This document shows positions 1 through 64,000 of a stretch of 64,000 bases of DNA, piece by piece. Position 1 is the stretch's first letter, and the number at the start of each line of letters is the position of its first letter. The position numbers and the translations under genes are program-made. The DNA is from Peltaster fructicola (lineage: Eukaryota > Ascomycota > Dothideomycetes), in assembly GCA_001592805.2 (NCBI GenBank), contig CP051141.1, positions 62,001-126,000 on the forward strand, in the 5' to 3' direction. The notes under the pieces were generated by a model. That model saw only the letters and a program-made list of their open reading frames with translations. It was not told the origin of the DNA and did not search any database.

Positions 1-553
1 ATCATCTGGTAGATTGCTACCTTCGTACGAATGCTCATACGCGGTAGTATGGCAGTACTTGGAGAACGGGAAGCACTGCCGTAAAGTCTGAACGCAAGCT
101 ACGGCCACTGAGTAGTTGTATAGTTAGAAAGGCAAGTCTCGCCAGACTTTCTGCTTTCTCGATGTCTACAAAGACGAGGTTACTGCTTCGCAGGTTTCCA
201 GTACGATCGAGAGGGCAGGCGGATCATCGTCTGCATGCGCAATGCGTCACTTGCGCTCCTCGATGACTGCACACCTTGAGCTTGCTTATGCGCCAGTCAT
301 TGGCACAATATGGAACATGGAAGACTGGAAGATATGACTGATCTGACATACGAACATGCTGCAATGGAAGATGACGGTGGAGTCGTAGGTGTACAATTTG
401 CTCGAGCGACTTCTGGGTGCCTGGCATGAGCAGACAGGTACAGCATTCGCATGAGCCCGCGAGATCGTGATGATCATTACAGCTGACCTACTCTTCGTCG
501 TTCTGATCCTCAAGGGAATGCTGCAAGCCGAAGAGCAACACTCACGCCGTGCG
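1..553. other. Left-edge intergenic stretch
   Basis: This stretch lies downstream of the 3' end of the metallo-beta-lactamase-fold gene. Only short overlapping frames without domain motifs or splice signals are present. I see no gene, RNA or repeat in it. Confidence 0.5.
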
Positions 554-1552
554 CTACGCACTCTCGACCTTGAAGCGAAACTCCTCGCCTCGATCAAGAT
601 ACACCACCTTCTTGTCAAGTCCAGCTTCCGTCACCTCTTTCTTGAAATCGTCCAGAGGCGACATAAAGACATCGTAGTCATCGAAGTGGATAGGTATCGT
701 CGTGTCTGGATTCATCAGCGTGATCATCTGGATACCCTGCTTAGCATCCATCGTGACCATAAGCAGTGGCAGTGATGGGCCAGGAATTGTAGTGCCTCCC
801 AAATGGCAGAGCATCAGATCGACCTGTTTGCCTTCCAGCCACTCGGGTATCTTCTTCAATTCGTCAACGAACAATGTGTCGCCAGTAATATAGATGCGAT
901 AGCCTGTCTGTACTCCTTCATCTGCACTCTTGCCTAGTTCAAGGATCCAGCCGTTTGTTGGAGGCACTGCACCTAGCAGATCGTTCGCACGACTCAGCAT
1001 TCCTGGCGGAACATGTTTGCCTGGTGTGCCTGTAATCTTGATCGATAGCTCTTCTTTCTGCAACACAAGACTCTCGAATGTGTCCAGCGCATGCACAGCA
1101 GTGAAAGGTTCGTCTTTCGCCGATAGACAGTCCTTGGCATGCGGTGTGGTTATGATGGGGAATGCTCTGTTCAATTCTTCTTCCACATGTTGGTCGAAGT
1201 GGTCTGCGTGATAATGGCTGAGGAGAATGCAATCGAGTGGTGGTAGAGCATCAAGCTCAATTGCTGGATTGGTTTGACGAGTTGCCGTCACGCCAGGACC
1301 AAGGTGAACGTGGTCGCCAGCATGGAGGAAGTTCGGATCTGTCATCATACGGAAGCCTCGCCATTCGAGGATCGTGGTAGCTGTTCCAATGAACCGGAGA
1401 GTGGCAGCATCTGGGTCTGTGGCAGGGATCGTCTGATTATTGCGAGTCTTGGAGCTCGTAGGCGGCGGCAGTGTATCATGGTGATGTCCCGTTGAGTGTT
1501 GTCGGCGTAGAAGCGGCTGGCGCTCATGCTGATCAAGACGTAGTTGCTGCAT
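554..1552 (-). CDS. Metallo-beta-lactamase-fold hydrolase (UlaG-like)
   Basis: This is an uninterrupted 332-residue reading frame starting at an ATG. The metal-binding motif of the MBL superfamily is plain: LSHYHADHFD at residues 111-120 (H113, H115, D117, H118). Further likely ligands are H180 in GTPGKH, D225 in ITGDT and H289 in IPIHFDD. A core of about 270 residues follows a polar N-terminal extension of about 45 residues rich in His, Gln and Thr, so an internal start or an unseen upstream intron is possible. The fold hydrolyses phosphodiester, lactone or amide substrates; the substrate here cannot be told. No signal peptide is visible, so a cytosolic enzyme is likely. The family call is firm and the function is open. 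Confidence 0.85.
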   Translation of the reverse strand: MQQLRLDQHERQPLLRRQHSTGHHHDTLPPPTSSKTRNNQTIPATDPDAATLRFIGTATTILEWRGFRMMTDPNFLHAGDHVHLGPGVTATRQTNPAIELDALPPLDCILLSHYHADHFDQHVEEELNRAFPIITTPHAKDCLSAKDEPFTAVHALDTFESLVLQKEELSIKITGTPGKHVPPGMLSRANDLLGAVPPTNGWILELGKSADEGVQTGYRIYITGDTLFVDELKKIPEWLEGKQVDLMLCHLGGTTIPGPSLPLLMVTMDAKQGIQMITLMNPDTTIPIHFDDYDVFMSPLDDFKKEVTEAGLDKKVVYLDRGEEFRFKVESA

Positions 1553-1944
1553 GAAGTGGAGTGCTTCGAGGTGTCTCTTGATGTGATAAAAGCACTAGAG
1601 GAAGGCGTTGCTGCTGTGAAGTGAACAAATGTTAGATGTTATCATGGTGACGCTCTCAATGCTGATCTGAACCAATAAGGTATGTGATTGCGCCACGATC
1701 CCTGCTCATGTCCACTATTGTTACTTGCTGCTGTCTCAGCCTCATGTAAGACCTACCGGTCATGTATCATGCTCCTAAGGTTATAGAGTTCCTGCCTTGC
1801 GCTCAAACCACGGTTGCAGAAGACAGCATCATGTTCGAGATAGACTCTGGAATCGCAAACCGAGCATATGTCGCCGTGGTATATAACTGCTGTTCGATCA
1901 CAGCATCGCAGGTAACACAGCTCTAGTCGGGAGAAGAAGATGCT

Positions 1945-2148
1945 CTAATGGACGATGCCATCACGAGCTGCTGCCAGTATCTCACTGTATATTTCAGGCT
2001 CGCCGACACCACCGATCAAGCCCAGAATACATGCGATGAGCAGAAGCATGATCAGGTCGATCACAAATTGACCTACTGCATTATTCGAGAACCACAGTGC
2101 ATGATAGTGCCTCGAGGATGTTATAATGATCTCCACGGTCTTGACCAT
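1945..2148 (-). CDS. Possible small one-TM protein (67 aa), doubtful
   Basis: A short frame from an internal ATG has one strongly hydrophobic run (FVIDLIMLLLIACILGLIGG) followed by an acidic tail ending GIVH. This could be a single membrane helix of a real small protein or an exon of something larger. There is no recognisable family, no supporting splice site and no clear promoter. It is listed only because the helix stands out in an otherwise featureless 1.7 kb gap between 1553 and 3247; the rest of that gap shows nothing I can name. Confidence 0.2.
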   Translation of the reverse strand: MVKTVEIIITSSRHYHALWFSNNAVGQFVIDLIMLLLIACILGLIGGVGEPEIYSEILAAARDGIVH

Positions 2149-3129
2149 CAACTTCGGAGCAGATTTGTCGCCAACACATTGGATACGGCATGCGAGAGAT
2201 AGTTGAGTCGACGCGCAATGCCATCGGCAATGGCTCATCAGCGAGCTCGTGATTGTGATGTGCGGTGAAGGCGAGGATGTTGAGTGTGTCAAGAGACTTC
2301 GTCTCGCTTCTCGCTCTGCTATGTATTCTGTATGGGGCTAGCGGATCACCCGAAGGAGATTCAACAGCGCTGAGCTCAACGACAGGTCTCTCTTCGTGCG
2401 CCATGTTCTTGCAACACTCTCTACACTGACAAGCAGCACGTACATCGCTCCGAATGGACGCAGAGCGGCACAGCAACACATGGCACCATGACTATGGCGC
2501 AGGCAAGTCAGAGCATTGCAGGATAATCCGCAGATTCAACGCAATATACGACGATGGCTCCAACAGCACTGTGCCCCTACAACGCATCGAGTATTGGAAA
2601 GGTACACGCTCAGAAGAGTAGGTGGTCTAGGACTTTCAGCTCTCCCTCAGGAGTTCACACGTCTTGCCGCGCTCATCTACGCTCCATTCACTGCGGCCAT
2701 CATCCTTTCTCCTATTGTTCTTTGCTCTTTCGTCACACAGCCTGATCATCTGCCCTCTGCCACGATCCTGAACGACATTGGGATCATTACATATGTCAGC
2801 CAACGACTCATCCATGCTGCGTCTCTGTCTAGCCACTAACAAAAGGACCCAGTATACAGCCACAGATCCATCAAGTGCATTTGGGGGCCAAACGCCACGA
2901 ATCGCTTTCCTCCAGTGCGCATGCAGCCGATCTGTATAGCATACGCAACCTGTCCTGACTATCAGTCACAGAACACGATCTACCGCTCACACGACCTGAA
3001 CGCTCCTCGCCCTGTGGCCATGCGCCATGTGTTGGATATCCTGCGCAGTATGGAAGCGCAGCGTGAAGCATGACGACCTCAAGCCACAATGATTACGATC
3101 AGTACAGCAAACAAATACCGTTCAGTAGG

Positions 3130-3138
3130 TATATAAGG
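3130..3138 (+). promoter_or_regulatory. TATA box of the small secreted protein gene
   Basis: The sequence TATATAAGG lies about 110 bp before the ATG at 3248. It is followed by a pyrimidine/CA-rich leader with CAACA/CATCA repeats, typical of a fungal 5' UTR of a strongly expressed gene. Confidence 0.6.
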
Positions 3139-3247
3139 AGCACAAGAGCACCTGTGCTACCATCATCAACATCTACAACAGCATCATCTTCAGCAACAAC
3201 AACATCAATCACTCCTCCGCATACTTCTGTCCCATATCCATATCAAC

Positions 3248-3682
3248 ATGCCTTCAATCTACAAGACTGCAGCTCTTGCTGCCACCACAGCTCTCGTTTT
3301 CATCACAGGGACTAATGCTGGAGTCATTCCACAAGACAACAGCACCCAGATCGTCAGCCGCGGAGTGCAGACATCGTGCACAGCAGGAGATTGGTGGCAC
3401 ACAAAGGGTGCCGGAGACGAATGCTGGAACGGCGCCTACTACACTGTCAACATCGACATTACCTACGACTCTGGCAATGGCTGTGAGCCTGTCCGTAATG
3501 GAATCAACAACGCAGTCAAGGCAGCTGGTGGTTGGGGAGGTATCTGGGACTACAAGTGCACAGCTGACGACAAAGGTGCTACTGTCCTACAGTTTAGTGC
3601 TTGTCAGTCGCATGGCAAGGCCATCAACTGGGGCCTGACAGTCATGTATCCCGAATATGACTTCCACTGCCCAGACTACTGA
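3248..3682 (+). CDS. Small secreted cysteine-rich protein
   Basis: This intronless 144-residue protein has a clear signal peptide (MPSIYKTAALAATTALVFIT, cleavage near residue 24). The mature part has six cysteines (C44, C59, C79, C104, C119, C141), which would allow three disulfides. It is rich in Trp, Tyr and Gly (GDWWH, GGWGGIWDY). No catalytic motif is visible and I do not recognise the family. Small size, secretion and even Cys count fit a secreted antimicrobial or host-interaction protein, but that is inference. The TATA box and leader upstream support it as a real transcribed gene. Confidence 0.8.
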   Translation: MPSIYKTAALAATTALVFITGTNAGVIPQDNSTQIVSRGVQTSCTAGDWWHTKGAGDECWNGAYYTVNIDITYDSGNGCEPVRNGINNAVKAAGGWGGIWDYKCTADDKGATVLQFSACQSHGKAINWGLTVMYPEYDFHCPDY

Positions 3683-4524
3683 AAGTTTTGTGAGGCGACG
3701 ACATGAGCAGCGACTCAGGCATTAGATGGCGAGACGGTATATGGTTGGCTTTTAGGCATGGGTGACAGTACACAACAGGTTGGATCTGGGCGTTGCGTTT
3801 TGTTGATTAGACTATTGCTCGTTACTGTACTATCCTCATGACTCTCGATCGATTCGTCCAGCGTGCTAGACGTAGCTATCGATGGTACATGGTTGCCCTC
3901 GATATTTGACGATGCAGCTTGCATCCATTTGCTCTTTCGTTCCTGTTGATGACGGCCGCTAATAGTGGGAGATACCATCACAGCACATGCCATTTGACGG
4001 CGGTATCTGAGTTGTGCATAACATTGAGCCGGAGTCCAACGATGGCGAACTGCCAACACACACTAGGACTGCTACTCCTCACACGACGTCCACTCGTGGC
4101 TGCGTGCCTCGCTAAGCTCTCCTCGATCAGCATAGCCCTTGTTGTTGACCAAGCTCATGGTTCTCGCTGCCCCTTTCATCGAACAAGCGTCGGATAAGCA
4201 TATCTGATGTCTTGTCGTCCCACTAGGCTGGTCAGCTCGTAAATTCCAACCGGGGCAGTACCCAGGTCGCTAAACTAACCAGATCTGTCCAATTTACGAG
4301 CTCTGGAAGGTCTAAATTGCGCGCTTTGGATATGCCTTCAGGCTCCGATCAGAAGCCATCGCCTAGGACAGATTGACGCCCTCGTGACGGTAAGCAGAGA
4401 GCGATCATCTGGGAATCGTGGAGACTGCCACGGGCCATGGTGAAGAGGTATCAAAAAGGTAATGAGTCCCTGCACACGATGACCGTTGTTTTGTTCTACT
4501 CTTTTTCGTGCATTTGTTGACGAT
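3683..4524. other. Intergenic, no gene seen
   Basis: This stretch lies between the small secreted protein and the carboxylesterase, both on the plus strand. A few short frames occur on both strands without domains. I see nothing supportable here beyond the presumed promoter of the esterase. Confidence 0.5.
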
Positions 4525-6446
4525 ATGCTTCGTGTCGTGGTTGCTACGCTGGGCATGCTAGCTGCCTCCCAGGCTGCAGCTGCTCCTACTGTTACGATCT
4601 CAAATGGCGTCGTCGTTGGTCAGTCTAACGTGCTGCAAGGCCAGGACCGTTTCCTCGGCATCCCTTTTGCTCTGCCTCCGACTGGAGATCGCCGTCTGCG
4701 TGCACCACAACCTCTGACTTCTGGTTTCGGCACGCTTACAGCTACCACTTCGCCATCAGGATGTCCGCAGCTTGGCGGATCGACCACTACTCCAGTATCA
4801 ACTGTAACAGCAGCCGGAACCATCGCTACAGCATCGACGAATGTTTTCAATGTCCTCGGAGCACAACCGACGAACCCGGCCAATCCTGAAGACTGCCTAT
4901 ATCTCAACGTACAGCGTCCCAGCGGGACAAATTCGACATCTAAGCTGCCCGTCCTCGTGTGGATCTTTGGAGGTGGCTTCGAGGTATTGTAGCGATGTTC
5001 TTGTGAGTAAACAAACTTTACTAACGTACCAACAGACCGGATCAACCAGTCTGTATGATGGCCAGCTCATGCTGGCTAAGGCTATGTCACTCAAGAAGCC
5101 GTACATCTTCGTGGCAATGAACTATCGAGTGGCAGCCTTTGGCTTTCTTGCCAGCGCAGAGCTTGCGACAGAAGGCAATACGAACCTAGGATTGCGGGAT
5201 CAAAGAGCTGCTCTGGAATGGGTACAAGATAACATCGGACCGTTCGGAGGAGATCCTAGCAAAGTCACAATCTGGGTAGGCTATACCAGGAGCTCTTGCC
5301 AAATGGCTAACTGAAGTCTACAGGGTGAATCTGCTGGATCATGGTCCGTCATGGATCAGACGATCATCAATCGAGGTGACAACACATATCGCGGCAAGCC
5401 CTTGTTTCGTGGTGCGATGATGGATTCTGGATCTACATTCCCAGCTCTAGAAGTTTCACACCCTAAGCCCCAGGGCATCTTCGACGATCTAGCACGATAT
5501 GCAGGATGCACTCCAGGTAGTGCTGATGTTTTATCGTGTCTCCGAAAAGTCGACTATAACACATTCCTCTCTGCGCAAAACAACCAGACTCTTCCGAATT
5601 CAGCCATCAGTCTTGCGTACATCGCACGACCTGATCCGAGTAATGCTTTCTTTCCGCTGTCACCAGAAGAAGCTGTAGCCCGAGGACAATTTGTGAGTTT
5701 TCCACGCTGCAGCCCTGATTGACTTTGTGGATCTGTTACTGATTCTTACACTGAGCAGGCCAAGGTACCGATCATCACTGGTATTCAGCAAGACGAAGGT
5801 GCATTCTTTGCTTCCATGATCAACGGTTTTGACGGCAACAATGACACGGATCTTATAAGACTGTTCTCTCCAATCTTCCCAGAAGCGTCCACCAGTGCTC
5901 TGTTGGCGTTAGGTAATACGTACGTCGAAGAGATGACTACCTACAACTCTTACTGACACTGAAAGCTATCCTAAAGACGTAACAGCTGGCTGTCCTTACT
6001 ACACAGGCATCTTCAACGAGATCTACCCTGGTTACAAAAGATTAGCCGCGATCGTTGGCGACGCAGTCTTCGTACTCTCGAGACGCTTGTACCTTACCTC
6101 CGTCTCGCCTTCTGTACGGGCCTGGTCCTTCGTCGGGACATACTATTACGGCACTCCTGTGCTTGGAACATGTCACGTCACCGATATACTCGCTCTCTAC
6201 TTTGGCATCGGCAGTTCCATCGCTATCGATGAGATCTTCACTCGCTACATCAGCTTCATCAACTACGCCGATCCTAATGTGATCGGTGTAGCAGCAAGCA
6301 AGTCATATGTTCAGTGGCCTCAGTACGAGAACACTAATCGACGACTAATGAGCTTCGACACTTTTGGAGTGTCGATTCTGAACGATACGTTCCGCCAGAC
6401 CTCATATCTCAGCCTGGCCGCGAACGACAGTGTCTTTCGCATGTAG
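4525..6446 (+). CDS. Secreted type B carboxylesterase/lipase
   Basis: Five exons (4525-4983, 5036-5275, 5324-5692, 5759-5919, 5966-6446) give 569 residues; every junction has GT-AG ends and keeps frame. The ATG at 4525 starts a clean signal peptide (MLRVVVATLGMLAASQAAAA). Family landmarks in order are the oxyanion-hole GGGFETGS, the nucleophile elbow GESAG (S236), a likely acid in QQDEGAFF (E369) and the likely catalytic His in GTCHVTD (H480). The length matches fungal extracellular lipases and esterases of this alpha/beta-hydrolase family. It would hydrolyse esters outside the cell; the substrate is unknown. Introns are 46-66 nt. No frame break is seen, so the gene appears whole. Confidence 0.9.
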
Positions 6447-7827
6447 TCACTGAAGCGAGTGGATCCAGCAGCACAGATTGTGTGGGTGGAAGTCCGGTTG
6501 TTGTTACGGAACCACTCAAGTAGCCAAAAGTTGCAGTTTATGCTTCATTTCGTTGTATATGTCGCTCAAGACTTCACTCGCTTCCTCCCATTCCATTCAG
6601 CAAGAGCCATAGTGATTTCCAGCCCTGCTTCTTATTCGAACGAGGTCAACGAGATAGTCCTCCGTGAAACATCGCACTTCCACGAGCAGTCTGATTTGCT
6701 GTCAGCATGCTTAGCCCGCAAGAGTGGTTACGCTGCTGCAAAAGTTCGCAAGTAATGCCAAAAAGGAACAGCCGCCAAGATCGACACCGCACATAGCTAG
6801 CTTTTACTACCATACTACGATGTCTAAGCCTCACTGGGAGGTGCTTACCAGAGGCTCCAGATCCTAAGTTGAGCGGCAAGGTGTCACCTTTCCGCGTTGA
6901 CTTCGACCAATTGTCAGGAATCTGAGTGGAAGCGCTGGATCATGAAGCAGTAACAGAAGCAATAGGGGACGTGGACCAAATCGTGTGAGTATCTCTTGTG
7001 GAAGTCCTGTGAAAACCCAGCTCAGAACGCCGTGGAGCCTCTACTCGCTCTTCTCGTTGCGGAGACACCAAACCTGACACACCCGCGCATAGAATGAGTA
7101 TGGTCGAAGCAACAACCATTCTCGTATGAAGTGGTCGCTGCTATGGCTCAAGAGGACTTGCATTCTGCATACATGGCGTTGCCTGCCGGGAGTATCGCTG
7201 GACTAGTGGACGGAAACCATAGTCGCATGGACAGCTAGTTTGTCATACTATTGCGCATGTTCTGCAGATTACTGAACCTCACTCGACTTCGTGTGTGTAC
7301 TTGATATGCTTCGAACCTCGGCTGTCATGGAGACTCCGGCCAAGGACATGGCCATGGTCGATCTCTCTGGGTCCTAACGATCTAAGGTTCCGACTGGCAC
7401 CATCCCAATGGCAGTCTCATCAAGGTTACTGCTGAGCCCGCCAGATGTGCGCTCTCAACTGACGAAGCTCAACGAGAAGTACTCGACGGCAGCCTCGGCC
7501 TCCAGTTCTCTGGTCTTGTTTGCTCTAGCAGTTGAACAGATGGAGCGCAGTCATTCTCCAACATAGCCAGAGCCTACAACCATGTCTCTGCTTGAGGAGT
7601 AGCGAAAATGTCGACTAACAAATGCCTTTAGGTGCGTGAAATCGCCGCTTTAGGCACGATCACCTGCACAGTCTGTCGAGGAGACTATGCTGACAGTGAC
7701 TAGGCACACAAGCCTAGTCTACCATAGGTCTGGTGAGTCTTGACTGAGTCTCAGGTCATGGTCAAGTCTGTGTCGCTTCGCACGCCTGGTTGGAATATGT
7801 TTCTTGTTGAGTTGCACCACCAGCCGG
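6447..7827. other. 1.4 kb intergenic gap
   Basis: The gap lies between the 3' ends of the esterase (plus) and the orphan gene (minus). Short frames exist but none carries a motif, signal peptide or plausible splice structure. I see nothing supportable. Confidence 0.45.
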
Positions 7828-9408
7828 TCAGCGGCAGACGCGGTCTTGTATAGCGCGAGTCCATAGCAGCAGTACAGCTGACACGTTCGAGATGCTGTCG
7901 TGTGGTGCATCTATCGGGTCTGTCAACCAGGCAGTGAGAGTCTTATTCGCTTTGCTAGCGTTATAATCTGCATAAGCCTTGAAAAAGTGAATCTCTCCAG
8001 CGTACAAGGCCCAGAATATGTCGAAGACTAGCGAGCCGAACCTGCAGCGACCTGTGTTATGAGCGTTGCAGAGGACGTGAGGCAAAGCGCAGTCTGGGCA
8101 ACCTCTCTTTGGTACCAAGGGCGAGAACATACCAACTTGCATGGCACTGAAAGGACATGCCGTGGTTCTGTGGTGTATGGTGTCGCCAAGTTTGCCAGCA
8201 CTGATGCATTGTGCGCATCTGATTGACCACCATATCATCGCGGCTTCGCACCGCTCAAGGTAGTGATGCATTGTGAAGTATGAAGGCTGCCTCTTGATCA
8301 CGAGCACTGATCCATCCTCACAAGGCAGAGGCTCGCCCGCTTCAATGTCGAATCCTCTGCGGTGCCACAATGCTTCAATCACAGCTGCATCAAGACTGGC
8401 GATGAGTTGTGGATCGCTTGATCTTGGAAAAGCCAGTGCGATCCCCAGGTAGTAGCTGGGTCGCTCGTGAAGCTTGAAAAAGTCATCATGACCTAATAGG
8501 AACATAGTGGCCTCGAAGGCAATGAAGGACTCCTTGAAGATGTCCAATCCCGTGAGCCGCCATGACTGACGCCTGGTCAGCCGTATTTGGGCCAGACGCC
8601 TCTTTCTGAATTGCTTGTACAACCAAATCTCTAGCGGCCAAATCTCTGCGCTTGATCTTGCGTAGCTATCGATTGGCATGCTGATGATCTGCAGGAATGG
8701 CAGCAGCCTCATCAAATCCAAAGCCAGCGTCACCATGTGCGTCGTCTTATTGCAAGAGGCATGAATGAAGAAATCGTCGTTCAGCTGGATAGTCGTAGCG
8801 TTAGATCTCACACCCAACGGCATATGATCCAAGACGTAGCTTGCTCGTCTACATAGACTGTTGGTAAAGTCTCCATCGTTGCATTCGAGCCAGATAGTTC
8901 GATGGTTGCCGTTGTGGTAAGTTGAGAGCTGACTGACGACCTTGCTCAGATCCCAGATTGTCCGATCGAGGCTGCAACGCTCTGTCGCAAGCTCCCAATT
9001 GATACCTCTGCACGTTCCGTAGCAAGCAAACGCTGCTTCAGGGCACGAGCTGTCGTCTTGCTGTTCGTGCCTGGTGCGTGAAATCCATGCTTCTTTTGTG
9101 CGTGGTGTAGGACTCGCCGCATCTCGACGCTGTCGTTTGCGTAAAGGCTGCAAACTGTCAGACTCGCGATCGACTCTGGGCGTCTGAGCAAGGATGTCGT
9201 AAGGACGATCTGTCCATGACTTTCTGAGCCAAAACCAGCTGTTCCTATCTTGTCTGGCAGATGGACAGTGTGAGTCGCTGACAACGTCCAATCGTCTAGA
9301 AGCCCGGTACTGTCTTCCGCTGGGAGTTGTATATTGGTTCGTCGGTGAACTAGGACTATCTGCTGTCTGAGCAGTCGCCCTAGATGCCGCTCTTGTCACA
9401 GCTGGCAT
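7828..9408 (-). CDS. Unrecognised protein with C-terminal Cys cluster
   Basis: A long uninterrupted frame gives 573 codons if read from 9549, or 526 from the ATG at 9408. I prefer 9408 because MPAVTRAASRATAQ opens a Ser/Thr/Arg-rich low-complexity N-terminus. The first third is basic and polar (LRKRQRRDAASPTPR). The middle is a Leu/Trp-rich globular region (DLMRLLPFLQIISMPIDSYA). The last 140 residues hold a cysteine cluster with two CxxC pairs (RCAQC, GCPDC) plus ACPF, LCNAHNTGRC and nearby His, which could bind zinc. No known domain is recognised. The nuclear-looking basic N-terminus and possible zinc site are the only functional hints. Confidence 0.65.
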   Translation of the reverse strand: MPAVTRAASRATAQTADSPSSPTNQYTTPSGRQYRASRRLDVVSDSHCPSARQDRNSWFWLRKSWTDRPYDILAQTPRVDRESDSLQPLRKRQRRDAASPTPRTKEAWISRTRHEQQDDSSCPEAAFACYGTCRGINWELATERCSLDRTIWDLSKVVSQLSTYHNGNHRTIWLECNDGDFTNSLCRRASYVLDHMPLGVRSNATTIQLNDDFFIHASCNKTTHMVTLALDLMRLLPFLQIISMPIDSYARSSAEIWPLEIWLYKQFRKRRLAQIRLTRRQSWRLTGLDIFKESFIAFEATMFLLGHDDFFKLHERPSYYLGIALAFPRSSDPQLIASLDAAVIEALWHRRGFDIEAGEPLPCEDGSVLVIKRQPSYFTMHHYLERCEAAMIWWSIRCAQCISAGKLGDTIHHRTTACPFSAMQVGMFSPLVPKRGCPDCALPHVLCNAHNTGRCRFGSLVFDIFWALYAGEIHFFKAYADYNASKANKTLTAWLTDPIDAPHDSISNVSAVLLLWTRAIQDRVCR

Positions 9409-9847
9409 TATCATGGACCTAGACTGTGAAGGCTCGCACCCGCGAATAGGCCCATAATGTAGATGTGGTGCTGATGATATTACACGTAGTTCTAGCGCGT
9501 CAAGGAGGACGCGACTGGGACTGACATCATAAACCGCGCGAAACATCACTCCATGCTATACAATGTGTACACAACATGAACACGCAGACATGCTCAACAC
9601 TGGAGTAGTCTCGAGTTCACAGTCCCTACGCACTCACATCACTGTGAGAGCCTGCCTGGTCCAGCTAAGTGTACTCTGGAAGATGTGATTCCGATCCAAG
9701 CAATCATATCATCGTTCATCAACATTATCGATCATCTATGGTTCCAACAATCTTCTCTCTACCGAGTCTTCTATGCTGTAGACATTAACATAGTCCCTGG
9801 CCTCCAATGGCTGCACAAACACGGCCGTTTGCCCATCAGCCAAGGCC

Positions 9848-10467
9848 TCACAGTGCAAGCAAGGCCATGCCAGCCACAGCCACGAAAGCTTCAACACCAG
9901 CAGTCGGCATACATGCTGCTCCCGTGTAGGCGGTAGAGGTAGTCGGAGCTCGAGAAGCGCCAGAGCTTGTACTATAAATGGCGCCGGAGCTGGATTTTGC
10001 AGTGGTAGGAGGGAAGCTGCCAGTCGAACGCCGTAGTTCTCGCAGGTAAGTTGTAGGATGCCATCGAGGAGGCAGTCTGGCTCACAGTCTGGCAGATGCC
10101 CTCGCCTGCAGAGATGGCAGCTGTAAGAAGGGACACGTTAGATCGACATGAACAACGTAGTGCTCCATGGCAGACATACCGGAGCTTTGCGCACTGTCGG
10201 TACAGCTTTTGGCAAGGCAGGACTGGAGGATTGGCAGAATAAGAGCTTGATTGGAATACTGGCATGTGCAGTTGAAGTTGGTGACAGGGAAGCAGTTGAT
10301 GGCATTGGCTGCTTGGAGACCGCAGGTGATCTGCATGAGTGATCTGTCAGGAATGCTCATCGCCAGTGAAGGCAGATGGAACAACGTACACCACAAAGCG
10401 GCAGCGCCGATATCTGAGCGCTGACAATGGCAGCGCTCGCAAGAAGTGCGGCGATGATCGACTTCAT
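9848..10467 (-). CDS. CFEM-domain secreted protein, probably GPI-anchored
   Basis: Exon 1 (10467-10390) encodes a signal peptide (MKSIIAALLASAAIVSAQ) and the first CFEM cysteine. Exon 2 is 10330-10180 and exon 3 starts at 10120; both introns are 59 nt with good branch sites. The eight cysteines follow CFEM spacing (LPLCG, ITCG, INCF, NCTC, SCLAKSC, GIC). The aspartate normally found before the CxC pair, which contacts heme in haemophore CFEMs, is Asn here (VTNFNCTC). Downstream is a Ser/Thr-rich stretch (SSGAIYSTSSGASRAPTTST) and a hydrophobic GPI-type tail (EAFVAVAGMALLAL, stop at 9848). This tail is one base out of frame with the last CFEM exon, so the 3' structure is unresolved: a weak 40-nt intron with a GTTCGA donor would restore it, or there is a real or assembly frameshift. 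Confidence 0.75.
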
Positions 10468-13400
10468 TATGGTAGTCTTTGGAGATGGAGCAGGTGGTCT
10501 GATCAGAGGAATATCCAATGCGAGGCAGGCAATGAGAATGATCAAGTCACAGACCTAAGAAATGTGCGTGCAAGTCGCTATATGAAGGCGACAGACACGA
10601 AGAGGTGTTGAGAGCAGTCAGCTTGCACAAACAGCACAATACAAAGAGCGCATTGTTCAGCCAGCCTCAAGTCGCTTCCTCGCTTCAACCGCGACGATAC
10701 GAGGCTGAGGTCTCAGTGAAGGTTTCCTGTCCTTCGAGCTCAGCTATGCTGGGCCACGTGCATGTGTGCAGTCATCAGCTGCAGGGAAAGGACTGCCAAA
10801 AGCATCGAGCAAGAGACCGGCGAATGCAGTAGCAGGCACATTACGCTATTGAATGTCACAAAGTAACCCATGATACTGATTGGTGATAGTAGTCGCCATG
10901 AGAACGGGCACAGCCTCGACGATGTCCTCCAAGCCTTGCAATCGTTATGCACAAGCACCGTTTTCGACAATAGCAATGTCTTCAGCCAGCCTTAAAACGC
11001 CACAAGCGAAGAGCTTGGCTCATGTTGAGAAGCTTGACATGCCGGCGTAGAGGGCATACGGCCTGTCTGTGGACGACGTAGAGACCACCATACCATGTGT
11101 CTGGAAAGTTGCACAGCGGCAGAGCGGCATAATATGTCGATGTGGCATCGACACTTGTCGATGGTCAGTCTGTGTGTCGGTCACGCCACCCTTTGTCCAG
11201 AGGTCAGCGTACCTGAAGACAAGAACCAGCAGTCCAGGTCCAGACTGACAGTAAAGACTCTCTGTTCCATCGATAGATACTCCCAGACTGACGATACCTC
11301 ATGTTCGACCTTGGCATTGACCGTGTGTCAACACACCGGAGTTAGAGCGATTGAACGGCTGCACAGTCTGCATGTCTGACCAAAAGCGCCACTGCAGTCT
11401 CGCAAACAATGCTACCGCTCTCCGTAGGCGAGGACTGCGTTCCTCCCATAGCAGACCATCACAGCGTCTTCCATCGACGCCTAGACAATCACGCCACACA
11501 CCAGTGCAGTGGATTATAGGAGCATGTGTTGAGTTAGTAGAGCATAGTAGACAAATTGAAGTCCTGAACGTAGCCGGATGGTTGACCAAGATGACCAATC
11601 TCGTGGTGGACGTAGTTGCGACGACTTTGCTGATATGACTGCTTGAATCGACGCCAGCGACTATGAAGTTGCCATCACCAATGTAGCCAGCGTTTCTGCC
11701 TCCGCGGCATTTCGGAGCAGGACTGGACCATAGCGCGTTTTACACTGGCATTGTCAGCCTCAAAGCACTACAGATTGTTTTCCCGACATTGCTTAGGCCG
11801 CTCCGTATGGACGACTGGAGCTTCAGTAGCATCTTGATCGAAAGCGATCAAGCCACTGTTCTAGAGGAGAGACTGCGTCTCTGATGAAATGGACGCAAGA
11901 TTGGTTGTTACCCAAAGAGGGCCCTTGGAAGTGTCCCTTGTAGCAGAGTGTGTGGCCTGCTCAGTGTAGGTTATGCCAGAGTCGCCGATCTTGAGCAGGT
12001 CCATGTCCGAGAAGCGGTTTGGACCATTAGAGTCGTGCAGCTTAAGGTTGATAGCCTGATCTTAGATACGTACGATGTTGTCCGGTGCTCTCGTAATGCC
12101 ATCACTTATCGGGAAGAAGGTTGCGAGAGGTGTTGTTCATTGAGTGTAGCCCTGCGGACCTGTGTTGGAGGAACAAGGCATCATTCGCTTGCAGACAAGG
12201 ACTCACTTGATGCCGACGTTCTTTATGGCGCTCGTAGATCCTTCGTAATGTGCAAAGAAGTCGTTTCGTGGATCTGTGGATGTATACGAGGTTGGAGTGA
12301 TCCAGCAGTCGTCGACTTGTCTGCGTAAGCATTCTCGAAGCGTCTTTGCAACCGCTCACCTTCACATATCTCATGTCTCAGTCTGCCAGCCGTGCAGCAT
12401 CTTGCCTCCCTGTTGCAGTGGGCTTGGTCGTTGTACACTAACGTCACAGCCACTCACACCCTGATCTGTGTACCTAATGACTGCCTCAGCTATCTGCGAC
12501 GTCGGAAGCCGATCGGAGCACTTATGAGGCTCCTGCTGAGAGTCGGCTGGTTCAATGAAGTTGTAAGATTGAGACTGTGGCGTCGTAGGTGAGCGAGCCG
12601 TCTGACGGCGTATGCATTCCTGCCAGGCACGATCCCAACAAAGAACTTGTAATTGTCGTGGCCGAAAGCTAGGTCTGTGAAGGCGTCGACAGTGCTTTCT
12701 GCTCGGGTCGAATTGATCGTGCAGGCTGCTGAGTTGTGGGTAACGAGATGAGCTGGCCAGTGCATTCGATCGAATACATCGTCGAGAGCTATGACAACGG
12801 TCGCTATAGCGCACAGGGTGATTGGCTTATGCATAGTGATCGAGATGGCATTGTTGACCCTGCTGAACAGACCCTTGATACATGCTCGAGGCCACTCGTT
12901 TCCATGAAGCCATGTGGCCTGCATAAGTCGACTAGGTGTTTGTCGGAACCACAAGAATCGTGGAAAGCATCTGAGGTGTGGAAGTTCGCCGTGTCTACGA
13001 GGTGTCGTACCGATGTCTTGGGGAGAACCCTTCAGTAGACTTGAGTCAGCGTGGTGCGCATGTCCAGTGCCAGCTTGAACCAAGCAGACAATACCCTCCA
13101 CTCGATGAGTGCAACTATCTGAGCAGTTCATGCCACGTAGATCGTCATGGACTTCATCGTCCTTGCACCACGTCCAAGCAGGGTTTGTAGTTCAAGCTGT
13201 AGGTCAATAGTTACCGAGTGCTGATGACACTCTTGTCTTCACCGAAATGGATCGACAGGAGCAGATGCCGTAGCAGCTCGATATGAGTACGTTGCTTACG
13301 TCTGAAGAGGTCGACATCTGGGATGAAGGACGTTCGAGTCTTCCAGAGATCCTCGAGCGCAAACATACAGATCCGTACGCAGCCCAATGCATCTCGCACG

Positions 13401-14910
13401 CCATGTATAGTTGTGTGCTGGTTGGTGAGTGTTGCAAGCTGAGCGACTCTATATCTTGACGATGTCCGTGCCTTACGTCGTTCCTTCCGCGTTTGTTGTC
13501 TCCACTCACAGCAGCTCAGCTATAAGACGCACTCAGAACAACGCAGTGCCACTAACTCACGAATGACAGTGTCGATGTCTGCGACAATGTACACCAAGAA
13601 CGCTTGGTCGTATGCAGCGACTGGCGCCTCCTGACGTTCTGTAAGACTGCCTGGAGGCTTGGGATTTCCAGCGATTGCTAACATCGACAGTCGCATATGC
13701 CTTCAGACATCCAGTTGTCTATGCTGATCACCAGCCTCTGGCCTGAGATTCTGCCACCAGTCCTGCTATAGCTGTGACTTCCGACGCGTTAGTCCTTCTC
13801 GGTAGTCTTCGTCCGAAGGCAGCATCGTCAACATCACACGGAGATCAAGACGAGCCAGCCTTGCTTGTATACGGCTTCAGCATCTTGATGGAGGATAGGC
13901 TTACGCAGGGCCCAGGATATCGGATCCACGGTGTCTTTGTGTCAAGCGTTCGCGTCTTGAGCTCACAACTATACGCCTGAAGGTGCATTGCTGCCTTCTT
14001 GTACTCCTGGCTCGTTTTTGTGGACCTGGAGGAGGAGGAGTCGCATGGTTACATTGGCATGTCCGAACGTCGGGTCATTTCGAAGCATCTCATCCCTTGA
14101 CGCCTGTCTTGACGTTGATCATGCACCGGCAAAGACCTGTCGACATGACTGCTGGCTGCTTACATGCCCGCTGCCTCCACAGTACCCTCTCGTAGCTGCT
14201 GGCTGCAGCACTTTACGATGGATCGACAGTGAACCTTCAGTGCGTTGACGGTCTTCGCAGTGTACCCACCCTGACAAGATCACTGACACGACCAGGTAAG
14301 TCGAAGAACAGATGCCTCACCACTCATGCTATGCATGCAACCAGTGTCACCCAAACAGCGGTGTTTCCAACCACGCTCGAACTCGCCTTGGGCTCTATGA
14401 GGCTGTCGACACGCCGCGCTCATGCCATACGCTACCGATAGCTACTGGTGTCTGACGGATCGCCGTAGAGCTCAAGTTCCCTCGAGATATATGCATTCGA
14501 TGCATCACAATTGGTTTGTAACTCTGTTGCACATCACCAACCCTCGCCGATTACTGCTTTAGATCGACAAGAAAGTCTTCCCAGCATGTGTCACAGCCGA
14601 GGTGATGGCTGGGGCCGAGTTTGGTGGGCTGGATTCGCTGGGTGCAGCTTTTCTTCCGCTTCTACCAGCTTTCATCTCATCTTTGTCATACATGCGATGC
14701 AGCGTGCTCCTCTGCAGCCACTGGACCCGTTCCTTGTGATCCTCTTGATTCTGAGTGGCTCCTTAGAGCGATACGCCCCGCTTTGCTCGCCAAACCCGGC
14801 TATCTCCAACACTTCACATGCGCCTTGGCGTCCCACTTCGAACAGCACTATATTGTATCTATGGCATGCCGAGCTCCCAATTCAAAACAGGGAAAAGCGT
14901 CCTTCAAATG
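10468..14910. other. 4.4 kb stretch without a convincing protein gene
   Basis: Only short frames on both strands are present, with no domain motifs and no consistent splice models. The best candidate frame (minus, ATG at 12834, hydrophobic start MHKPITLCAIATVVIAL) has no continuation that keeps frame through credible splice sites, so I do not call it. No transposon ends, long repeats or viral-type genes are visible. It may be relic or non-coding sequence. Confidence 0.4.
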
Positions 14911-15049
14911 GGGGTCGTGGTCAAGTGGTAAGACGCCACGTTGTGGTTCTAGCGAGATCAATTCCGTGTCAGCCTGGGTTCGGTGAGTCCTTATCCTCTG
15001 CACCTCGCAGGCCTCGAAACTGATGCCTTCCAGATTCCCGGCGACCCCA
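14911..15049 (+). tRNA. tRNA-His (GUG), two interruptions
   Basis: Joining 14911-14946, 14964-14982 and 15034-15049 gives a cloverleaf. The acceptor stem GGGGTCG/CGACCCC is perfect. The D arm is GTC-AAGTGGTAA-GAC. The anticodon stem CCACG/CGTGT has one end mismatch (27-43). The loop TTGTGGC has anticodon GTG, the variable loop is CAGC, and the T arm CTGGG-TTCGATT-CCCGG is followed by discriminator A. The first interruption (14947-14963, 17 nt) lies after position 37, the normal place for a nuclear tRNA intron. The second (14983-15033, 51 nt) lies in the T-loop between G57 and A58, starts GTGAGT, has CTGAT before the end and ends CAG, like an mRNA intron. Box A (14918-14928) is a full match. 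Box B is split by the second insertion into GGTTCG and ATTCC. Whether it makes functional tRNA is unknown. Confidence 0.8.
14983..15033 (+). other. GT-AG (spliceosomal-type) insertion in the tRNA T-loop
   Basis: This 51-nt segment interrupts the T-loop of the tRNA-His gene exactly between TTCG and ATT. It begins GTGAGT, contains ACTGAT 11-16 nt before its end, and ends CCTTCCAG. Those are the 5' splice site, branch site and 3' splice site patterns of the protein-gene introns in this window. Intron 2 of the SDR gene (59066-59116) is also 51 nt and has a matching block, CTCGAAGCTGA against CTCGAAACTGA here. Removal would restore a canonical T-loop and B box. Confidence 0.7.
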
Positions 15050-15409
15050 ATCAACAAAATGAGCGTCTACAAGCTTCTCTGTTCTTTTTGGCATCTAACG
15101 CAGTGATCTGTGCAAGTCCAGGGACGTTTTCTGCAAGCTGAGGCCCAGACATCGCTTTTTGCCCTCGTACAGCGACAGCAGCAAGCTCACACATGCGAAC
15201 GAGCTCTAATACAATCAGAAGATGTACTGAACGATAGATGTGCATCTAGAAACACACAGATGCCATGGTCTCACGATAACGCTGCTGACAGCCAATCCAC
15301 GACCTCCCACTCAGCATAACCACTGTCCAATGCCATAATCATCGCAATAACCTGCACAACTCGTATAACGTCGCAAGTACCCAGGACAACACTGCCGGAC
15401 TCTCTTACC
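15050..15409. other. Gap between tRNA and MaoC-like gene
   Basis: Apart from the T5 run, this 360-bp stretch holds only the presumed promoter and leader of the MaoC-like gene. No gene is seen. Confidence 0.5.
15085..15089 (+). terminator. Possible Pol III terminator (T5)
   Basis: TTTTT occurs 36 nt downstream of the tRNA-His discriminator base and is the first run of four or more T after the gene. This is consistent with RNA polymerase III termination, though it is a little far from the tRNA end. Confidence 0.45.
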
Positions 15410-16378
15410 ATGCTTCTAGCGATATTCGCGGTCCTGCTGGCTCTAGGCACAGCATTGCTCTATATGCTTGCGAGTTCGTCGAAGGATCCACTCGACGTCA
15501 ACATACCACTAGCATTCGCTCAGCTACTGCTCAAGTATCTGCCTGGCTACACATCGTCGCTGAAGATAGGCAGCAGAGACCAAGGGCCAGATACATTCTC
15601 ATTCGACACGATTCAAGTCACGGGCAGGTTCTCCATCAGCGACGAAGACATCAGGACCTTCAATAAGGCAGGTTGCGGTGGCAGTCCTTTCCTCCTGGTC
15701 GCAAAGACAACACCGCTGGTGATCAAGCTGCTGTCAGATAGGAGGTGTCCTATCAAACCTCTTGGAGCTGTCAACACTAGGAACGTCATCACGTTCCTGC
15801 AGACAGACTGGCATGCAGGGACACTGCAGAAGAAGGACTTGACGTACATCGCGAGCTTTGGCACAAGTGATGGCATACGTCGGAAGCGTGGCATTGAATT
15901 CGCCATCACCATTGATGTGCTCAGTGGAGGCCAGAAGTTTGTACAGATGGAGCTATGGATGCTGCAATTCCTTCCTACTCATCACTCCCTACGTGAGCCA
16001 CGCCTCGCGGGTGACTCGGATGCTCGCAACATTCCAGGAGTGCATCTGTCATCAATCAACATGACCACACAAGATCCTCGACGATGGGCGGCATCATGCA
16101 AAGACTACAACCCTATCCACATCTCAAAGCTTGGAGCACGGCTCTTCGGCTTTAAGAGTGTCATTGCGCATGGCAATCATGTCGCTGCTCTTGCTCTACA
16201 GGAGAGTGGTACACCGATGAGGCCATTCACACTCGAGCTGGAGTTCGTTCGACCTATGCTTCTACCAGCGAAGTTCGAAGTTCTGAGAGACGATCAACAA
16301 CAGGCTGAAGTGCTGACAGTGGTATCTGATGAGCGTCGTAAGGCACACGTGCGAGTGGCTGTGAAGACTCTGGACTAG
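15410..16378 (+). CDS. MaoC-like hotdog dehydratase with N-terminal membrane anchor
   Basis: This is a single-exon protein of 322 residues. Residues 1-22 (MLLAIFAVLLALGTALLYML) form one hydrophobic helix, probably a membrane anchor. The C-terminal third has the MaoC hydratase signature: KDYNPIHISKLGARLFGFKS with VIAHGNH after it (D232, N234, H237, H254-G255). In the family Asp and His of D-x-N-P-I-H and the HG motif act in hydration of (R)-specific enoyl thioesters. The N-terminal half probably forms a second, degenerate hotdog. A role in fatty-acyl or polyketide thioester chemistry at a membrane is inferred; no partner genes lie nearby to settle it. Confidence 0.8.
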   Translation: MLLAIFAVLLALGTALLYMLASSSKDPLDVNIPLAFAQLLLKYLPGYTSSLKIGSRDQGPDTFSFDTIQVTGRFSISDEDIRTFNKAGCGGSPFLLVAKTTPLVIKLLSDRRCPIKPLGAVNTRNVITFLQTDWHAGTLQKKDLTYIASFGTSDGIRRKRGIEFAITIDVLSGGQKFVQMELWMLQFLPTHHSLREPRLAGDSDARNIPGVHLSSINMTTQDPRRWAASCKDYNPIHISKLGARLFGFKSVIAHGNHVAALALQESGTPMRPFTLELEFVRPMLLPAKFEVLRDDQQQAEVLTVVSDERRKAHVRVAVKTLD

Positions 16379-17655
16379 GATGATGCCAGCCTCGTCGTCA
16401 GCTATCCTCTAACCTATCTTGTCCATGCACAAACTAGCTGCGCAACACCATGACAATCTGGATCCTCGCCAGCTATCGTATTCCGGCTACATCAGCTGAC
16501 TCATGACCCTGGCATCACGAGATGGACTACAGAGTACCAAGCGCCCATCTTGGTAATGACTTCTCGCTGTCGGCTGGTTTGACAATCTTGCCATCCTGAC
16601 TCCTGCTAAACCGATCTAGCAGCTCTACAGCACTCTCGTCGACGATATGGACTATTGCGATGAGGTGTACGACCAGGCTAGATGCCATCGAAAGGGCCGG
16701 CTCGCAATCGATTTGTACTTCAGAGATGGGAAGGTGTGATGAGACTTCGGCTACGATCAAGAGGAGCCGCCCGACAACTCGTTCGATCTCTGCGGAGACT
16801 GCGTGTCATAACGTTGTCCTTGTCAAGCGGCAGAGAAGAACCTCGACGAAAGCTGTGTTCCTACTAGTGTTCGACTGTACACAGAAGAATTCGCCAAGAC
16901 TACTTCGTGTCCATCTCAGAGTGGTGGCTACATGACTGATATGCTCAATGCCAGCCCGGCTGCAGTGGCCTTTGATCTTGTCAGCCGATTTACAGCGTAG
17001 ACGACCTGTCGTTGTCTGGATGTCTTCGATCTGCGAGCACGCTCGGCCAGCAAACCTGGCACTGAGACAGATTGCCTACCTGCTCTCACTTGGTGATGAT
17101 AGGTGCGAAGTGATATGCCACAACCATGATCGAGTCCTTGCGTTTGCGACTCATCGGAGCCTCTGGTGACCAAGTACAACGATACATGGACACCCCGATG
17201 GGCGATGGCAGCCTGAAGAGAACAATGCAGCAGAAGGAGTAGTGAAGGTAACGACTGATGTCAGGCATGGACTACTTCATGCATTTTATCTAATTAGCTC
17301 AGATCTGGACGTTGAAGCGACAGCATAGTGTTCACAATCCCACTCCCAGATGGCCTTACAACCCTCATTGAGGTAGCCATTGTACGGTAGATTGCAGTCT
17401 GTCTAGTCTGAGATGCTCTGGTTCATGCGCACCATCTATCGTCTTCGAAATGTATGTCAGCAGCGATAGCCATATACTCCTCAGTCAATCCGGTCTTCAA
17501 TGAGTAGGAACGCACTCTGTCGGGCCAAGAGCCTTCCACCAGTATCATTCTTCGTGCTCATGGATCATTTTCATACAGCCTTGAGCTCATGACATTCGTT
17601 TGTCTCGTCTTTTGTCTTCCAAGACTGCGCAGCAGCTCGCAATCACGTCGGCAGT
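16379..17655. other. Convergent intergenic gap, 1.3 kb
   Basis: The gap lies between the 3' ends of the MaoC-like gene (plus) and the CALB-like lipase (minus). No frame has a recognisable motif or splice structure. Confidence 0.45.
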
Positions 17656-18824
17656 CTATGTGGTGGTACCATACACATACGGCATTAGAGGCGGCTCAGT
17701 CGATACTCTTGTTGAGCCAAGACTAGAAGCGTCAGCAGACATCAGACATTGAACGAGTCAACTTACGCAAACCCTTCGACGACGCCGTCCGATACATAGC
17801 GCAACTGCTCGACTGCTCCAGGCTCCATAGCAGGCGCTGCAAGCATCTCACACACTGTAGGCGTTGTGGCGAGGACTCGTGCAACGTCCGCCGTACCGTT
17901 GTGGTTCAGAGCATCCAAGACAGTGAAGTATGCAACAGCATCGTCCACCAAGTATATGTGCTCGACGAATCGACCAGGGCACACATCTTGTACTCCTATG
18001 GTGGTCCCGCCGGTCAGCAGAGCGTTCTGGTTCGGTGGTGTGACGATGTCGTCGAACTGTGGATGTCAGTGAGATCTTGCGAGTGTCTTCTGACGTACTG
18101 CTGTCCAAACCAGTGTTGATGGCACAACCGCTTTGAAGTTCTTGTGCGCTCGGAGAGCATTCTCGAAAGCACTGCCCACCATTTGTTGCCAGATCGACGG
18201 CTCGCAGGCGTAGGCTGGACAAATCGTGTGAAAGATTGGCGCATCGTATGTGACACCAAGCAAGTCTGGTGCAAGAGGCAGATATGCTCGAGTGACAGCC
18301 CAGGTGCTTGGCCACCATTCGAAGGCCCTGAACCGTAAGCTTGATATCGCCAGGACGAAGCGACGACATACCACATTGTATCAGGACCGCCTTGACTGTG
18401 CGTCACTACGGCTGTTTGTAGACCTCCTGAGAGATAGGAGATGTAGTGTAGATTGTAGGCGACATACTCAGCAGATACCTGCATGTCGATGCCAGCACGT
18501 TGCGCTGCGATCGTTAGTAATGCCGCTGACCTGACATGCATACACACGAAGCTCGAGATAGCAAGCAGTGTACCCTGCAGCATTAAGCGCCGGAACGTAG
18601 GTCTGATTCCACGTCTCGTTGCCACTGGCAAAGGTGCCATGGACTAGCAGAACTGGTGGTGAAGCTGCAGTCGGATAGCCATATGGACAATTGAGCGAGC
18701 TAGCCAGGGTCGAGACAGGCACAGTCCATCCTACGTCGCCTGCGAAGGTGAAGTCTGGTACTGAGCGCTTCACTGGTGAGGCGAGCGCAAGAGAGCAGCA
18801 CAACGGCCAGAGTAATGATCGCAT
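17656..18824 (-). CDS. Secreted lipase, Candida antarctica lipase B-like
   Basis: Five exons (18824-18548, 18504-18372, 18327-18099, 18056-17767, 17722-17656) with four 42-44 nt introns give 331 residues, close to CALB precursors. The N-terminus is a signal peptide (MRSLLWPLCCSLALA) followed by a KR processing site. The oxyanion region is LLVHGTFASGNETW. The nucleophile elbow is THSQGG (S129), so it lacks the classical first Gly as in CALB. The acid is in FDDIVTPP (D215) and the catalytic His in FVEHIYLVDD (H246). SIWQQMVGSAF and the C-terminal EPPLMPY also match the CALB pattern. It hydrolyses esters and triglycerides outside the cell. All junctions keep frame and the gene looks intact. Confidence 0.88.
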
Positions 18825-19203
18825 GGTGTCTGAGGTGTGAGATGGAGCCGTTGCGCAGGCGACGGACAGCCTTTTGAGCCCGGAAATGTACCATTCGAGC
18901 GACCCGTCATGGTCGAAGTGCCGCAAAGTATGTGACTACGTGAAGGCATGATGATCGGCGGCCGCATGTCTGTGGCTCGATGCAAGTACGCTTCGAACGC
19001 CGATAGAGTTCGCTCACAGTGCGCAGTGTTCCAAGGGTAAGCATGAGCAACATCCTTGCTACGTACATCCTGTGGCGATGCCTAGGAGTCTCTGTCCTCG
19101 TCGGATGCTGTCTCGGTGTTCTCGATGGTGTTCTCTCGCGAATGTGGTGATCGTTTATGGTTCGGTTTGGGTGGTATTTGGCGTCATGCTAGCTTGGTGA
19201 TCA
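18825..19203. other. Upstream region of the lipase
   Basis: Presumed promoter of the minus-strand lipase; no gene or named element is seen. Confidence 0.4.
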
Positions 19204-20838
19204 TCACGCCCATCTTGTAGCGGGGAATGTTGATCCTGCTCGATGCGGTAGGCAAGTCATCCTGAAGCAGACGCACGACGGAGTGATGTCGATCCGGTCA
19301 ATCCTTGATGTGCCGATGAGCTGTCGCGAAGAGTGCTCGTTGTGACTGTGATGAGAGCAGTCGTGAAAGCGGGCTTGCCATGCAGATAGTTCGGGCGAGA
19401 GCACCCTGTCACGGTGGCAAAGATGTCGTTGTTGAACTCTATCGCTGGGTTGGAGAGTATCCTGGTTTAAGGCGGTCCAGTGAGAGTCATGATTGATGCG
19501 CGACGTTGATCGCGTCGGCGTGGCTGGCATTGAGGCGTTCATCTCCTTCAGGCAAGCAGTCGATCTTGGCGATGTCAGAGCCATAGCAGCCACGAGACAA
19601 ATGCTCAGGATACTCGACTGGACCTCATCATATACAACATGAAGCATGCTCGACAGGCTCAGCGTGCGATCGTTCATGTCCCGGCCGTGCTCCTACATAG
19701 CCATTGGCAGCAATGCAAGGCTCAATCTTGATCTCCACATACTGTTCTATAGCACAGAGCTACTTGTATTCCAACCTTGGAGACCAACAGACGTGAAGCT
19801 ATGCAGTCTATCTGCTGAAATGACCATCGCTACACCATGTGCTAGGCTTTTGAGGTTAGTCGATGTGGTCGCCACTTGTCATATATGTGCGGGCACATCA
19901 GGTGTTCGTGAGGGTGTTGTAGTCCTCACCTTCAACGATGAATGCCGGACCTCCTAACAGCACTTCATCGGCAGGTACAGCAGACCATGTCTACTCGTGG
20001 TGGTAGCTAGTGTTGTCCATAAGCCCTCCTGACATAGGCGCCCAGAACCAGGCGCCATTATATCCGTTGGATCTGGTATAGTCGTAGAAATTGAGGCCTG
20101 GCCAGGTTAGCAACAGTGACTTCTCGGTCATGTAGAACGTACCTTCAACCATGTATCGGCAGTAAGCTGAGCCGTATCTATTCCATTGTATGGTCCAAGC
20201 AGGTCTCTCAGTAGCGCATGTAGTGTTCAGGCAGCAGAGATACATCCGACCGATTGCGTCCGGTAGGAGCACATCGGCTTCAAGAGTGACCATCGTGTCT
20301 GGTAGTGAGTGCTGCAATCCCATGATCGTGTGCCGTAGTCAAAGGAGTGTGGCATTTTCTGACTTTGGCATACTGTGTCCATCACTAGCGACAGGTTAAG
20401 GGAATGACCACTGCTGGATACCATTGGTAGTGTCGAAACCTCCAATGGTAGCCTTGTTCGCTGCCGCAGAAAGCTCTGTTACGAGCACAGGCTTCCCTTG
20501 TGAAAGCTGCGATGTCATACGGTAAGCGACTGCGCCATCTGTGCTTGGCCAGCCACAGTTGACCGAGCTGTAATCGTGTAATACATTCGTGAGGCCTTGA
20601 GCTGCAGTAGGACCAGTGCTTGCATCACTGCCAGAATAGGGATCGGCTGCCTTGATTCGTGGTCCTCGCCGTCGATCGTCCATGAGTACAGCAATGTGGT
20701 TGTCGTCTGGGAGCCTATCGTAGGGGTTTGGCGAAATGTTGTCGTTGATCTTGCACATAGCGACGCATCCGATGATATCTGCAGACCACGTTGAGAGACG
20801 ACAGCTTCCGCAAGTCCAGCACAATCGTCTTATCCTCC
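19204..20838 (-). pseudogene. Coding-like fragments, unresolved (possible decayed gene or genes)
   Basis: Several minus-strand pieces read like secreted-protein coding sequence but do not join. They are near 20600-20400 (KPVLVTELSAAANKATIGGF), near 20300-20000 (AWTIQWNRYGSAYCRYM, a good 45-nt intron, then YNGAWFWAPMSGGLMDN), a stretch near 19950 (VPADEVLLGGPAFIVEG) and one near 19450-19270 (FATVTGCSRPNYLHGKPAF). In-frame stops separate them and I found no splice model that connects them. I do not recognise the family with confidence. It could be a degraded carbohydrate-active or secreted enzyme gene, or a multi-exon gene with sequence errors. Confidence 0.35.
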
Positions 20839-20839
20839 A

Positions 20840-22215
20840 TCACTTCCATCTTTCCAGACAAGGCCTCCACTCGATCAACGAGAGCTGACACTCATGTCTA
20901 AGTGCTAGCTCACGAACACAATCGTTCACCGCGAGATTCCCATAGTCCAGCTGGCTGTCCTCAACCAATTTGAGCCGTCCAATTGCTATCGAGAGCAGGT
21001 CAGGAAACAATATCTGTTTGTCTTGCAACATCTCCTCCAGGCTCTCCACAATCCTTGCCGTATCGGCTTCCCATTCGTATCGCGGAGCGAGGTCGTTGAC
21101 TAACGTCAGATGCTGATTGGATCGTGGCACCAGTCTTGCAAATTCATACTTGTCATCTCGTGAGAAATCACTCAGCCAGTGCAGCGGCATGCGTAGCGTG
21201 CGGAGTACTGTAAAACTAGCCATGTCCTTGATACTGCCTACAACCTGCATCTCGCGAACAGGGAGACCTCCGCCAATTAGGATAAGTTCGATAGCAAGCG
21301 CTTCAAGCGTGTATTGAAAGAGGTTGAGTGCCTCCATGAGGTGGTCCAGATTGAGTACCTGCTTGTGACATCTCGGACCTAGCTTCTGGCGATGCATCCT
21401 CCAGTGGAACTGTTTGAGATTTGGCATTTCCTTAAGCAGGGCATGTAGCTGGCCCTCATCAACGTCGACCAGGTACAGAGCGGTCAGTGATGTGCATGAA
21501 GGTGCTTGTTTTGGCCATTTCAACTCCTCATAGTTGTCCAGCGACAATCGCATCCGTCTGAGCTTGGCCAAGTAGAAGAAGTAAAGCAAGCCTTTGACTT
21601 CTTTGACATTCGAGGACCACGATTATCAATATTCCAATCATGGTATACCTCCAACAAGCGTGAATACGTCGGCAAGTTGTAGTTACCATCGAGACTCGCA
21701 GCCACGACCATACATAAGAGTCGTGGGCGCAGCGACCATGCTCGTTCCAATATCAGATGTGTGATCATCGGTGTCTGCGAGACTACAAGGGCGACGAGAG
21801 CGTCCATGCTGCGGTCAGAGAGTTGTTGTCTCCATTCGTCCATGAAAGATACTCCTGTTGTCATTACTGCTCTTGACGCCGCTTCGATATCGAGAGCTTT
21901 TATTGGGATCAATGGCGGTTGGCAGTCCAAGGGTTGAGAACTTGCCCGCTTGCCTGTGAAGTTGAGGACTCGGACATGCTTGGCGAGTGCAGGGCGACGT
22001 AGTATGGCGTTTAGGAAGGTGATGATAGGCGTAGGCCATACTGAACACCACTCCCAGCGGCAATCGAAGCGAGTGTATAGCAGAGGTTCTGCAATGGCTT
22101 GACAGCTCTTGTCGATCAGACATGCTGATGCCAGGTCCTTACGCCCAAGACGTTGTAAGATGTCGTAGAGAACATCCTCGTTGAGTGCGCCTGCAAATGA
22201 GGTGGGACTGTGCAT
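20840..22215 (-). CDS. F-box-like/LRR-like protein, frame interrupted once
   Basis: The first part (22215 to about 21600) has an F-box-like N-terminus, LNEDVLYDILQRLGRKDLASACL, followed by leucine-rich segments. The second part (about 21590 to 20840) continues in another frame with leucine-rich text (LYFFYLAKLRRMRL, LPVREMQVVGSIKDM). Around 21590-21620 the two frames overlap in a region that reads as continuous LRR-type sequence (LLEVYHDWNIDNRG then VKGLLYFFYLAKL). This suggests either a one-base frameshift or an intron using a GTAACT donor and a poor AAG acceptor. F-box proteins recruit substrates to SCF ubiquitin ligases; the target here is unknown. The total would be about 450 residues. 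Confidence 0.6.
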
Positions 22216-22633
22216 GGCTGGCACTCGTAGACAGGAGAGCAGAAGGCAAAGGTGTCACAAAAACAAGTCGCATTGTCTCGGAGCATAGTGATTGGTGCTG
22301 AATGTGCGGCGTTGCGGCGCAGCCTCAATGTGGCCTTCTCTGTCAAGAGCGAGCTGTCGAAGTGTGACAGATGGATGTCGAGGTCAAATCATAGTTCTGC
22401 TGCGTTTGTGGCTGCTTCAGTGATGAGCAGTATCGATAGCACAGTGGACAAGAATTGTTCTGGTGCTTTCATTGATTGATGTGGGAAGCTTCGAACCTCA
22501 GGTAAGTCGCAAGTCAATGGAATGAGAGCACGATCATGCCGCTCATGCTGACGGCAAGTCGATTGAAGTATCGAAGGATCCACGACTATGTCAATGGTCC
22601 TTATGATGTCCTTCTGCCTTGGAATCGAAGATA
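22216..22633. other. Gap upstream of the F-box-like gene
   Basis: This 418-bp stretch contains no supportable gene. The frames seen on the plus strand across 22536-23251 are antisense shadows of the minus-strand gene to the right. Confidence 0.4.
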
Positions 22634-23328
22634 TCATGCAACAGTCAACGCCTTCCACCACCAAGTCTTCCATGGGGTCCGCTTCTTGACAACCTTCACA
22701 GTGCCATCGCTGGTCTGTTCTTCGATCTCTGCGCGTGGCCCATCCAGTGCTACAGCTGCAGAACCATCACCAGGGCGAGACCTCTCAGCCTTCTTCACGA
22801 CCTCGCCTTCTCTCGTCCACGCTCTGCGTCGCCCTCCATCTCTTCGAGGAGCCTCCGCTCAGTCGCTGAGTCAATCACCGGATCGGCCAATGTGGCCTAT
22901 AGATCCCAGCTTCGAGCAGTAGCAGCTTCGTACTTTGCAACATCGCTAGCCGATGGAGCGTCGACTGAAGGAGGTGTGATCATCCTTGAAGAGCACCAAA
23001 GGATGGAACCAGGTGGTAGCAATGCCTTACGAACATCAGCTGGCGTGATGGACTTTGAGGTCAGGGCGAGCTCAAAGTCTGTGGCGGTAGGGTGGCTAGA
23101 GGTCAGTCATTGTAGCCACAATAGAACAAGGTGCAGGATGAGGTACAACGAAGCATCTCCCTTAGCCGAGAGTTCTGCCTGCTGCCATACACGATCTCTA
23201 AAGCAGTGGCCGTTCTCCGTCTCCTTCTGTGTTAACGTCACAATGCCATGAAGCAGGATCCAATCTCTTCCTGGTGCAGTAGGTGCCTGCAGAGCCTTCG
23301 AAGCAGGACTCAATGAAAACAACCTCAT
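22634..23328 (-). pseudogene. Unrecognised protein gene, probably broken
   Basis: The ATG at 23328 opens APTAPGRDWILLHGIVTLTQ. A good intron (donor GTACCT, branch TGACTGAC, acceptor CTCTAG) joins it to HPTATDFELALTSKSITP and PADVRKALLPPGSILW, and a TAG then follows RSWDL. After the TAG the same frame keeps reading sensibly (ATLADPVIDSATERRLLEEM), and then a third stretch in another frame ends in VKVVKKRTPWKTWWWKALTV. Three well-behaved segments separated by one stop and one frame change suggest recent inactivation or assembly error, or that the protein truly stops at the TAG (about 124 residues). No family is recognised. It lies 70 bp downstream of the HET gene on the same strand. Confidence 0.5.
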
Positions 23329-23398
23329 GGAGTATGTGGAAGAACAGCAGACATCTCCTTCACCACGACCTCAACCATCTTTCCGCTACTCGAGAATG

Positions 23399-25894
23399 TC
23401 AATCGACATACCACTGCTGCGACAACGGAAATCCCTCTATCACATCAACATACCGACCCATCAGCAGTGGCATGACATAAGCTGCAAAGCTTGCAACGAA
23501 CTGCCCTTCGTCATGCCCTGCAGCTCGAAATGCTTCCATGATCTCTTCTGACTGCCGTGCTCGATCCATCGCTGGCAGAACACAAGACAACGCTCGTCTT
23601 TGGAAAGCATCTGCAGTCTCTGCACCCATCGACTGCAAATCTGCTTGAAGTCGTACGGCCTCTGCATATCCTAGCTGCCACAATCGGGTCCACAATGGAT
23701 GAATCGATGCGACATCCACAGGAACCACTGATCGCAGGACTGGCACACCTTGTTCCCAGCGTTGCCGATATGCGAGCAACCCTGTTAGCACTAGCCTTGG
23801 GACGACAGCAGGCCTGAGATTCGCGTTGAATACAACATACCACTCCTTAGTCTCGTCGTTCAGCATGTGCCTGAATGGCTCGCCATCTTGGCGAACATCG
23901 GTAGAAGGTATAACGTAGTACCACGATCCCGCGAGATCCCGTAGCATGCCAAGGTTGTTTCCTTGAGGCTCGTATACCTCACTCGTCACTCCAGCCGGTA
24001 GTCCATGCCGTTGTAACTTCCACGCTGTTGCATTCACTAGCAGTCCATGCTCGGTGGCAGTACCCTTGACATCGCTCGGGACACCCAACGACAGTCCCAG
24101 ACTACTGTCAGTCATCGTTATCCTCTTCGGTGCCCATCGGTACCCCGGTCTTGTCAGTCTCGGCAGTTTGTTGAATATCATGGACTGCGAGACGCCTCGT
24201 GGAGACTCGGAGAGCAGCTGCCATACCATTTTCATCCTTTCATGGACAGGAGTGCGAACAACCAGTGGAACATCCAGCTCAAATATGGCTGCGAGGCACA
24301 AAGGTTCGTCGCTATCATTACTTAGCCTGCGCATCTGGAAGTTTGCAACGACATCACCCATATACGAGTTCTGCCATCCATCAGCACGTTGGCGAAACCA
24401 CGTCCGTAAGGCTAAGCATGATCGATTGGCATCCAGGCAGAGCATTCTTTGCGCACGACCAGCTGCATAGTGTTGTTGGATGCTTGACCAGATCTCGCGC
24501 ATGTCGACAATGCTATTTCGAAACTTGATGACAAGCTTAGTCCCAAGACCGGCTTCTTGCATTGTCCAGCCACGATAGCACCACCTCGAGGTTGCGATCC
24601 TCAGCATTGCCTCAACGGCTCCTATAGTATCATAGTTAAATGCCTCCAGGGACCGCTCAAGTACCAGGACATATGCCGCAGAATGGTACACTTCCCACAT
24701 CTTCTCAAGAGCCAGCCGCTTGAGATCATCGACTGGACAACACAATGTGTCACACCAGAGGTAGAGAATTCGACTTTCAGTGTATGTCTCTTCAATCTCT
24801 TGAGCTTTGTCGATCCAGTGAGTGAATTGCTGTCCTCGGAGACCATTCACCAACGCCTTGAGTCGTAGCAACTGGCAACGCGGTAGTATTGTTGCATCGG
24901 GACTACCAAGTCCATCTGCCCAGACGTGAGATAGTGCAACGTATTGAATATCGGATGTGTATGAGATGGTCTCGACAGCCACGGTCTCTATCGTGCTTCC
25001 TGTGATGCTGAGAACAGGATACGAGCCATTCTGGAGACACTCTTGTACTTTCGCTTGATCTGGGCCCATGCACTGGCAATTGCAGGCATTGTCAACATGG
25101 CTCGGCTTATACCGTTCATCGATCTTGACAGCGAAGCACTCCAACGTCGTACACTTCTGATGTTCCTGCGGCAGACCAGGCTTCTTCATGTTCTTTATGA
25201 AGCTCCTCGTCGAGATGTGAGAATAGGTGGTCTCTGCATTGGCGATTTCGAACGGACACCAGCCATGTTGCATCATACTATTCTTCTCTGCATCGGTGAG
25301 AACAATAGGATAAGCATAAGTATTGCGCGTATCGGGGTCGCCAATATCATGAACGGCATCGCTAAGAAGTTCCATCAGCACTTCTAGCGATGCCCTCAAG
25401 GCTGTATCGAAAGGTGAAGTGCTTCCCAGGTGACAGGAGATCGCTTGCATAGCGATGTAGAACATCTGCAGATAGGAGTTCATTCTGATGGCACATAATG
25501 CCGAACTGTCGCTGTCGAGCTGTCGGACTGCATCAAGCCACGACTGTAGTCGAGCAGGCAGGATATCGCTCCGGATGAAGTACTGTTCGCCATTTCTTCT
25601 AATATAGTCGTTGACTTCATACAAACCAAATGGAGTCAGCATATTGCGGATGAGACAGAAGTAGAGCCATGATTGCAGGAAGCTCTCGAGATCTTTGGTA
25701 CTGCTGGGTGTGTTGGTCTCTTGATGTAAGAATGACCATTCTCCTGGCAAATTCAATGCTCTCCGCCAGTATCCTTGCTGTACTGTCAACGGATATTGCT
25801 CGAACTCGTATCCAACGCTGTCATGGGCATCGCAGAGCAAGGGTACACTCGGAAGAAACGATATCGGATCCTTTGGTAAGATGAGGTGATCCAT
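23399..25894 (-). CDS. HET-domain-like protein (heterokaryon incompatibility type)
   Basis: This is a single 831-residue frame. A HET-like core lies in the middle: YVALSHVWADGLG (318-330), LYLWCDTLCCPVD (377-389) and RWCYRGWTMQEAGLG (437-451). These are the three landmark blocks of this branch of HET proteins. The N-terminal 300 residues are mostly helical, and a Cys pair (CNCQC) at 271-275 precedes the core. The C-terminal 350 residues have no recognised domain. HET-domain proteins take part in non-self recognition and programmed cell death in filamentous fungi; the role of this one is inferred from family only. No signal peptide or break is visible. Confidence 0.8.
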   Translation of the reverse strand: MDHLILPKDPISFLPSVPLLCDAHDSVGYEFEQYPLTVQQGYWRRALNLPGEWSFLHQETNTPSSTKDLESFLQSWLYFCLIRNMLTPFGLYEVNDYIRRNGEQYFIRSDILPARLQSWLDAVRQLDSDSSALCAIRMNSYLQMFYIAMQAISCHLGSTSPFDTALRASLEVLMELLSDAVHDIGDPDTRNTYAYPIVLTDAEKNSMMQHGWCPFEIANAETTYSHISTRSFIKNMKKPGLPQEHQKCTTLECFAVKIDERYKPSHVDNACNCQCMGPDQAKVQECLQNGSYPVLSITGSTIETVAVETISYTSDIQYVALSHVWADGLGSPDATILPRCQLLRLKALVNGLRGQQFTHWIDKAQEIEETYTESRILYLWCDTLCCPVDDLKRLALEKMWEVYHSAAYVLVLERSLEAFNYDTIGAVEAMLRIATSRWCYRGWTMQEAGLGTKLVIKFRNSIVDMREIWSSIQQHYAAGRAQRMLCLDANRSCLALRTWFRQRADGWQNSYMGDVVANFQMRRLSNDSDEPLCLAAIFELDVPLVVRTPVHERMKMVWQLLSESPRGVSQSMIFNKLPRLTRPGYRWAPKRITMTDSSLGLSLGVPSDVKGTATEHGLLVNATAWKLQRHGLPAGVTSEVYEPQGNNLGMLRDLAGSWYYVIPSTDVRQDGEPFRHMLNDETKEWYVVFNANLRPAVVPRLVLTGLLAYRQRWEQGVPVLRSVVPVDVASIHPLWTRLWQLGYAEAVRLQADLQSMGAETADAFQRRALSCVLPAMDRARQSEEIMEAFRAAGHDEGQFVASFAAYVMPLLMGRYVDVIEGFPLSQQWYVD

Positions 25895-26668
25895 GCTATT
25901 TGGGCGTGCTGCTTCAACGATTCAGCCAAGCGGCCTACATAGCTCAGCAGCATGAGCCGCTATGGACATTGCTAGAGCACCAAGCTCGAACCCAACGCTG
26001 CCAGCAATGCGCGTCAAGGTGATCAGCGATAAGATATGGTAGGCTTGTGGTGAAATTAAGGTGTAAGGTGCAGCGACGCTTGCAACAACGTCAAGTGTTG
26101 GATAACCTCATCAAAAATATAACCCAGCTTTACTGCACATCAAGATTGTGCTCACAGTGCAGAACAACGTCGTGTACGAGTAGAGAAAAGGTGTATGCAT
26201 TCTGCTTGACATACCGATTTCAGTCACCATGATTGGATGTAGCCTGGCAACGTATGCATGGCTATTGTGTGATAATAAGTGCTTGTCACAGCAGCTTCGC
26301 CTGTGTAATGGCTTAGTGCCTCATGAGCATTGAAGCGACGCATCGCTCAGGTCATTTGTGTCGCTGCAATTCAGGTGCCATCAGGGTGCCTGTGGTGGTC
26401 TTATGATCGTGCTGTACGGCCAGGCTTGCTTGACCTTCCATCATCCCCAGAACGTCGAGCTTGGATTTGCTACACCAGTGGTGACTAAGTCCTATGAGAT
26501 CGTGCATTGGTCTGCCGAGTGGTCGAAGCAGACTGTGTACGTGCCACCATGCGGCAGTGTGATCGCTGGCTGTCAGTTATGGCTGACTCGCCACGATACT
26601 CGTCAGGTATTGATGTCGTCGTTATATCTTGATCGTCTTGCATTCGTCAAATCGTTTCCATGGTCGCC
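25895..26668. other. Intergenic gap, 774 bp
   Basis: The gap lies between the divergent-looking starts and ends of HET (minus, start 25894) and SLU7 (minus, stop at 26669). No gene is supported. A plus-strand frame of 134 codons at 26358-26762 has no domain and overlaps the SLU7 3' end. Confidence 0.45.
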
Positions 26669-28006
26669 TCAACCACCCTGCTCAAGCAAACCATCTTGTC
26701 CGAGCATACCAGCCATAGGGTCGTTCTTGGCCGACCGATTTCTCCTATACTCCTCCATCTGATCTTCAGTGACGTCCTGACTCAACTCATCAAGTCTTCT
26801 CAGGCTCTCGTCCTTGCTTGGCTTGACAAGTTGCCTCTCCTCGAGTCGATCTTCTTCCATCAGACGCAGCTCTTTCTGCTTATCATTCTCCAGCACGTCT
26901 CCTCTGGCAAAGGCTTCAGCCTCCTCAATAGCCTTCATGCCTTCCCTGCCAGTGCAGAAGCTGTTCTTCACAGTAGAGTGACAACAGGCATAACCCCATT
27001 GAAAGTCCTTCCACCAGCTGCCCCATACAGACGTGTGGTTGTTGATAAGCACATCCTCAGGGTACATGCTCTTCTCTTTGCGCTCTGGCTCGCCTTTAAT
27101 CTTCCCACGATCGTCATACTCAACGTATCGCTCGTTCGACTGCGTCACGACACTCTTTTTGACCTCATCCTGACTACCATACTGCTCCAGCAGCGCCTTT
27201 CTCTTCGCTTCCTTGTTCTGGACATCCTCTTGGGCTTTGCGCTTTCGTGTGAGCTCGCCAGCAGTAGGATTGGCTTGGAGATGCAGCTTATCCACGTCGC
27301 CTCGCTCTTGTGTCTCCCAAGCATACTTCTGAGCATTCTCGAACGCAGCAGCATCGCCGGTAGCTCTCTGGAAGCCATCTTCAGCTTCTGCATCGTCTGC
27401 AACGGCATTCTCGATCGTCCTCGTCTTGGGATCGTACTTCGCACTGTCGACGTCCAGGTTCATGAGGTACTTCGCAGTGTCTTCTCGTAATCGCAGATTC
27501 CTTGTAGCGGTCGACTGCTGCCTACCCATGTCGGTCTCTTCCTCATATCGTGCATCTTCATCAGGCTTCTCTTTCCTCTGGAACTCCTCGACGACCTCTT
27601 CATACTGCGCAGCGTCATACCCATTCCAGCGATCACGCTTTGCATCCCAGCCAAGCTTGATATCCTGCACCTTCTCATCTGCAGCGATGTTCTTGCCAGT
27701 CCACTTCGCGCCATGCTTTCGTTTTCGTTGTAAGCAATCTTTTGCCTTGTGTGTCATGGCACCGCAGTTTTCGCATGCGCCCTTACGGTACTTCGTCGCC
27801 GCAGGACCTTGTACGCCTCTGTCGTACCATTTCGAGGTCGCGAGTGGGTCGTGATTCTTCTCCGCCTGCAAACGTTGATGCTCAAGATAGTCATCTTGCG
27901 TTGTGGAGTCGTCGATGTAGAAGGGCTTCTTCGCGATGAATGATGGAATGTATTCGTTGCGCTCGTTGTTCTGGCTTGCCTCTACAGGCTTCTTGGGAGG
28001 CGCCAT
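26669..28006 (-). CDS. SLU7: Pre-mRNA splicing factor SLU7
   Basis: This is a single-exon protein of 445 residues starting [13 protein letters not shown]. The N-terminal block [16 protein letters not shown] and the CCHC zinc knuckle [14 protein letters not shown] (C78, C81, H86, C91) are diagnostic of Slu7. They are followed by the conserved [14 protein letters not shown] and [12 protein letters not shown] and a charged C-terminal half. Slu7 acts in the spliceosome at the second catalytic step and influences 3' splice-site choice. The length agrees with fungal homologues. The gene lies on the same strand as the ASH1-type gene upstream. The call is firm. Confidence 0.95.
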
Positions 28007-28567
28007 GTTGGTAGTGTGCCAGCCTTACACGAAGGCGAGAGGGTGTCTGGTTAGCAGGTCGCAGGTCGCAGGTCGCAGGTCTTTGGAAATAACAGAGCGC
28101 GTCCGCTTGGTGTCACTGCCTAATTGGTACGCGAGTTCTGGCTTAGCTATAGAGAACTCCGCGATGAGTCTCATACACTATTCTACCTATCCTCGCCAGC
28201 GAATCAGAGTTGATCGCGGATTAGAGGCATCAAAGCATAGTCTTTTCGCGCTGCCTTTCGCAGTGGTCGCAAGCTGTCCGTAAAGCTCACATGCTTCGAT
28301 CAATGATGTGAACATTGAGAGACTGCTTACAAGACAACGGCATCTATATCGTCAAGGCATTTCCTCGACACTGGCTATCGCTGTATTCGAAATCGACTGT
28401 GAAGCCTGTTGCCATTCAGTCTAGTCGAGTATGAATGATTTTGCTCGTGATGTCTGGAATCTAGTCATGGACTCAGAGCACTCGAGCACAAACACCAATG
28501 CCATGATGCCCAAGACACTCACAAGCGCCCCTGCTGCAGGCCCTGCCTCAATACCTTTCAACTTTGC
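28007..28567. other. SLU7 promoter region
   Basis: The region between the ASH1-type gene's stop and the SLU7 start holds a four-copy 7-bp tandem repeat (listed separately) and no gene. Confidence 0.5.
28054..28081. repeat. Tandem repeat (GCAGGTC)x4
   Basis: Four perfect copies of the 7-bp unit GCAGGTC lie head to tail 48 bp upstream of the SLU7 start codon, probably in its leader or core promoter. It is a simple minisatellite by appearance; a protein-binding role cannot be told from sequence. Confidence 0.85.
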
Positions 28568-30406
28568 TCAGTTCCTGCCAAGTAGTCGACTTGCCAGCCT
28601 CTTAGATCGCGAAGAGTTCTTCTCAGCCTCCTCGCGCGCAGCTTTTTGTTTGACAAGCTCTGGTAGAGCTTCTGCGTAAGTCGCCCATCCTCGCCAGCCA
28701 GAGCCTCGCTTGTCCTTGGCAGCCTTCTTCTTAGCCTCCTGAGCAGCATGCTTCTTCGCCTCCAACTCGGCTTGCTCGCGAAGCTCCTTATCCTCTTTGT
28801 CCTTCAGCTTCTGTTCAGTGGCGTTCAGCCGACGAGACAACGATCCACGGCATGACGCTGCACCACAGAAGCAGACTTGTCGAGCCTCACCGAAGTTGTC
28901 GAAGTTATAGTCGTATGTCAGCTCCTCGCCAGTGAAGACACCGCTATCGCTGGCGAAGATGGCCATCCGTGGCTTGCCTGAAACCTTGACCATTCGAACC
29001 TCACAGTTCGGTTCACAAGAATGGTTCACAAAACGAGCCATAGATCCTTTGGTGCCGTCGATGTGAAGACCTTGATCGAACTCCATAATATAGTAGCTCT
29101 GCTTGTTTGCGTAGATCTCACGCATTCGTCGCTGACATTCGGCCTCGCTGATGATCTCGCCGGTGTACTCCATGATGATGTCTCCAGGTGCGAACACACG
29201 ACAGGCTCGAATGCCAAAGCCTCTATTGGATGTCTGAACAATCTCGACTCCAATATCGAACTTGCCTCCTTTCTTCGTTCGGTGTGCCAGGTCGGCGAAT
29301 GCACGATTACCACATTGCTCTGGCGTTAGTGCACAGTTGTTCTTGTCACACTCGTAGTGCATGACCCTATTGAGACAGTCGTCGTCGCAGCCTCGCTCGC
29401 CAGGGACTGACGGTGGCTGGCATATGCACAGCGACATGGCAAGAGGAGCCTCATTCTCCCAGAGCTCCTTGGCCTCTCCCACAAGCTGGTTTCTGTTCAG
29501 CTGAGACCAGTTGGTGGGCTTCGGATCGCCCTTCTTGAATGTTGGCGCAAAGACATCATAGGGAATGGTGAAGTTTCGCGAGTTCTTCTCCAGGTACTCG
29601 AACATGGGCAACGGCATGACCGCGCCACGCTTCACGTCGCTAAGCTTCTGTTGTTCGGTGACAGCACGCTTCTGTAGCTTCTTTTGCTTGCTGTTCTCGC
29701 CGTGTTGCTGACCGACGTACAGACCTGCTGTGAGCCATTGCTTCTCTCGACGTCTATTGACAGACTTGGCGGGCAGCTTTGCAACACTGTCCGCTTTCGT
29801 CAGCTTCTCGATAGCGTTGCTCTTCCGAAGTTTCTTCGTTGGTCGTGCGGCTTCTTCTACAGCATCGATGTCGACCTCGTCCAGTAAGCCTCCTGAACCC
29901 ATATCAAGCTCTTTCAGAATCTTTCGTTTGCCCAGAGCTGTACCAATCTTACTAGCCACCTTCTTGACTCGATCCTTGACGCTTGGTCGTCGCTCGATGC
30001 GAGCTGGGAGCTCTTCTGGGAAAGTCGCTCTAGTCTTGCGCTTCTTCGTTGAGCGCCGATCAGACTCGTTATCTTCCTCAACTAGCGTAGTACCTGTCAG
30101 ACCTGACACGTTGCGGCTGCTTGCTGCTGTCGCCTGGACGTGTTCATTGTAGTTGACGCTCTTTCGTTTCCTTGCGCCGCGTTCTGCTGACATGTTGAGT
30201 GTGCTTTTGAGACCAGGCGAGTCTAATTTAGCTGTTGTCTGTGGGCTGATACTGCCAGGCTCACAACTCGTAGGTGGTGTCGACACTTCTGAACGCAGCG
30301 ATTCGGCATGGTCCTCGCGAGAATCCCCTCTGACATTGATATTCGACAACGCCGATGAAGTGGAAGACGAAGAACGCGTCATTTGTGCGGGAGACTGTCG
30401 TGCCAT
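28568..30406 (-). CDS. ASH1-type SET histone methyltransferase
   Basis: The first ATG of this frame is at 30406, giving 612 residues. Order of parts: a basic, Ser-rich N-terminal 300 residues with NLS-like tracts (STKKRKTR); an AWS zinc motif (CICQPPSVPGERGCDDDC, about 327-372); a SET domain (about 384-503) with RGFGIRA, YTGEIIS, the cofactor motif FVNHSCEPNC and ELTYDYNF; a post-SET CFCGAASCRG; and a C-terminal Lys/Glu/Ala coiled coil. There are no WW or SRI regions after post-SET, which argues for ASH1 rather than SET2. Both families methylate histone H3 at Lys36, and fungal ASH1 marks silent or poorly transcribed genes. It is an intact nuclear enzyme. Confidence 0.9.
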   Translation of the reverse strand: MARQSPAQMTRSSSSTSSALSNINVRGDSREDHAESLRSEVSTPPTSCEPGSISPQTTAKLDSPGLKSTLNMSAERGARKRKSVNYNEHVQATAASSRNVSGLTGTTLVEEDNESDRRSTKKRKTRATFPEELPARIERRPSVKDRVKKVASKIGTALGKRKILKELDMGSGGLLDEVDIDAVEEAARPTKKLRKSNAIEKLTKADSVAKLPAKSVNRRREKQWLTAGLYVGQQHGENSKQKKLQKRAVTEQQKLSDVKRGAVMPLPMFEYLEKNSRNFTIPYDVFAPTFKKGDPKPTNWSQLNRNQLVGEAKELWENEAPLAMSLCICQPPSVPGERGCDDDCLNRVMHYECDKNNCALTPEQCGNRAFADLAHRTKKGGKFDIGVEIVQTSNRGFGIRACRVFAPGDIIMEYTGEIISEAECQRRMREIYANKQSYYIMEFDQGLHIDGTKGSMARFVNHSCEPNCEVRMVKVSGKPRMAIFASDSGVFTGEELTYDYNFDNFGEARQVCFCGAASCRGSLSRRLNATEQKLKDKEDKELREQAELEAKKHAAQEAKKKAAKDKRGSGWRGWATYAEALPELVKQKAAREEAEKNSSRSKRLASRLLGRN

Positions 30407-30993
30407 GCTTGTCGGTCTAGGGAAAGGTAGTATGCGCGAGGTGAAGTATGTCGCGTCTGTTACGCGTTGTGATGCTGTCTGCGTAGTGTTATCAACGATC
30501 TTGTGCTCATCCAAGGGAGATCTGTGATCGTGCACAAAGTGTTCCTCGGACAAGCTGCAAGCAGGCTACAGCATTGAGATACAATGTTTGTGGTGAAGAG
30601 GTGTGGTGGGTTAGAGTGTGATGAGGACGACGAAGCTCAAGCGCGGAGTGATATACACACAAGCAAGCCCTGGCAAACATCACATGCAGCATACGACCAA
30701 TAAGAGTGCAGCTATTGAAGTGGTCATCATACACTGGTTTGACCTTCAGCAGTAAGTCTACCGGAAGTGCACATTATAGTCATATTAGGGCTCCTCTATC
30801 ATAGCCTGTTCACAACTCAGATCGTAGCAGCCGCCCCGGTGAATCACTCCTCGAGGATTCGGTATGGCTGGCACGCAGTCGAGTCGAAGACCGCCTGAAC
30901 AGAGCACGACCACGACGATGGTGGACATCGTCGTTCGTAGCTCGCATAAGGTGCTTACGCTAAATGTTGGAGAGTTCGAAAGCATCCATATCC
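30407..30993. other. Gap between ASH1-type gene and mitochondrial protein gene
   Basis: Contains the ASH1-type promoter and the 3' flank of the neighbouring minus-strand gene. A GTAAGT near that gene's 3' end (31019) could add a short 3' intron that would change only its last few residues. No other gene is seen. Confidence 0.45.
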
Positions 30994-32742
30994 TCATCCA
31001 TCATACATGCCGAACTTACTCGACTTGCGTAGGTTTTCAGCGTCTATGCTGTAGGAGAGTCGAAGAGCAGCCTGCTTGAGCTGACCCAACCGCTCCAGGT
31101 CTGCCTCTTCTTTGGCATTGTCTTGTAGCGTTTCGACTGTCTTCGACGACCATGGCAGCCAGCTAGATCGCGAGCTTTGTTGCACAGATGAAGACGTCTC
31201 TCGTAGGTCTTCCTGCATGAAACTCCAGTTCTCGACACCAGTTATAAAGCAATGCTCACACTTCTTGATCGTAGCCTTGATCTCACGGTCATCTGTAGAC
31301 ATCATCGTTGGCTGGTCCACCTCCCTCTCGGCAATATCAACAGCCTTCTTCGTCCATGACAGACCTTCAGCACGCATGCTTGAGGATGCAAACATAATCT
31401 CGCCAATGTACAGCATCAATTCACTGTCCTCACACGTTTGCTGAGAGGCTCGCTTGAATGGCTCATCGCCACTGGAGAAAGGTGCTGGAGACTTCCTCTG
31501 TGCGAAGAGACGACCGACTCTCTGAATGACAGTGCCGATATCTGTGCCAGCCGGCTTGACCGATGGGGCTCGTGGGATGTCAGGTTGTACTTCTGCACCT
31601 TGTCGAGCCCTGAGGACTGAAAGCAGTATCGGTAATGCTGTAGCAGTGTTTCCAATACGAGCCTGATGCGCGCCGTACTCAGTGACTGCACGAAGCAGGT
31701 TTTCGGATGCATGGGTGGAGTGAACAATGTAACTCCCTGCATTCAACACATCGCCGCTCAACGGCGCCCTGGCAATGTCCACCCCCCATTTCAGCATCTC
31801 ATCTGCTGCATCGTGCAGACCACTGAACTGCAGCCAATTTGCATAGGCCAGTGCTGCTCCCACCCTTTGTCTCGTGTCAAATCCAGTGCCCGTGAGGATG
31901 CGCATATAGTACTTCTCAGGCGGATCGAATGCTCGTTCGCAATTCTCTTCAAGAGGAGGATTATCCATCTCCTTCGTCACTGGTCGTGGATCGGGGTTTG
32001 AAGGACCTATGATGGTGCTCTTTGGGAAGATCAGGTTCCTTGTTGTATCTCGGACCATTGTGTCCAGATTCTCTGAAGCCTGTGCCATGCCCATCAGCAC
32101 CTCGTAGTAACCTTGTCGCCATTCCCAGCTCTTTCCTGTGATATCAAGCCCAGCAGAACCCACGTCAGCGATCATTATTTCGCCGCCAGTAACACCGTCC
32201 TCTTGCGCAACAGTCCCTGTGCCATCTTTACCAGGATCTTCGAGCTTTTCGAGTGCCTGCAGATAGAATTTCGCAGTCTTGACCCAGTCGATGTAGCCCT
32301 TTCCATTCCATCCTGCAATCTGCATTCTAGCCTTCCGCACTGATGTCCGAGTCCAGAATGACCATTCTGCCGGTGTTGGGTGCTCTTGCTCACTGAGCTC
32401 CTGCGCCAAGCCGAAGAGCATAACATTCAGTAGGCTGACGATGAGCCATGCTGCAAAGCCCCATGTTATTGTGCGATATGTGTAATCTCGCACGAAATTG
32501 CGGTTATCTGTACTCAAAAAGCGAAGGACCTGTTGATCGATGGGCGATAAGCGGTGCTGGAGGGACGATTGCGATAGGTATGGGAGCTGTGGTCGTTGTG
32601 GATACTGAGTGAGCAGGAGTCGAGGTGTATATTGCGTGAATGGCTGCGCTCTTGGCAACCTGCGTACCGCCGGTGGTCGCAGAGGTCGTAGAGCAGCTAA
32701 CCTCGGCCTCAAAAGGCAAAGGGATGCTTCTCTTGTGTACAT
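30994..32742 (-). CDS. Mitochondrial membrane protein with helical (TPR-like) repeats
   Basis: From the ATG at 32742 the frame encodes 582 residues. The first 75 residues are Arg/Leu/Pro-rich with few acids (LLRPRLAALRPLRPPAVRR), as in mitochondrial presequences. A single membrane helix follows (ITWGFAAWLIVSLLNVMLFGLA). The rest is helical and TPR-like (AKFYLQALEKLE, VGAALAYANWLQFSGLHDAADEML, EGLSWTKKAVDIAE), including ALPILLSVLRARQ. This fits an inner-membrane-anchored repeat protein conserved in ascomycetes, whose role I do not know. An upstream extension of 54 codons in the same frame looks like leader sequence and was not used. It is intact. Confidence 0.7.
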   Translation of the reverse strand: MYTREASLCLLRPRLAALRPLRPPAVRRLPRAQPFTQYTPRLLLTQYPQRPQLPYLSQSSLQHRLSPIDQQVLRFLSTDNRNFVRDYTYRTITWGFAAWLIVSLLNVMLFGLAQELSEQEHPTPAEWSFWTRTSVRKARMQIAGWNGKGYIDWVKTAKFYLQALEKLEDPGKDGTGTVAQEDGVTGGEIMIADVGSAGLDITGKSWEWRQGYYEVLMGMAQASENLDTMVRDTTRNLIFPKSTIIGPSNPDPRPVTKEMDNPPLEENCERAFDPPEKYYMRILTGTGFDTRQRVGAALAYANWLQFSGLHDAADEMLKWGVDIARAPLSGDVLNAGSYIVHSTHASENLLRAVTEYGAHQARIGNTATALPILLSVLRARQGAEVQPDIPRAPSVKPAGTDIGTVIQRVGRLFAQRKSPAPFSSGDEPFKRASQQTCEDSELMLYIGEIMFASSSMRAEGLSWTKKAVDIAEREVDQPTMMSTDDREIKATIKKCEHCFITGVENWSFMQEDLRETSSSVQQSSRSSWLPWSSKTVETLQDNAKEEADLERLGQLKQAALRLSYSIDAENLRKSSKFGMYDG

Positions 32743-34020
32743 GTGTGAGATTGTGGATGCATGCGATATTCGCTTAGCAATGCAATGTACTGAAGCTGTG
32801 AATAGCGCGGCGATGGTGCCGCTACTGCTGCATTGGGAGCCGACTGAATGATTGGGATCCGTGCGTATTGGACGCACATAATCTCGATATCTTCTAGGCT
32901 TCACTTCTTTCCTGTCTTCCTACATATTGGGCAATTCACCTTCCCTCGGAATCCTCACACAGGGCATACAGAGCTCGCCTGTCTATAGGCTGTAGACTAG
33001 CCCGACACCAGAAGCACAAGAGCGCTGCGAATGATGTTGTACCTGCGATCACATTACAACTCGGCAAGATTTCGAACGGCAATCTCGACAGCATGCAAGC
33101 TATCCTCTCAAGCCGCTAACGCTTGCTCAAGCATGGCGGTGCAACGCTATCTCAAGGTGCCATGATCACGCAGCCAGCTGAAGCTTGTTTTTCATATTCC
33201 TGGTATATCGAGAGCTTTCAGCTTGAAAAGAGGATACTATATTGTACAGAAGGCCGCTGAAGCATTATCGAAACACAAGCCCATCTCAGCCACCAGTTCG
33301 TCTGAAACTTCTACCGAGATCGGCCCTCGATCTGTATGTGCAATGGCAGGCGATGTACATTGCACAAGATGGCTAGACGATCGCATTCTAGCTTTGCAAC
33401 GCTCTTCGTGGCAGACCGCAGATTACTGCAGCAGAGCCACCAGATCTGTGGTCCCGATCACTACCGGTGGTAAGCTGCCAACGATCCGTAGTCCCTGTGC
33501 TTGACGAACTGAACACGATGCCATCAACCTGTAGTCAAACAACGAGCTCAAGGACAAGATGGTCTTGCTCTTCGACAGACGCTTGTTCACCGGTATGGTC
33601 TAGTCAATCGCTCATTGACGTTGCGTGTGTGTAGCCTTCGGGCTACACAAACCCAGACAACAAGATTCGAGGTGGCTGCTGTCAGCAATGAGAGACAGCA
33701 TTGCACGCTGGATGGCAATTGCGAGTGAAGTGAAGCAAGGAGATGTTGGACTCGCACAAACAAGAGACATCAGGTTCTGCTGTGAGCGAGCTGATAGTGA
33801 GTGTGAAGTGATGGAACGACATACTGTACACTTTGAGGGACCTCATTTCCTGTTGCTGCGTCATTAGATGAAGATCGTTCTCATGAATGAGGACGTTACT
33901 GCAAGCAGAACCGGCAGCATACAGCATGTTTTCGATTTGTATCGTCCATTATGCTTATTATGTACTATATAACATCATCGACGAAGCATTGTCGTCTTAG
34001 GCAATACACATTTTGCACAT
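32743..34020. other. Intergenic gap, 1.3 kb
   Basis: Holds the promoter of the mitochondrial protein and the 3' flank of the alpha/beta hydrolase. Short frames without motifs only. Confidence 0.45.
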
Positions 34021-35295
34021 TTACATGCGGCCAAAGAGCCAGTTCTTGGATGCAGCACCACCAGTGTAAACAGTGCCAGTACCGGTGGCGGTAGCAGAGG
34101 TCTTGGTAGCCATGCCTGAAGTAGGGATTGGAGTGACAGTGTGTGTAGTGCTATTGGCTGGTCCCTTGCCGTTCTGGACGAAGAAGTTGTTGATCGTGCC
34201 AAAGGTGAATGGGTGAGTGTACTCCAAGTTGAGACCGTGACCAGCGCCTGGGACAATGACAACATCGAATGGGTTGGCATTGGCGATGTAGTTCTTTGAA
34301 TAAGCTGGGATGCTGTCGTAGCCAGTTGGAGGTGCGAGACAGTTTCCTCCACAGTATGGGATGTCGCGCTCTCCAGTGATGATCAGGACTGGACCAGAGA
34401 AAGTATTTGGCACGCCAATCTCGCCACCGATGGTGAGAAGCTCTCCAACGGTCACTGGCTGGCCAGTCATGGTAGCGAATTCAAGAAGTGCTGGAGGGAA
34501 GCTACCTGGCGAGAAAAAGTTGGTCTGAACAGCTGATGCATCGCTAGAGCCGAGGTAACCATCTGGATAGGCCTTGAGCGAGGAGATGTTGTTGGCCTCG
34601 ATGAAGTTACCACCCAGCTCGAAGAATGGGACAAACGAGCCGTTCTGGGAGAATCCAGTCAGGGCGATACCGTCAGTCGAGTTTGGGTACATGGCGCTCA
34701 GCAGGTAGGTGTGCTCAGAGCCAAAGGAGTGGCCCACGTGAACGACCTTCTGAAACTTGGGCACACCTGAGAGGGAGCCATCACGGAGCTTGTCGGTCAA
34801 GGCCTTGAGAGCTGCGACCTCAATGTATGCCTGAATCTCGTTGACTGGCTCACCGTGGGAGCTCTGTGCAATTCCGAGACGATCCCATGTGAAGGTTGCG
34901 AAGCCGTACTCGTCGACGGCCTCGTTGACGTAGGAGTAGTTGTAGTTGTTGAACGGGAGGTCCCAGTAGCTGCGGTCGAAGCCAATGCCGTGAGTCAGGA
35001 GCTGAACGACATCTGGAGAGCCGTTGTCTGGTGCGCAGTAGGTGGTGGCCAGGCTGTAGCTGCCAGAAGTGGTGTTGTAGCCCTTGAGGACGTTGGCGGT
35101 GTAGTTCTTGCCCTGCTGACTGAGATTGAGGATGAAGTTGGTGACATCGATGTTGTTGTGAGGAGTCAGGGCGTCCACGTCGAAGACTCCCTGTCGTGCA
35201 GAGACTGTGACTGGGACAGTGATGTTCTGGCACTTCTTGGCAAGAGCAACGCCAGTGAAGGCTCCCAAAGCCGCGATGGTAGTGAATGACTTCAT
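34021..35295 (-). CDS. Secreted alpha/beta hydrolase
   Basis: The ATG at 35295 gives 424 residues in one exon with a signal peptide (MKSFTTIAALGAFTGVALA). The fold is marked by a strand and HG turn (LLTHGIGFDRSYWDLPF), the nucleophile elbow VGHSFGSEH, an acid in LIITGERDIPYC and a catalytic His in VPGAGHGLNLEY. There are eight or more N-glycosylation sequons and a Thr/Ser-rich C-terminal tail (TKTSATATGTGTVYTGGA), which suggests a heavily glycosylated extracellular enzyme. The substrate is unknown. Its codon use is more biased than its neighbours' (many GGC, AAG, CTC/CTT, ACC), which suggests high expression. It is intact. Confidence 0.88.
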   Translation of the reverse strand: MKSFTTIAALGAFTGVALAKKCQNITVPVTVSARQGVFDVDALTPHNNIDVTNFILNLSQQGKNYTANVLKGYNTTSGSYSLATTYCAPDNGSPDVVQLLTHGIGFDRSYWDLPFNNYNYSYVNEAVDEYGFATFTWDRLGIAQSSHGEPVNEIQAYIEVAALKALTDKLRDGSLSGVPKFQKVVHVGHSFGSEHTYLLSAMYPNSTDGIALTGFSQNGSFVPFFELGGNFIEANNISSLKAYPDGYLGSSDASAVQTNFFSPGSFPPALLEFATMTGQPVTVGELLTIGGEIGVPNTFSGPVLIITGERDIPYCGGNCLAPPTGYDSIPAYSKNYIANANPFDVVIVPGAGHGLNLEYTHPFTFGTINNFFVQNGKGPANSTTHTVTPIPTSGMATKTSATATGTGTVYTGGAASKNWLFGRM

Positions 35296-35355
35296 GGTAG
35301 CTGACAAAGAGTGGCGTCGTCCGTGAAGCACATTGAGGAGGCGCAGGTAATCAGG

Positions 35356-35363
35356 TTTATATA
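35356..35363 (-). promoter_or_regulatory. TATA box of the secreted hydrolase
   Basis: TATATAAA on the minus strand lies 61 bp upstream of the hydrolase start codon, a suitable core-promoter distance. Confidence 0.6.
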
Positions 35364-37099
35364 CCTTGATGGAGAGCGCCTACATTACATTCGGTAAAGA
35401 GTGATCGAACGTCATGACTACCGATCGACGAGGAGGTCTGAGCCGCTGCGTGCGCATATGGTAAGCTCATGTTTTCCCTCAACTCGTCTATCGAACAGAG
35501 AGGTATTTGAGAAAGGATGCTTCCAGTGGTCCGCGGAGATTAATGCAGTGCATGAGTGAGGTGAAAGGTTATGTCTTGGGACTCAGCGTCATTGTGGAGC
35601 GCGCTATTGTCGATCGTAGGTTGTTGTTCAAGCCTCTTCCGGAGCACTTCTTCTCAAGCGACCACTCTCGCGCAATATCGCATGTCACGCAACAATGGTA
35701 GATGGACGCGCCTGTGTTGTCATTCGATATCGTGCAGCGTTCGTCTCGACCGCGGATGCATGTACCGAACAGCTACAACAGTTTGTTTTGATTCACACTC
35801 GTAGTGTCGGCTCCCCACATGCATTGGTGCTCAGGTATCACACACGGGTACCTTGATCTACTCCTACAGAAGCTCACATCCTTTGAACTCTTTTCCAGCT
35901 GTGCTGACCTACATCGCAGACTGATCGATGGGCTCATCTTCGCGATGCTCCGGCACGTGCCTCCTAGGCGCTCATGCCGCGCCATTTGACGCTCCTTGAT
36001 GGCGTGAAGGAAGCAGTGGACGAACGCGAACCTCCTCATCAACGCCTTCGCATCATCAATAACGCAAGCCATCCTTTGAGTTACGCAAGGGAGCATAAGA
36101 TGAGCCGCATCGCTAAGCCCAACGACTCGATACTAGCTGCAGCTGATGCATAACGATGTCGAGCCTATAAAGTGGTCTCGTCCGGGCGTATGATCGCGAT
36201 CTCAAAGTAGCCTGTGCTCGGCTCGGATACACTGCAGCATCACTGACTTGCTAGCTTTCCTAATGCTGGAGTCTTTGTGTGGATCGCATCGTGTTCGGAT
36301 CAAGGGAGATGTCACAGAGGTAATACGTACATGGTGCTCTGAGCTCGACGGCGACTATGCAGAAGTTGACTTGATTTGTCATCCGAGAACGCCGGGAGTA
36401 CCTCAACGAGACCTGATGTTCTTGCCGAGCGACGCGCCTGGAGCTCTTCGATGTGTCTGGAATGCTTATCGGGCAGAAGTGACACATCTACACTAGCCGA
36501 TGTGTCCTTTCGCTCAAGAAATCGTTCAACAAGCAGGAGTGTTGGTCGCATCAACATGCTCATGCACATGAGCACAAACTGCTCGCCCGTCCGGTCGCCA
36601 TTGACATCTACAATAGACAAGTCAGGACGAGCCGACACGAACAGCGAATTCTGACAACGATTGTGGATGCTCATGCTATGCCAAGTGATCTCGTGTCTGA
36701 ATTTGCCTGGGACCCTCCTCCGGACTGGCCGATCTTACAATCTACCTGGTACTGTGCAAGAGGTTCAATGTCCTCTCGGCGAATGTCCACGCCGCCTTCC
36801 CAATCATCTGTGCTCGCCGGATCGACTTATCACTTTGGTCTTGACTTTGAGCGATCGAATAAGCATGTCGTATCGACTGATCGTCAACGAGGGAGGTTTG
36901 TAAGCAGACAAGCAGGACTCACGCATCTCGACTACCAAGATCGTTGTGGGGCCACTTCATCGACCTCAGACGGTCTCGGGATCACATCGCTCACCCTTAC
37001 AAGTACTCACCCAGCACAGAACTACGTTGCTTACGCTCGATTCCACCACATACGACAATCAGAACTACATACGATCATTCAGAGCCTCAACAAGCCACG
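35364..37099. other. Divergent intergenic region, 1.7 kb
   Basis: Between the hydrolase (minus) and the SnoaL-like gene (plus). No frame in it has a domain, signal peptide or convincing splice model. Confidence 0.45.
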
Positions 37100-37549
37100 A
37101 TGACGCAAAACCACACCGCTCGTGGTGTGCTAGAAGCATTCTACAAAGCAGAGACTGCATACACTACCACACCGCCAGCGGAGCGCACATTCGTAACCAT
37201 CGCAGCCACTCTGAGCAAGGACTTCGTGCTAGAGCAGACTTCAGGACTGCCATACGCCGGGAGGTATGAAGGAGCAGCTGGCATGAAGGACTGGATGGAC
37301 AGAATGTCTGGCTACTTCAGCAAGCTCGAGGTGAAAGACGCCGAAATCTTTGAGCGTGAAGACTCAGATCGCATCGTGGTCCTGTCGAATGTCCACTGGA
37401 CGATGAGGTCCACAGGCCAGACCATGACCCAGTCTCTGTCTCAGACGTTCACTATGGACTTGGAGAACGGACTGATCAAGGCACTTCGACCTTTCTACTG
37501 GGATGTGCATGAGCTGAACAAGGCTCTGAATTACAAACCGTCAGAGTGA
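37100..37549 (+). CDS. SnoaL-like/NTF2-fold protein
   Basis: This intronless protein has 149 residues. An N-terminal helix pair (GVLEAFYKAETAY), the FVLEQTSGLPYAGRYEG loop and the alternating strands DRIVVLSNVHWTM and QSLSQTFTMDLENGLIKAL match the cone-shaped SnoaL-like (NTF2) fold. Members include polyketide cyclases, ketosteroid isomerase-like enzymes and stress proteins. No biosynthetic partners lie next to it, so a metabolic role cannot be assigned. An in-frame upstream extension to 36944 was not used because it looks like leader sequence. Confidence 0.75.
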   Translation: MTQNHTARGVLEAFYKAETAYTTTPPAERTFVTIAATLSKDFVLEQTSGLPYAGRYEGAAGMKDWMDRMSGYFSKLEVKDAEIFEREDSDRIVVLSNVHWTMRSTGQTMTQSLSQTFTMDLENGLIKALRPFYWDVHELNKALNYKPSE

Positions 37550-37968
37550 GATTTCTTGCGACAGATAGCAGCCTGCTATCTGCATGTCTGTGCAGTGCAA
37601 TCTTGTCTGTTTCTCGGCACAACCTCTTCTTCCAGTATGGCAAGCGACAACTTCTCTCTTCCTTTCGAGGCTGCTCAGAGCTACTCCTATGTCTGCTTCA
37701 TAGCTTGGCATGGTATACTCGACTGTTTCAAGGTACCACCTCCTTTGCTCCGTATGAGGTCCAGTGCAGCCAACCGTCGCTCCAGCGATAGTCAATCTCG
37801 ATGAGGCTTTGCATGCCTGGACTAGAGATATTCACATCGTAAGGACTCAGGCTCCTGACGATACTGCATGAGGCTGAGCAATTGAAGCCCCGCAGAAGCC
37901 ACCCATCAATTCATCGTTAACTTGACTGCAAGAGTTGGCGCACTCGATATGAACAGAGCTTCTTGACA
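37550..37968. other. Promoter region of the second HET gene
   Basis: No gene is seen in this 419-bp gap between two plus-strand genes. Confidence 0.45.
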
Positions 37969-39792
37969 ATGAAGATCTTCTGCCACGTGCCTCTTCAGTC
38001 TTCCAGATCATTTCGCCTTGTCAGACTCTTGCCATCTGCAGACTTCGACAGCGAGATCGAGGTCGAATTGTTCGAAGCAAGTCTCGACGACCATCCACCT
38101 TATGAGGCTCTCAGTTATACTTGGGGAGCAAGACATGGCACTCAGCCCATTGTATGCAATGGTTTCCGCTTCCTGGTCACGCCGAATTGTGAATCTGCGA
38201 TGCGGCACTTGCGAAAAGACAGACTACTCTGGATTGACTCAATCTGCATTGATCAATCGAACGATGGTCTTGTCGAACGGGATGTGCAGGTGCCGCTGAT
38301 GGGAGAGATCTATTCCAAGGCAGTGTCGACATTGTGCTGGCTAGGGCCTGGCTTGGAGTATACGTCGGCAGTAATGCGTCTCATCGACCAGATCGGCGAA
38401 TGTCCATCGCAGCGAGGAGTATCGAAGCTGCTACGGCTTGAAGGTATGTATATAAGACGATAGAGTACGGCTGACGATTCAGAGTCTCTGAACTTACAAG
38501 GATCATGTCTTGATCACATCTACTGTGCGCCGTGGCACACCCGCATCTGGACCGTTCAAGAAGTTGCCTTCGCATCGAACTGTCAGGTCCTCATGGGCCA
38601 CTCATCGGTATCGTGGGAGCATTACTCTAGTGCTGGAAAGGATTTGCTATACGAGAGCGATGTACCGGGATCGGATGTCGCAACTGCGAACAGCATAGTC
38701 AGTGTAGATGTTCGAGATCTGCTACGAGAGCAGCTGGCTGGTAAAGAAGTCTGCAAAGCAACTCTGACGTCCTGTCTGACAGAGATGAATCAATTCAAGG
38801 CCACAGATCCAAGAGACAAGATCTATGGCCTGTATGCAATGTACGCTAAGCTCGGAGTACCATTTGCGCCAGTCGACTATTCGAAATCCGTTGTCGAGGT
38901 ATACACTAATGCTGCGTCAGCTCTTATGGAATGGTCGGGTTCATTGAACATGCTACAAGACGCCTGTAGCATACGCCGCGACTCTGACTTGCCCAGCTGG
39001 GTTCCTGACTGGAACGATGGAGAGATGCGCATCCCCATGTCTCCTCACTGGAAGGCTACGATGGGCTCTTCGTCGCACGCAGCATTGGATGGGCATGGCA
39101 GATTACGCGCGAGAGGGATTGTGATTGGAGAAGTGGCGCATCTTCACCTTTCCTTTCCGATCGATAAGAAAGCGATCCAGCTTGAGTCCCAGGGAGACGA
39201 AGGAGATACTCTCAGATCCCTCATCGAACAAATAGAGTTCTTTCGCGGGTTGAGGCAATATCTGTCTGACGATGAGCTATTTCACGACATTTTGAGCCTC
39301 GACCAAGCTTTAGAAAGAGAAGAGCTGTGGGAGCTGTGGTTGGAAGTGATGGCCTATCCCGAATGTGAACAAGACTTGAACGATGGGAGAGCCATCGCTG
39401 AAGCATGGAAGGCTGCTGACGAGACTGAAACCTGGTCTGTGGAACTTCTTCAATGTGCGACAATTGCTGCCTCGCTATTGCAGAGATCGTTACGAAATGT
39501 AGATCCGACCACACAAGAGAGCCTGCTTGATATCATCAAAGAGGTGCAGGGCTATCTGAGCAGACGAACAGTGGCTACTGTTCAGCTATCGGATCGTGAA
39601 GTGCTGGGCGTGGTCTTTTGCAAGTCTCAGACAGGAGACCAGATTGTGCTTCTTGAAGGGCTTGGATGGCCAGCTGTCTTGAGATCGAAAGACAAAGTAT
39701 GGACCTTTGTTGGAGCAGCGTTCGTGATGGGCGTAATGAATGGCGAGGCGTGGCCTGGCAATGGGGCTATGAGTGACTTCCTACTTGTGTAA
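37969..39792 (+). CDS. HET-domain protein
   Basis: Two exons (37969-38443, 38483-39792) joined by a 39-nt intron (GTATGT...TTCAG) give 594 residues. The classical HET motifs are present in order: YEALSYTWG, LLWIDSICIDQSN, EIYSKAVSTLCWLGPG and, after the intron, RIWTVQEVAFA. The usual DPRDKIYGLYAMYAK block (which sets the domain end) and the VPDW motif follow. This is the common Pezizomycotina HET architecture, linked in characterised cases to vegetative incompatibility and regulated cell death. The function of this copy is inferred. It is not obviously a close copy of the other HET-like gene at 23.4-25.9 kb. Confidence 0.9.
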
Positions 39793-40079
39793 TGTGTGTT
39801 GCCAGAGACATGAAAATGCACAGCATGGAGCGAGTCTCATGCCAGCTGCGACGAGTCCAGGCGATCGTCCACAGTAGGCCTATGAAGGCTCTCGCATGCG
39901 CATTGAGGGAGATTGATAGAGAATAACAAGATGTAGGAGTGAACAGCATTGGAGGAACACAAAGAGTGAGCCATGAAGTTGCGGCTGGCCGAAGTTCGCC
40001 CGACATCAACCATAGATATCTCAAGCCTTCCTAGACACTCCTCAGCAAGAACAATCCATTGTATACATCCAGGCGCACA

Positions 40080-40790
40080 ATGTCAACTACTGAGGCTCTC
40101 GAGACTCGTCTAGATACGCTATGGTCGGAGTACCTGGATCTGCTCGACGCGTATACTCGAGGACAAAAGCAGATACAGCTGCACTTTGCAGCTGGCTTCT
40201 TTTCGCTTGCACAAGCAAACGCAAGATCGTCAATTGGTCGACGGTATGGTAGCGACTGGTACGATGACCGGACGAAAGCTACAGCTAGAGTCAGCATCGC
40301 TGTCGACGAGACCGCTGTAGCAAAACAGCAAGAACACAAGTCACACACAGGCACAACGTTTGGGCTGATCGAGGAGCCTCAATATGTGCCCTCCGGCAAA
40401 AAGGAGCCCGAACGTCCATCAACGAAGACTGAGCCAGTCCAAGAACCCACACCTCCTGCTACGCCTGTGCCGGAATCAACCGATGCAAGTGAAGCAGAAG
40501 ACGATCCTGTACCCACACAAAAGCAGCAGAAGAATCCTTTGTTCTGGTATGGCATGCTGCCTCCTCCTAGCCTCAAGTCTGCACAACTCCACTTCAGATC
40601 GGCCGTCCACGACACAGCAGTACCATCACACGACGACGATGAGAAGGCATCTGAGCTTGAGCAGTCGCCAATAGCTCTGATTGTCAACGCTGCTCGAGGT
40701 ATGCGAGCCATAGAGGTCGAGATCAGAAAGCTTCGTAAGACTATTCGCCAAGCACATCGTGCTACACGAGCTCAGGAGGACATCAGTTGA
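40080..40790 (+). CDS. VMA22: Vma22/CCDC115-like V-ATPase assembly factor
   Basis: The ATG at 40080 gives 236 residues in one exon. The N-terminal helix LDTLWSEYLDLLDAYTRGQKQIQLHF and FFSLAQANARSS, a central acidic Pro/Glu-rich linker, and the C-terminal FWYGMLPPPSLKSAQLHFRSAV with a last coiled coil match the Vma22/CCDC115 family. These proteins help assemble the membrane sector of the vacuolar H+-ATPase in the ER. The gene ends 83 bp from the convergent stop of nitrate reductase. Identity is good at family level. Confidence 0.8.
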   Translation: MSTTEALETRLDTLWSEYLDLLDAYTRGQKQIQLHFAAGFFSLAQANARSSIGRRYGSDWYDDRTKATARVSIAVDETAVAKQQEHKSHTGTTFGLIEEPQYVPSGKKEPERPSTKTEPVQEPTPPATPVPESTDASEAEDDPVPTQKQQKNPLFWYGMLPPPSLKSAQLHFRSAVHDTAVPSHDDDEKASELEQSPIALIVNAARGMRAIEVEIRKLRKTIRQAHRATRAQEDIS

Positions 40791-40873
40791 CGGAAGGTCT
40801 ACACCTTGTAAACACAATATATACACGACCATCTTACAGTATCATCATATCCATAACGTCATCAGCTCAGTAC

Positions 40874-43800
40874 TTACAAGCCGAACATGTTCTTGTCATG
40901 CTCGTAACCCCAGCCCTCCAGAGCAGGGAGTGCAGCCTTCTGTATCATGCCTGGAGGACCACAGAAAAGCACCAAACTATCCTTGTCAGGCGGGAAGAGG
41001 TGCTCCTTGATGATATCCTCGTTGACATGACCCTTCAAGCCGTCCCAGTCGTCACTTGGATGACTGAGCACATGTGTTATCTGCACCCTGTCGCCCGCCT
41101 GCTTGGTGTATTCATCAAGCTGTTCTCTCAGCAGGATATCAGCCTCCGACTTGTTGGCATCGATGATGCGGATCTCTGTCTTGTCGTCTGTCAAGCAAGA
41201 TCTTGCAATTAAGGAGTAGCCAGGAGTCAAGCCAGTACCGCCAAGAACAAGCGACACACGCTTGAAGTTGCGCTTCTCACCATAGATCTGGAATTGACCA
41301 TTGCCCTCATAGATGATATCGCCAGTCGGGCCTCGAATCTCCAAGCTCTCACCGATCTCTACTTCGTGAAGGATGTTAGACATCGCACCACCTGGCTGCT
41401 CATCGTTGGCGAAGTAGGTCTTGACGACTAGGTCGAAGATTCCGGCTCCATCGTGAAGCTCCTTATCCTTGATCTCTCTACCAGGCTTGCAGTTTCGCGG
41501 GAGCACTGGCTTGATCGGTGTGTATGCGCGGGTGAGCATTTTGTCTTTGAGATGGAAGCCAAACTCAACGTGTTGACAAGTGCCGATTCCTAGGTAGTCT
41601 TTGCCTTGAGGTAGCTGAAACCTGTATATCTCGGTGTCATCAGAGATGGGCTTGCGCTCGATCAGTTTGACAGAGAGCCAGCGGTGCTTCATGAGGGCTT
41701 GATTGTCGGGTACACCTTGATCACCCTTCTTGGCATCCTCGGCAGTCTTTGCGATGTACTTTTTAGCCTTGTCGGTCACAACTCCAAGGATACATTCTGG
41801 TTGTTGTTAGCATTGTCCATTATTCTTCTCGAAGAGTACGCACCATTGAGCTTCTGATGAGCATACTCGTCGTGTATGCTCGCAAACTCGCTAGTTGTCT
41901 CCTGATGGACTACTCCAGCGTGTGACATGATAGCAGCGCCACCTCCTGGATGCCAGCCTAGCACACTGGTAGCGTCGTAGACACAGCCGTCAACAACGAT
42001 CCAGCAATCCTGTTCGGTATCGTGCTTTTCGATCTCTGCTCTAGTGAATTGCTTCTTCGGTGCATCCGGCTTTCGTTCAGCCTCTTTCAGCTGATTCTCA
42101 GAACTATTCTTCATCCAGCCACCCTCGCCATCCGCTGGCTCGACAGGATGTTTGAAGGTAATGTGCGGTATGTCGCCATCCTCCATCAATGGTTTCACAA
42201 CATACTGGCTGTTGTTCATCATACCGGACAGCGTCCAGACTGGCTTCTCGGGTTGAGTCATCTTCTTGACATCGTGAGCTCGCACGATGATTCCAGGAAC
42301 CCGGATGAGATCCACGACACAAACATCTACGTGCCAGAAACACCACGTCCAGAACTTCTTTCCATGGCGGATTGGTGCTTCTGGAAATGTGCGTATGCAG
42401 TATAGCCAGGTCTTACCTTCGTCGAGTGAGACTTCCACTCGTTGAACCTGATCACCACGGCCATTGTATGCGAAGCCCTTAATGCGATACTTCTGACCTT
42501 TCCGGACATCCTTTAGCTCCAAGCGTTCATCGTGAGCCGGCAGAGCGATGACTGACTGTAGACTCTGCTCGTAGATCGCAGTGTCTGGGTGATGGAAGAG
42601 AAACTTGGCAATCTCACTGTTACTGTCAGTGACAAAGCTTGGCAGGAATCGATTGTCGTGGATGTGGAAGTACGAATCGTTCTCCTTGTCACTGATCCAG
42701 ATCTCTTTCAGCCACTTGACTTGTCGAGCCCCAACATAGCCTGGTATGACGACACGGAGAGGATAGCCGTGATCTGGCGGCAGAGGGACATCATTCATCT
42801 CGTAGGCGAGCAGTACGTCGTTTGTGGCGTCCATCACGTACTCGAGAGGAATGCTCGTTTCGTAGTGAACGTTGTTGGGATTGTCAGCGCCACGGAAATG
42901 AATGTAGTAACGCTGTGTCGTGATATCCTTGGGAAGTATGCCAGCGTCAAGTATGACATCCCTGAGGAAGGGTCCCTTCCAGTATGCGCAGCCTATACCG
43001 CCAGGTCCCCAGTCAAAGCCAGTGCTGCGCTTCAGCATGTTCATCTCCTTGCGCCGATTGCCGTCACACGCTATCAGCACTGGTAGGTTGTAGCTCTTAA
43101 ATTGCGAGAGTTCCTTCATGGTATACTCAGCCGACTTGCCTTCAAAGGAAAGTGCTACCTTGTGCAGCTCCCATAAGATGCGAGGCACTGCGCCGTGATT
43201 GCGCACATAGTGCAATTCGTTGGGTGTGATGAAGCCACTCTCGAAGAGACGGTGTAGCGGTGCCTCTGCGTTTACAGGATGCTTGCCGGTTAGTCGAATG
43301 AGCTCTGATGATCTAGGGATCCAATTGTCGGGTGTCGTCTCATCAGCCTCGTCTATCGTTGTGGAGGTGCGGTTCTTGACGTGTGAATGACGAGAGCCGT
43401 CGTTGACCTGCAGTTTGGTCATATATCTCTGCTCATGTTTGACAGCTGCTAGTAGAGCAGCTTCTTGTGGTGAGAGCTGCTTGTCATCGTCTTCTCCGCC
43501 GTCACCGCCATTCTTGTCGTCAGTGGACTCGTCCTTCGGTTGACCGTCCTTGTTGTCGGAGTCCTGCTTCGAATCATCATCCTTCTTGTCTTGTCCATTA
43601 GTCTGCTTGCTCTCGTTGGCGTCCCTGGTGTCTTTGCTCTCGTTGTTCTTCTGCTGACTCTTGTCATCGCTCTTCTGAGCCTGATCGTCCTTGACTCCAC
43701 CATCTGATTGTTGACCATTCGACTGCGGCTTGCTATCGTCCTTCTTCTGGTCGTCCGACTTGTCGTCCTTCTTCCCAGCCTTAGCATCATTACCATTCTG

Positions 43801-44317
43801 CTTCTTGTTATCTCCCTCCTTCTGGTCCTTCTCTTCGGCTGCCTTCTTCTTCTGCTCTTCTTCAGCCTTCCGCTTCTTGACGTTGGCAGGCCACTTTGGC
43901 TGCTCTTTGATCTCCTTCTCAGAGAACTCAACAAGGAAGCGCCATCCGAGAGGTCGATGATCTGGATGCTTTAGGCTCAAATCCTGTGGGCAGATCAGTG
44001 TCTGTGGAAACAGAGTAGATATCCTCTCAAACCTTCTCACTGTGGACAGCATCGGCAAAGGTCATCAGATGTCCTTCCTTGACCTCTTCCTTTGCTTTCT
44101 TGAACTCCTGGAATGCTTCGAAAGCTTCCTCATCATCTTCGCGCTCGTCACCGCCATGGGTCAGACCAGGTCTCCTTCCACGACTGTTCTTGTAACCCGT
44201 GAAGTGCTCATGTCGAGTAGTACCCCAATCTGGCTCATCATCAATGTCCTGCTGACTCGAACCAGGATGATGTTTCACATTGACGGTCCACTCATCGTTA
44301 GTTGAGGTGGCAACCAT
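40874..44317 (-). CDS. niaD: Nitrate reductase [NAD(P)H], niaD type
   Basis: Three exons (44317-44033, 43983-41844, 41796-40874) give 1115 residues; introns are 49 and 47 nt. The order is N-terminal DDEPDWGTTRHEHFTGYKN, a charged low-complexity insert (about 130-263), a Mo-molybdopterin domain with the Mo-ligand Cys in IACDGNRRKE (C401), a dimer domain, cytochrome b5 (HPGG H773 and SIHD H799 as heme ligands), then an FAD/NAD(P)H module (RAYTPIKP, GGTGLTPG, FCGPPGMIQ) ending NMFGL. It reduces nitrate to nitrite in the cytosol, the first step of nitrate assimilation. At about 1115 residues it is longer than the usual 870-920, mainly because of the K/D/S/Q/N-rich insert. It is divergent from P450nor. 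Confidence 0.95.
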
Positions 44318-44971
44318 TTTGATCGGCCGCACTGAAGTGATACACGACAGCAAGGGCTCGGGTGTTACCTTGTGCTCGCGGATGGCGCGAGAAAGTAGGA
44401 CGAATAGGCAGTACGTATGCGTTGAACATATGTACGCAGATCTAGCCGGCTCCTGCTGGTCAATTACATAAGTGCTTGCTTCATTCTGTGAGGAGTGACA
44501 TCAAACTAGGTTGAACGGTCCCAGGGCGGCATTGGAATCGACGTCATCACGGTTCCAATCATTGGTTGCTAGGCAGCTCCGCGCGATCGAGCGATTGAGG
44601 CTCACATGTAGAGAACGTGGCCCCTAAGTGGCCATTGTATCTTCGGAAGAAGAGCGATGTTGAAGATTGCTGAAGCCAAGCCCAACAGTGATGTGTGTAG
44701 TCAGCCGGTTGTGTTTGCCAAGCTTGCTTGTCGCTCAGGTACCGCCATACTGCTGTAGTCAGCAGGGAAGACCGTCGATCACGCAAATGCACACCTCCAG
44801 TCAGCTCGACCGCAATGCGGAATGATGCTCATCATCTTGTTTGTTACACACGGTGGAGGCAGGATAGCTGTGACGACTTCTCGACATCATGCCGATGACA
44901 CCGCAAGGTAATGTATACAAGCTCCTCGTTCATCTTCTGGCTCGAACATTCACGTTCTGTTATCATACACG
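44318..44971. promoter_or_regulatory. Shared niaD / P450nor divergent promoter
   Basis: This 654-bp region separates two divergent start codons. It contains an inverted CCAAT pair (44555-44565, CCAATCATTGG), a further ATTGG at 44531-44535 and ACGTCA (a bZIP half-site) at 44541-44546, and CTCCGCGC at 44577-44584, one base off the NirA/NIT4 consensus. A TGATAA GATA-factor site (minus strand, 44960-44965) lies just before the P450nor ATG. Co-regulation by nitrate and nitrogen status is inferred from these matches, not shown. Confidence 0.5.
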
Positions 44972-46232
44972 ATGCCTTCCACCAAAGCACTAACATTTCC
45001 CTTCGCTCGCGAGGAGTCGTTTGAGCCACCCACAGAGAACGCTCGTCTCCGCCATGCGTGTCCTATCACGAAAGTGAAGCTGTTCGACAACACCGAGGCT
45101 TGGCTTTTGACAAGACGTAAGGACTGCTGTACAATCTTGGCCTCAGAGGATGTCTCAGCCGATCGACGACACCCGGGCTATCCTGAGATACATGAAGGTG
45201 GTGCCAAGGCCAAGGAGAAGCGTCCCACCTTCGTGAACCTTGACAATCCTGCACACAAAGATCAGCGAGCTCTCTTGGATCCATATTTCACCAAGAAAGC
45301 CACTGACAAGCTCCGCCCAATGATTCAGACTGTCGTAGACTCTATGCTCGACAAGATGGTAAAGGAGCATGGAGAACATACCAACAAGCCCGTAGAGTTC
45401 ATCCATAGCTTTGCTGGCCCAATACCACCACAGGTCATCTATCATCTGCTTGGCATTCCAGAGAAGGACATACCAGTGTTGTCGCAAGACAGTGAGGTAC
45501 GAACAAGCACATCCCGGAACGCTGCAGAGACGTCGAACAGTAATCTGCAAGAGTATATGAGGAAGTACGTGCAGATGCGTATGCAGAACCCTCAGCAGGA
45601 TCTGGTCAGTCATCTCGTACAAGGACCCTTGCAACAAGGAGAGCTCGAACTGGAAGATGTCGTTGAGCTCGCTTTCCTCGTCCTAGTCGCTGGCAATGCT
45701 GCTCTGATCAACTCCATCGCCTTGGGCGTCATCACTCTACTCGAGCATCCCGATCAGCTTGATGAATTCAAGACAGACCCCTCTCTTGCACCACAAGTGG
45801 TCAGCGAGCTACTCAGATACAACACCACATCGGCCCTCAACAGTCGACGAGCAGTAAAGCATGAGATTGAGGTTGGCGGCCAGCAATTGAAGCCTGATGA
45901 GCGAGTCATCTGTGCCGTGCAGTCGGCAGATCGCGATGAAGAGCACTTTGACAACCCTGACAGCTTCAATATCCATCGAACAGTGCGGTCAGAGGATATT
46001 CTCGGCTTTGGTTGGGGCATTCATAGATGCCAAGGAGAGTGGCTTTCCCGAGCAGAGTTGGAAATTGTATTTGGTAAGTCGTTCGTGGAGTCCATTCACT
46101 TCGATTCTGATCATGTCAGCTACACTGTTTAGGAGACTACCCAACCTTCGTCTAGCTGAAGACAAGAACAAGCTCAAGTGGACACCGCCGACTCAGAATA
46201 TTGGCGTGATGGAGATGCCGGTGTTGTGGTGA
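44972..46232 (+). CDS. CYP55A: Cytochrome P450 nitric oxide reductase (P450nor, CYP55)
   Basis: Two exons (44972-46073, 46120-46232; intron 46 nt) give 404 residues, the length of fungal P450nor (about 403). The heme-thiolate loop is GFGWGIHRCQGEWLS with C353. A bacterial-type P450 layout without a membrane anchor is seen, with LDNPAHKDQRALLDPYFT, HSFAGPIPPQVIYHLLGIP, the I-helix VAGNAALINSIALGV (Ala-Asn in place of the usual acid-alcohol pair, as in P450nor) and ELLRYNTTSALNSRRAV. The enzyme turns 2 NO plus NAD(P)H into N2O, serving NO detoxification or fungal denitrification. Its placement opposite nitrate reductase fits. It is intact; the subcellular site is unclear because no presequence is obvious. 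Confidence 0.93.
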
Positions 46233-46669
46233 GGTCAACATTAGACGAGGACAAGCAATTAGATAGGTATCCGCAAAGGAGGTCATTCACCTGAAGCATC
46301 AAGCATAGCACGCCATGCTGTGGCGATCTCTGTTCGAAGCAGTTGACATGATAGGATATGCCAAGATGAGATACTGGACAAGGAAGGGAATCGAGAAGCA
46401 ATGGATACCATGACCATCTTTGGCGGGCGGTGTGATGCTTGGCAGAACGTTTGCCATGTGGTGAGGAGACAACTCCACTTTGAATCTCCAGTCCTTGACG
46501 GATCCAATGGACGTTTGAGGCATCTTGTCCTGCGATAAGCATCCGACGAATCATCAGACCCAAACGTAAGAACCTATTGCTGGTGTATGGAAAGGTAGGG
46601 CCCTGCTATATAGCTCTCTAACTGCTCGTTGTCTTCTTGTGTCAGAACTGCTAAGATACTGCTCTCGCC
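46233..46669. promoter_or_regulatory. Amine oxidase promoter region with TATA box
   Basis: This 437-bp gap holds a TATATA box at 46607-46612, 58 bp before the amine oxidase ATG. No gene is seen; antisense frames overlapping the P450nor 3' end are shadows. Confidence 0.55.
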
Positions 46670-48796
46670 ATGCTTGAACGACTTCAACAAATGGCTTCAC
46701 AGCTGACGACTTCGGTCGAGCAGCATCCCTTCGATCCCTTGTCTAAGGAAGAGATCTCGGCCGCAGTGGCTATTGTCAAGAAGTCGTACAGTGATGTCTT
46801 CTTCAACACTGTCACACTATGGGAGCCTCGCAAGGCAGACATGATGCGATGGCTAGCCTCGCCAACCACAGTACCACGACCGCACAGGGTAGCAGATGTT
46901 GTGGCGATCGGCCGCGGTAGTAGGGTATTCGACGGCCTCGTGGATCTCGACCAAGGCACCATCGTGAGGTGGGAATACACCCCAGGTGTTCAGCCACTCA
47001 TCACCATGGAGGATCTGCAGATCGTGGAGAGTATCGTCCGCAAAGATCCCAAGGTCATCGAGCAGTGTGACCTTGTTGGGATCCCTCCAGAGAATATGCA
47101 CAAAGTCTACTGCGATCCTTGGACTATTGGCTACGACGAACGGTTCGGTAGTGATGTGCGTCTCCAGCAAGCACTGATGTACTATCGACCGCATGTCGAC
47201 GACAGCCAATACACATATCCGCTTGACTTCTGTCCAATCTACAATTCTGACACGCAGGAGATCATCCACATCGACGTGCCTGAGGTGAGACGACAAGTCT
47301 CGAAAGCACCGCCAAGCAATTATCACGCAGAGGCAATCGAGGCGCAAGGAGGCTTCAGGAAGGATATCAAACCAATCAACATCACTCAACCGGAAGGTGT
47401 GTCGTTCAAGGTCGAAGGGAGGACTATCAAGTGGCAAAATTGGTCGCTCCACGTCGGCTTCAATTACAGAGAAGGCATCGTTCTGAGCAACATCACGTTC
47501 GATGACAAGGGAACTGTCAGACCTATCATCTGGCGTTTGTCGCTCGCAGAGATGGTGGTACCCTACGGCAATCCAGAGCGACCACATCAACGCAAGCACG
47601 CCTTTGACCTTGGTGAGTATGGTGGTGGCTACATGACCAACTCGCTTGCACTTGGTTGCGACTGTAAGGGTACTATCCACTATATGGATGCAGCCTTCGT
47701 CAACAAGGTCGGCGAGCCACAAACCATCAAGAACGCTATCTGTATCCACGAGGAGGACAATGGCATCTTGTTCAAGCACACAGACTTCCGAGACGAGTCT
47801 TGCACTGTCACACGTGCACGCAAGCTTATTGTCAGCCATATCTTCACAGCTGCCAACTACGAGTACTGCGTGTACTGGATCTTCCACCAAGATGGCACAA
47901 TCCAACTTGACATCAAGCTTACAGGCATTCTCAACACATACGCCATGAATGAAGGCGAAGAAGCCGCTCCCTGGGGCACTGAGGTCCACCCTGGCGTCAA
48001 CGCGCATAACCATCAGCATCTCTTCTGCCTGCGAGTGGATCCAAACATTGACGGACCGTCAAACACAGTCTTCCAAGTGGATGCAGTTCCTGGAGAGGGT
48101 GCTGTTGGCAGTCCAGAGAACCCTTACGGCAATGCGTTCTATGCTAAGAAGACTAAGCTTGAGACGATGGAGCAAGGCATGAGCGACTATGATGGCTCGA
48201 CCAGTAGGACATGGGACATGTCCAACACTAATAAGCTGCATCCATATTCTAAGAAGCCGGCAAGCTATAAGTTGGTCAGTCGAGAGGTGCCAAATCTCCT
48301 GCCGAAGGAGAAAAGTCTGGTGTGGAAGCGAGCTGGTTTTGCAAGACATGCTGTGCATGTGACCAAGTGTAAGTGAGCGACTCGCTATCAGGACGTCCAC
48401 TGACATGCTACAGACAACGATGATCAGATTCACCCTGCTGGCAGACATGTACCTCAAACATCAGGCGAGCCATCCCAAGGTATTCCAGCATGGATCGCAG
48501 CAGACCCGACTGGCAGCCTCGACAACACTGATGTCGTCCTTTGGCACACTTTCGGTCTGACACACTTTCCAGCGCCTGAAGACTATCCTATCATGCCAGC
48601 AGAGCCAATGACAGTGCTGCTGCGACCACGGAACTTTTTCTCACAGAATCCAGTGCTGGACGTGCCGCCAAGCTACTGCAGCACTCCTAGCCAGGTCGCG
48701 GCAAAGAAGACTGGCATCTCGGGTATCATCGATAGTGTGAGCAGGCTGGCTTTTGGCAGCACAGAGAAAGGAGGCAGTAATGATTGTTGTAAGTAA
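46670..48796 (+). CDS. Copper-containing primary amine oxidase
   Basis: Two exons (46670-48368, 48414-48796; intron 45 nt) give 693 residues. Family marks: the catalytic-base loop AFDLGEYGGG (D313), the cofactor motif TAANYEYCVYW where Y397 would become topaquinone, copper ligands in NAHNHQHLF and a third His in GLTHFPAPEDYPIMP encoded by exon 2. The enzyme oxidises primary amines to aldehydes, releasing ammonia and H2O2, and lets fungi use amines as nitrogen source. The C-terminus ends DCCK without a clear SKL peroxisome signal. It sits behind P450nor on the same strand. Confidence 0.95.
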
Positions 48797-48960
48797 GGAG
48801 CGTATGATTACATTAATTTTATTATGATCATGGGCTCGCTGTCTGGCAGGCTGACTTAGAAATCTGTTACTTCGCTATGCCTTCTTTTTCATGTATCACG
48901 TATCGCGGACCAACTCGTCCCTGTTCTCAGGTCGACTGTCCTCGTCATCCTCATTCACAA

Positions 48961-49620
48961 TCAGGACGACGGCTGAAGACCTCCCTCGACGTTGTAGTTT
49001 TGGACGACATTGGTGATGTTGCAACCAGCAGGTGGTCCAGCAATTGATGAACTGAAGTTGTAGTCTCCGAAGCTGAGGAAGAAGTTTGGTGGAGCATCAA
49101 CGAGTGAACGGAAGCAAGCTGGATGTCGTGGTCAGCCAAAGGTCGGATCTATGTAGATGTACTTACCATAGAGTGAGTTTGGAGCTGCGAAGAGCTTGTG
49201 GCCAATGCTGCCATTGAAGCTCAACCACTCAAACTGTTGCTTGTCCTTGACGAGGTAGATTGGAACAGCCAAACCGTAGCTGTCTCCAACATCGGCAGCA
49301 AAGGCACCGTAGACGCCGTCATCCAACACAAAGTTCAGAGCCTTGTAGTCGAAGCCCTCGGTTGGGCTTGGGTTGGAGTCGTTGAAGTAAGCCTGTGTGC
49401 CTGGATAAACGCTCAAGCGCTCTGCCTCAAGAACGAGCTCGGCAGAAGTGCCGTTCTTGACTGCGTTGGCGCTTTGATAGTTGCCGTCCACGGTGAAAGC
49501 AACGTCGAAGCGCTCACACAGTGGTGCGGGTGTCAGGACGTCGTCGACGGCTCGTGAGACGATGGTTGGGAAAGCTGAGGCGCTGGCGGCCAAGCTGAGG
49601 AGTGCAGTTGTGTAACGCAT
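48961..49620 (-). CDS. Secreted protein of unknown family (203 aa)
   Basis: Two exons (49620-49167, 49118-48961; intron 48 nt, GTAAGT...CATCCAG) give 203 residues. A signal peptide is clear (MRYTTALLSLAASASAFP). The mature part carries VDDVLTPAPLCERFDVAF, an Asn-sequon region (NDSNPSPTEGFDY) and, in exon 2, ACFRSLVDAPPNFFLSFGDY and GCNITNVV. It has three cysteines, mostly beta-like sequence and no known catalytic motif. I do not recognise it; similar small glycosylated secreted proteins are common in this group of fungi. Its 3' end is 164 bp from the amine oxidase stop (convergent). Confidence 0.75.
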
Positions 49621-50445
49621 TTTGGATGTCTTTGTTGGCAGTTTGTTGTGTTTAGTAGGATCTTGGTAGGGCTTGTGATGATGGAAAGGCCCTATGATGG
49701 ACGACAGCAGGATACTTATGCTCTTGACCTCATTACTAAGACGAGTCGCGATGAGGTAGTTGCGGTCGTGATGCTTCAGCGCGGTGTGAGAATGACGCTG
49801 CAAATACGAGGTCGATCACGTTGATGAAGGCTCACGGATTGCTATTTAGGGTGCATTCAGTGCTTGTCAAACCTTGTATGGTCGATTCCAGGGATGATCT
49901 GCAGGCTGTGTCGCGTCGATCTCTCGAGATGTTCGTGTTGTGGAAAGGGAGCGGGATTTAGGGTTGTAAGGTTACAGTAGCACTACCGACTACTGGAATG
50001 GAACGGCATAATGTGATGCAATGTCGAAGACCTCATAATGAGTCTATCTAGCCGTGCTACCCAGGACTACGAACCTGTTGTGACGGTCTGCTGTCACGTC
50101 ATACCACAAACATGCAAACCTCGTATTCCTGGTGTGCAGTCTAACGGTGTTGTCGGGAGCTTAATGCATCGCAGGAGTGATGTTCGTGAGATGTTTTGCT
50201 GAAACGTCGGCTGCGTAAGCCATATCAAGTCCTAGAAGGCCGTACCGGATGTAGCAAAGCTATTGGGTTGAATGCATATCGATCCCTTCGCAAGAGGGTG
50301 AGCATACTTCGTGGGTGCTGCGTAGTCAGTTGAGTGATAAGAAAACATCCAGACCAATGCTCGCTCAGGCCAGACATTCCCGTTTGAATGAAAGACCAAC
50401 GCCCTCGTTATGATACGTATGATGCAGCAGAAGCTTGTCTGCGGA
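49621..50445. other. Intergenic gap, 825 bp
   Basis: Promoter of the secreted protein and 3' flank of the dioxygenase. Frames here lack motifs. Confidence 0.45.
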
Positions 50446-51516
50446 CTAGGAAGTCTGTTGTACTGGTGCTGGGACGACGGCAGCCATGCTCTTTGGTGCA
50501 AGCACAATGTCAAGTTTGAGCTCTTTGACAGCAGCACCTCCAGGGCCGGTGTGCTCGTTCATCAGGCCCGGCAGAGACTCAATCGGGGTGAAGTCAACGA
50601 CCAGGTCATCCTTGACTGCGAACACGGTGTCTGTGGCAAGCCAAGGGTCATCGCTTGGGTATATCTGCGTGATGACTGGCTTGTAGTCGCTGTGTGTGAT
50701 CTGTCGTAATGGTCAGTATTGTGCATGGGCCACATTGCTGCCTGTCATACCATGAGATGGATATGCGCAGGTCGCATCGGGTGTCTGTCCAGGGCTGTCA
50801 AGAGCTGGAATGACGGTCCATCCGTTGGTAGGGAGTATGCCGTTGGTCGCAGGCAGTAGAGTCTGTACTCGCCGTTCTTGTCTGTCTTGAACTTGCCTCG
50901 TAGATTGTTGTCTGACTGGTTGTCGGAATCCTGGAAGTCGTACTTGCCGTTGCTGCTGGCCTGCCAGATGTCGAATGTCACATTTGGGATCGGCTCGGAT
51001 GTCTTCAGATCTCGAATGATTCCATGCATGTATGTGACTTGTCCTTCGTGCGGCGACTGGATGATGCTGTCGCCAAGCTGTCTCCATGGCGCATTTGGCG
51101 ACCAGAAAGGTCCAAGGATGGCTGCTGACGTTGGGATATAGCCTGGTTTGTCCACCTGGACGTAGTTTGCGATCTCTGTGACAAGGCTGGTACGGTAAGC
51201 ATGAGCGAGCACACTCTTGTGTAAGAACTTACGATTCCAAGCCGACGATGTCGCACAGTCGGTGCATCTCGTTACGCTTGCCATCGGACTCGGCCCAGAT
51301 CTTGCCGGTCTCGTTCATGAACTTGACACCAGTCAACCATTCTTCCGGTGTGAGATCGATCTCGCGCGCGAAGTTGTGTAAGTGTTTCATGGCTGCTGCG
51401 AAGATCTCCTTCATGCGTGGGCTAGTGTTCGGGCCGCACGTATCGATGACATGTTGTGTAAACTGAGGATCATACTGCCTGCCAGAGGCAGAGGTGATGG
51501 TTTCTGGTGCGCTCAT
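50446..51516 (-). CDS. Intradiol dioxygenase (hydroxyquinol/catechol 1,2-dioxygenase)
   Basis: Three exons (51516-51233, 51186-50751, 50700-50446; introns 46 and 50 nt) give 324 residues. The N-terminal helical dimerisation region ([33 protein letters not shown]) leads to the beta-sandwich core. Fe(III) ligands are visible: Y177 (GKYDFQD), Y202 ([13 protein letters not shown]) and the His pair in RPAHIHLM (H236, H238). [11 protein letters not shown] is the usual substrate loop. [21 protein letters not shown] favours the hydroxyquinol branch. It cleaves an aromatic ring between two hydroxyls on the way to 3-oxoadipate. No pathway partners are adjacent. Confidence 0.92.
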
Positions 51517-52111
51517 GCTGTGTGACGTCGGCCTGTCTTAGAGTTCGTGTGGTGCGTGAAGACGAAGCTGCTTGTAAGTGTGAGCGATTACTCTACGAGT
51601 GTGAGTCAAGGGGATAAGAATGCTATGGTGAATGTCAAGAAGTGAAGCTGAAATATACAAACCGTCCTTCTTCAGTGATCAAGGCAAGGCCTACGACATC
51701 AAATGTCATCCTTAGACCACGCGGCAGATAAATCGGTGCCGGATGTGTACCATTCGACGAGTTTTAGTAGCTACTGTCACATTTCTTGTGGCGCAATTGA
51801 TGAAATGCTTCAGGCAGATGTTTTCGGCTGCTTGCGAAGGAGGAGGAAGAGGGAGTCATCCCCGCTCTGAAGCCAGCCCTGTCAAAATGACCTAGACAGA
51901 AGTCGTGTCACGCATGCCGACCGAGAGTGTTGGCTGATGTTATGCTCATGTGGTCATCTTTGAGTATAGTAACACGCTATTAGAAGATCCTCAGCTACAG
52001 ATACAGTATATACGTCCTTCAAGGCGCTCAGCCCTGAGCTTGGATTATATGGCAAGAAGGCTAATATTGATACAGTGCTGGAATACAGATGGTTCACTTC
52101 AGTTGACAGCC
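51517..52111. other. Intergenic gap, 595 bp
   Basis: Holds the dioxygenase promoter, including a TATA-like TTGTATATT on the minus strand near 51651-51661, and the uL5m 3' flank. No gene is seen. Confidence 0.45.
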
Positions 52112-53187
52112 TTAGTCAACGTACTTGCCATAGAAAGGTATGCCCACCGCTTGAAGCAGCATACGTGCATCACGGTCGGTGCTCGCAGTCGTATGTACGA
52201 TGATATGACATCCAGGAATCATCTTGGGTGGATACCTAGTATGGTCAGCATGATCAACAACGGTCAAGGATGGACTCACGCGTCATAGTTGACTTCAATC
52301 TCTGGGAACAGACCAAGCTGCTCTGGTGTGAAGCCAAAGGCAATGTTGCCAGAGCTGTCACCCGAGCTTCCCTTGATGCCCTTGTAGTCTTTGATCTTGG
52401 GCATGACAACATCCACCACCTTGCTCAAGAAGTGGTACATGTCTTCACCCTCTAGATCGCACGTCACGCTGACATGCCTGCCTGCTCTCAGATTGAAACC
52501 AGCAAGAGATCTTGTGACAGCATGAGTTTGGGCTCGAACGCCAGTGATGGCCTGCAATGCCATGCCGGCAACGACCAGATGTCCAGAATCACTCAGTGCA
52601 CCTTTCACCATAGAGTGGACTGTCACACGCTTCAATGCTGGAATGTTGTGCGGTGTGATGGGTTTTCTGAGTAGTCTTAAGACTTCACCTCCTCTTGGTC
52701 CTCTCAATGGACGGTTCTTGAAATACGGTGAATCACCGATCCACGGTCGTAATCTGGCTCCCTTCTTATGCGGCTCTTGCCCTGGTGGAAAGTGCTGATA
52801 TGTCATCGTCATGATGTCTGGCGCAAATGTGTCATTATATGTCTGCTCGAGACGGGGCAGAGAAAACGGTCCAGGGACAAATTCGCGAGAGTTGGGATCG
52901 GTTGCCTTCAGAGGCTGATGTGGGTGCAAAGCACCACGATTGTATCGCGGCGATCGGAAGCGGTATCGACTTGCTGGTAGGCGTTGCTTGTTCTCGCGTT
53001 GTCGTTTCGTTGGGTCATATTGTGTGTCGATGTCGCTAGACGAGAGAAATGTTGACTGGTCGAGATCTGCGGTGTCTGAAGTCTGCGAAGCGTACGAGCG
53101 ACAATGAAGGCGCGCCACGCGAGGAAGCGGTCGTATCGATGGGCTGAAGCGCCGCAGAAATGCAGCTGTAACTTCTTCCAGTGCCAT
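52112..53187 (-). CDS. MRPL7: Mitochondrial ribosomal protein uL5m (MRPL7)
   Basis: Two exons (53187-52280, 52235-52112; intron 44 nt) give 343 residues. The N-terminus is a mitochondrial presequence (FLRRFSPSIRPLPRVARLHCRSYAS). The uL5 core shows VPGPFSLPRLEQTYNDT, HNIPALKRVTVHSMVKGAL, MALQAITGVRAQTHAVTRSLAGFNLR and the C-terminal AYPPKMIPGCHIIVHTTAST and GIPFYGKYVD. Part of the large mitochondrial ribosomal subunit at the central protuberance. The last 41 residues lie behind the intron and would be missed by a single-frame call. Confidence 0.92.
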
Positions 53188-53854
53188 GATGACGAGGCTG
53201 TTGATGTTCGACGTGCACAACTGTGCATTGGATTTGAGAGAGAGCTCGGGAGTCGGAAGATGTACACTTCCGGACTAGCACCATGCATTTGAATGAAACA
53301 GCAGGAGATGCGTCGCATGAGGGTCTTGGCATCGATGAGATGATTTTCCTGCAAGATCACGAGCCCAAGATGATCTGGAACATGTGCCAACGCTATGTCT
53401 CTGGCCTCAATATCGTGCTTGTAGAAGCATCAGCTATCGCTGTTGACGATATGGTGACATGCCACGTGAGACGAATAGGCGCGACTTTAGTTTTGGAGGG
53501 AATCCCTGAACCCAGCGACCTCACCCACCTTCTCTATTGGCAGCCTGCGAACCATGAACTGCTCTTGCCCACTAATGGCTCGTGTTGAACTGCCGATCCC
53601 TCATGAATATACACATTCACTATCTTCTTGGGCAGTCGGTGATGATGCCTACTGTCTGCCACGAGGATGTCTTATGCTGCGCCTAGACCCGTTGGCTAAT
53701 CCAGCTGCCTGCCTTCTCGAGAACGCCTCCATCGTCACAACAACGCGCCCCACTACCCAGCACTGCAAGTCCGCGCATATAACCCGCGATCTAGACCTGC
53801 AACATTGTTGAAGATTGATTTTATGGATGTTGACACGCTCTCTCTACTTCGACT
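53188..53854. other. Divergent promoter of MRPL7 and ubiquitin hydrolase
   Basis: This 667-bp region lies between two divergent start codons. A plus-strand frame of 101 codons at 53283-53588 has no motif and is judged non-coding. Nothing else is seen. Confidence 0.45.
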
Positions 53855-56265
53855 ATGAGCGGAGTGCATAGATTCCTCAGTCGACGAGACAAGAACAAGC
53901 CCTCCACTGTCAGCAAGGTACGTCTGGCTGACGATCTCCATGTGAAAGCCAACTGACAGTCGCACAGAAAGAAGGTCGGTCAGATCACTTCAATGGAGTT
54001 TTCACCCTCGACGAACCAACAAAGAAGAAGCCAGATAAGGAGGAGGAGCGCAAGATCAAGGGTATCGTTGCGAGAATAGAGAGCTATGGCATCGACAACC
54101 TCGACGAGGCCAATGTCGAATACGCCTTGCGCACAGCCGTACCACAAGGCGACCCCGAAGCCGCATTCAAGTTGCTTATGCTCTTGGAAGAGACGTTTGA
54201 GGGCATAGTTCGACCATTCGACCCCGATAAGAAGCTACTTGGAGCTGTGAATCGCGAAAGCGTCACCTGCTACCTCGATGCTCTTCTCTTTGCGATGTTC
54301 GCACGTCTGGATAGTTTCGAGGCAATGCTGTACAACTCATTCGAAGATCCGGAGAGGAAGAGTCTGGCTGGACTGCTGCGTCTCTGGGTCAATCTCCTGC
54401 GATCGGGCAGGCTGATACCTGTGGACGTCACGAAGCGATTGCAGGAAGCAATGTCTGCTTGTGGTTGGGAAGATGCCGCTAAGCTGAAGCAACAAGATCC
54501 ATCAGAGGCGTTCGGCTTCATCACTGGACAACTGGAGCTGCCACTGCTGACGCTGAAGATGGATCTGTATCACACCGGTCGGGAGGATCCTCAGGACGAT
54601 CACAAGTTTGTCAACGAACGCTTATTAGAGGTCGCGATACCAGACAAGCCCTCCGAGAGCAATGCGGTCATCACTCTTGAAGACTGCCTCGAGCACTACT
54701 TCAACAACAGGATCGAAGTCAAGAGACACATGCAAGAGCAGAGACGTAACACATTGAAGCAATTCGAAGTTGAGGAGAAATCACAAGCAGGCTTGCATGT
54801 AGAAATCGCTGAGCTGACCAATCTGACGGACACGCCGCTGTCGACACCTATCTCTGAGACGCCAACATCAGTGAGGACGCTTGCAGACAGGATTCGACCA
54901 TCTATCCGCGGCCGTGCCGACAGCATCTTCAGCCAGAGGAAGGTCGAGCTTGAGGGCGTTGATCCTGAGAAAGTGACCAGTCCTGCCCAATCAGACGTGA
55001 AGTCGCGCAAGATGAGCACACGTACAGAGGTTCTAATGCCTGCCTGGCAGTTCTTCAAACTCCTACCGTGGTACACGGATCACATGCCAACATCTGACGC
55101 ACAAGTAGCTGCGCACTTCTCGAAGAAGCGACCAGTTCTAGGCATCTGCCTCAAGCGCTACTCATACACCAATACCGGCAAAGCACAACGGACGGACACA
55201 TACATCGACATTCCCCTTGAGATCGCCGTGCCAAACTTCGTCAGTGACGACAACATGGACGAAGGACCGCTGATGGGCAATTTCAGGCTTCTGTTACAGT
55301 CCGTGGTCTGCCATCGCGGCGCTTCTGTGCATTCCGGTCACTATATCTGCTTAAGTCGAGGACGAGCAAGCAACGCAGGGCATGCACCGCACACTGACAG
55401 CGACTCTGACAGCGATATCGACGACCCATGGATGCGATTCGATGACCTTGCCACTGAGCGTGTCTCTTACGTCGACATCCACCAAGCACTCAAAGACGAA
55501 ACACCATATCTGCTCTTCTACCAGGTCCAGCCTGTCGATGAGGATGGCCGATCCATACATGACTTGCCAAGCTATGCAGAAGCTACATCTCACTCGATGC
55601 CAGATCCAATCCTATCTGAGAAGAGCGACACCGAGCTCAACTCCGCTCTCGCATCGCCGGCTCCAATAGCAGAAACGGAAGCAACAGATTTTGCGATATC
55701 GTCGAGACGCACAAGTCTAGATCAGATCAGTCCATCCGCAGAAGCGCCAAGGGGACGGTCATCGCTGTCTGTATTGCGTGACGAGCGCCGCGGTAGTGTC
55801 TCCTTCGACGATACAAGCTTGGCTGGTAGCACCGCGACAAGCACAGCCCTGACAGATGCCGCGAGCAGTTCTGTGCCTGCTACACCTTCCGAAGAGAAGC
55901 CTTCCTCCTTTCTATCCGTCATGGGTAGTCGTCGTGGCTCAAAGCCGCACAAGTCCAAGAGCCGGCCTGCTAGTAACGGCCCGGATGCAGGTTCTGGCAG
56001 ATTCAGCTTGAACATGGCTAAACTGACGGCGAAGATGAGTCGAGTCGAAGCGCCTGTCGCTGAAAGCGAGCTGCCACCAGCATTGGCGGCAATGCCAGAT
56101 CGAGTGTCGGTGGAGAAGTCACCGCACGTCATATCTGCGGTTGTCTTGGCCACTGATGGGAAGGAGACTATACCGAAAGCGCTGCCAGAGAAGGGTAGGA
56201 AGGGAAAGTCATCGAGGAAGGAAAAGAAAGAGGGTCAGGATGACAGGGAGTGTACACTCATGTGA
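53855..56265 (+). CDS. Ubiquitin-specific protease with C-terminal CaaX box
   Basis: Two exons (53855-53917, 53968-56265; intron 50 nt) give 786 residues. Catalytic Cys lies in SVTCYLDALLFAMF (C122), the His in CHRGASVHSGHYICLS (H479) and the acid in WMRFDDLATE (about 513). HFSKKRPVLGICLKRYSY is the usual strand before the His box. The catalytic domain spans about 100-530, with a large low-complexity insert between Cys and His boxes. A Ser/Thr/Pro-rich tail follows, ending in KGRKGKSSRKEKKEGQDDRE then CTLM: a polybasic stretch and a CaaX motif that predicts farnesylation and membrane attachment. The start is set by the 63-nt first exon, which a single-frame reading would miss. Confidence 0.9.
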
Positions 56266-56397
56266 AGCATTGATTTGCATTAGAAGTTGTTGCATAGCGT
56301 TGGCGTTCGAACGACTGCAAAGCTGGGTATGGTTGGCATACTGCATAAGACTCGATGATAGCAACGAAGCTGGACGTTGTGGTATCCTGCATGAATA

Positions 56398-57741
56398 TCA
56401 CGCGAAGTTCTCGCGATGTGCTGAGAAGGACGCCTTGAGGATCGAGGATGGAGCAATCGTGTTATCCACACTGAGCGTGACAACACCACTCCTCGAGCGA
56501 TGGGCAAGCCGCCACACAACTCCTGGCTGGTTGACGTGCTTCTTAAGAAAGCCCAGCAGATCTGCGGCGAAATTGACACATAAATTGCCATCCCAAGTTC
56601 GTCGATTCTCCCTTGCAGCCATCTGCTTGGCGATAGTCGGTATACGATGAGTGTCGATCTGCTCGATCCTTAATAAGCGACCGTCCATAGAACGAAAGCC
56701 AACAACGACATGAGGTACACCAAGCAAGAATGACTGTGCCCAGAACTTCAGCAACTTGTCTTCGTACTTATCGGCATCTTTCTGGTTCTCAATTTCCTTG
56801 GTCGTCTTGAGCTCGACCCATGGGATTGCTTCGCTGGTGTCTTCGGGCTTCTCACCAAGGACTGCATCGACTTCGCCGGCAATGACAAGGTTTGTGTCGC
56901 CTATGCCAGTTTGCACGATTGAGCAGTACTGCTCAGAATTGTTGACGATCTGCTTCGATCGATTCTCAATGACCTCGCGCGGTGCTTCAACTCGTCGTTG
57001 TGCCAGTGTTGAGAGTGCTTCGAATTTGTAGCCTGTAGTGATCAGCTCAGTAGCGATCGCAGCTTGTGATTCATTTACCCCAGTACTGCATTTCAGCAGG
57101 AGACGGTTGACCAGGTCTTGGACGCTGAGGCCGAGCTTGTTCGTTCTGTCTTTTGGCAGCATGGTGCTCTTCTAGAAAGCTGAGAGTGTCAGCGGTCTAC
57201 TTCCGAGAGCAGTATCATCCTCACATCGTTCCCTTCTGTCATTAGCTCTCACATGATGCTGATGTACTCTGCCATACCTTGGAGAACGTGGCATTCATTT
57301 CGAAGCCATCGAACCTGTCGTATGGCGCTATCAAGATCTATAGTACAGTCAGGGCGATGACCAATAGCAGCATTGCAAGATAGTAACCTTTGTCATCATG
57401 CCTCTCCAGGTCAAAACATCAGCTTCCACCTTCTGGCTAGTCTGCTCCTCGTGTGCTTGCAGAGTATCCAGTAGGGCGTCAAGATGCTCATCGATCGTGT
57501 CGTCATGCTTCTGAAAGGACTGGAAGCCTTCGCTTAGGTGGTGTGGATAGTTGTGGTCCTGCTCGCCATGAGCACCAAAGAATGGTGGACAGTAGTATTT
57601 CAATGATGCTTCGGACAGCGGTAGGAGCTTCCGTTGGTCGTCGTATGAGAAGTATGTGATCTCTCGTGGTCGCCGGATGGTTGTCTTGCCACTCTCATAC
57701 CTTGAGAGTGGTAGATATCTGAATGTGATCTCGTTTGACAT
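56398..57741 (-). CDS. RAI1: RAI1/DXO-family decapping nuclease
   Basis: Five exons (57741-57388, 57337-57278, 57235-57225, 57179-57079, 57032-56398; introns 42-50 nt) give 386 residues. Exon 3 is an 11-nt microexon needed to give the family sequence FEMNATFSKKGTIFLEEHH. Family marks are LTWRGMMTKILIAPYDRFDGFEM (junction 1), YWGYKFEALS, the metal-binding pair AGEVDAVLG and PWVELKTTKE, and KFWAQSFLLGVPHVVVGFR. Rai1 removes incompletely capped or pyrophosphate 5' ends and stabilises the Rat1 exonuclease in the nucleus. It is convergent with the ubiquitin protease (132 bp gap). It is intact under this model. Confidence 0.9.
57225..57235 (-). other. RAI1: 11-nt microexon of RAI1
   Basis: AAGGGAACGAT is flanked by a GACAG acceptor and a GTGAGG donor. 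Its neighbouring introns (57236-57277 and 57180-57224) carry GCTAATG and GCTGACA branch-like sites. Including it keeps frame and supplies KGT of the motif GTIFLEE. Skipping it would shift the frame. Confidence 0.75.
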
Positions 57742-58438
57742 TGCTGGCTTTTGGTTTCACATGGCTGTGGTGCGGCAAGTCTCACCGATTGTGTGTGCTC
57801 ACGTCAGCATCTCGTACATCTGGTAAGCAATTTGTTGTCGTGGTAGGACCACGGTCGATGAGCGATTGATCATGAAGCAGGACAACAGCACAACAGTAGA
57901 ATGTGAACAAACGCAGTCAGGGTCCGTGCGCAGGATACACGACAGTCGTCAGGACGATTAGCATCGTGCCTGTAGATCTATGGAGCATCATGTTTCCTCT
58001 AGCACGGACAACGTCCTCCAAGGCTGCTGTCGGCCTTTGTCATCGACGACTTCTAGCAGATGTCTTGTCGATTTGGGCTGATCAATGGCTCTTGATAGTT
58101 CCCTTTGCCGAAGCTCGGCCGATTACATGTGGCTGAGGAATGCTGGTCTTGGCTAGGAGCATTTATTGCGCCGATGCCTCCTCTTCACAATTCATTCACT
58201 TCCATGACACCTGCCTGAGTTCCATGTATGGAACGTCTGCAGTTCATGTTACTAATGGCGCATGGGTAGCCCGGAGTGCTCGGCATTAATGCCGCTCATG
58301 GAGTTAAGTCAATCGAGATGACTTCACGGGGACAGTATAAAGCCCGGGCAACCGACCTGCTGGAACACTTTGATTATAACAACCATTCCTTGAGGTCAAC
58401 TCGGTCAAGAAGTTTATTACACAGGTCTAACAATCACC
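57742..58438. promoter_or_regulatory. RAI1 / SDR divergent region with TATA box
   Basis: This 697-bp region separates divergent genes. TATAAA at 58336-58341 lies about 100 bp before the SDR start. No gene is seen. Confidence 0.5.
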
Positions 58439-59299
58439 ATGTCTACCTTCCTTGTCACAGGCACTTCTCGAGGCATTGGGCTCGAGCTCGTCCGCCAGCT
58501 CGCCTCGTCCAGCGAAGCAAAGACTGTCGTCGCCGTCACACGAGACAACAAGAGCACAGCTCTGCAAACGATAATCGACGAGTCAAAGGGCCGAGTAGTC
58601 AACGTCATCATCCCGGACATCATCGATGAGAAGACTGTCCAGAGCGCAGTTCCCGAGATCGAGAAGGCACTGTCAGGGGCACCACTTGACGTGCTGATCA
58701 ACAATGCCGGTGCAGCAGCCTATGATGCCGATGGTGTCAAGTCTACCACAGTAGAGGACTTGACGAACATCTTCCGTATCAATGTCGGCAGTGTCCAAGC
58801 AGTCACCAGTTCCCTACTGCCCCTGCTCGAGAAGGGCAAGACGAGGAAGGTCATCAATATGTGAGTGGCATTGAAGGAGCATTGGCTAGAGACTGATCGT
58901 GAACATAGCTCGACGACACTAGGTTCGATCACGCACTCGAAGGTGTATGACTGGGCGCCGGCGACCAGCTACAAGACGTCCAAAGCAGCGCTCAACATGC
59001 TCACCAAGATCTATGCCAACACCTACGAAAGTCAGGGCTTCACGTTCCTGCTCATCACGCCAGGTGTAAGTTAGAGGACTGCTGCTTGTTGATCTCGAAG
59101 CTGACTTGTTCGACAGTGGCTGAAGACTGACTTGGGCAGCCAGAATGCCGATTTGCCGGTCGAGGTCGGCGTGAAGAGCGTGCTTGACATCATTCATGGC
59201 TCTACTACTGCTGACAATGGAAAGTTTCGAAACATCAGGGTCGCTGGCTGGGAGAATGCCAAGCCGAATTGGTACGATGGTGCTGAAGTCCCATGGTAA
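58439..59299 (+). CDS. Short-chain dehydrogenase/reductase (sniffer/carbonyl reductase type)
   Basis: Three exons (58439-58860, 58909-59065, 59117-59299; introns 48 and 51 nt) give 253 residues. The cofactor motif TGTSRGIG is at the N-terminus, DVLINNAG marks the central strand, and YKTSK holds the catalytic Tyr and Lys with the Ser in STTLGSI. LLITPGWLKTDLGSQNADLPVE follows the last junction, as in C-factor/sniffer-like reductases. It should reduce a carbonyl or oxidise an alcohol with NAD(P)H; the substrate is unknown. Intact. Confidence 0.9.
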
Positions 59300-60128
59300 A
59301 GGCAAGGCTGTACAGGCGAGCCCTTGTGTCTCACCTCGATCTTTCAGTAATGTGGTAAGAAGAGCAGATATGGAACCTCCTGCCTATCATGGAAGCCTTT
59401 CTCCTTCGTGCCGAAGTTTGGACTGTATCCCACATTCTCGCTCTTCACATCGTTCCGATCTTCAGAGTCGTTCTTGATCGTTCTCGGATACGTCGCACCA
59501 ACTGCGTCCAAACCACGGGAGATGCCGCTGGAAGCGATGGACGGTCCAACACATGCTCTTTACCGACGTTGGCTCAGTTGCGACACCAACAGCCGCCGAT
59601 GCGTTCTATCGCCAGCTGCCAGACGTGCCATCACGTGATGCTACGTCTCAACGTAGTGCACGAGCCACTTTGCTATAACGACCACTTGAACCCACGCCGT
59701 AAACCTCATTATTGTGCTCAGCCTCGCCGCACAACGCTTCCCTGCTGCTTGCAGCACAAATCAGGGTTGACATTCTGTTCGTTTCTCTCTATGTCTATGC
59801 GACGTGACAGCACCGCAGCAAGATGGTCCATGGACATGGGCTTGCGTCCAATAACGCAACACCACAAGAGACGAAGCGCCTTGTAGCTGCACTGCCTACT
59901 GGCTGTGATGCAGAGGACATGCGAGTACTGTAGGATTGATTCGCAGTGATTGCAGCCCGACGGCATGACAATGCATTCATGCGGCGTTATGCAAGGCTGC
60001 CTCTCCGAGCGGCACCTTTGCTCCTGCTCTCCCATCGTTCACTCACATATGCTCTGGATCAGCAGCACTGTTCTATCTCTCCTAACCTTTGACCGAGCAT
60101 CTACTGGCCTAGTTATTTGCTGTGAACG
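59300..60128. other. Intergenic gap, 829 bp
   Basis: Between two plus-strand genes. A 165-codon frame (59389-59886) has no motif and His/Cys/Arg-rich composition typical of chance frames. Nothing is supported. Confidence 0.45.
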
Positions 60129-61585
60129 ATGTCGACATTGGTTTCCACCCATTCGCAAGGCTCACCTTTGACTTTGGAGCAAAGATGGAATACCCTGAGA
60201 GATGTCGAGGATCAGCGAAATACGATTATACAGGTACGTTATGCACCAAATAGCTCGATAGGTATCTTTACTGACGCCTCAGGACAGGAGCTGTTTGCAG
60301 AGTTTGAAAGAGTCAGACTTGAGAACGAACGACTGTGCCTGCGTCTGGACGCCAGTGAGAGAGCATACGGGATATCCTTGACCGAGTCCAGAGAGCTGAC
60401 CGCTACCATACGACGCTTGGTATGCAAGAGCGTGAACAGTACGATATCTACTGACCATTTGCAGACTGGCCCATCCTTTGTCTTTGTACTCATCGATGGA
60501 GACAATACCTTGGTCTGTATCCTGCATCTAGCGAAACGTCTTCATGACTTACACTACCTAGTTCCTGGATAGTATCGTAGCCGCTGGCACAGAGGGTGGT
60601 CAGCGAGCAGCTCATGGCTTACAGCAGGCATTGAAAGACTTGATGATTGGATCACTGGAACTTGGAAGCGATACAACAGTGCTAGTCAACATCTTTCACA
60701 ATGCCACTGGTTTCAAAAAGACTTATAGGGACGCTGGCATCGCCGATGAAGCCACGGTATCAGATTTCCTGAGGAGTTTCAACGCTCAGCTGCCCACGAT
60801 CGAGTACATTGACGCTGGTGAGGACAGTCAGGCCGCTGATAACAAGATGAACGGTAAGCTTTGGTCGATCCTCGCTACCATCGTTGCTGATACTCCAGAC
60901 AGGCAGATTGGACTTCTTTTCACGCATCGAAGGCTGTAAGCAGATCGTTTTTGCTGGCTCTGCGGACAGAGGCTATGTCGGCCCACTCCGTCGTTTCACT
61001 GGCAGTCCAGCAGATGCAGCACGCATCACCTTGATTGAGTCTATTCCCTTCCCACAAGACTTTCAGGATCTGTCAACATCTTTCGATACGGTCAAATTCG
61101 ATGAGTTATTTCGCACACGTAAGATCGTGGTACCACGAACCACTTGGGCCACCACTACAGCAAGGAGAGCCTCTCCAAGCACTCCTACAGAGGATAACTC
61201 AACGAGACCGGTTGTGGACCACGCCGTCCGTCGCATTATCTGGCTAAATCAACGGGGACAACGTATCGATCCACCGGTCAGGTTCGATGGTGACCTTATA
61301 CCTGGTCTGAAGACTAGACGCCTCTGCTCGCGACACTTTCTTACTCATTGCAACTATCAGAATTGTGGGTACGTCCATGATGCCACTCTGAGCGATGCGG
61401 AGCGTTTAGCACTTAAGCATATTGCTCGAGGCAGTGTCTGTTCTCTCGGTCATGGATGCAGAGATTTCGACTGTACCGCAGGTCACCATTGTCCACACCT
61501 CCGTTGCAACTATGGAACCAGATGCAAGTTCCAGCCAAGTCAACATGATATGGACAGAGTGATCGTCAGAGAAGTTGAGACTTAG
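60129..61585 (+). CDS. NYN-like plus tandem CCCH zinc-finger protein
   Basis: Five exons (60129-60233, 60288-60419, 60465-60512, 60562-60853, 60903-61585; introns 45-54 nt) give 419 residues. A coiled coil (ELFAEFERVRLENERLCLRL) precedes a nuclease-like region that starts FVFVLIDGDNTLF and continues LKDLMIGSLEL, ADNKMNGRLDFF and IVFAGSADRGYVGPL. This pattern fits a PIN/NYN-like fold common in fungal CCCH proteins. Two C-terminal CCCH fingers follow: CSRHFLTHCNYQNCGYVH (C-x7-C-x4-C-x3-H) and CSLGHGCRDFDCTAGH (C-x5-C-x4-C-x3-H), with a further Cys-rich end. RNA binding is likely. The intron at 60513 uses a rare GTCTGT donor. Confidence 0.85.
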
Positions 61586-61828
61586 AGGAGAGATGGTGAT
61601 GCAGGACTGCAGGAGGCAGTCGTTTGAAGTGTTACTTGATTTCGTATATCAAAGGTCGTTCGACCACAAGATACCATTCAACATGGTATCATCAGTCTGT
61701 CGTTATAGTCGTGGTATCATATACAAAGCTTTGTGGTGCGTACGATGTCTACAACCCACAAGTGGCATATGGACAGTCTTGGAAACGATCTCAAGGTTAC
61801 TATCCGCCACAGCATCATCACTTGACAA

Positions 61829-64000
61829 TCAGAACCACCGCCGAGTGTCCATCTTCTCTCTCCTTCGATCAGGATCCAGTTCGTCTCTTGGACCGATAAA
61901 GTTGCAGGGTTGATCTCTGCCTTGACCATCCATATCGATATACACATCCATATCATGCAGCGTGGAGTTGATGTACAAGCTCGCTCGCACATGCACACCT
62001 TTGCGTTTCGCCTTCTCGCTGAGATGTGGTGCGAAGAGTGCGCTTACACACCTCGCAAGATTACTAGGCTCAAGCTCATCGAGACGCCGCTGCCATGAGC
62101 TGCGCTCCGCAGGATCCTGATCGACTATCATGAGCGCCGTCGAGGCTGGATCCTTCGAGGACCGCCAGTACTCGACGACTTCTGAGTCACGATAGTCGCC
62201 TTCATAGAGTGTGCTGATCCACAAACTCATGGTGAGTACCTCCAGATTGTCCATGTACTTGAGTCCTGCGAGCATGGGCGCTGTGATAGGCGTTGGCCTC
62301 AAGAGAACTGGCGCTCCGATAGATCCTATCAGCTTCAGCTCACGTAAGGTCCTACCAAAGTAGCCTGCGATAGTCGTGATCATTGGAGCAGCACCAGTCC
62401 AGCCGTAGGTCACGCTGAACTCTCCAGGTGTAGCGGGCGAGGAGAAGCCTAGTCTCCATACTGTATCCTTGTCTACTTCGTAAAGGTCACCTGCCAACTC
62501 TACAGGACCGACTTCATCCTCTAGATCTGCTGCGTTAACACCCCAAGTGTTACCTATCGAGCTGCTATTGCCAATCACACTGATACGCTGCAGTGGACAG
62601 CGGTAAAGTGCTCGTAAGATCTCTCGATGCTCATCGAGATCTGCATAGCCACAGACCTTGATGTGCTTGATGCTGGTCATTCGCGATACGAAGTGTTGGA
62701 TGAAAGAGCGTCTCAAGGCTCTCATAGCTAAGTCGATAGTTAGCGTCGAATCTGACATTGACGCTGGTCACTCACTCAGTTCTTCCTCAAGGTTACCTGG
62801 ACCTTCACCAGCGAAATCATCCACTCGAAGATCTGTCAGATGAATGGCAAGGTTGTCTATGATCTTCATCACTCGAGGAGTTGGCTTCCAATCGTCTGCA
62901 CCGTCAGAGTTGAAAAACCTGGTTATCGGCCATGCCAGACACTGCAATCTAGGATGTGCTTCCAAAAATGTCAAGGCCACTGAGTCTGCGTCAGTATCGT
63001 CTTGCCAGCTTATCCTTCTTCTGCTTTCGTCTGGCGAGTACCAGTTGCAGCGGTCCAAGAGATAGATGCCACGGGGTAGTTGCGTGCCGTCTGATTCGAA
63101 ATTGCGAACCTGAAACGCTCTGAGGAGTGGGAAACGTAGTCGGAAGATGGCATAAAAGGTGTACTGTCTCTCGAGCTCGCCATCGTCATGGTGTTGGGCC
63201 TGCTCAACTGATCCATCTTCGTGGCATTGCATGAAGAGCCAATCCAAGGTAAGACTAGTCAGTGTGAGATGACATTGCTCTAACAGATTGAGCAAGCAAG
63301 CAGCCGGTGTCGGTCGTTTCTCGAGAAAGATAGCGCACAAGTCTGGACTATACGCCTTTCTGTTAGCTGATACATCATGTTGAGCACTATAGCTGTCAGC
63401 AATGCTCTGGAGCAAGAATGGGAGAATACCACCTCAGAGTGTATGCCCATATCGCTCTCTGCTCATGGGACTCGATGCCCGCTTGCTGGACCGCTAGGGG
63501 TAACTCTGCTCGCTTCGAGATGTCCTCGAAAATGCAGTCGTCCAATCTATTTGAGATCTCAAACCATTCGGCAATGTTTGTCCTCAAGGCTTGCCCGTCG
63601 AGCGGCATCTTGATCGCTATTCGAGCAACTCCGCGTTCGTTCAGACCTTTAGGTATACCAGCGAGCGCCCACTCATCGACACCATCGATGCATCTCGGCT
63701 CTGTCCTGTGATGGATACGGTGACCGTAGTCTGGCGGGTGCAAGTGCAGTCGTCTAATGCGGAAACTCTCCAATCCACTGAAGTCTAGGATATCTGCGAG
63801 TCCATGTTTCTGGCCATGTAACTCGGCTTGCAGTGCCTCAGACACATGGCAGTCCTCGAGCCAAAGGCGTCTGACAGACACTGAGTTGTTCCTGCGTTGA
63901 TCGAATACTGATCTGACTAGTGATTCCGTAAGGCGTGCGTGACCACGCACGATCCGAAGTGTATGTATGTTCTTGAGACTGTCTACTGCCAGACGAACTA
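61829..64000 (-). CDS. LRR/F-box-like protein, 5' end beyond the window
   Basis: Three exons are seen (from at least 64000 to 63433, 63359-62776, 62727-61829; introns 73 and 48 nt). The frame is still open at 64000 (SLKNIHTLRIVRGHARLTES), so the start and any F-box lie outside. Leucine-rich segments recur (LTLTSLTLDWLF, IHLTDLRVDDF, LRELKLIGSIGAP, YMDNLEVLTMSLW). This is the usual make-up of the large F-box/LRR families of these fungi, but without the N-terminus the class is a guess. The visible part is about 683 residues and has no break. Confidence 0.65.

Follow-up and report, generated by a model that had tools for sequence, protein, structure and literature searches.

In the textbook view, introns of nuclear tRNAs occupy a single position and are removed by an endonuclease dedicated to them. 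A tRNA-His gene of Peltaster fructicola, a fungus of plant surfaces, raises the question of whether some nuclear tRNAs might also be made by way of the spliceosome. The gene lies in the 64,000-nucleotide stretch of DNA analyzed here (G000:C3:62001-126000; hereafter the window), and an earlier note on this DNA had described it as split both by an ordinary 17-nt intron and by a spliceosomal-type insert at nucleotides 57/58. Direct reading bears out that anatomy. From its structure, its signals and comparison across the genome, we consider it highly probable that the locus is a functional, probably single-copy nuclear tRNA gene that contains, besides a 17-nt endonuclease intron, a U2-type spliceosomal intron of 51 nt within the T loop, and that it is one of at least five such genes holding six such introns.

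Anatomy and structure of the tRNA-His gene

The gene has the following features, in window coordinates.

14911..15049, + strand: tRNA-His(GTG) gene in three exons (direct reading; deletion test; covariance model R1, which was trained on the gene too)
14911-14946, + strand: first exon, through nucleotide 37 (direct reading)
14918..14928, + strand: A box TGGTCAAGTGG, with 8 of 8 consensus letters
14947-14963, + strand: ordinary 17-nt tRNA intron TTCTAGCGAGATCAATT at 37/38, not GT-AG (direct reading)
14964-14982, + strand: second exon, with 3' end GGGTTCG (direct reading)
14977..14982, + strand: GGTTCG, with which the B box begins, its remainder lying past the insert (direct reading)
14983-15033, + strand: 51-nt spliceosomal-type insert in the T loop (57/58), GTGAGT...CCAG (direct reading; intron grammar; deletion test)
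15020-15024, + strand: branch-like motif CTGAT, its A 10 nt from the insert end (intron grammar)
15034-15049, + strand: last exon ATTCCCGGCGACCCCA, comprising the T arm remainder, the 3' acceptor strand and A73 (direct reading)
15085..15089, + strand: run of five T residues, a possible Pol III terminator, 36 nt downstream

Direct reading without the insert gives a T stem, CTGGG/CCCGG, paired at 5 of 5 positions (one of them G-T) and an acceptor stem, GGGGTCG/CGACCCC, paired at 7 of 7. With both introns removed, the molecule has a GTG anticodon followed by G37, A73 and cloverleaf stems of 7/7, 3, 4/5 and 5/5 pairs. The acceptor and T stems are thus as complete as the earlier note had held, but the structure as a whole is less perfect than it implied: the anticodon stem (CCACG/CGTGT) forms 4 of 5 pairs, with a C.T mismatch at 27-43, and the D stem (GTC/GAC) has 3 pairs. 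The insert register is ambiguous by one base, 57/58 and 56/57 giving an identical product. Position 57/58 falls outside the canonical 37/38 site of tRNA introns, where the 17-nt intron lies. By minimum energy alone, the joined exons form just the acceptor stem and a portion of the T arm.

The claim that removal of 14983-15033 restores the T arm and a paired acceptor stem was examined by a deletion test, in which deletions of 0-95 nt from 26 start positions were required to leave TTCRA, a 5/5 T stem and a 7/7 acceptor stem. The sole deletion restoring the T arm and full acceptor stem was one of 51 nt. In controls, the test succeeded for one doublet shuffle in 300, for 9 mononucleotide shuffles in 300 and for 13 of 1500 tails drawn at random from the window. 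The restored structure alone is expected by chance in about 0.3-3% of cases, and the splice signals come in addition to it.

ARAGORN called no tRNA over the window, and Rfam over the window returned nothing at gathering score; on the His gene itself, RF00005 gave 14.3 bits and covered 14911-14966 only. A covariance model of the genome's own tRNAs scored 42.6 bits over 14911-15049, with the His gene among its 23 training sequences. When the model was rebuilt without the His gene, only a partial His match was obtained (15.3 bits, E 0.011), so the covariance model lends the gene no independent support. The independent structural test of the His gene is the deletion test.

Inserts in four other tRNA genes and their splice signals

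The genome searched comprised 18,987,130 bases in five contigs (4.89, 4.13, 3.68, 3.52 and 2.77 Mb). The telomere-to-telomere assembly of P. fructicola LNHT1506 is reported as 18.99 Mb in five chromosomes of 2.77-4.89 Mb, with an N50 of 3.68 Mb (PMC7181583). Searching with the Rfam tRNA family gave 28 matches above cut-off and one below. Reading these by eye revealed three genes with misplaced inserts above the cut-off, and the match below it was a fourth. In all, six GT-AG inserts of 48-53 nt were observed in five tRNA genes: His, Ile(AAT), Ser(CGA), Arg(TCT) and Arg(TCG). Four of the five interrupted genes came from the Rfam search, which is blind to splice signals. The genes outside the window are as follows.

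C5:1370790-1370930, + strand: tRNA-Arg(TCT), with a 53-nt insert, GTATGT...TTGAC...CAG, in the T stem (52/53)
C1:4689223-4689345, + strand: tRNA-Arg(TCG), with a 51-nt insert, GTGAGC...CTGAT...CAG, in the T loop (59/60)
C2:3511207-3511330, + strand: tRNA-Ile(AAT), with a 50-nt insert, GTGAGT...CTAAC...AAG, in the D loop (17/18)
C1:1824027-1824214, - strand: tRNA-Ser(CGA), with an ordinary intron of ~10 nt and two GT-AG segments in the anticodon stem

These five further inserts, of the same size and with the same signals, in four tRNA genes outside the window and at other places in the cloverleaf, are the strongest support for the reading first proposed for the His gene. Against an RF00005 cut-off of 29, the scores were 45.1 bits for Arg(TCT), 30.1 for Arg(TCG) (over a 69-nt stretch), 29.6 for Ser(CGA) and 18.9 for Ile(AAT); the last three are low and count against the reading of these loci. 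When joined exons were folded by minimum energy, Arg(TCT) and Arg(TCG) each formed an exact cloverleaf, although that of Arg(TCG) was no stabler than shuffled sequence, 175 of 200 shuffles folding equally well. The Ile(AAT) fold retained the acceptor, D and anticodon arms, and the joined exons of His and Ser(CGA) formed no cloverleaf by minimum energy alone. The idea that the six inserts are copies of one element was set aside, as 15 pairwise comparisons showed no supporting likeness between them, the two lowest shuffle counts being 7 and 12 of 200. The Ile(AAT) insert carries a perfect CTAAC branch motif.

The Ser(CGA) segments measure 48 nt (GTGAGT...CTGAT...TAG) and 49 nt (GTAAGC...CTAAT...AAG) and are separated by a single C. 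Removal of both yields a perfect anticodon stem, AATGA/TCATT. The alternative of one intron of ~97 nt was considered and is disfavored because only the two-intron removal gives five anticodon-stem pairs. Ser(CGA) thus seemingly contains three introns, with the C between its two GT-AG segments a one-nucleotide exon.

Splice signals were scored with an intron grammar consisting of a GTRHGY 5' site, a YTRAY motif whose A lies 10-12 nt upstream of the 3' end, and a terminal AG not preceded by G. All six inserts pass this grammar. Among 400,000 random genomic segments matched in length and with fixed ends, 13 do so. The GTGAGT 5' end, branch-like site and CCAG 3' end earlier reported for the His insert hold up. 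The branch A lies 10 nt from the 3' end in His, 12 in Arg(TCG), 12 in Arg(TCT), 10 in Ile, 12 in the first Ser segment and 10 in the second. On the U2-type features tested, the His insert has an extended 5' site (GTGAGT), a branch distance of 10 nt and a length of 51 nt. The grammar draws its force from fixed boundaries because, with no reading-frame condition imposed, it showed no excess: 153 matches, where six Markov runs gave 148-172 and the reversed sequence 136. A T-loop pattern, GGTTCGN{0,3}GTGAGY, gave 23 matches versus 37 in a backwards control, and the only tRNAs among them were the known His and Arg(TCG) genes.

To infer coding introns of the same genome, reading frames were bridged across the window and fetched loci, with the motif required and decoy motifs compared; bridging with any GT..AG produced too many false pairs to define coding introns. 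The grammar and bridging set totaled 259,195 bases and includes loci chosen by a GTGAGY-holding pattern, a small bias. With 80 open codons required on each side, the real motif gave 12 introns versus 0, 0 and 2 for three decoys; at 60 codons the counts were 19 versus 5, 1 and 6, and at 40 codons 44 versus 17, 8 and 20. Of 32 introns inferred at 50 codons, 24 place the branch A 9-13 nt from their end, with a mode of 10. The reported median intron of the P. fructicola genome is 50 bp, and insert lengths of 48-53 nt fit this value (PMC7181583). The inserts therefore resemble protein-gene spliceosomal introns of the same genome in 5' site, branch motif, branch distance and length. They differ in their host, a tRNA gene that is probably transcribed by Pol III, and in that one Ser(CGA) exon would be a single nucleotide.

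Ordinary tRNA introns present a different picture. A 37/38 intron was measured in 19 of 32 located tRNA genes, with three tRNA-Leu genes very likely containing one too. Three of the five interrupted genes carry such an intron (His, 17 nt; Arg(TCT), 15 nt; Ser(CGA), ~10 nt). These introns span 7-56 nt, and none of 18 could be read as GT-AG in any equivalent register, a count that leaves out the three tRNA-Leu genes, whose intron ends are unfixed, and Ser(CGA). Canonical 37/38 introns and the six inserts differ in position as well. The longest of the 18 measured, a 56-nt non-GT-AG intron at 37/38, belongs to tRNA-Phe(GAA) (C2:3730247-3730375, - strand).

Transcription and need for the interrupted genes

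The A box is complete (8 of 8 consensus letters) in four interrupted genes and has 7 of 8 in the fifth, Ile(AAT), whose insert, lying in the D loop, interrupts the A box, not the B box. Interruption of the B box is seen in His and Arg(TCG). The Arg(TCT) B box, GGTTCGAATCC, is 9/9 on the DNA, with the last G of the T-stem insert completing it. In four of the interrupted genes, a run of at least four T residues begins 3, 7, 8 or 9 nt past the gene; the distance is 36 nt in His and 1-74 nt in 26 other tRNA genes. Collectively, these features favor Pol III transcription, short of proving it. The next long open frame downstream of the His gene (window 15410-16378, + strand) has a weak MaoC-like dehydratase match of 31.8 bits.

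The spliceosome normally acts on Pol II transcripts, and the inserts might be genuine spliceosomal introns residing in Pol II precursors, such as read-through transcripts from neighboring genes. The cut B boxes of His and Arg(TCG) and the 7/8 A box of Ile are in keeping with this idea, as are short intergenic distances (reported median 463 bp; PMC7181583). Arguing against it, although not decisively, are the complete A boxes in four of the five genes, the T runs within 3-9 nt in four of five, and fission yeast U6, a Pol III RNA with an mRNA-type intron (PMC10484740). We regard Pol II precursors as unlikely, while giving them more weight than any other alternative. Fission yeast U6 also substantiates the precedent invoked in the earlier note for spliceosomal introns in fungal Pol III genes. 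The U6 gene of the present genome and six 5S genes, on contigs 1, 3, 4 and 5, carry no insert, as indicated by full-length matches to their models. Published 5S genes of P. fructicola are placed on chromosomes 1, 3, 4 and 5 (PMC7181583).

The number of tRNA genes located was 32: 29 via Rfam, His from the window, and Pro(TGG) and Phe(GAA) via patterns. Anticodons of intron-bearing genes were read by eye because ARAGORN misreads several of them. A set of 46 tRNAs is expected, and 14 of these fall outside the located set. Among pattern matches, Pro(TGG) accounted for 1 of 4 to the Pro pattern, tRNA-Phe(GAA) for 1 of 12 to the Phe pattern and no tRNA for any of 8 to the Asn/Ser(GCT) pattern. The Ala pattern had 27 matches, of which one was the known Ala(TGC) gene; five of the other 26 were fetched and none was a tRNA. 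An 818-nt probe of tRNA-like sequences found nothing.

No anticodon is repeated among the 32 located genes except CAT (initiator and elongator), and tRNAscan-SE is reported to find 44 tRNA genes in P. fructicola (PMC7181583). Together, the located genes and the published total suggest one gene per anticodon, and each interrupted gene is therefore probably the sole source of its tRNA. Because of this one-to-one relationship among located genes, the interrupted tRNA genes are probably essential. The tRNA set of this genome appears both minimal and intron-rich, with no duplicated anticodon and a measured 37/38 intron in 19 of 32 genes.

This census bears on the possibility that the His locus is a dead insertion, a decaying copy whose working counterpart lies elsewhere. 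The census is incomplete, with 14 of 46 expected tRNAs outside it. The Rfam search missed the ordinary Pro(TGG) and Phe(GAA) genes, so a second tRNA-His gene might likewise have been missed by it. Nonetheless, neither the Rfam search, known to miss ordinary tRNAs, nor a genome-wide search with a His 20-mer at up to 3 mismatches gave a second tRNA-His, the 20-mer matching only itself and one non-tRNA place. The earlier note had tied a dead insertion to several intact tRNA-His genes and to decay at this locus. With 32 of 46 expected genes located, no close second His copy was seen, the His exons are intact, and the insert boundaries fit splicing to the base. Moreover, the same pattern recurs in five different tRNA genes, no anticodon is duplicated, and a published total of 44 leaves little space for duplicates (PMC7181583). 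A dead insertion consequently appears quite improbable.

Proposed removal of the inserts and comparison with known systems

Ectopic tRNA introns are known from other systems. In the red alga Cyanidioschyzon merolae, tRNA-Ile(UAU) has introns in the D, anticodon and T arms (PMC9602550), Guillardia nucleomorph tRNA genes contain ectopic introns, many without a defined motif (PMC3978253), and tRNAscan-SE 2.0 seeks noncanonical introns in archaeal tRNAs (PMC8450103). The Peltaster inserts share with these systems a location in D and T arms and, sometimes, the presence of several introns in one tRNA gene (PMC9602550, PMC3978253, PMC8450103). As in archaea and C. merolae, the inserts could be cut by the tRNA splicing endonuclease at bulge-helix-bulge structures, with their GT-AG appearance incidental.

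Bulge-helix-bulge geometry was scored by a convention set by the 37/38 case, in 13 equivalent registers of the six inserts. The His insert has 1 of 3 outer pairs and 2 of 4 or 3 of 4 central pairs by this weak criterion; one register, with 3 of 4 central and 3 of 3 inner pairs, would suit endonuclease cleavage. No insert combined 3/3 outer with at least 3/4 central pairs in any of the 13 registers, but the test is weak, as just 5 of the 16 introns scored at 37/38 satisfy it. Taken by itself, a complete outer helix (3/3) was seen in 15 of those 16, a figure partly built into the scoring, and in 2 of the 6 inserts. Endonuclease cleavage also leaves unexplained why all six inserts combine GT-AG ends with a branch motif 10-12 nt from the 3' end, when none of 18 introns at 37/38 is GT-AG. 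Introns of C. merolae, Guillardia (not all) and archaea are described as bulge-helix-bulge, whereas the Peltaster inserts have spliceosomal signals in 6 of 6 cases and the full geometry in 0 of 6. We therefore judge the endonuclease explanation very improbable. A group I or group II intron is rejected, 51 nt comparing with a catalytic core of a few hundred nt. Rfam intron families were absent from the window at gathering score and from the surroundings of the gene up to E 10.

For spliceosomal introns in the tRNA genes, we infer an order of events in which Pol III would transcribe the gene from the A box and residual B box, and the nuclear spliceosome would excise the GT-AG intron as a lariat. 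Excision would allow the T arm (or the D arm, or the anticodon stem) to form. End trimming, T-loop modification and export would come after the spliceosomal step, and the tRNA endonuclease would remove the 37/38 intron. With somewhat less confidence than we have in the His gene itself, we favor a broader scheme in which at least five essential single-copy tRNAs are made only via the spliceosome. Ser(CGA) would then need a single endonuclease step together with two spliceosomal ones, on either side of a one-nucleotide exon. Independent gains would have placed the introns in the D loop, the anticodon stem, the T stem and the T loop, with reverse splicing into Pol III RNAs, which are abundant, as a possible route.

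A spliceosomal intron within a Pol III gene already has precedent in U6. The mRNA-type U6 introns of fission yeast and some other fungi are thought to have arisen by reverse splicing (PMC10484740). Like those, the present inserts are GT-AG spliceosomal-type introns within genes for small Pol III RNAs; in contrast, they occur in at least five tRNA genes and five cloverleaf regions of a genome whose U6 is intronless. Among the papers listed in searches of open-access full texts for spliceosomal or ectopic introns in tRNA genes, no earlier report of such inserts appeared. The passages of the P. fructicola genome paper (PMC7181583) that give the tRNA gene count and the median intron make no mention of odd tRNA introns, and a term search of an earlier genome paper (PMC4786788) showed no mention of tRNA or introns.

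The data suggest that this fungus needs the spliceosome for making some of its tRNAs. If so, translation would depend directly on pre-mRNA splicing, spliceosome-requiring tRNAs would represent a further tRNA splicing route, and the spliceosome could act on tRNA precursors that are probably Pol III transcripts. The system would be a natural test of whether splicing needs Pol II and capping, as well as of intron gain in non-coding RNA and the order of tRNA maturation. It also suggests how essential genes of compact fungal genomes can escape tRNA finders. The window itself encodes a homologue of Slu7, a second-step pre-mRNA splicing factor (26669-28006, - strand; Pfam Slu7, E 7.5e-69), probably by coincidence.
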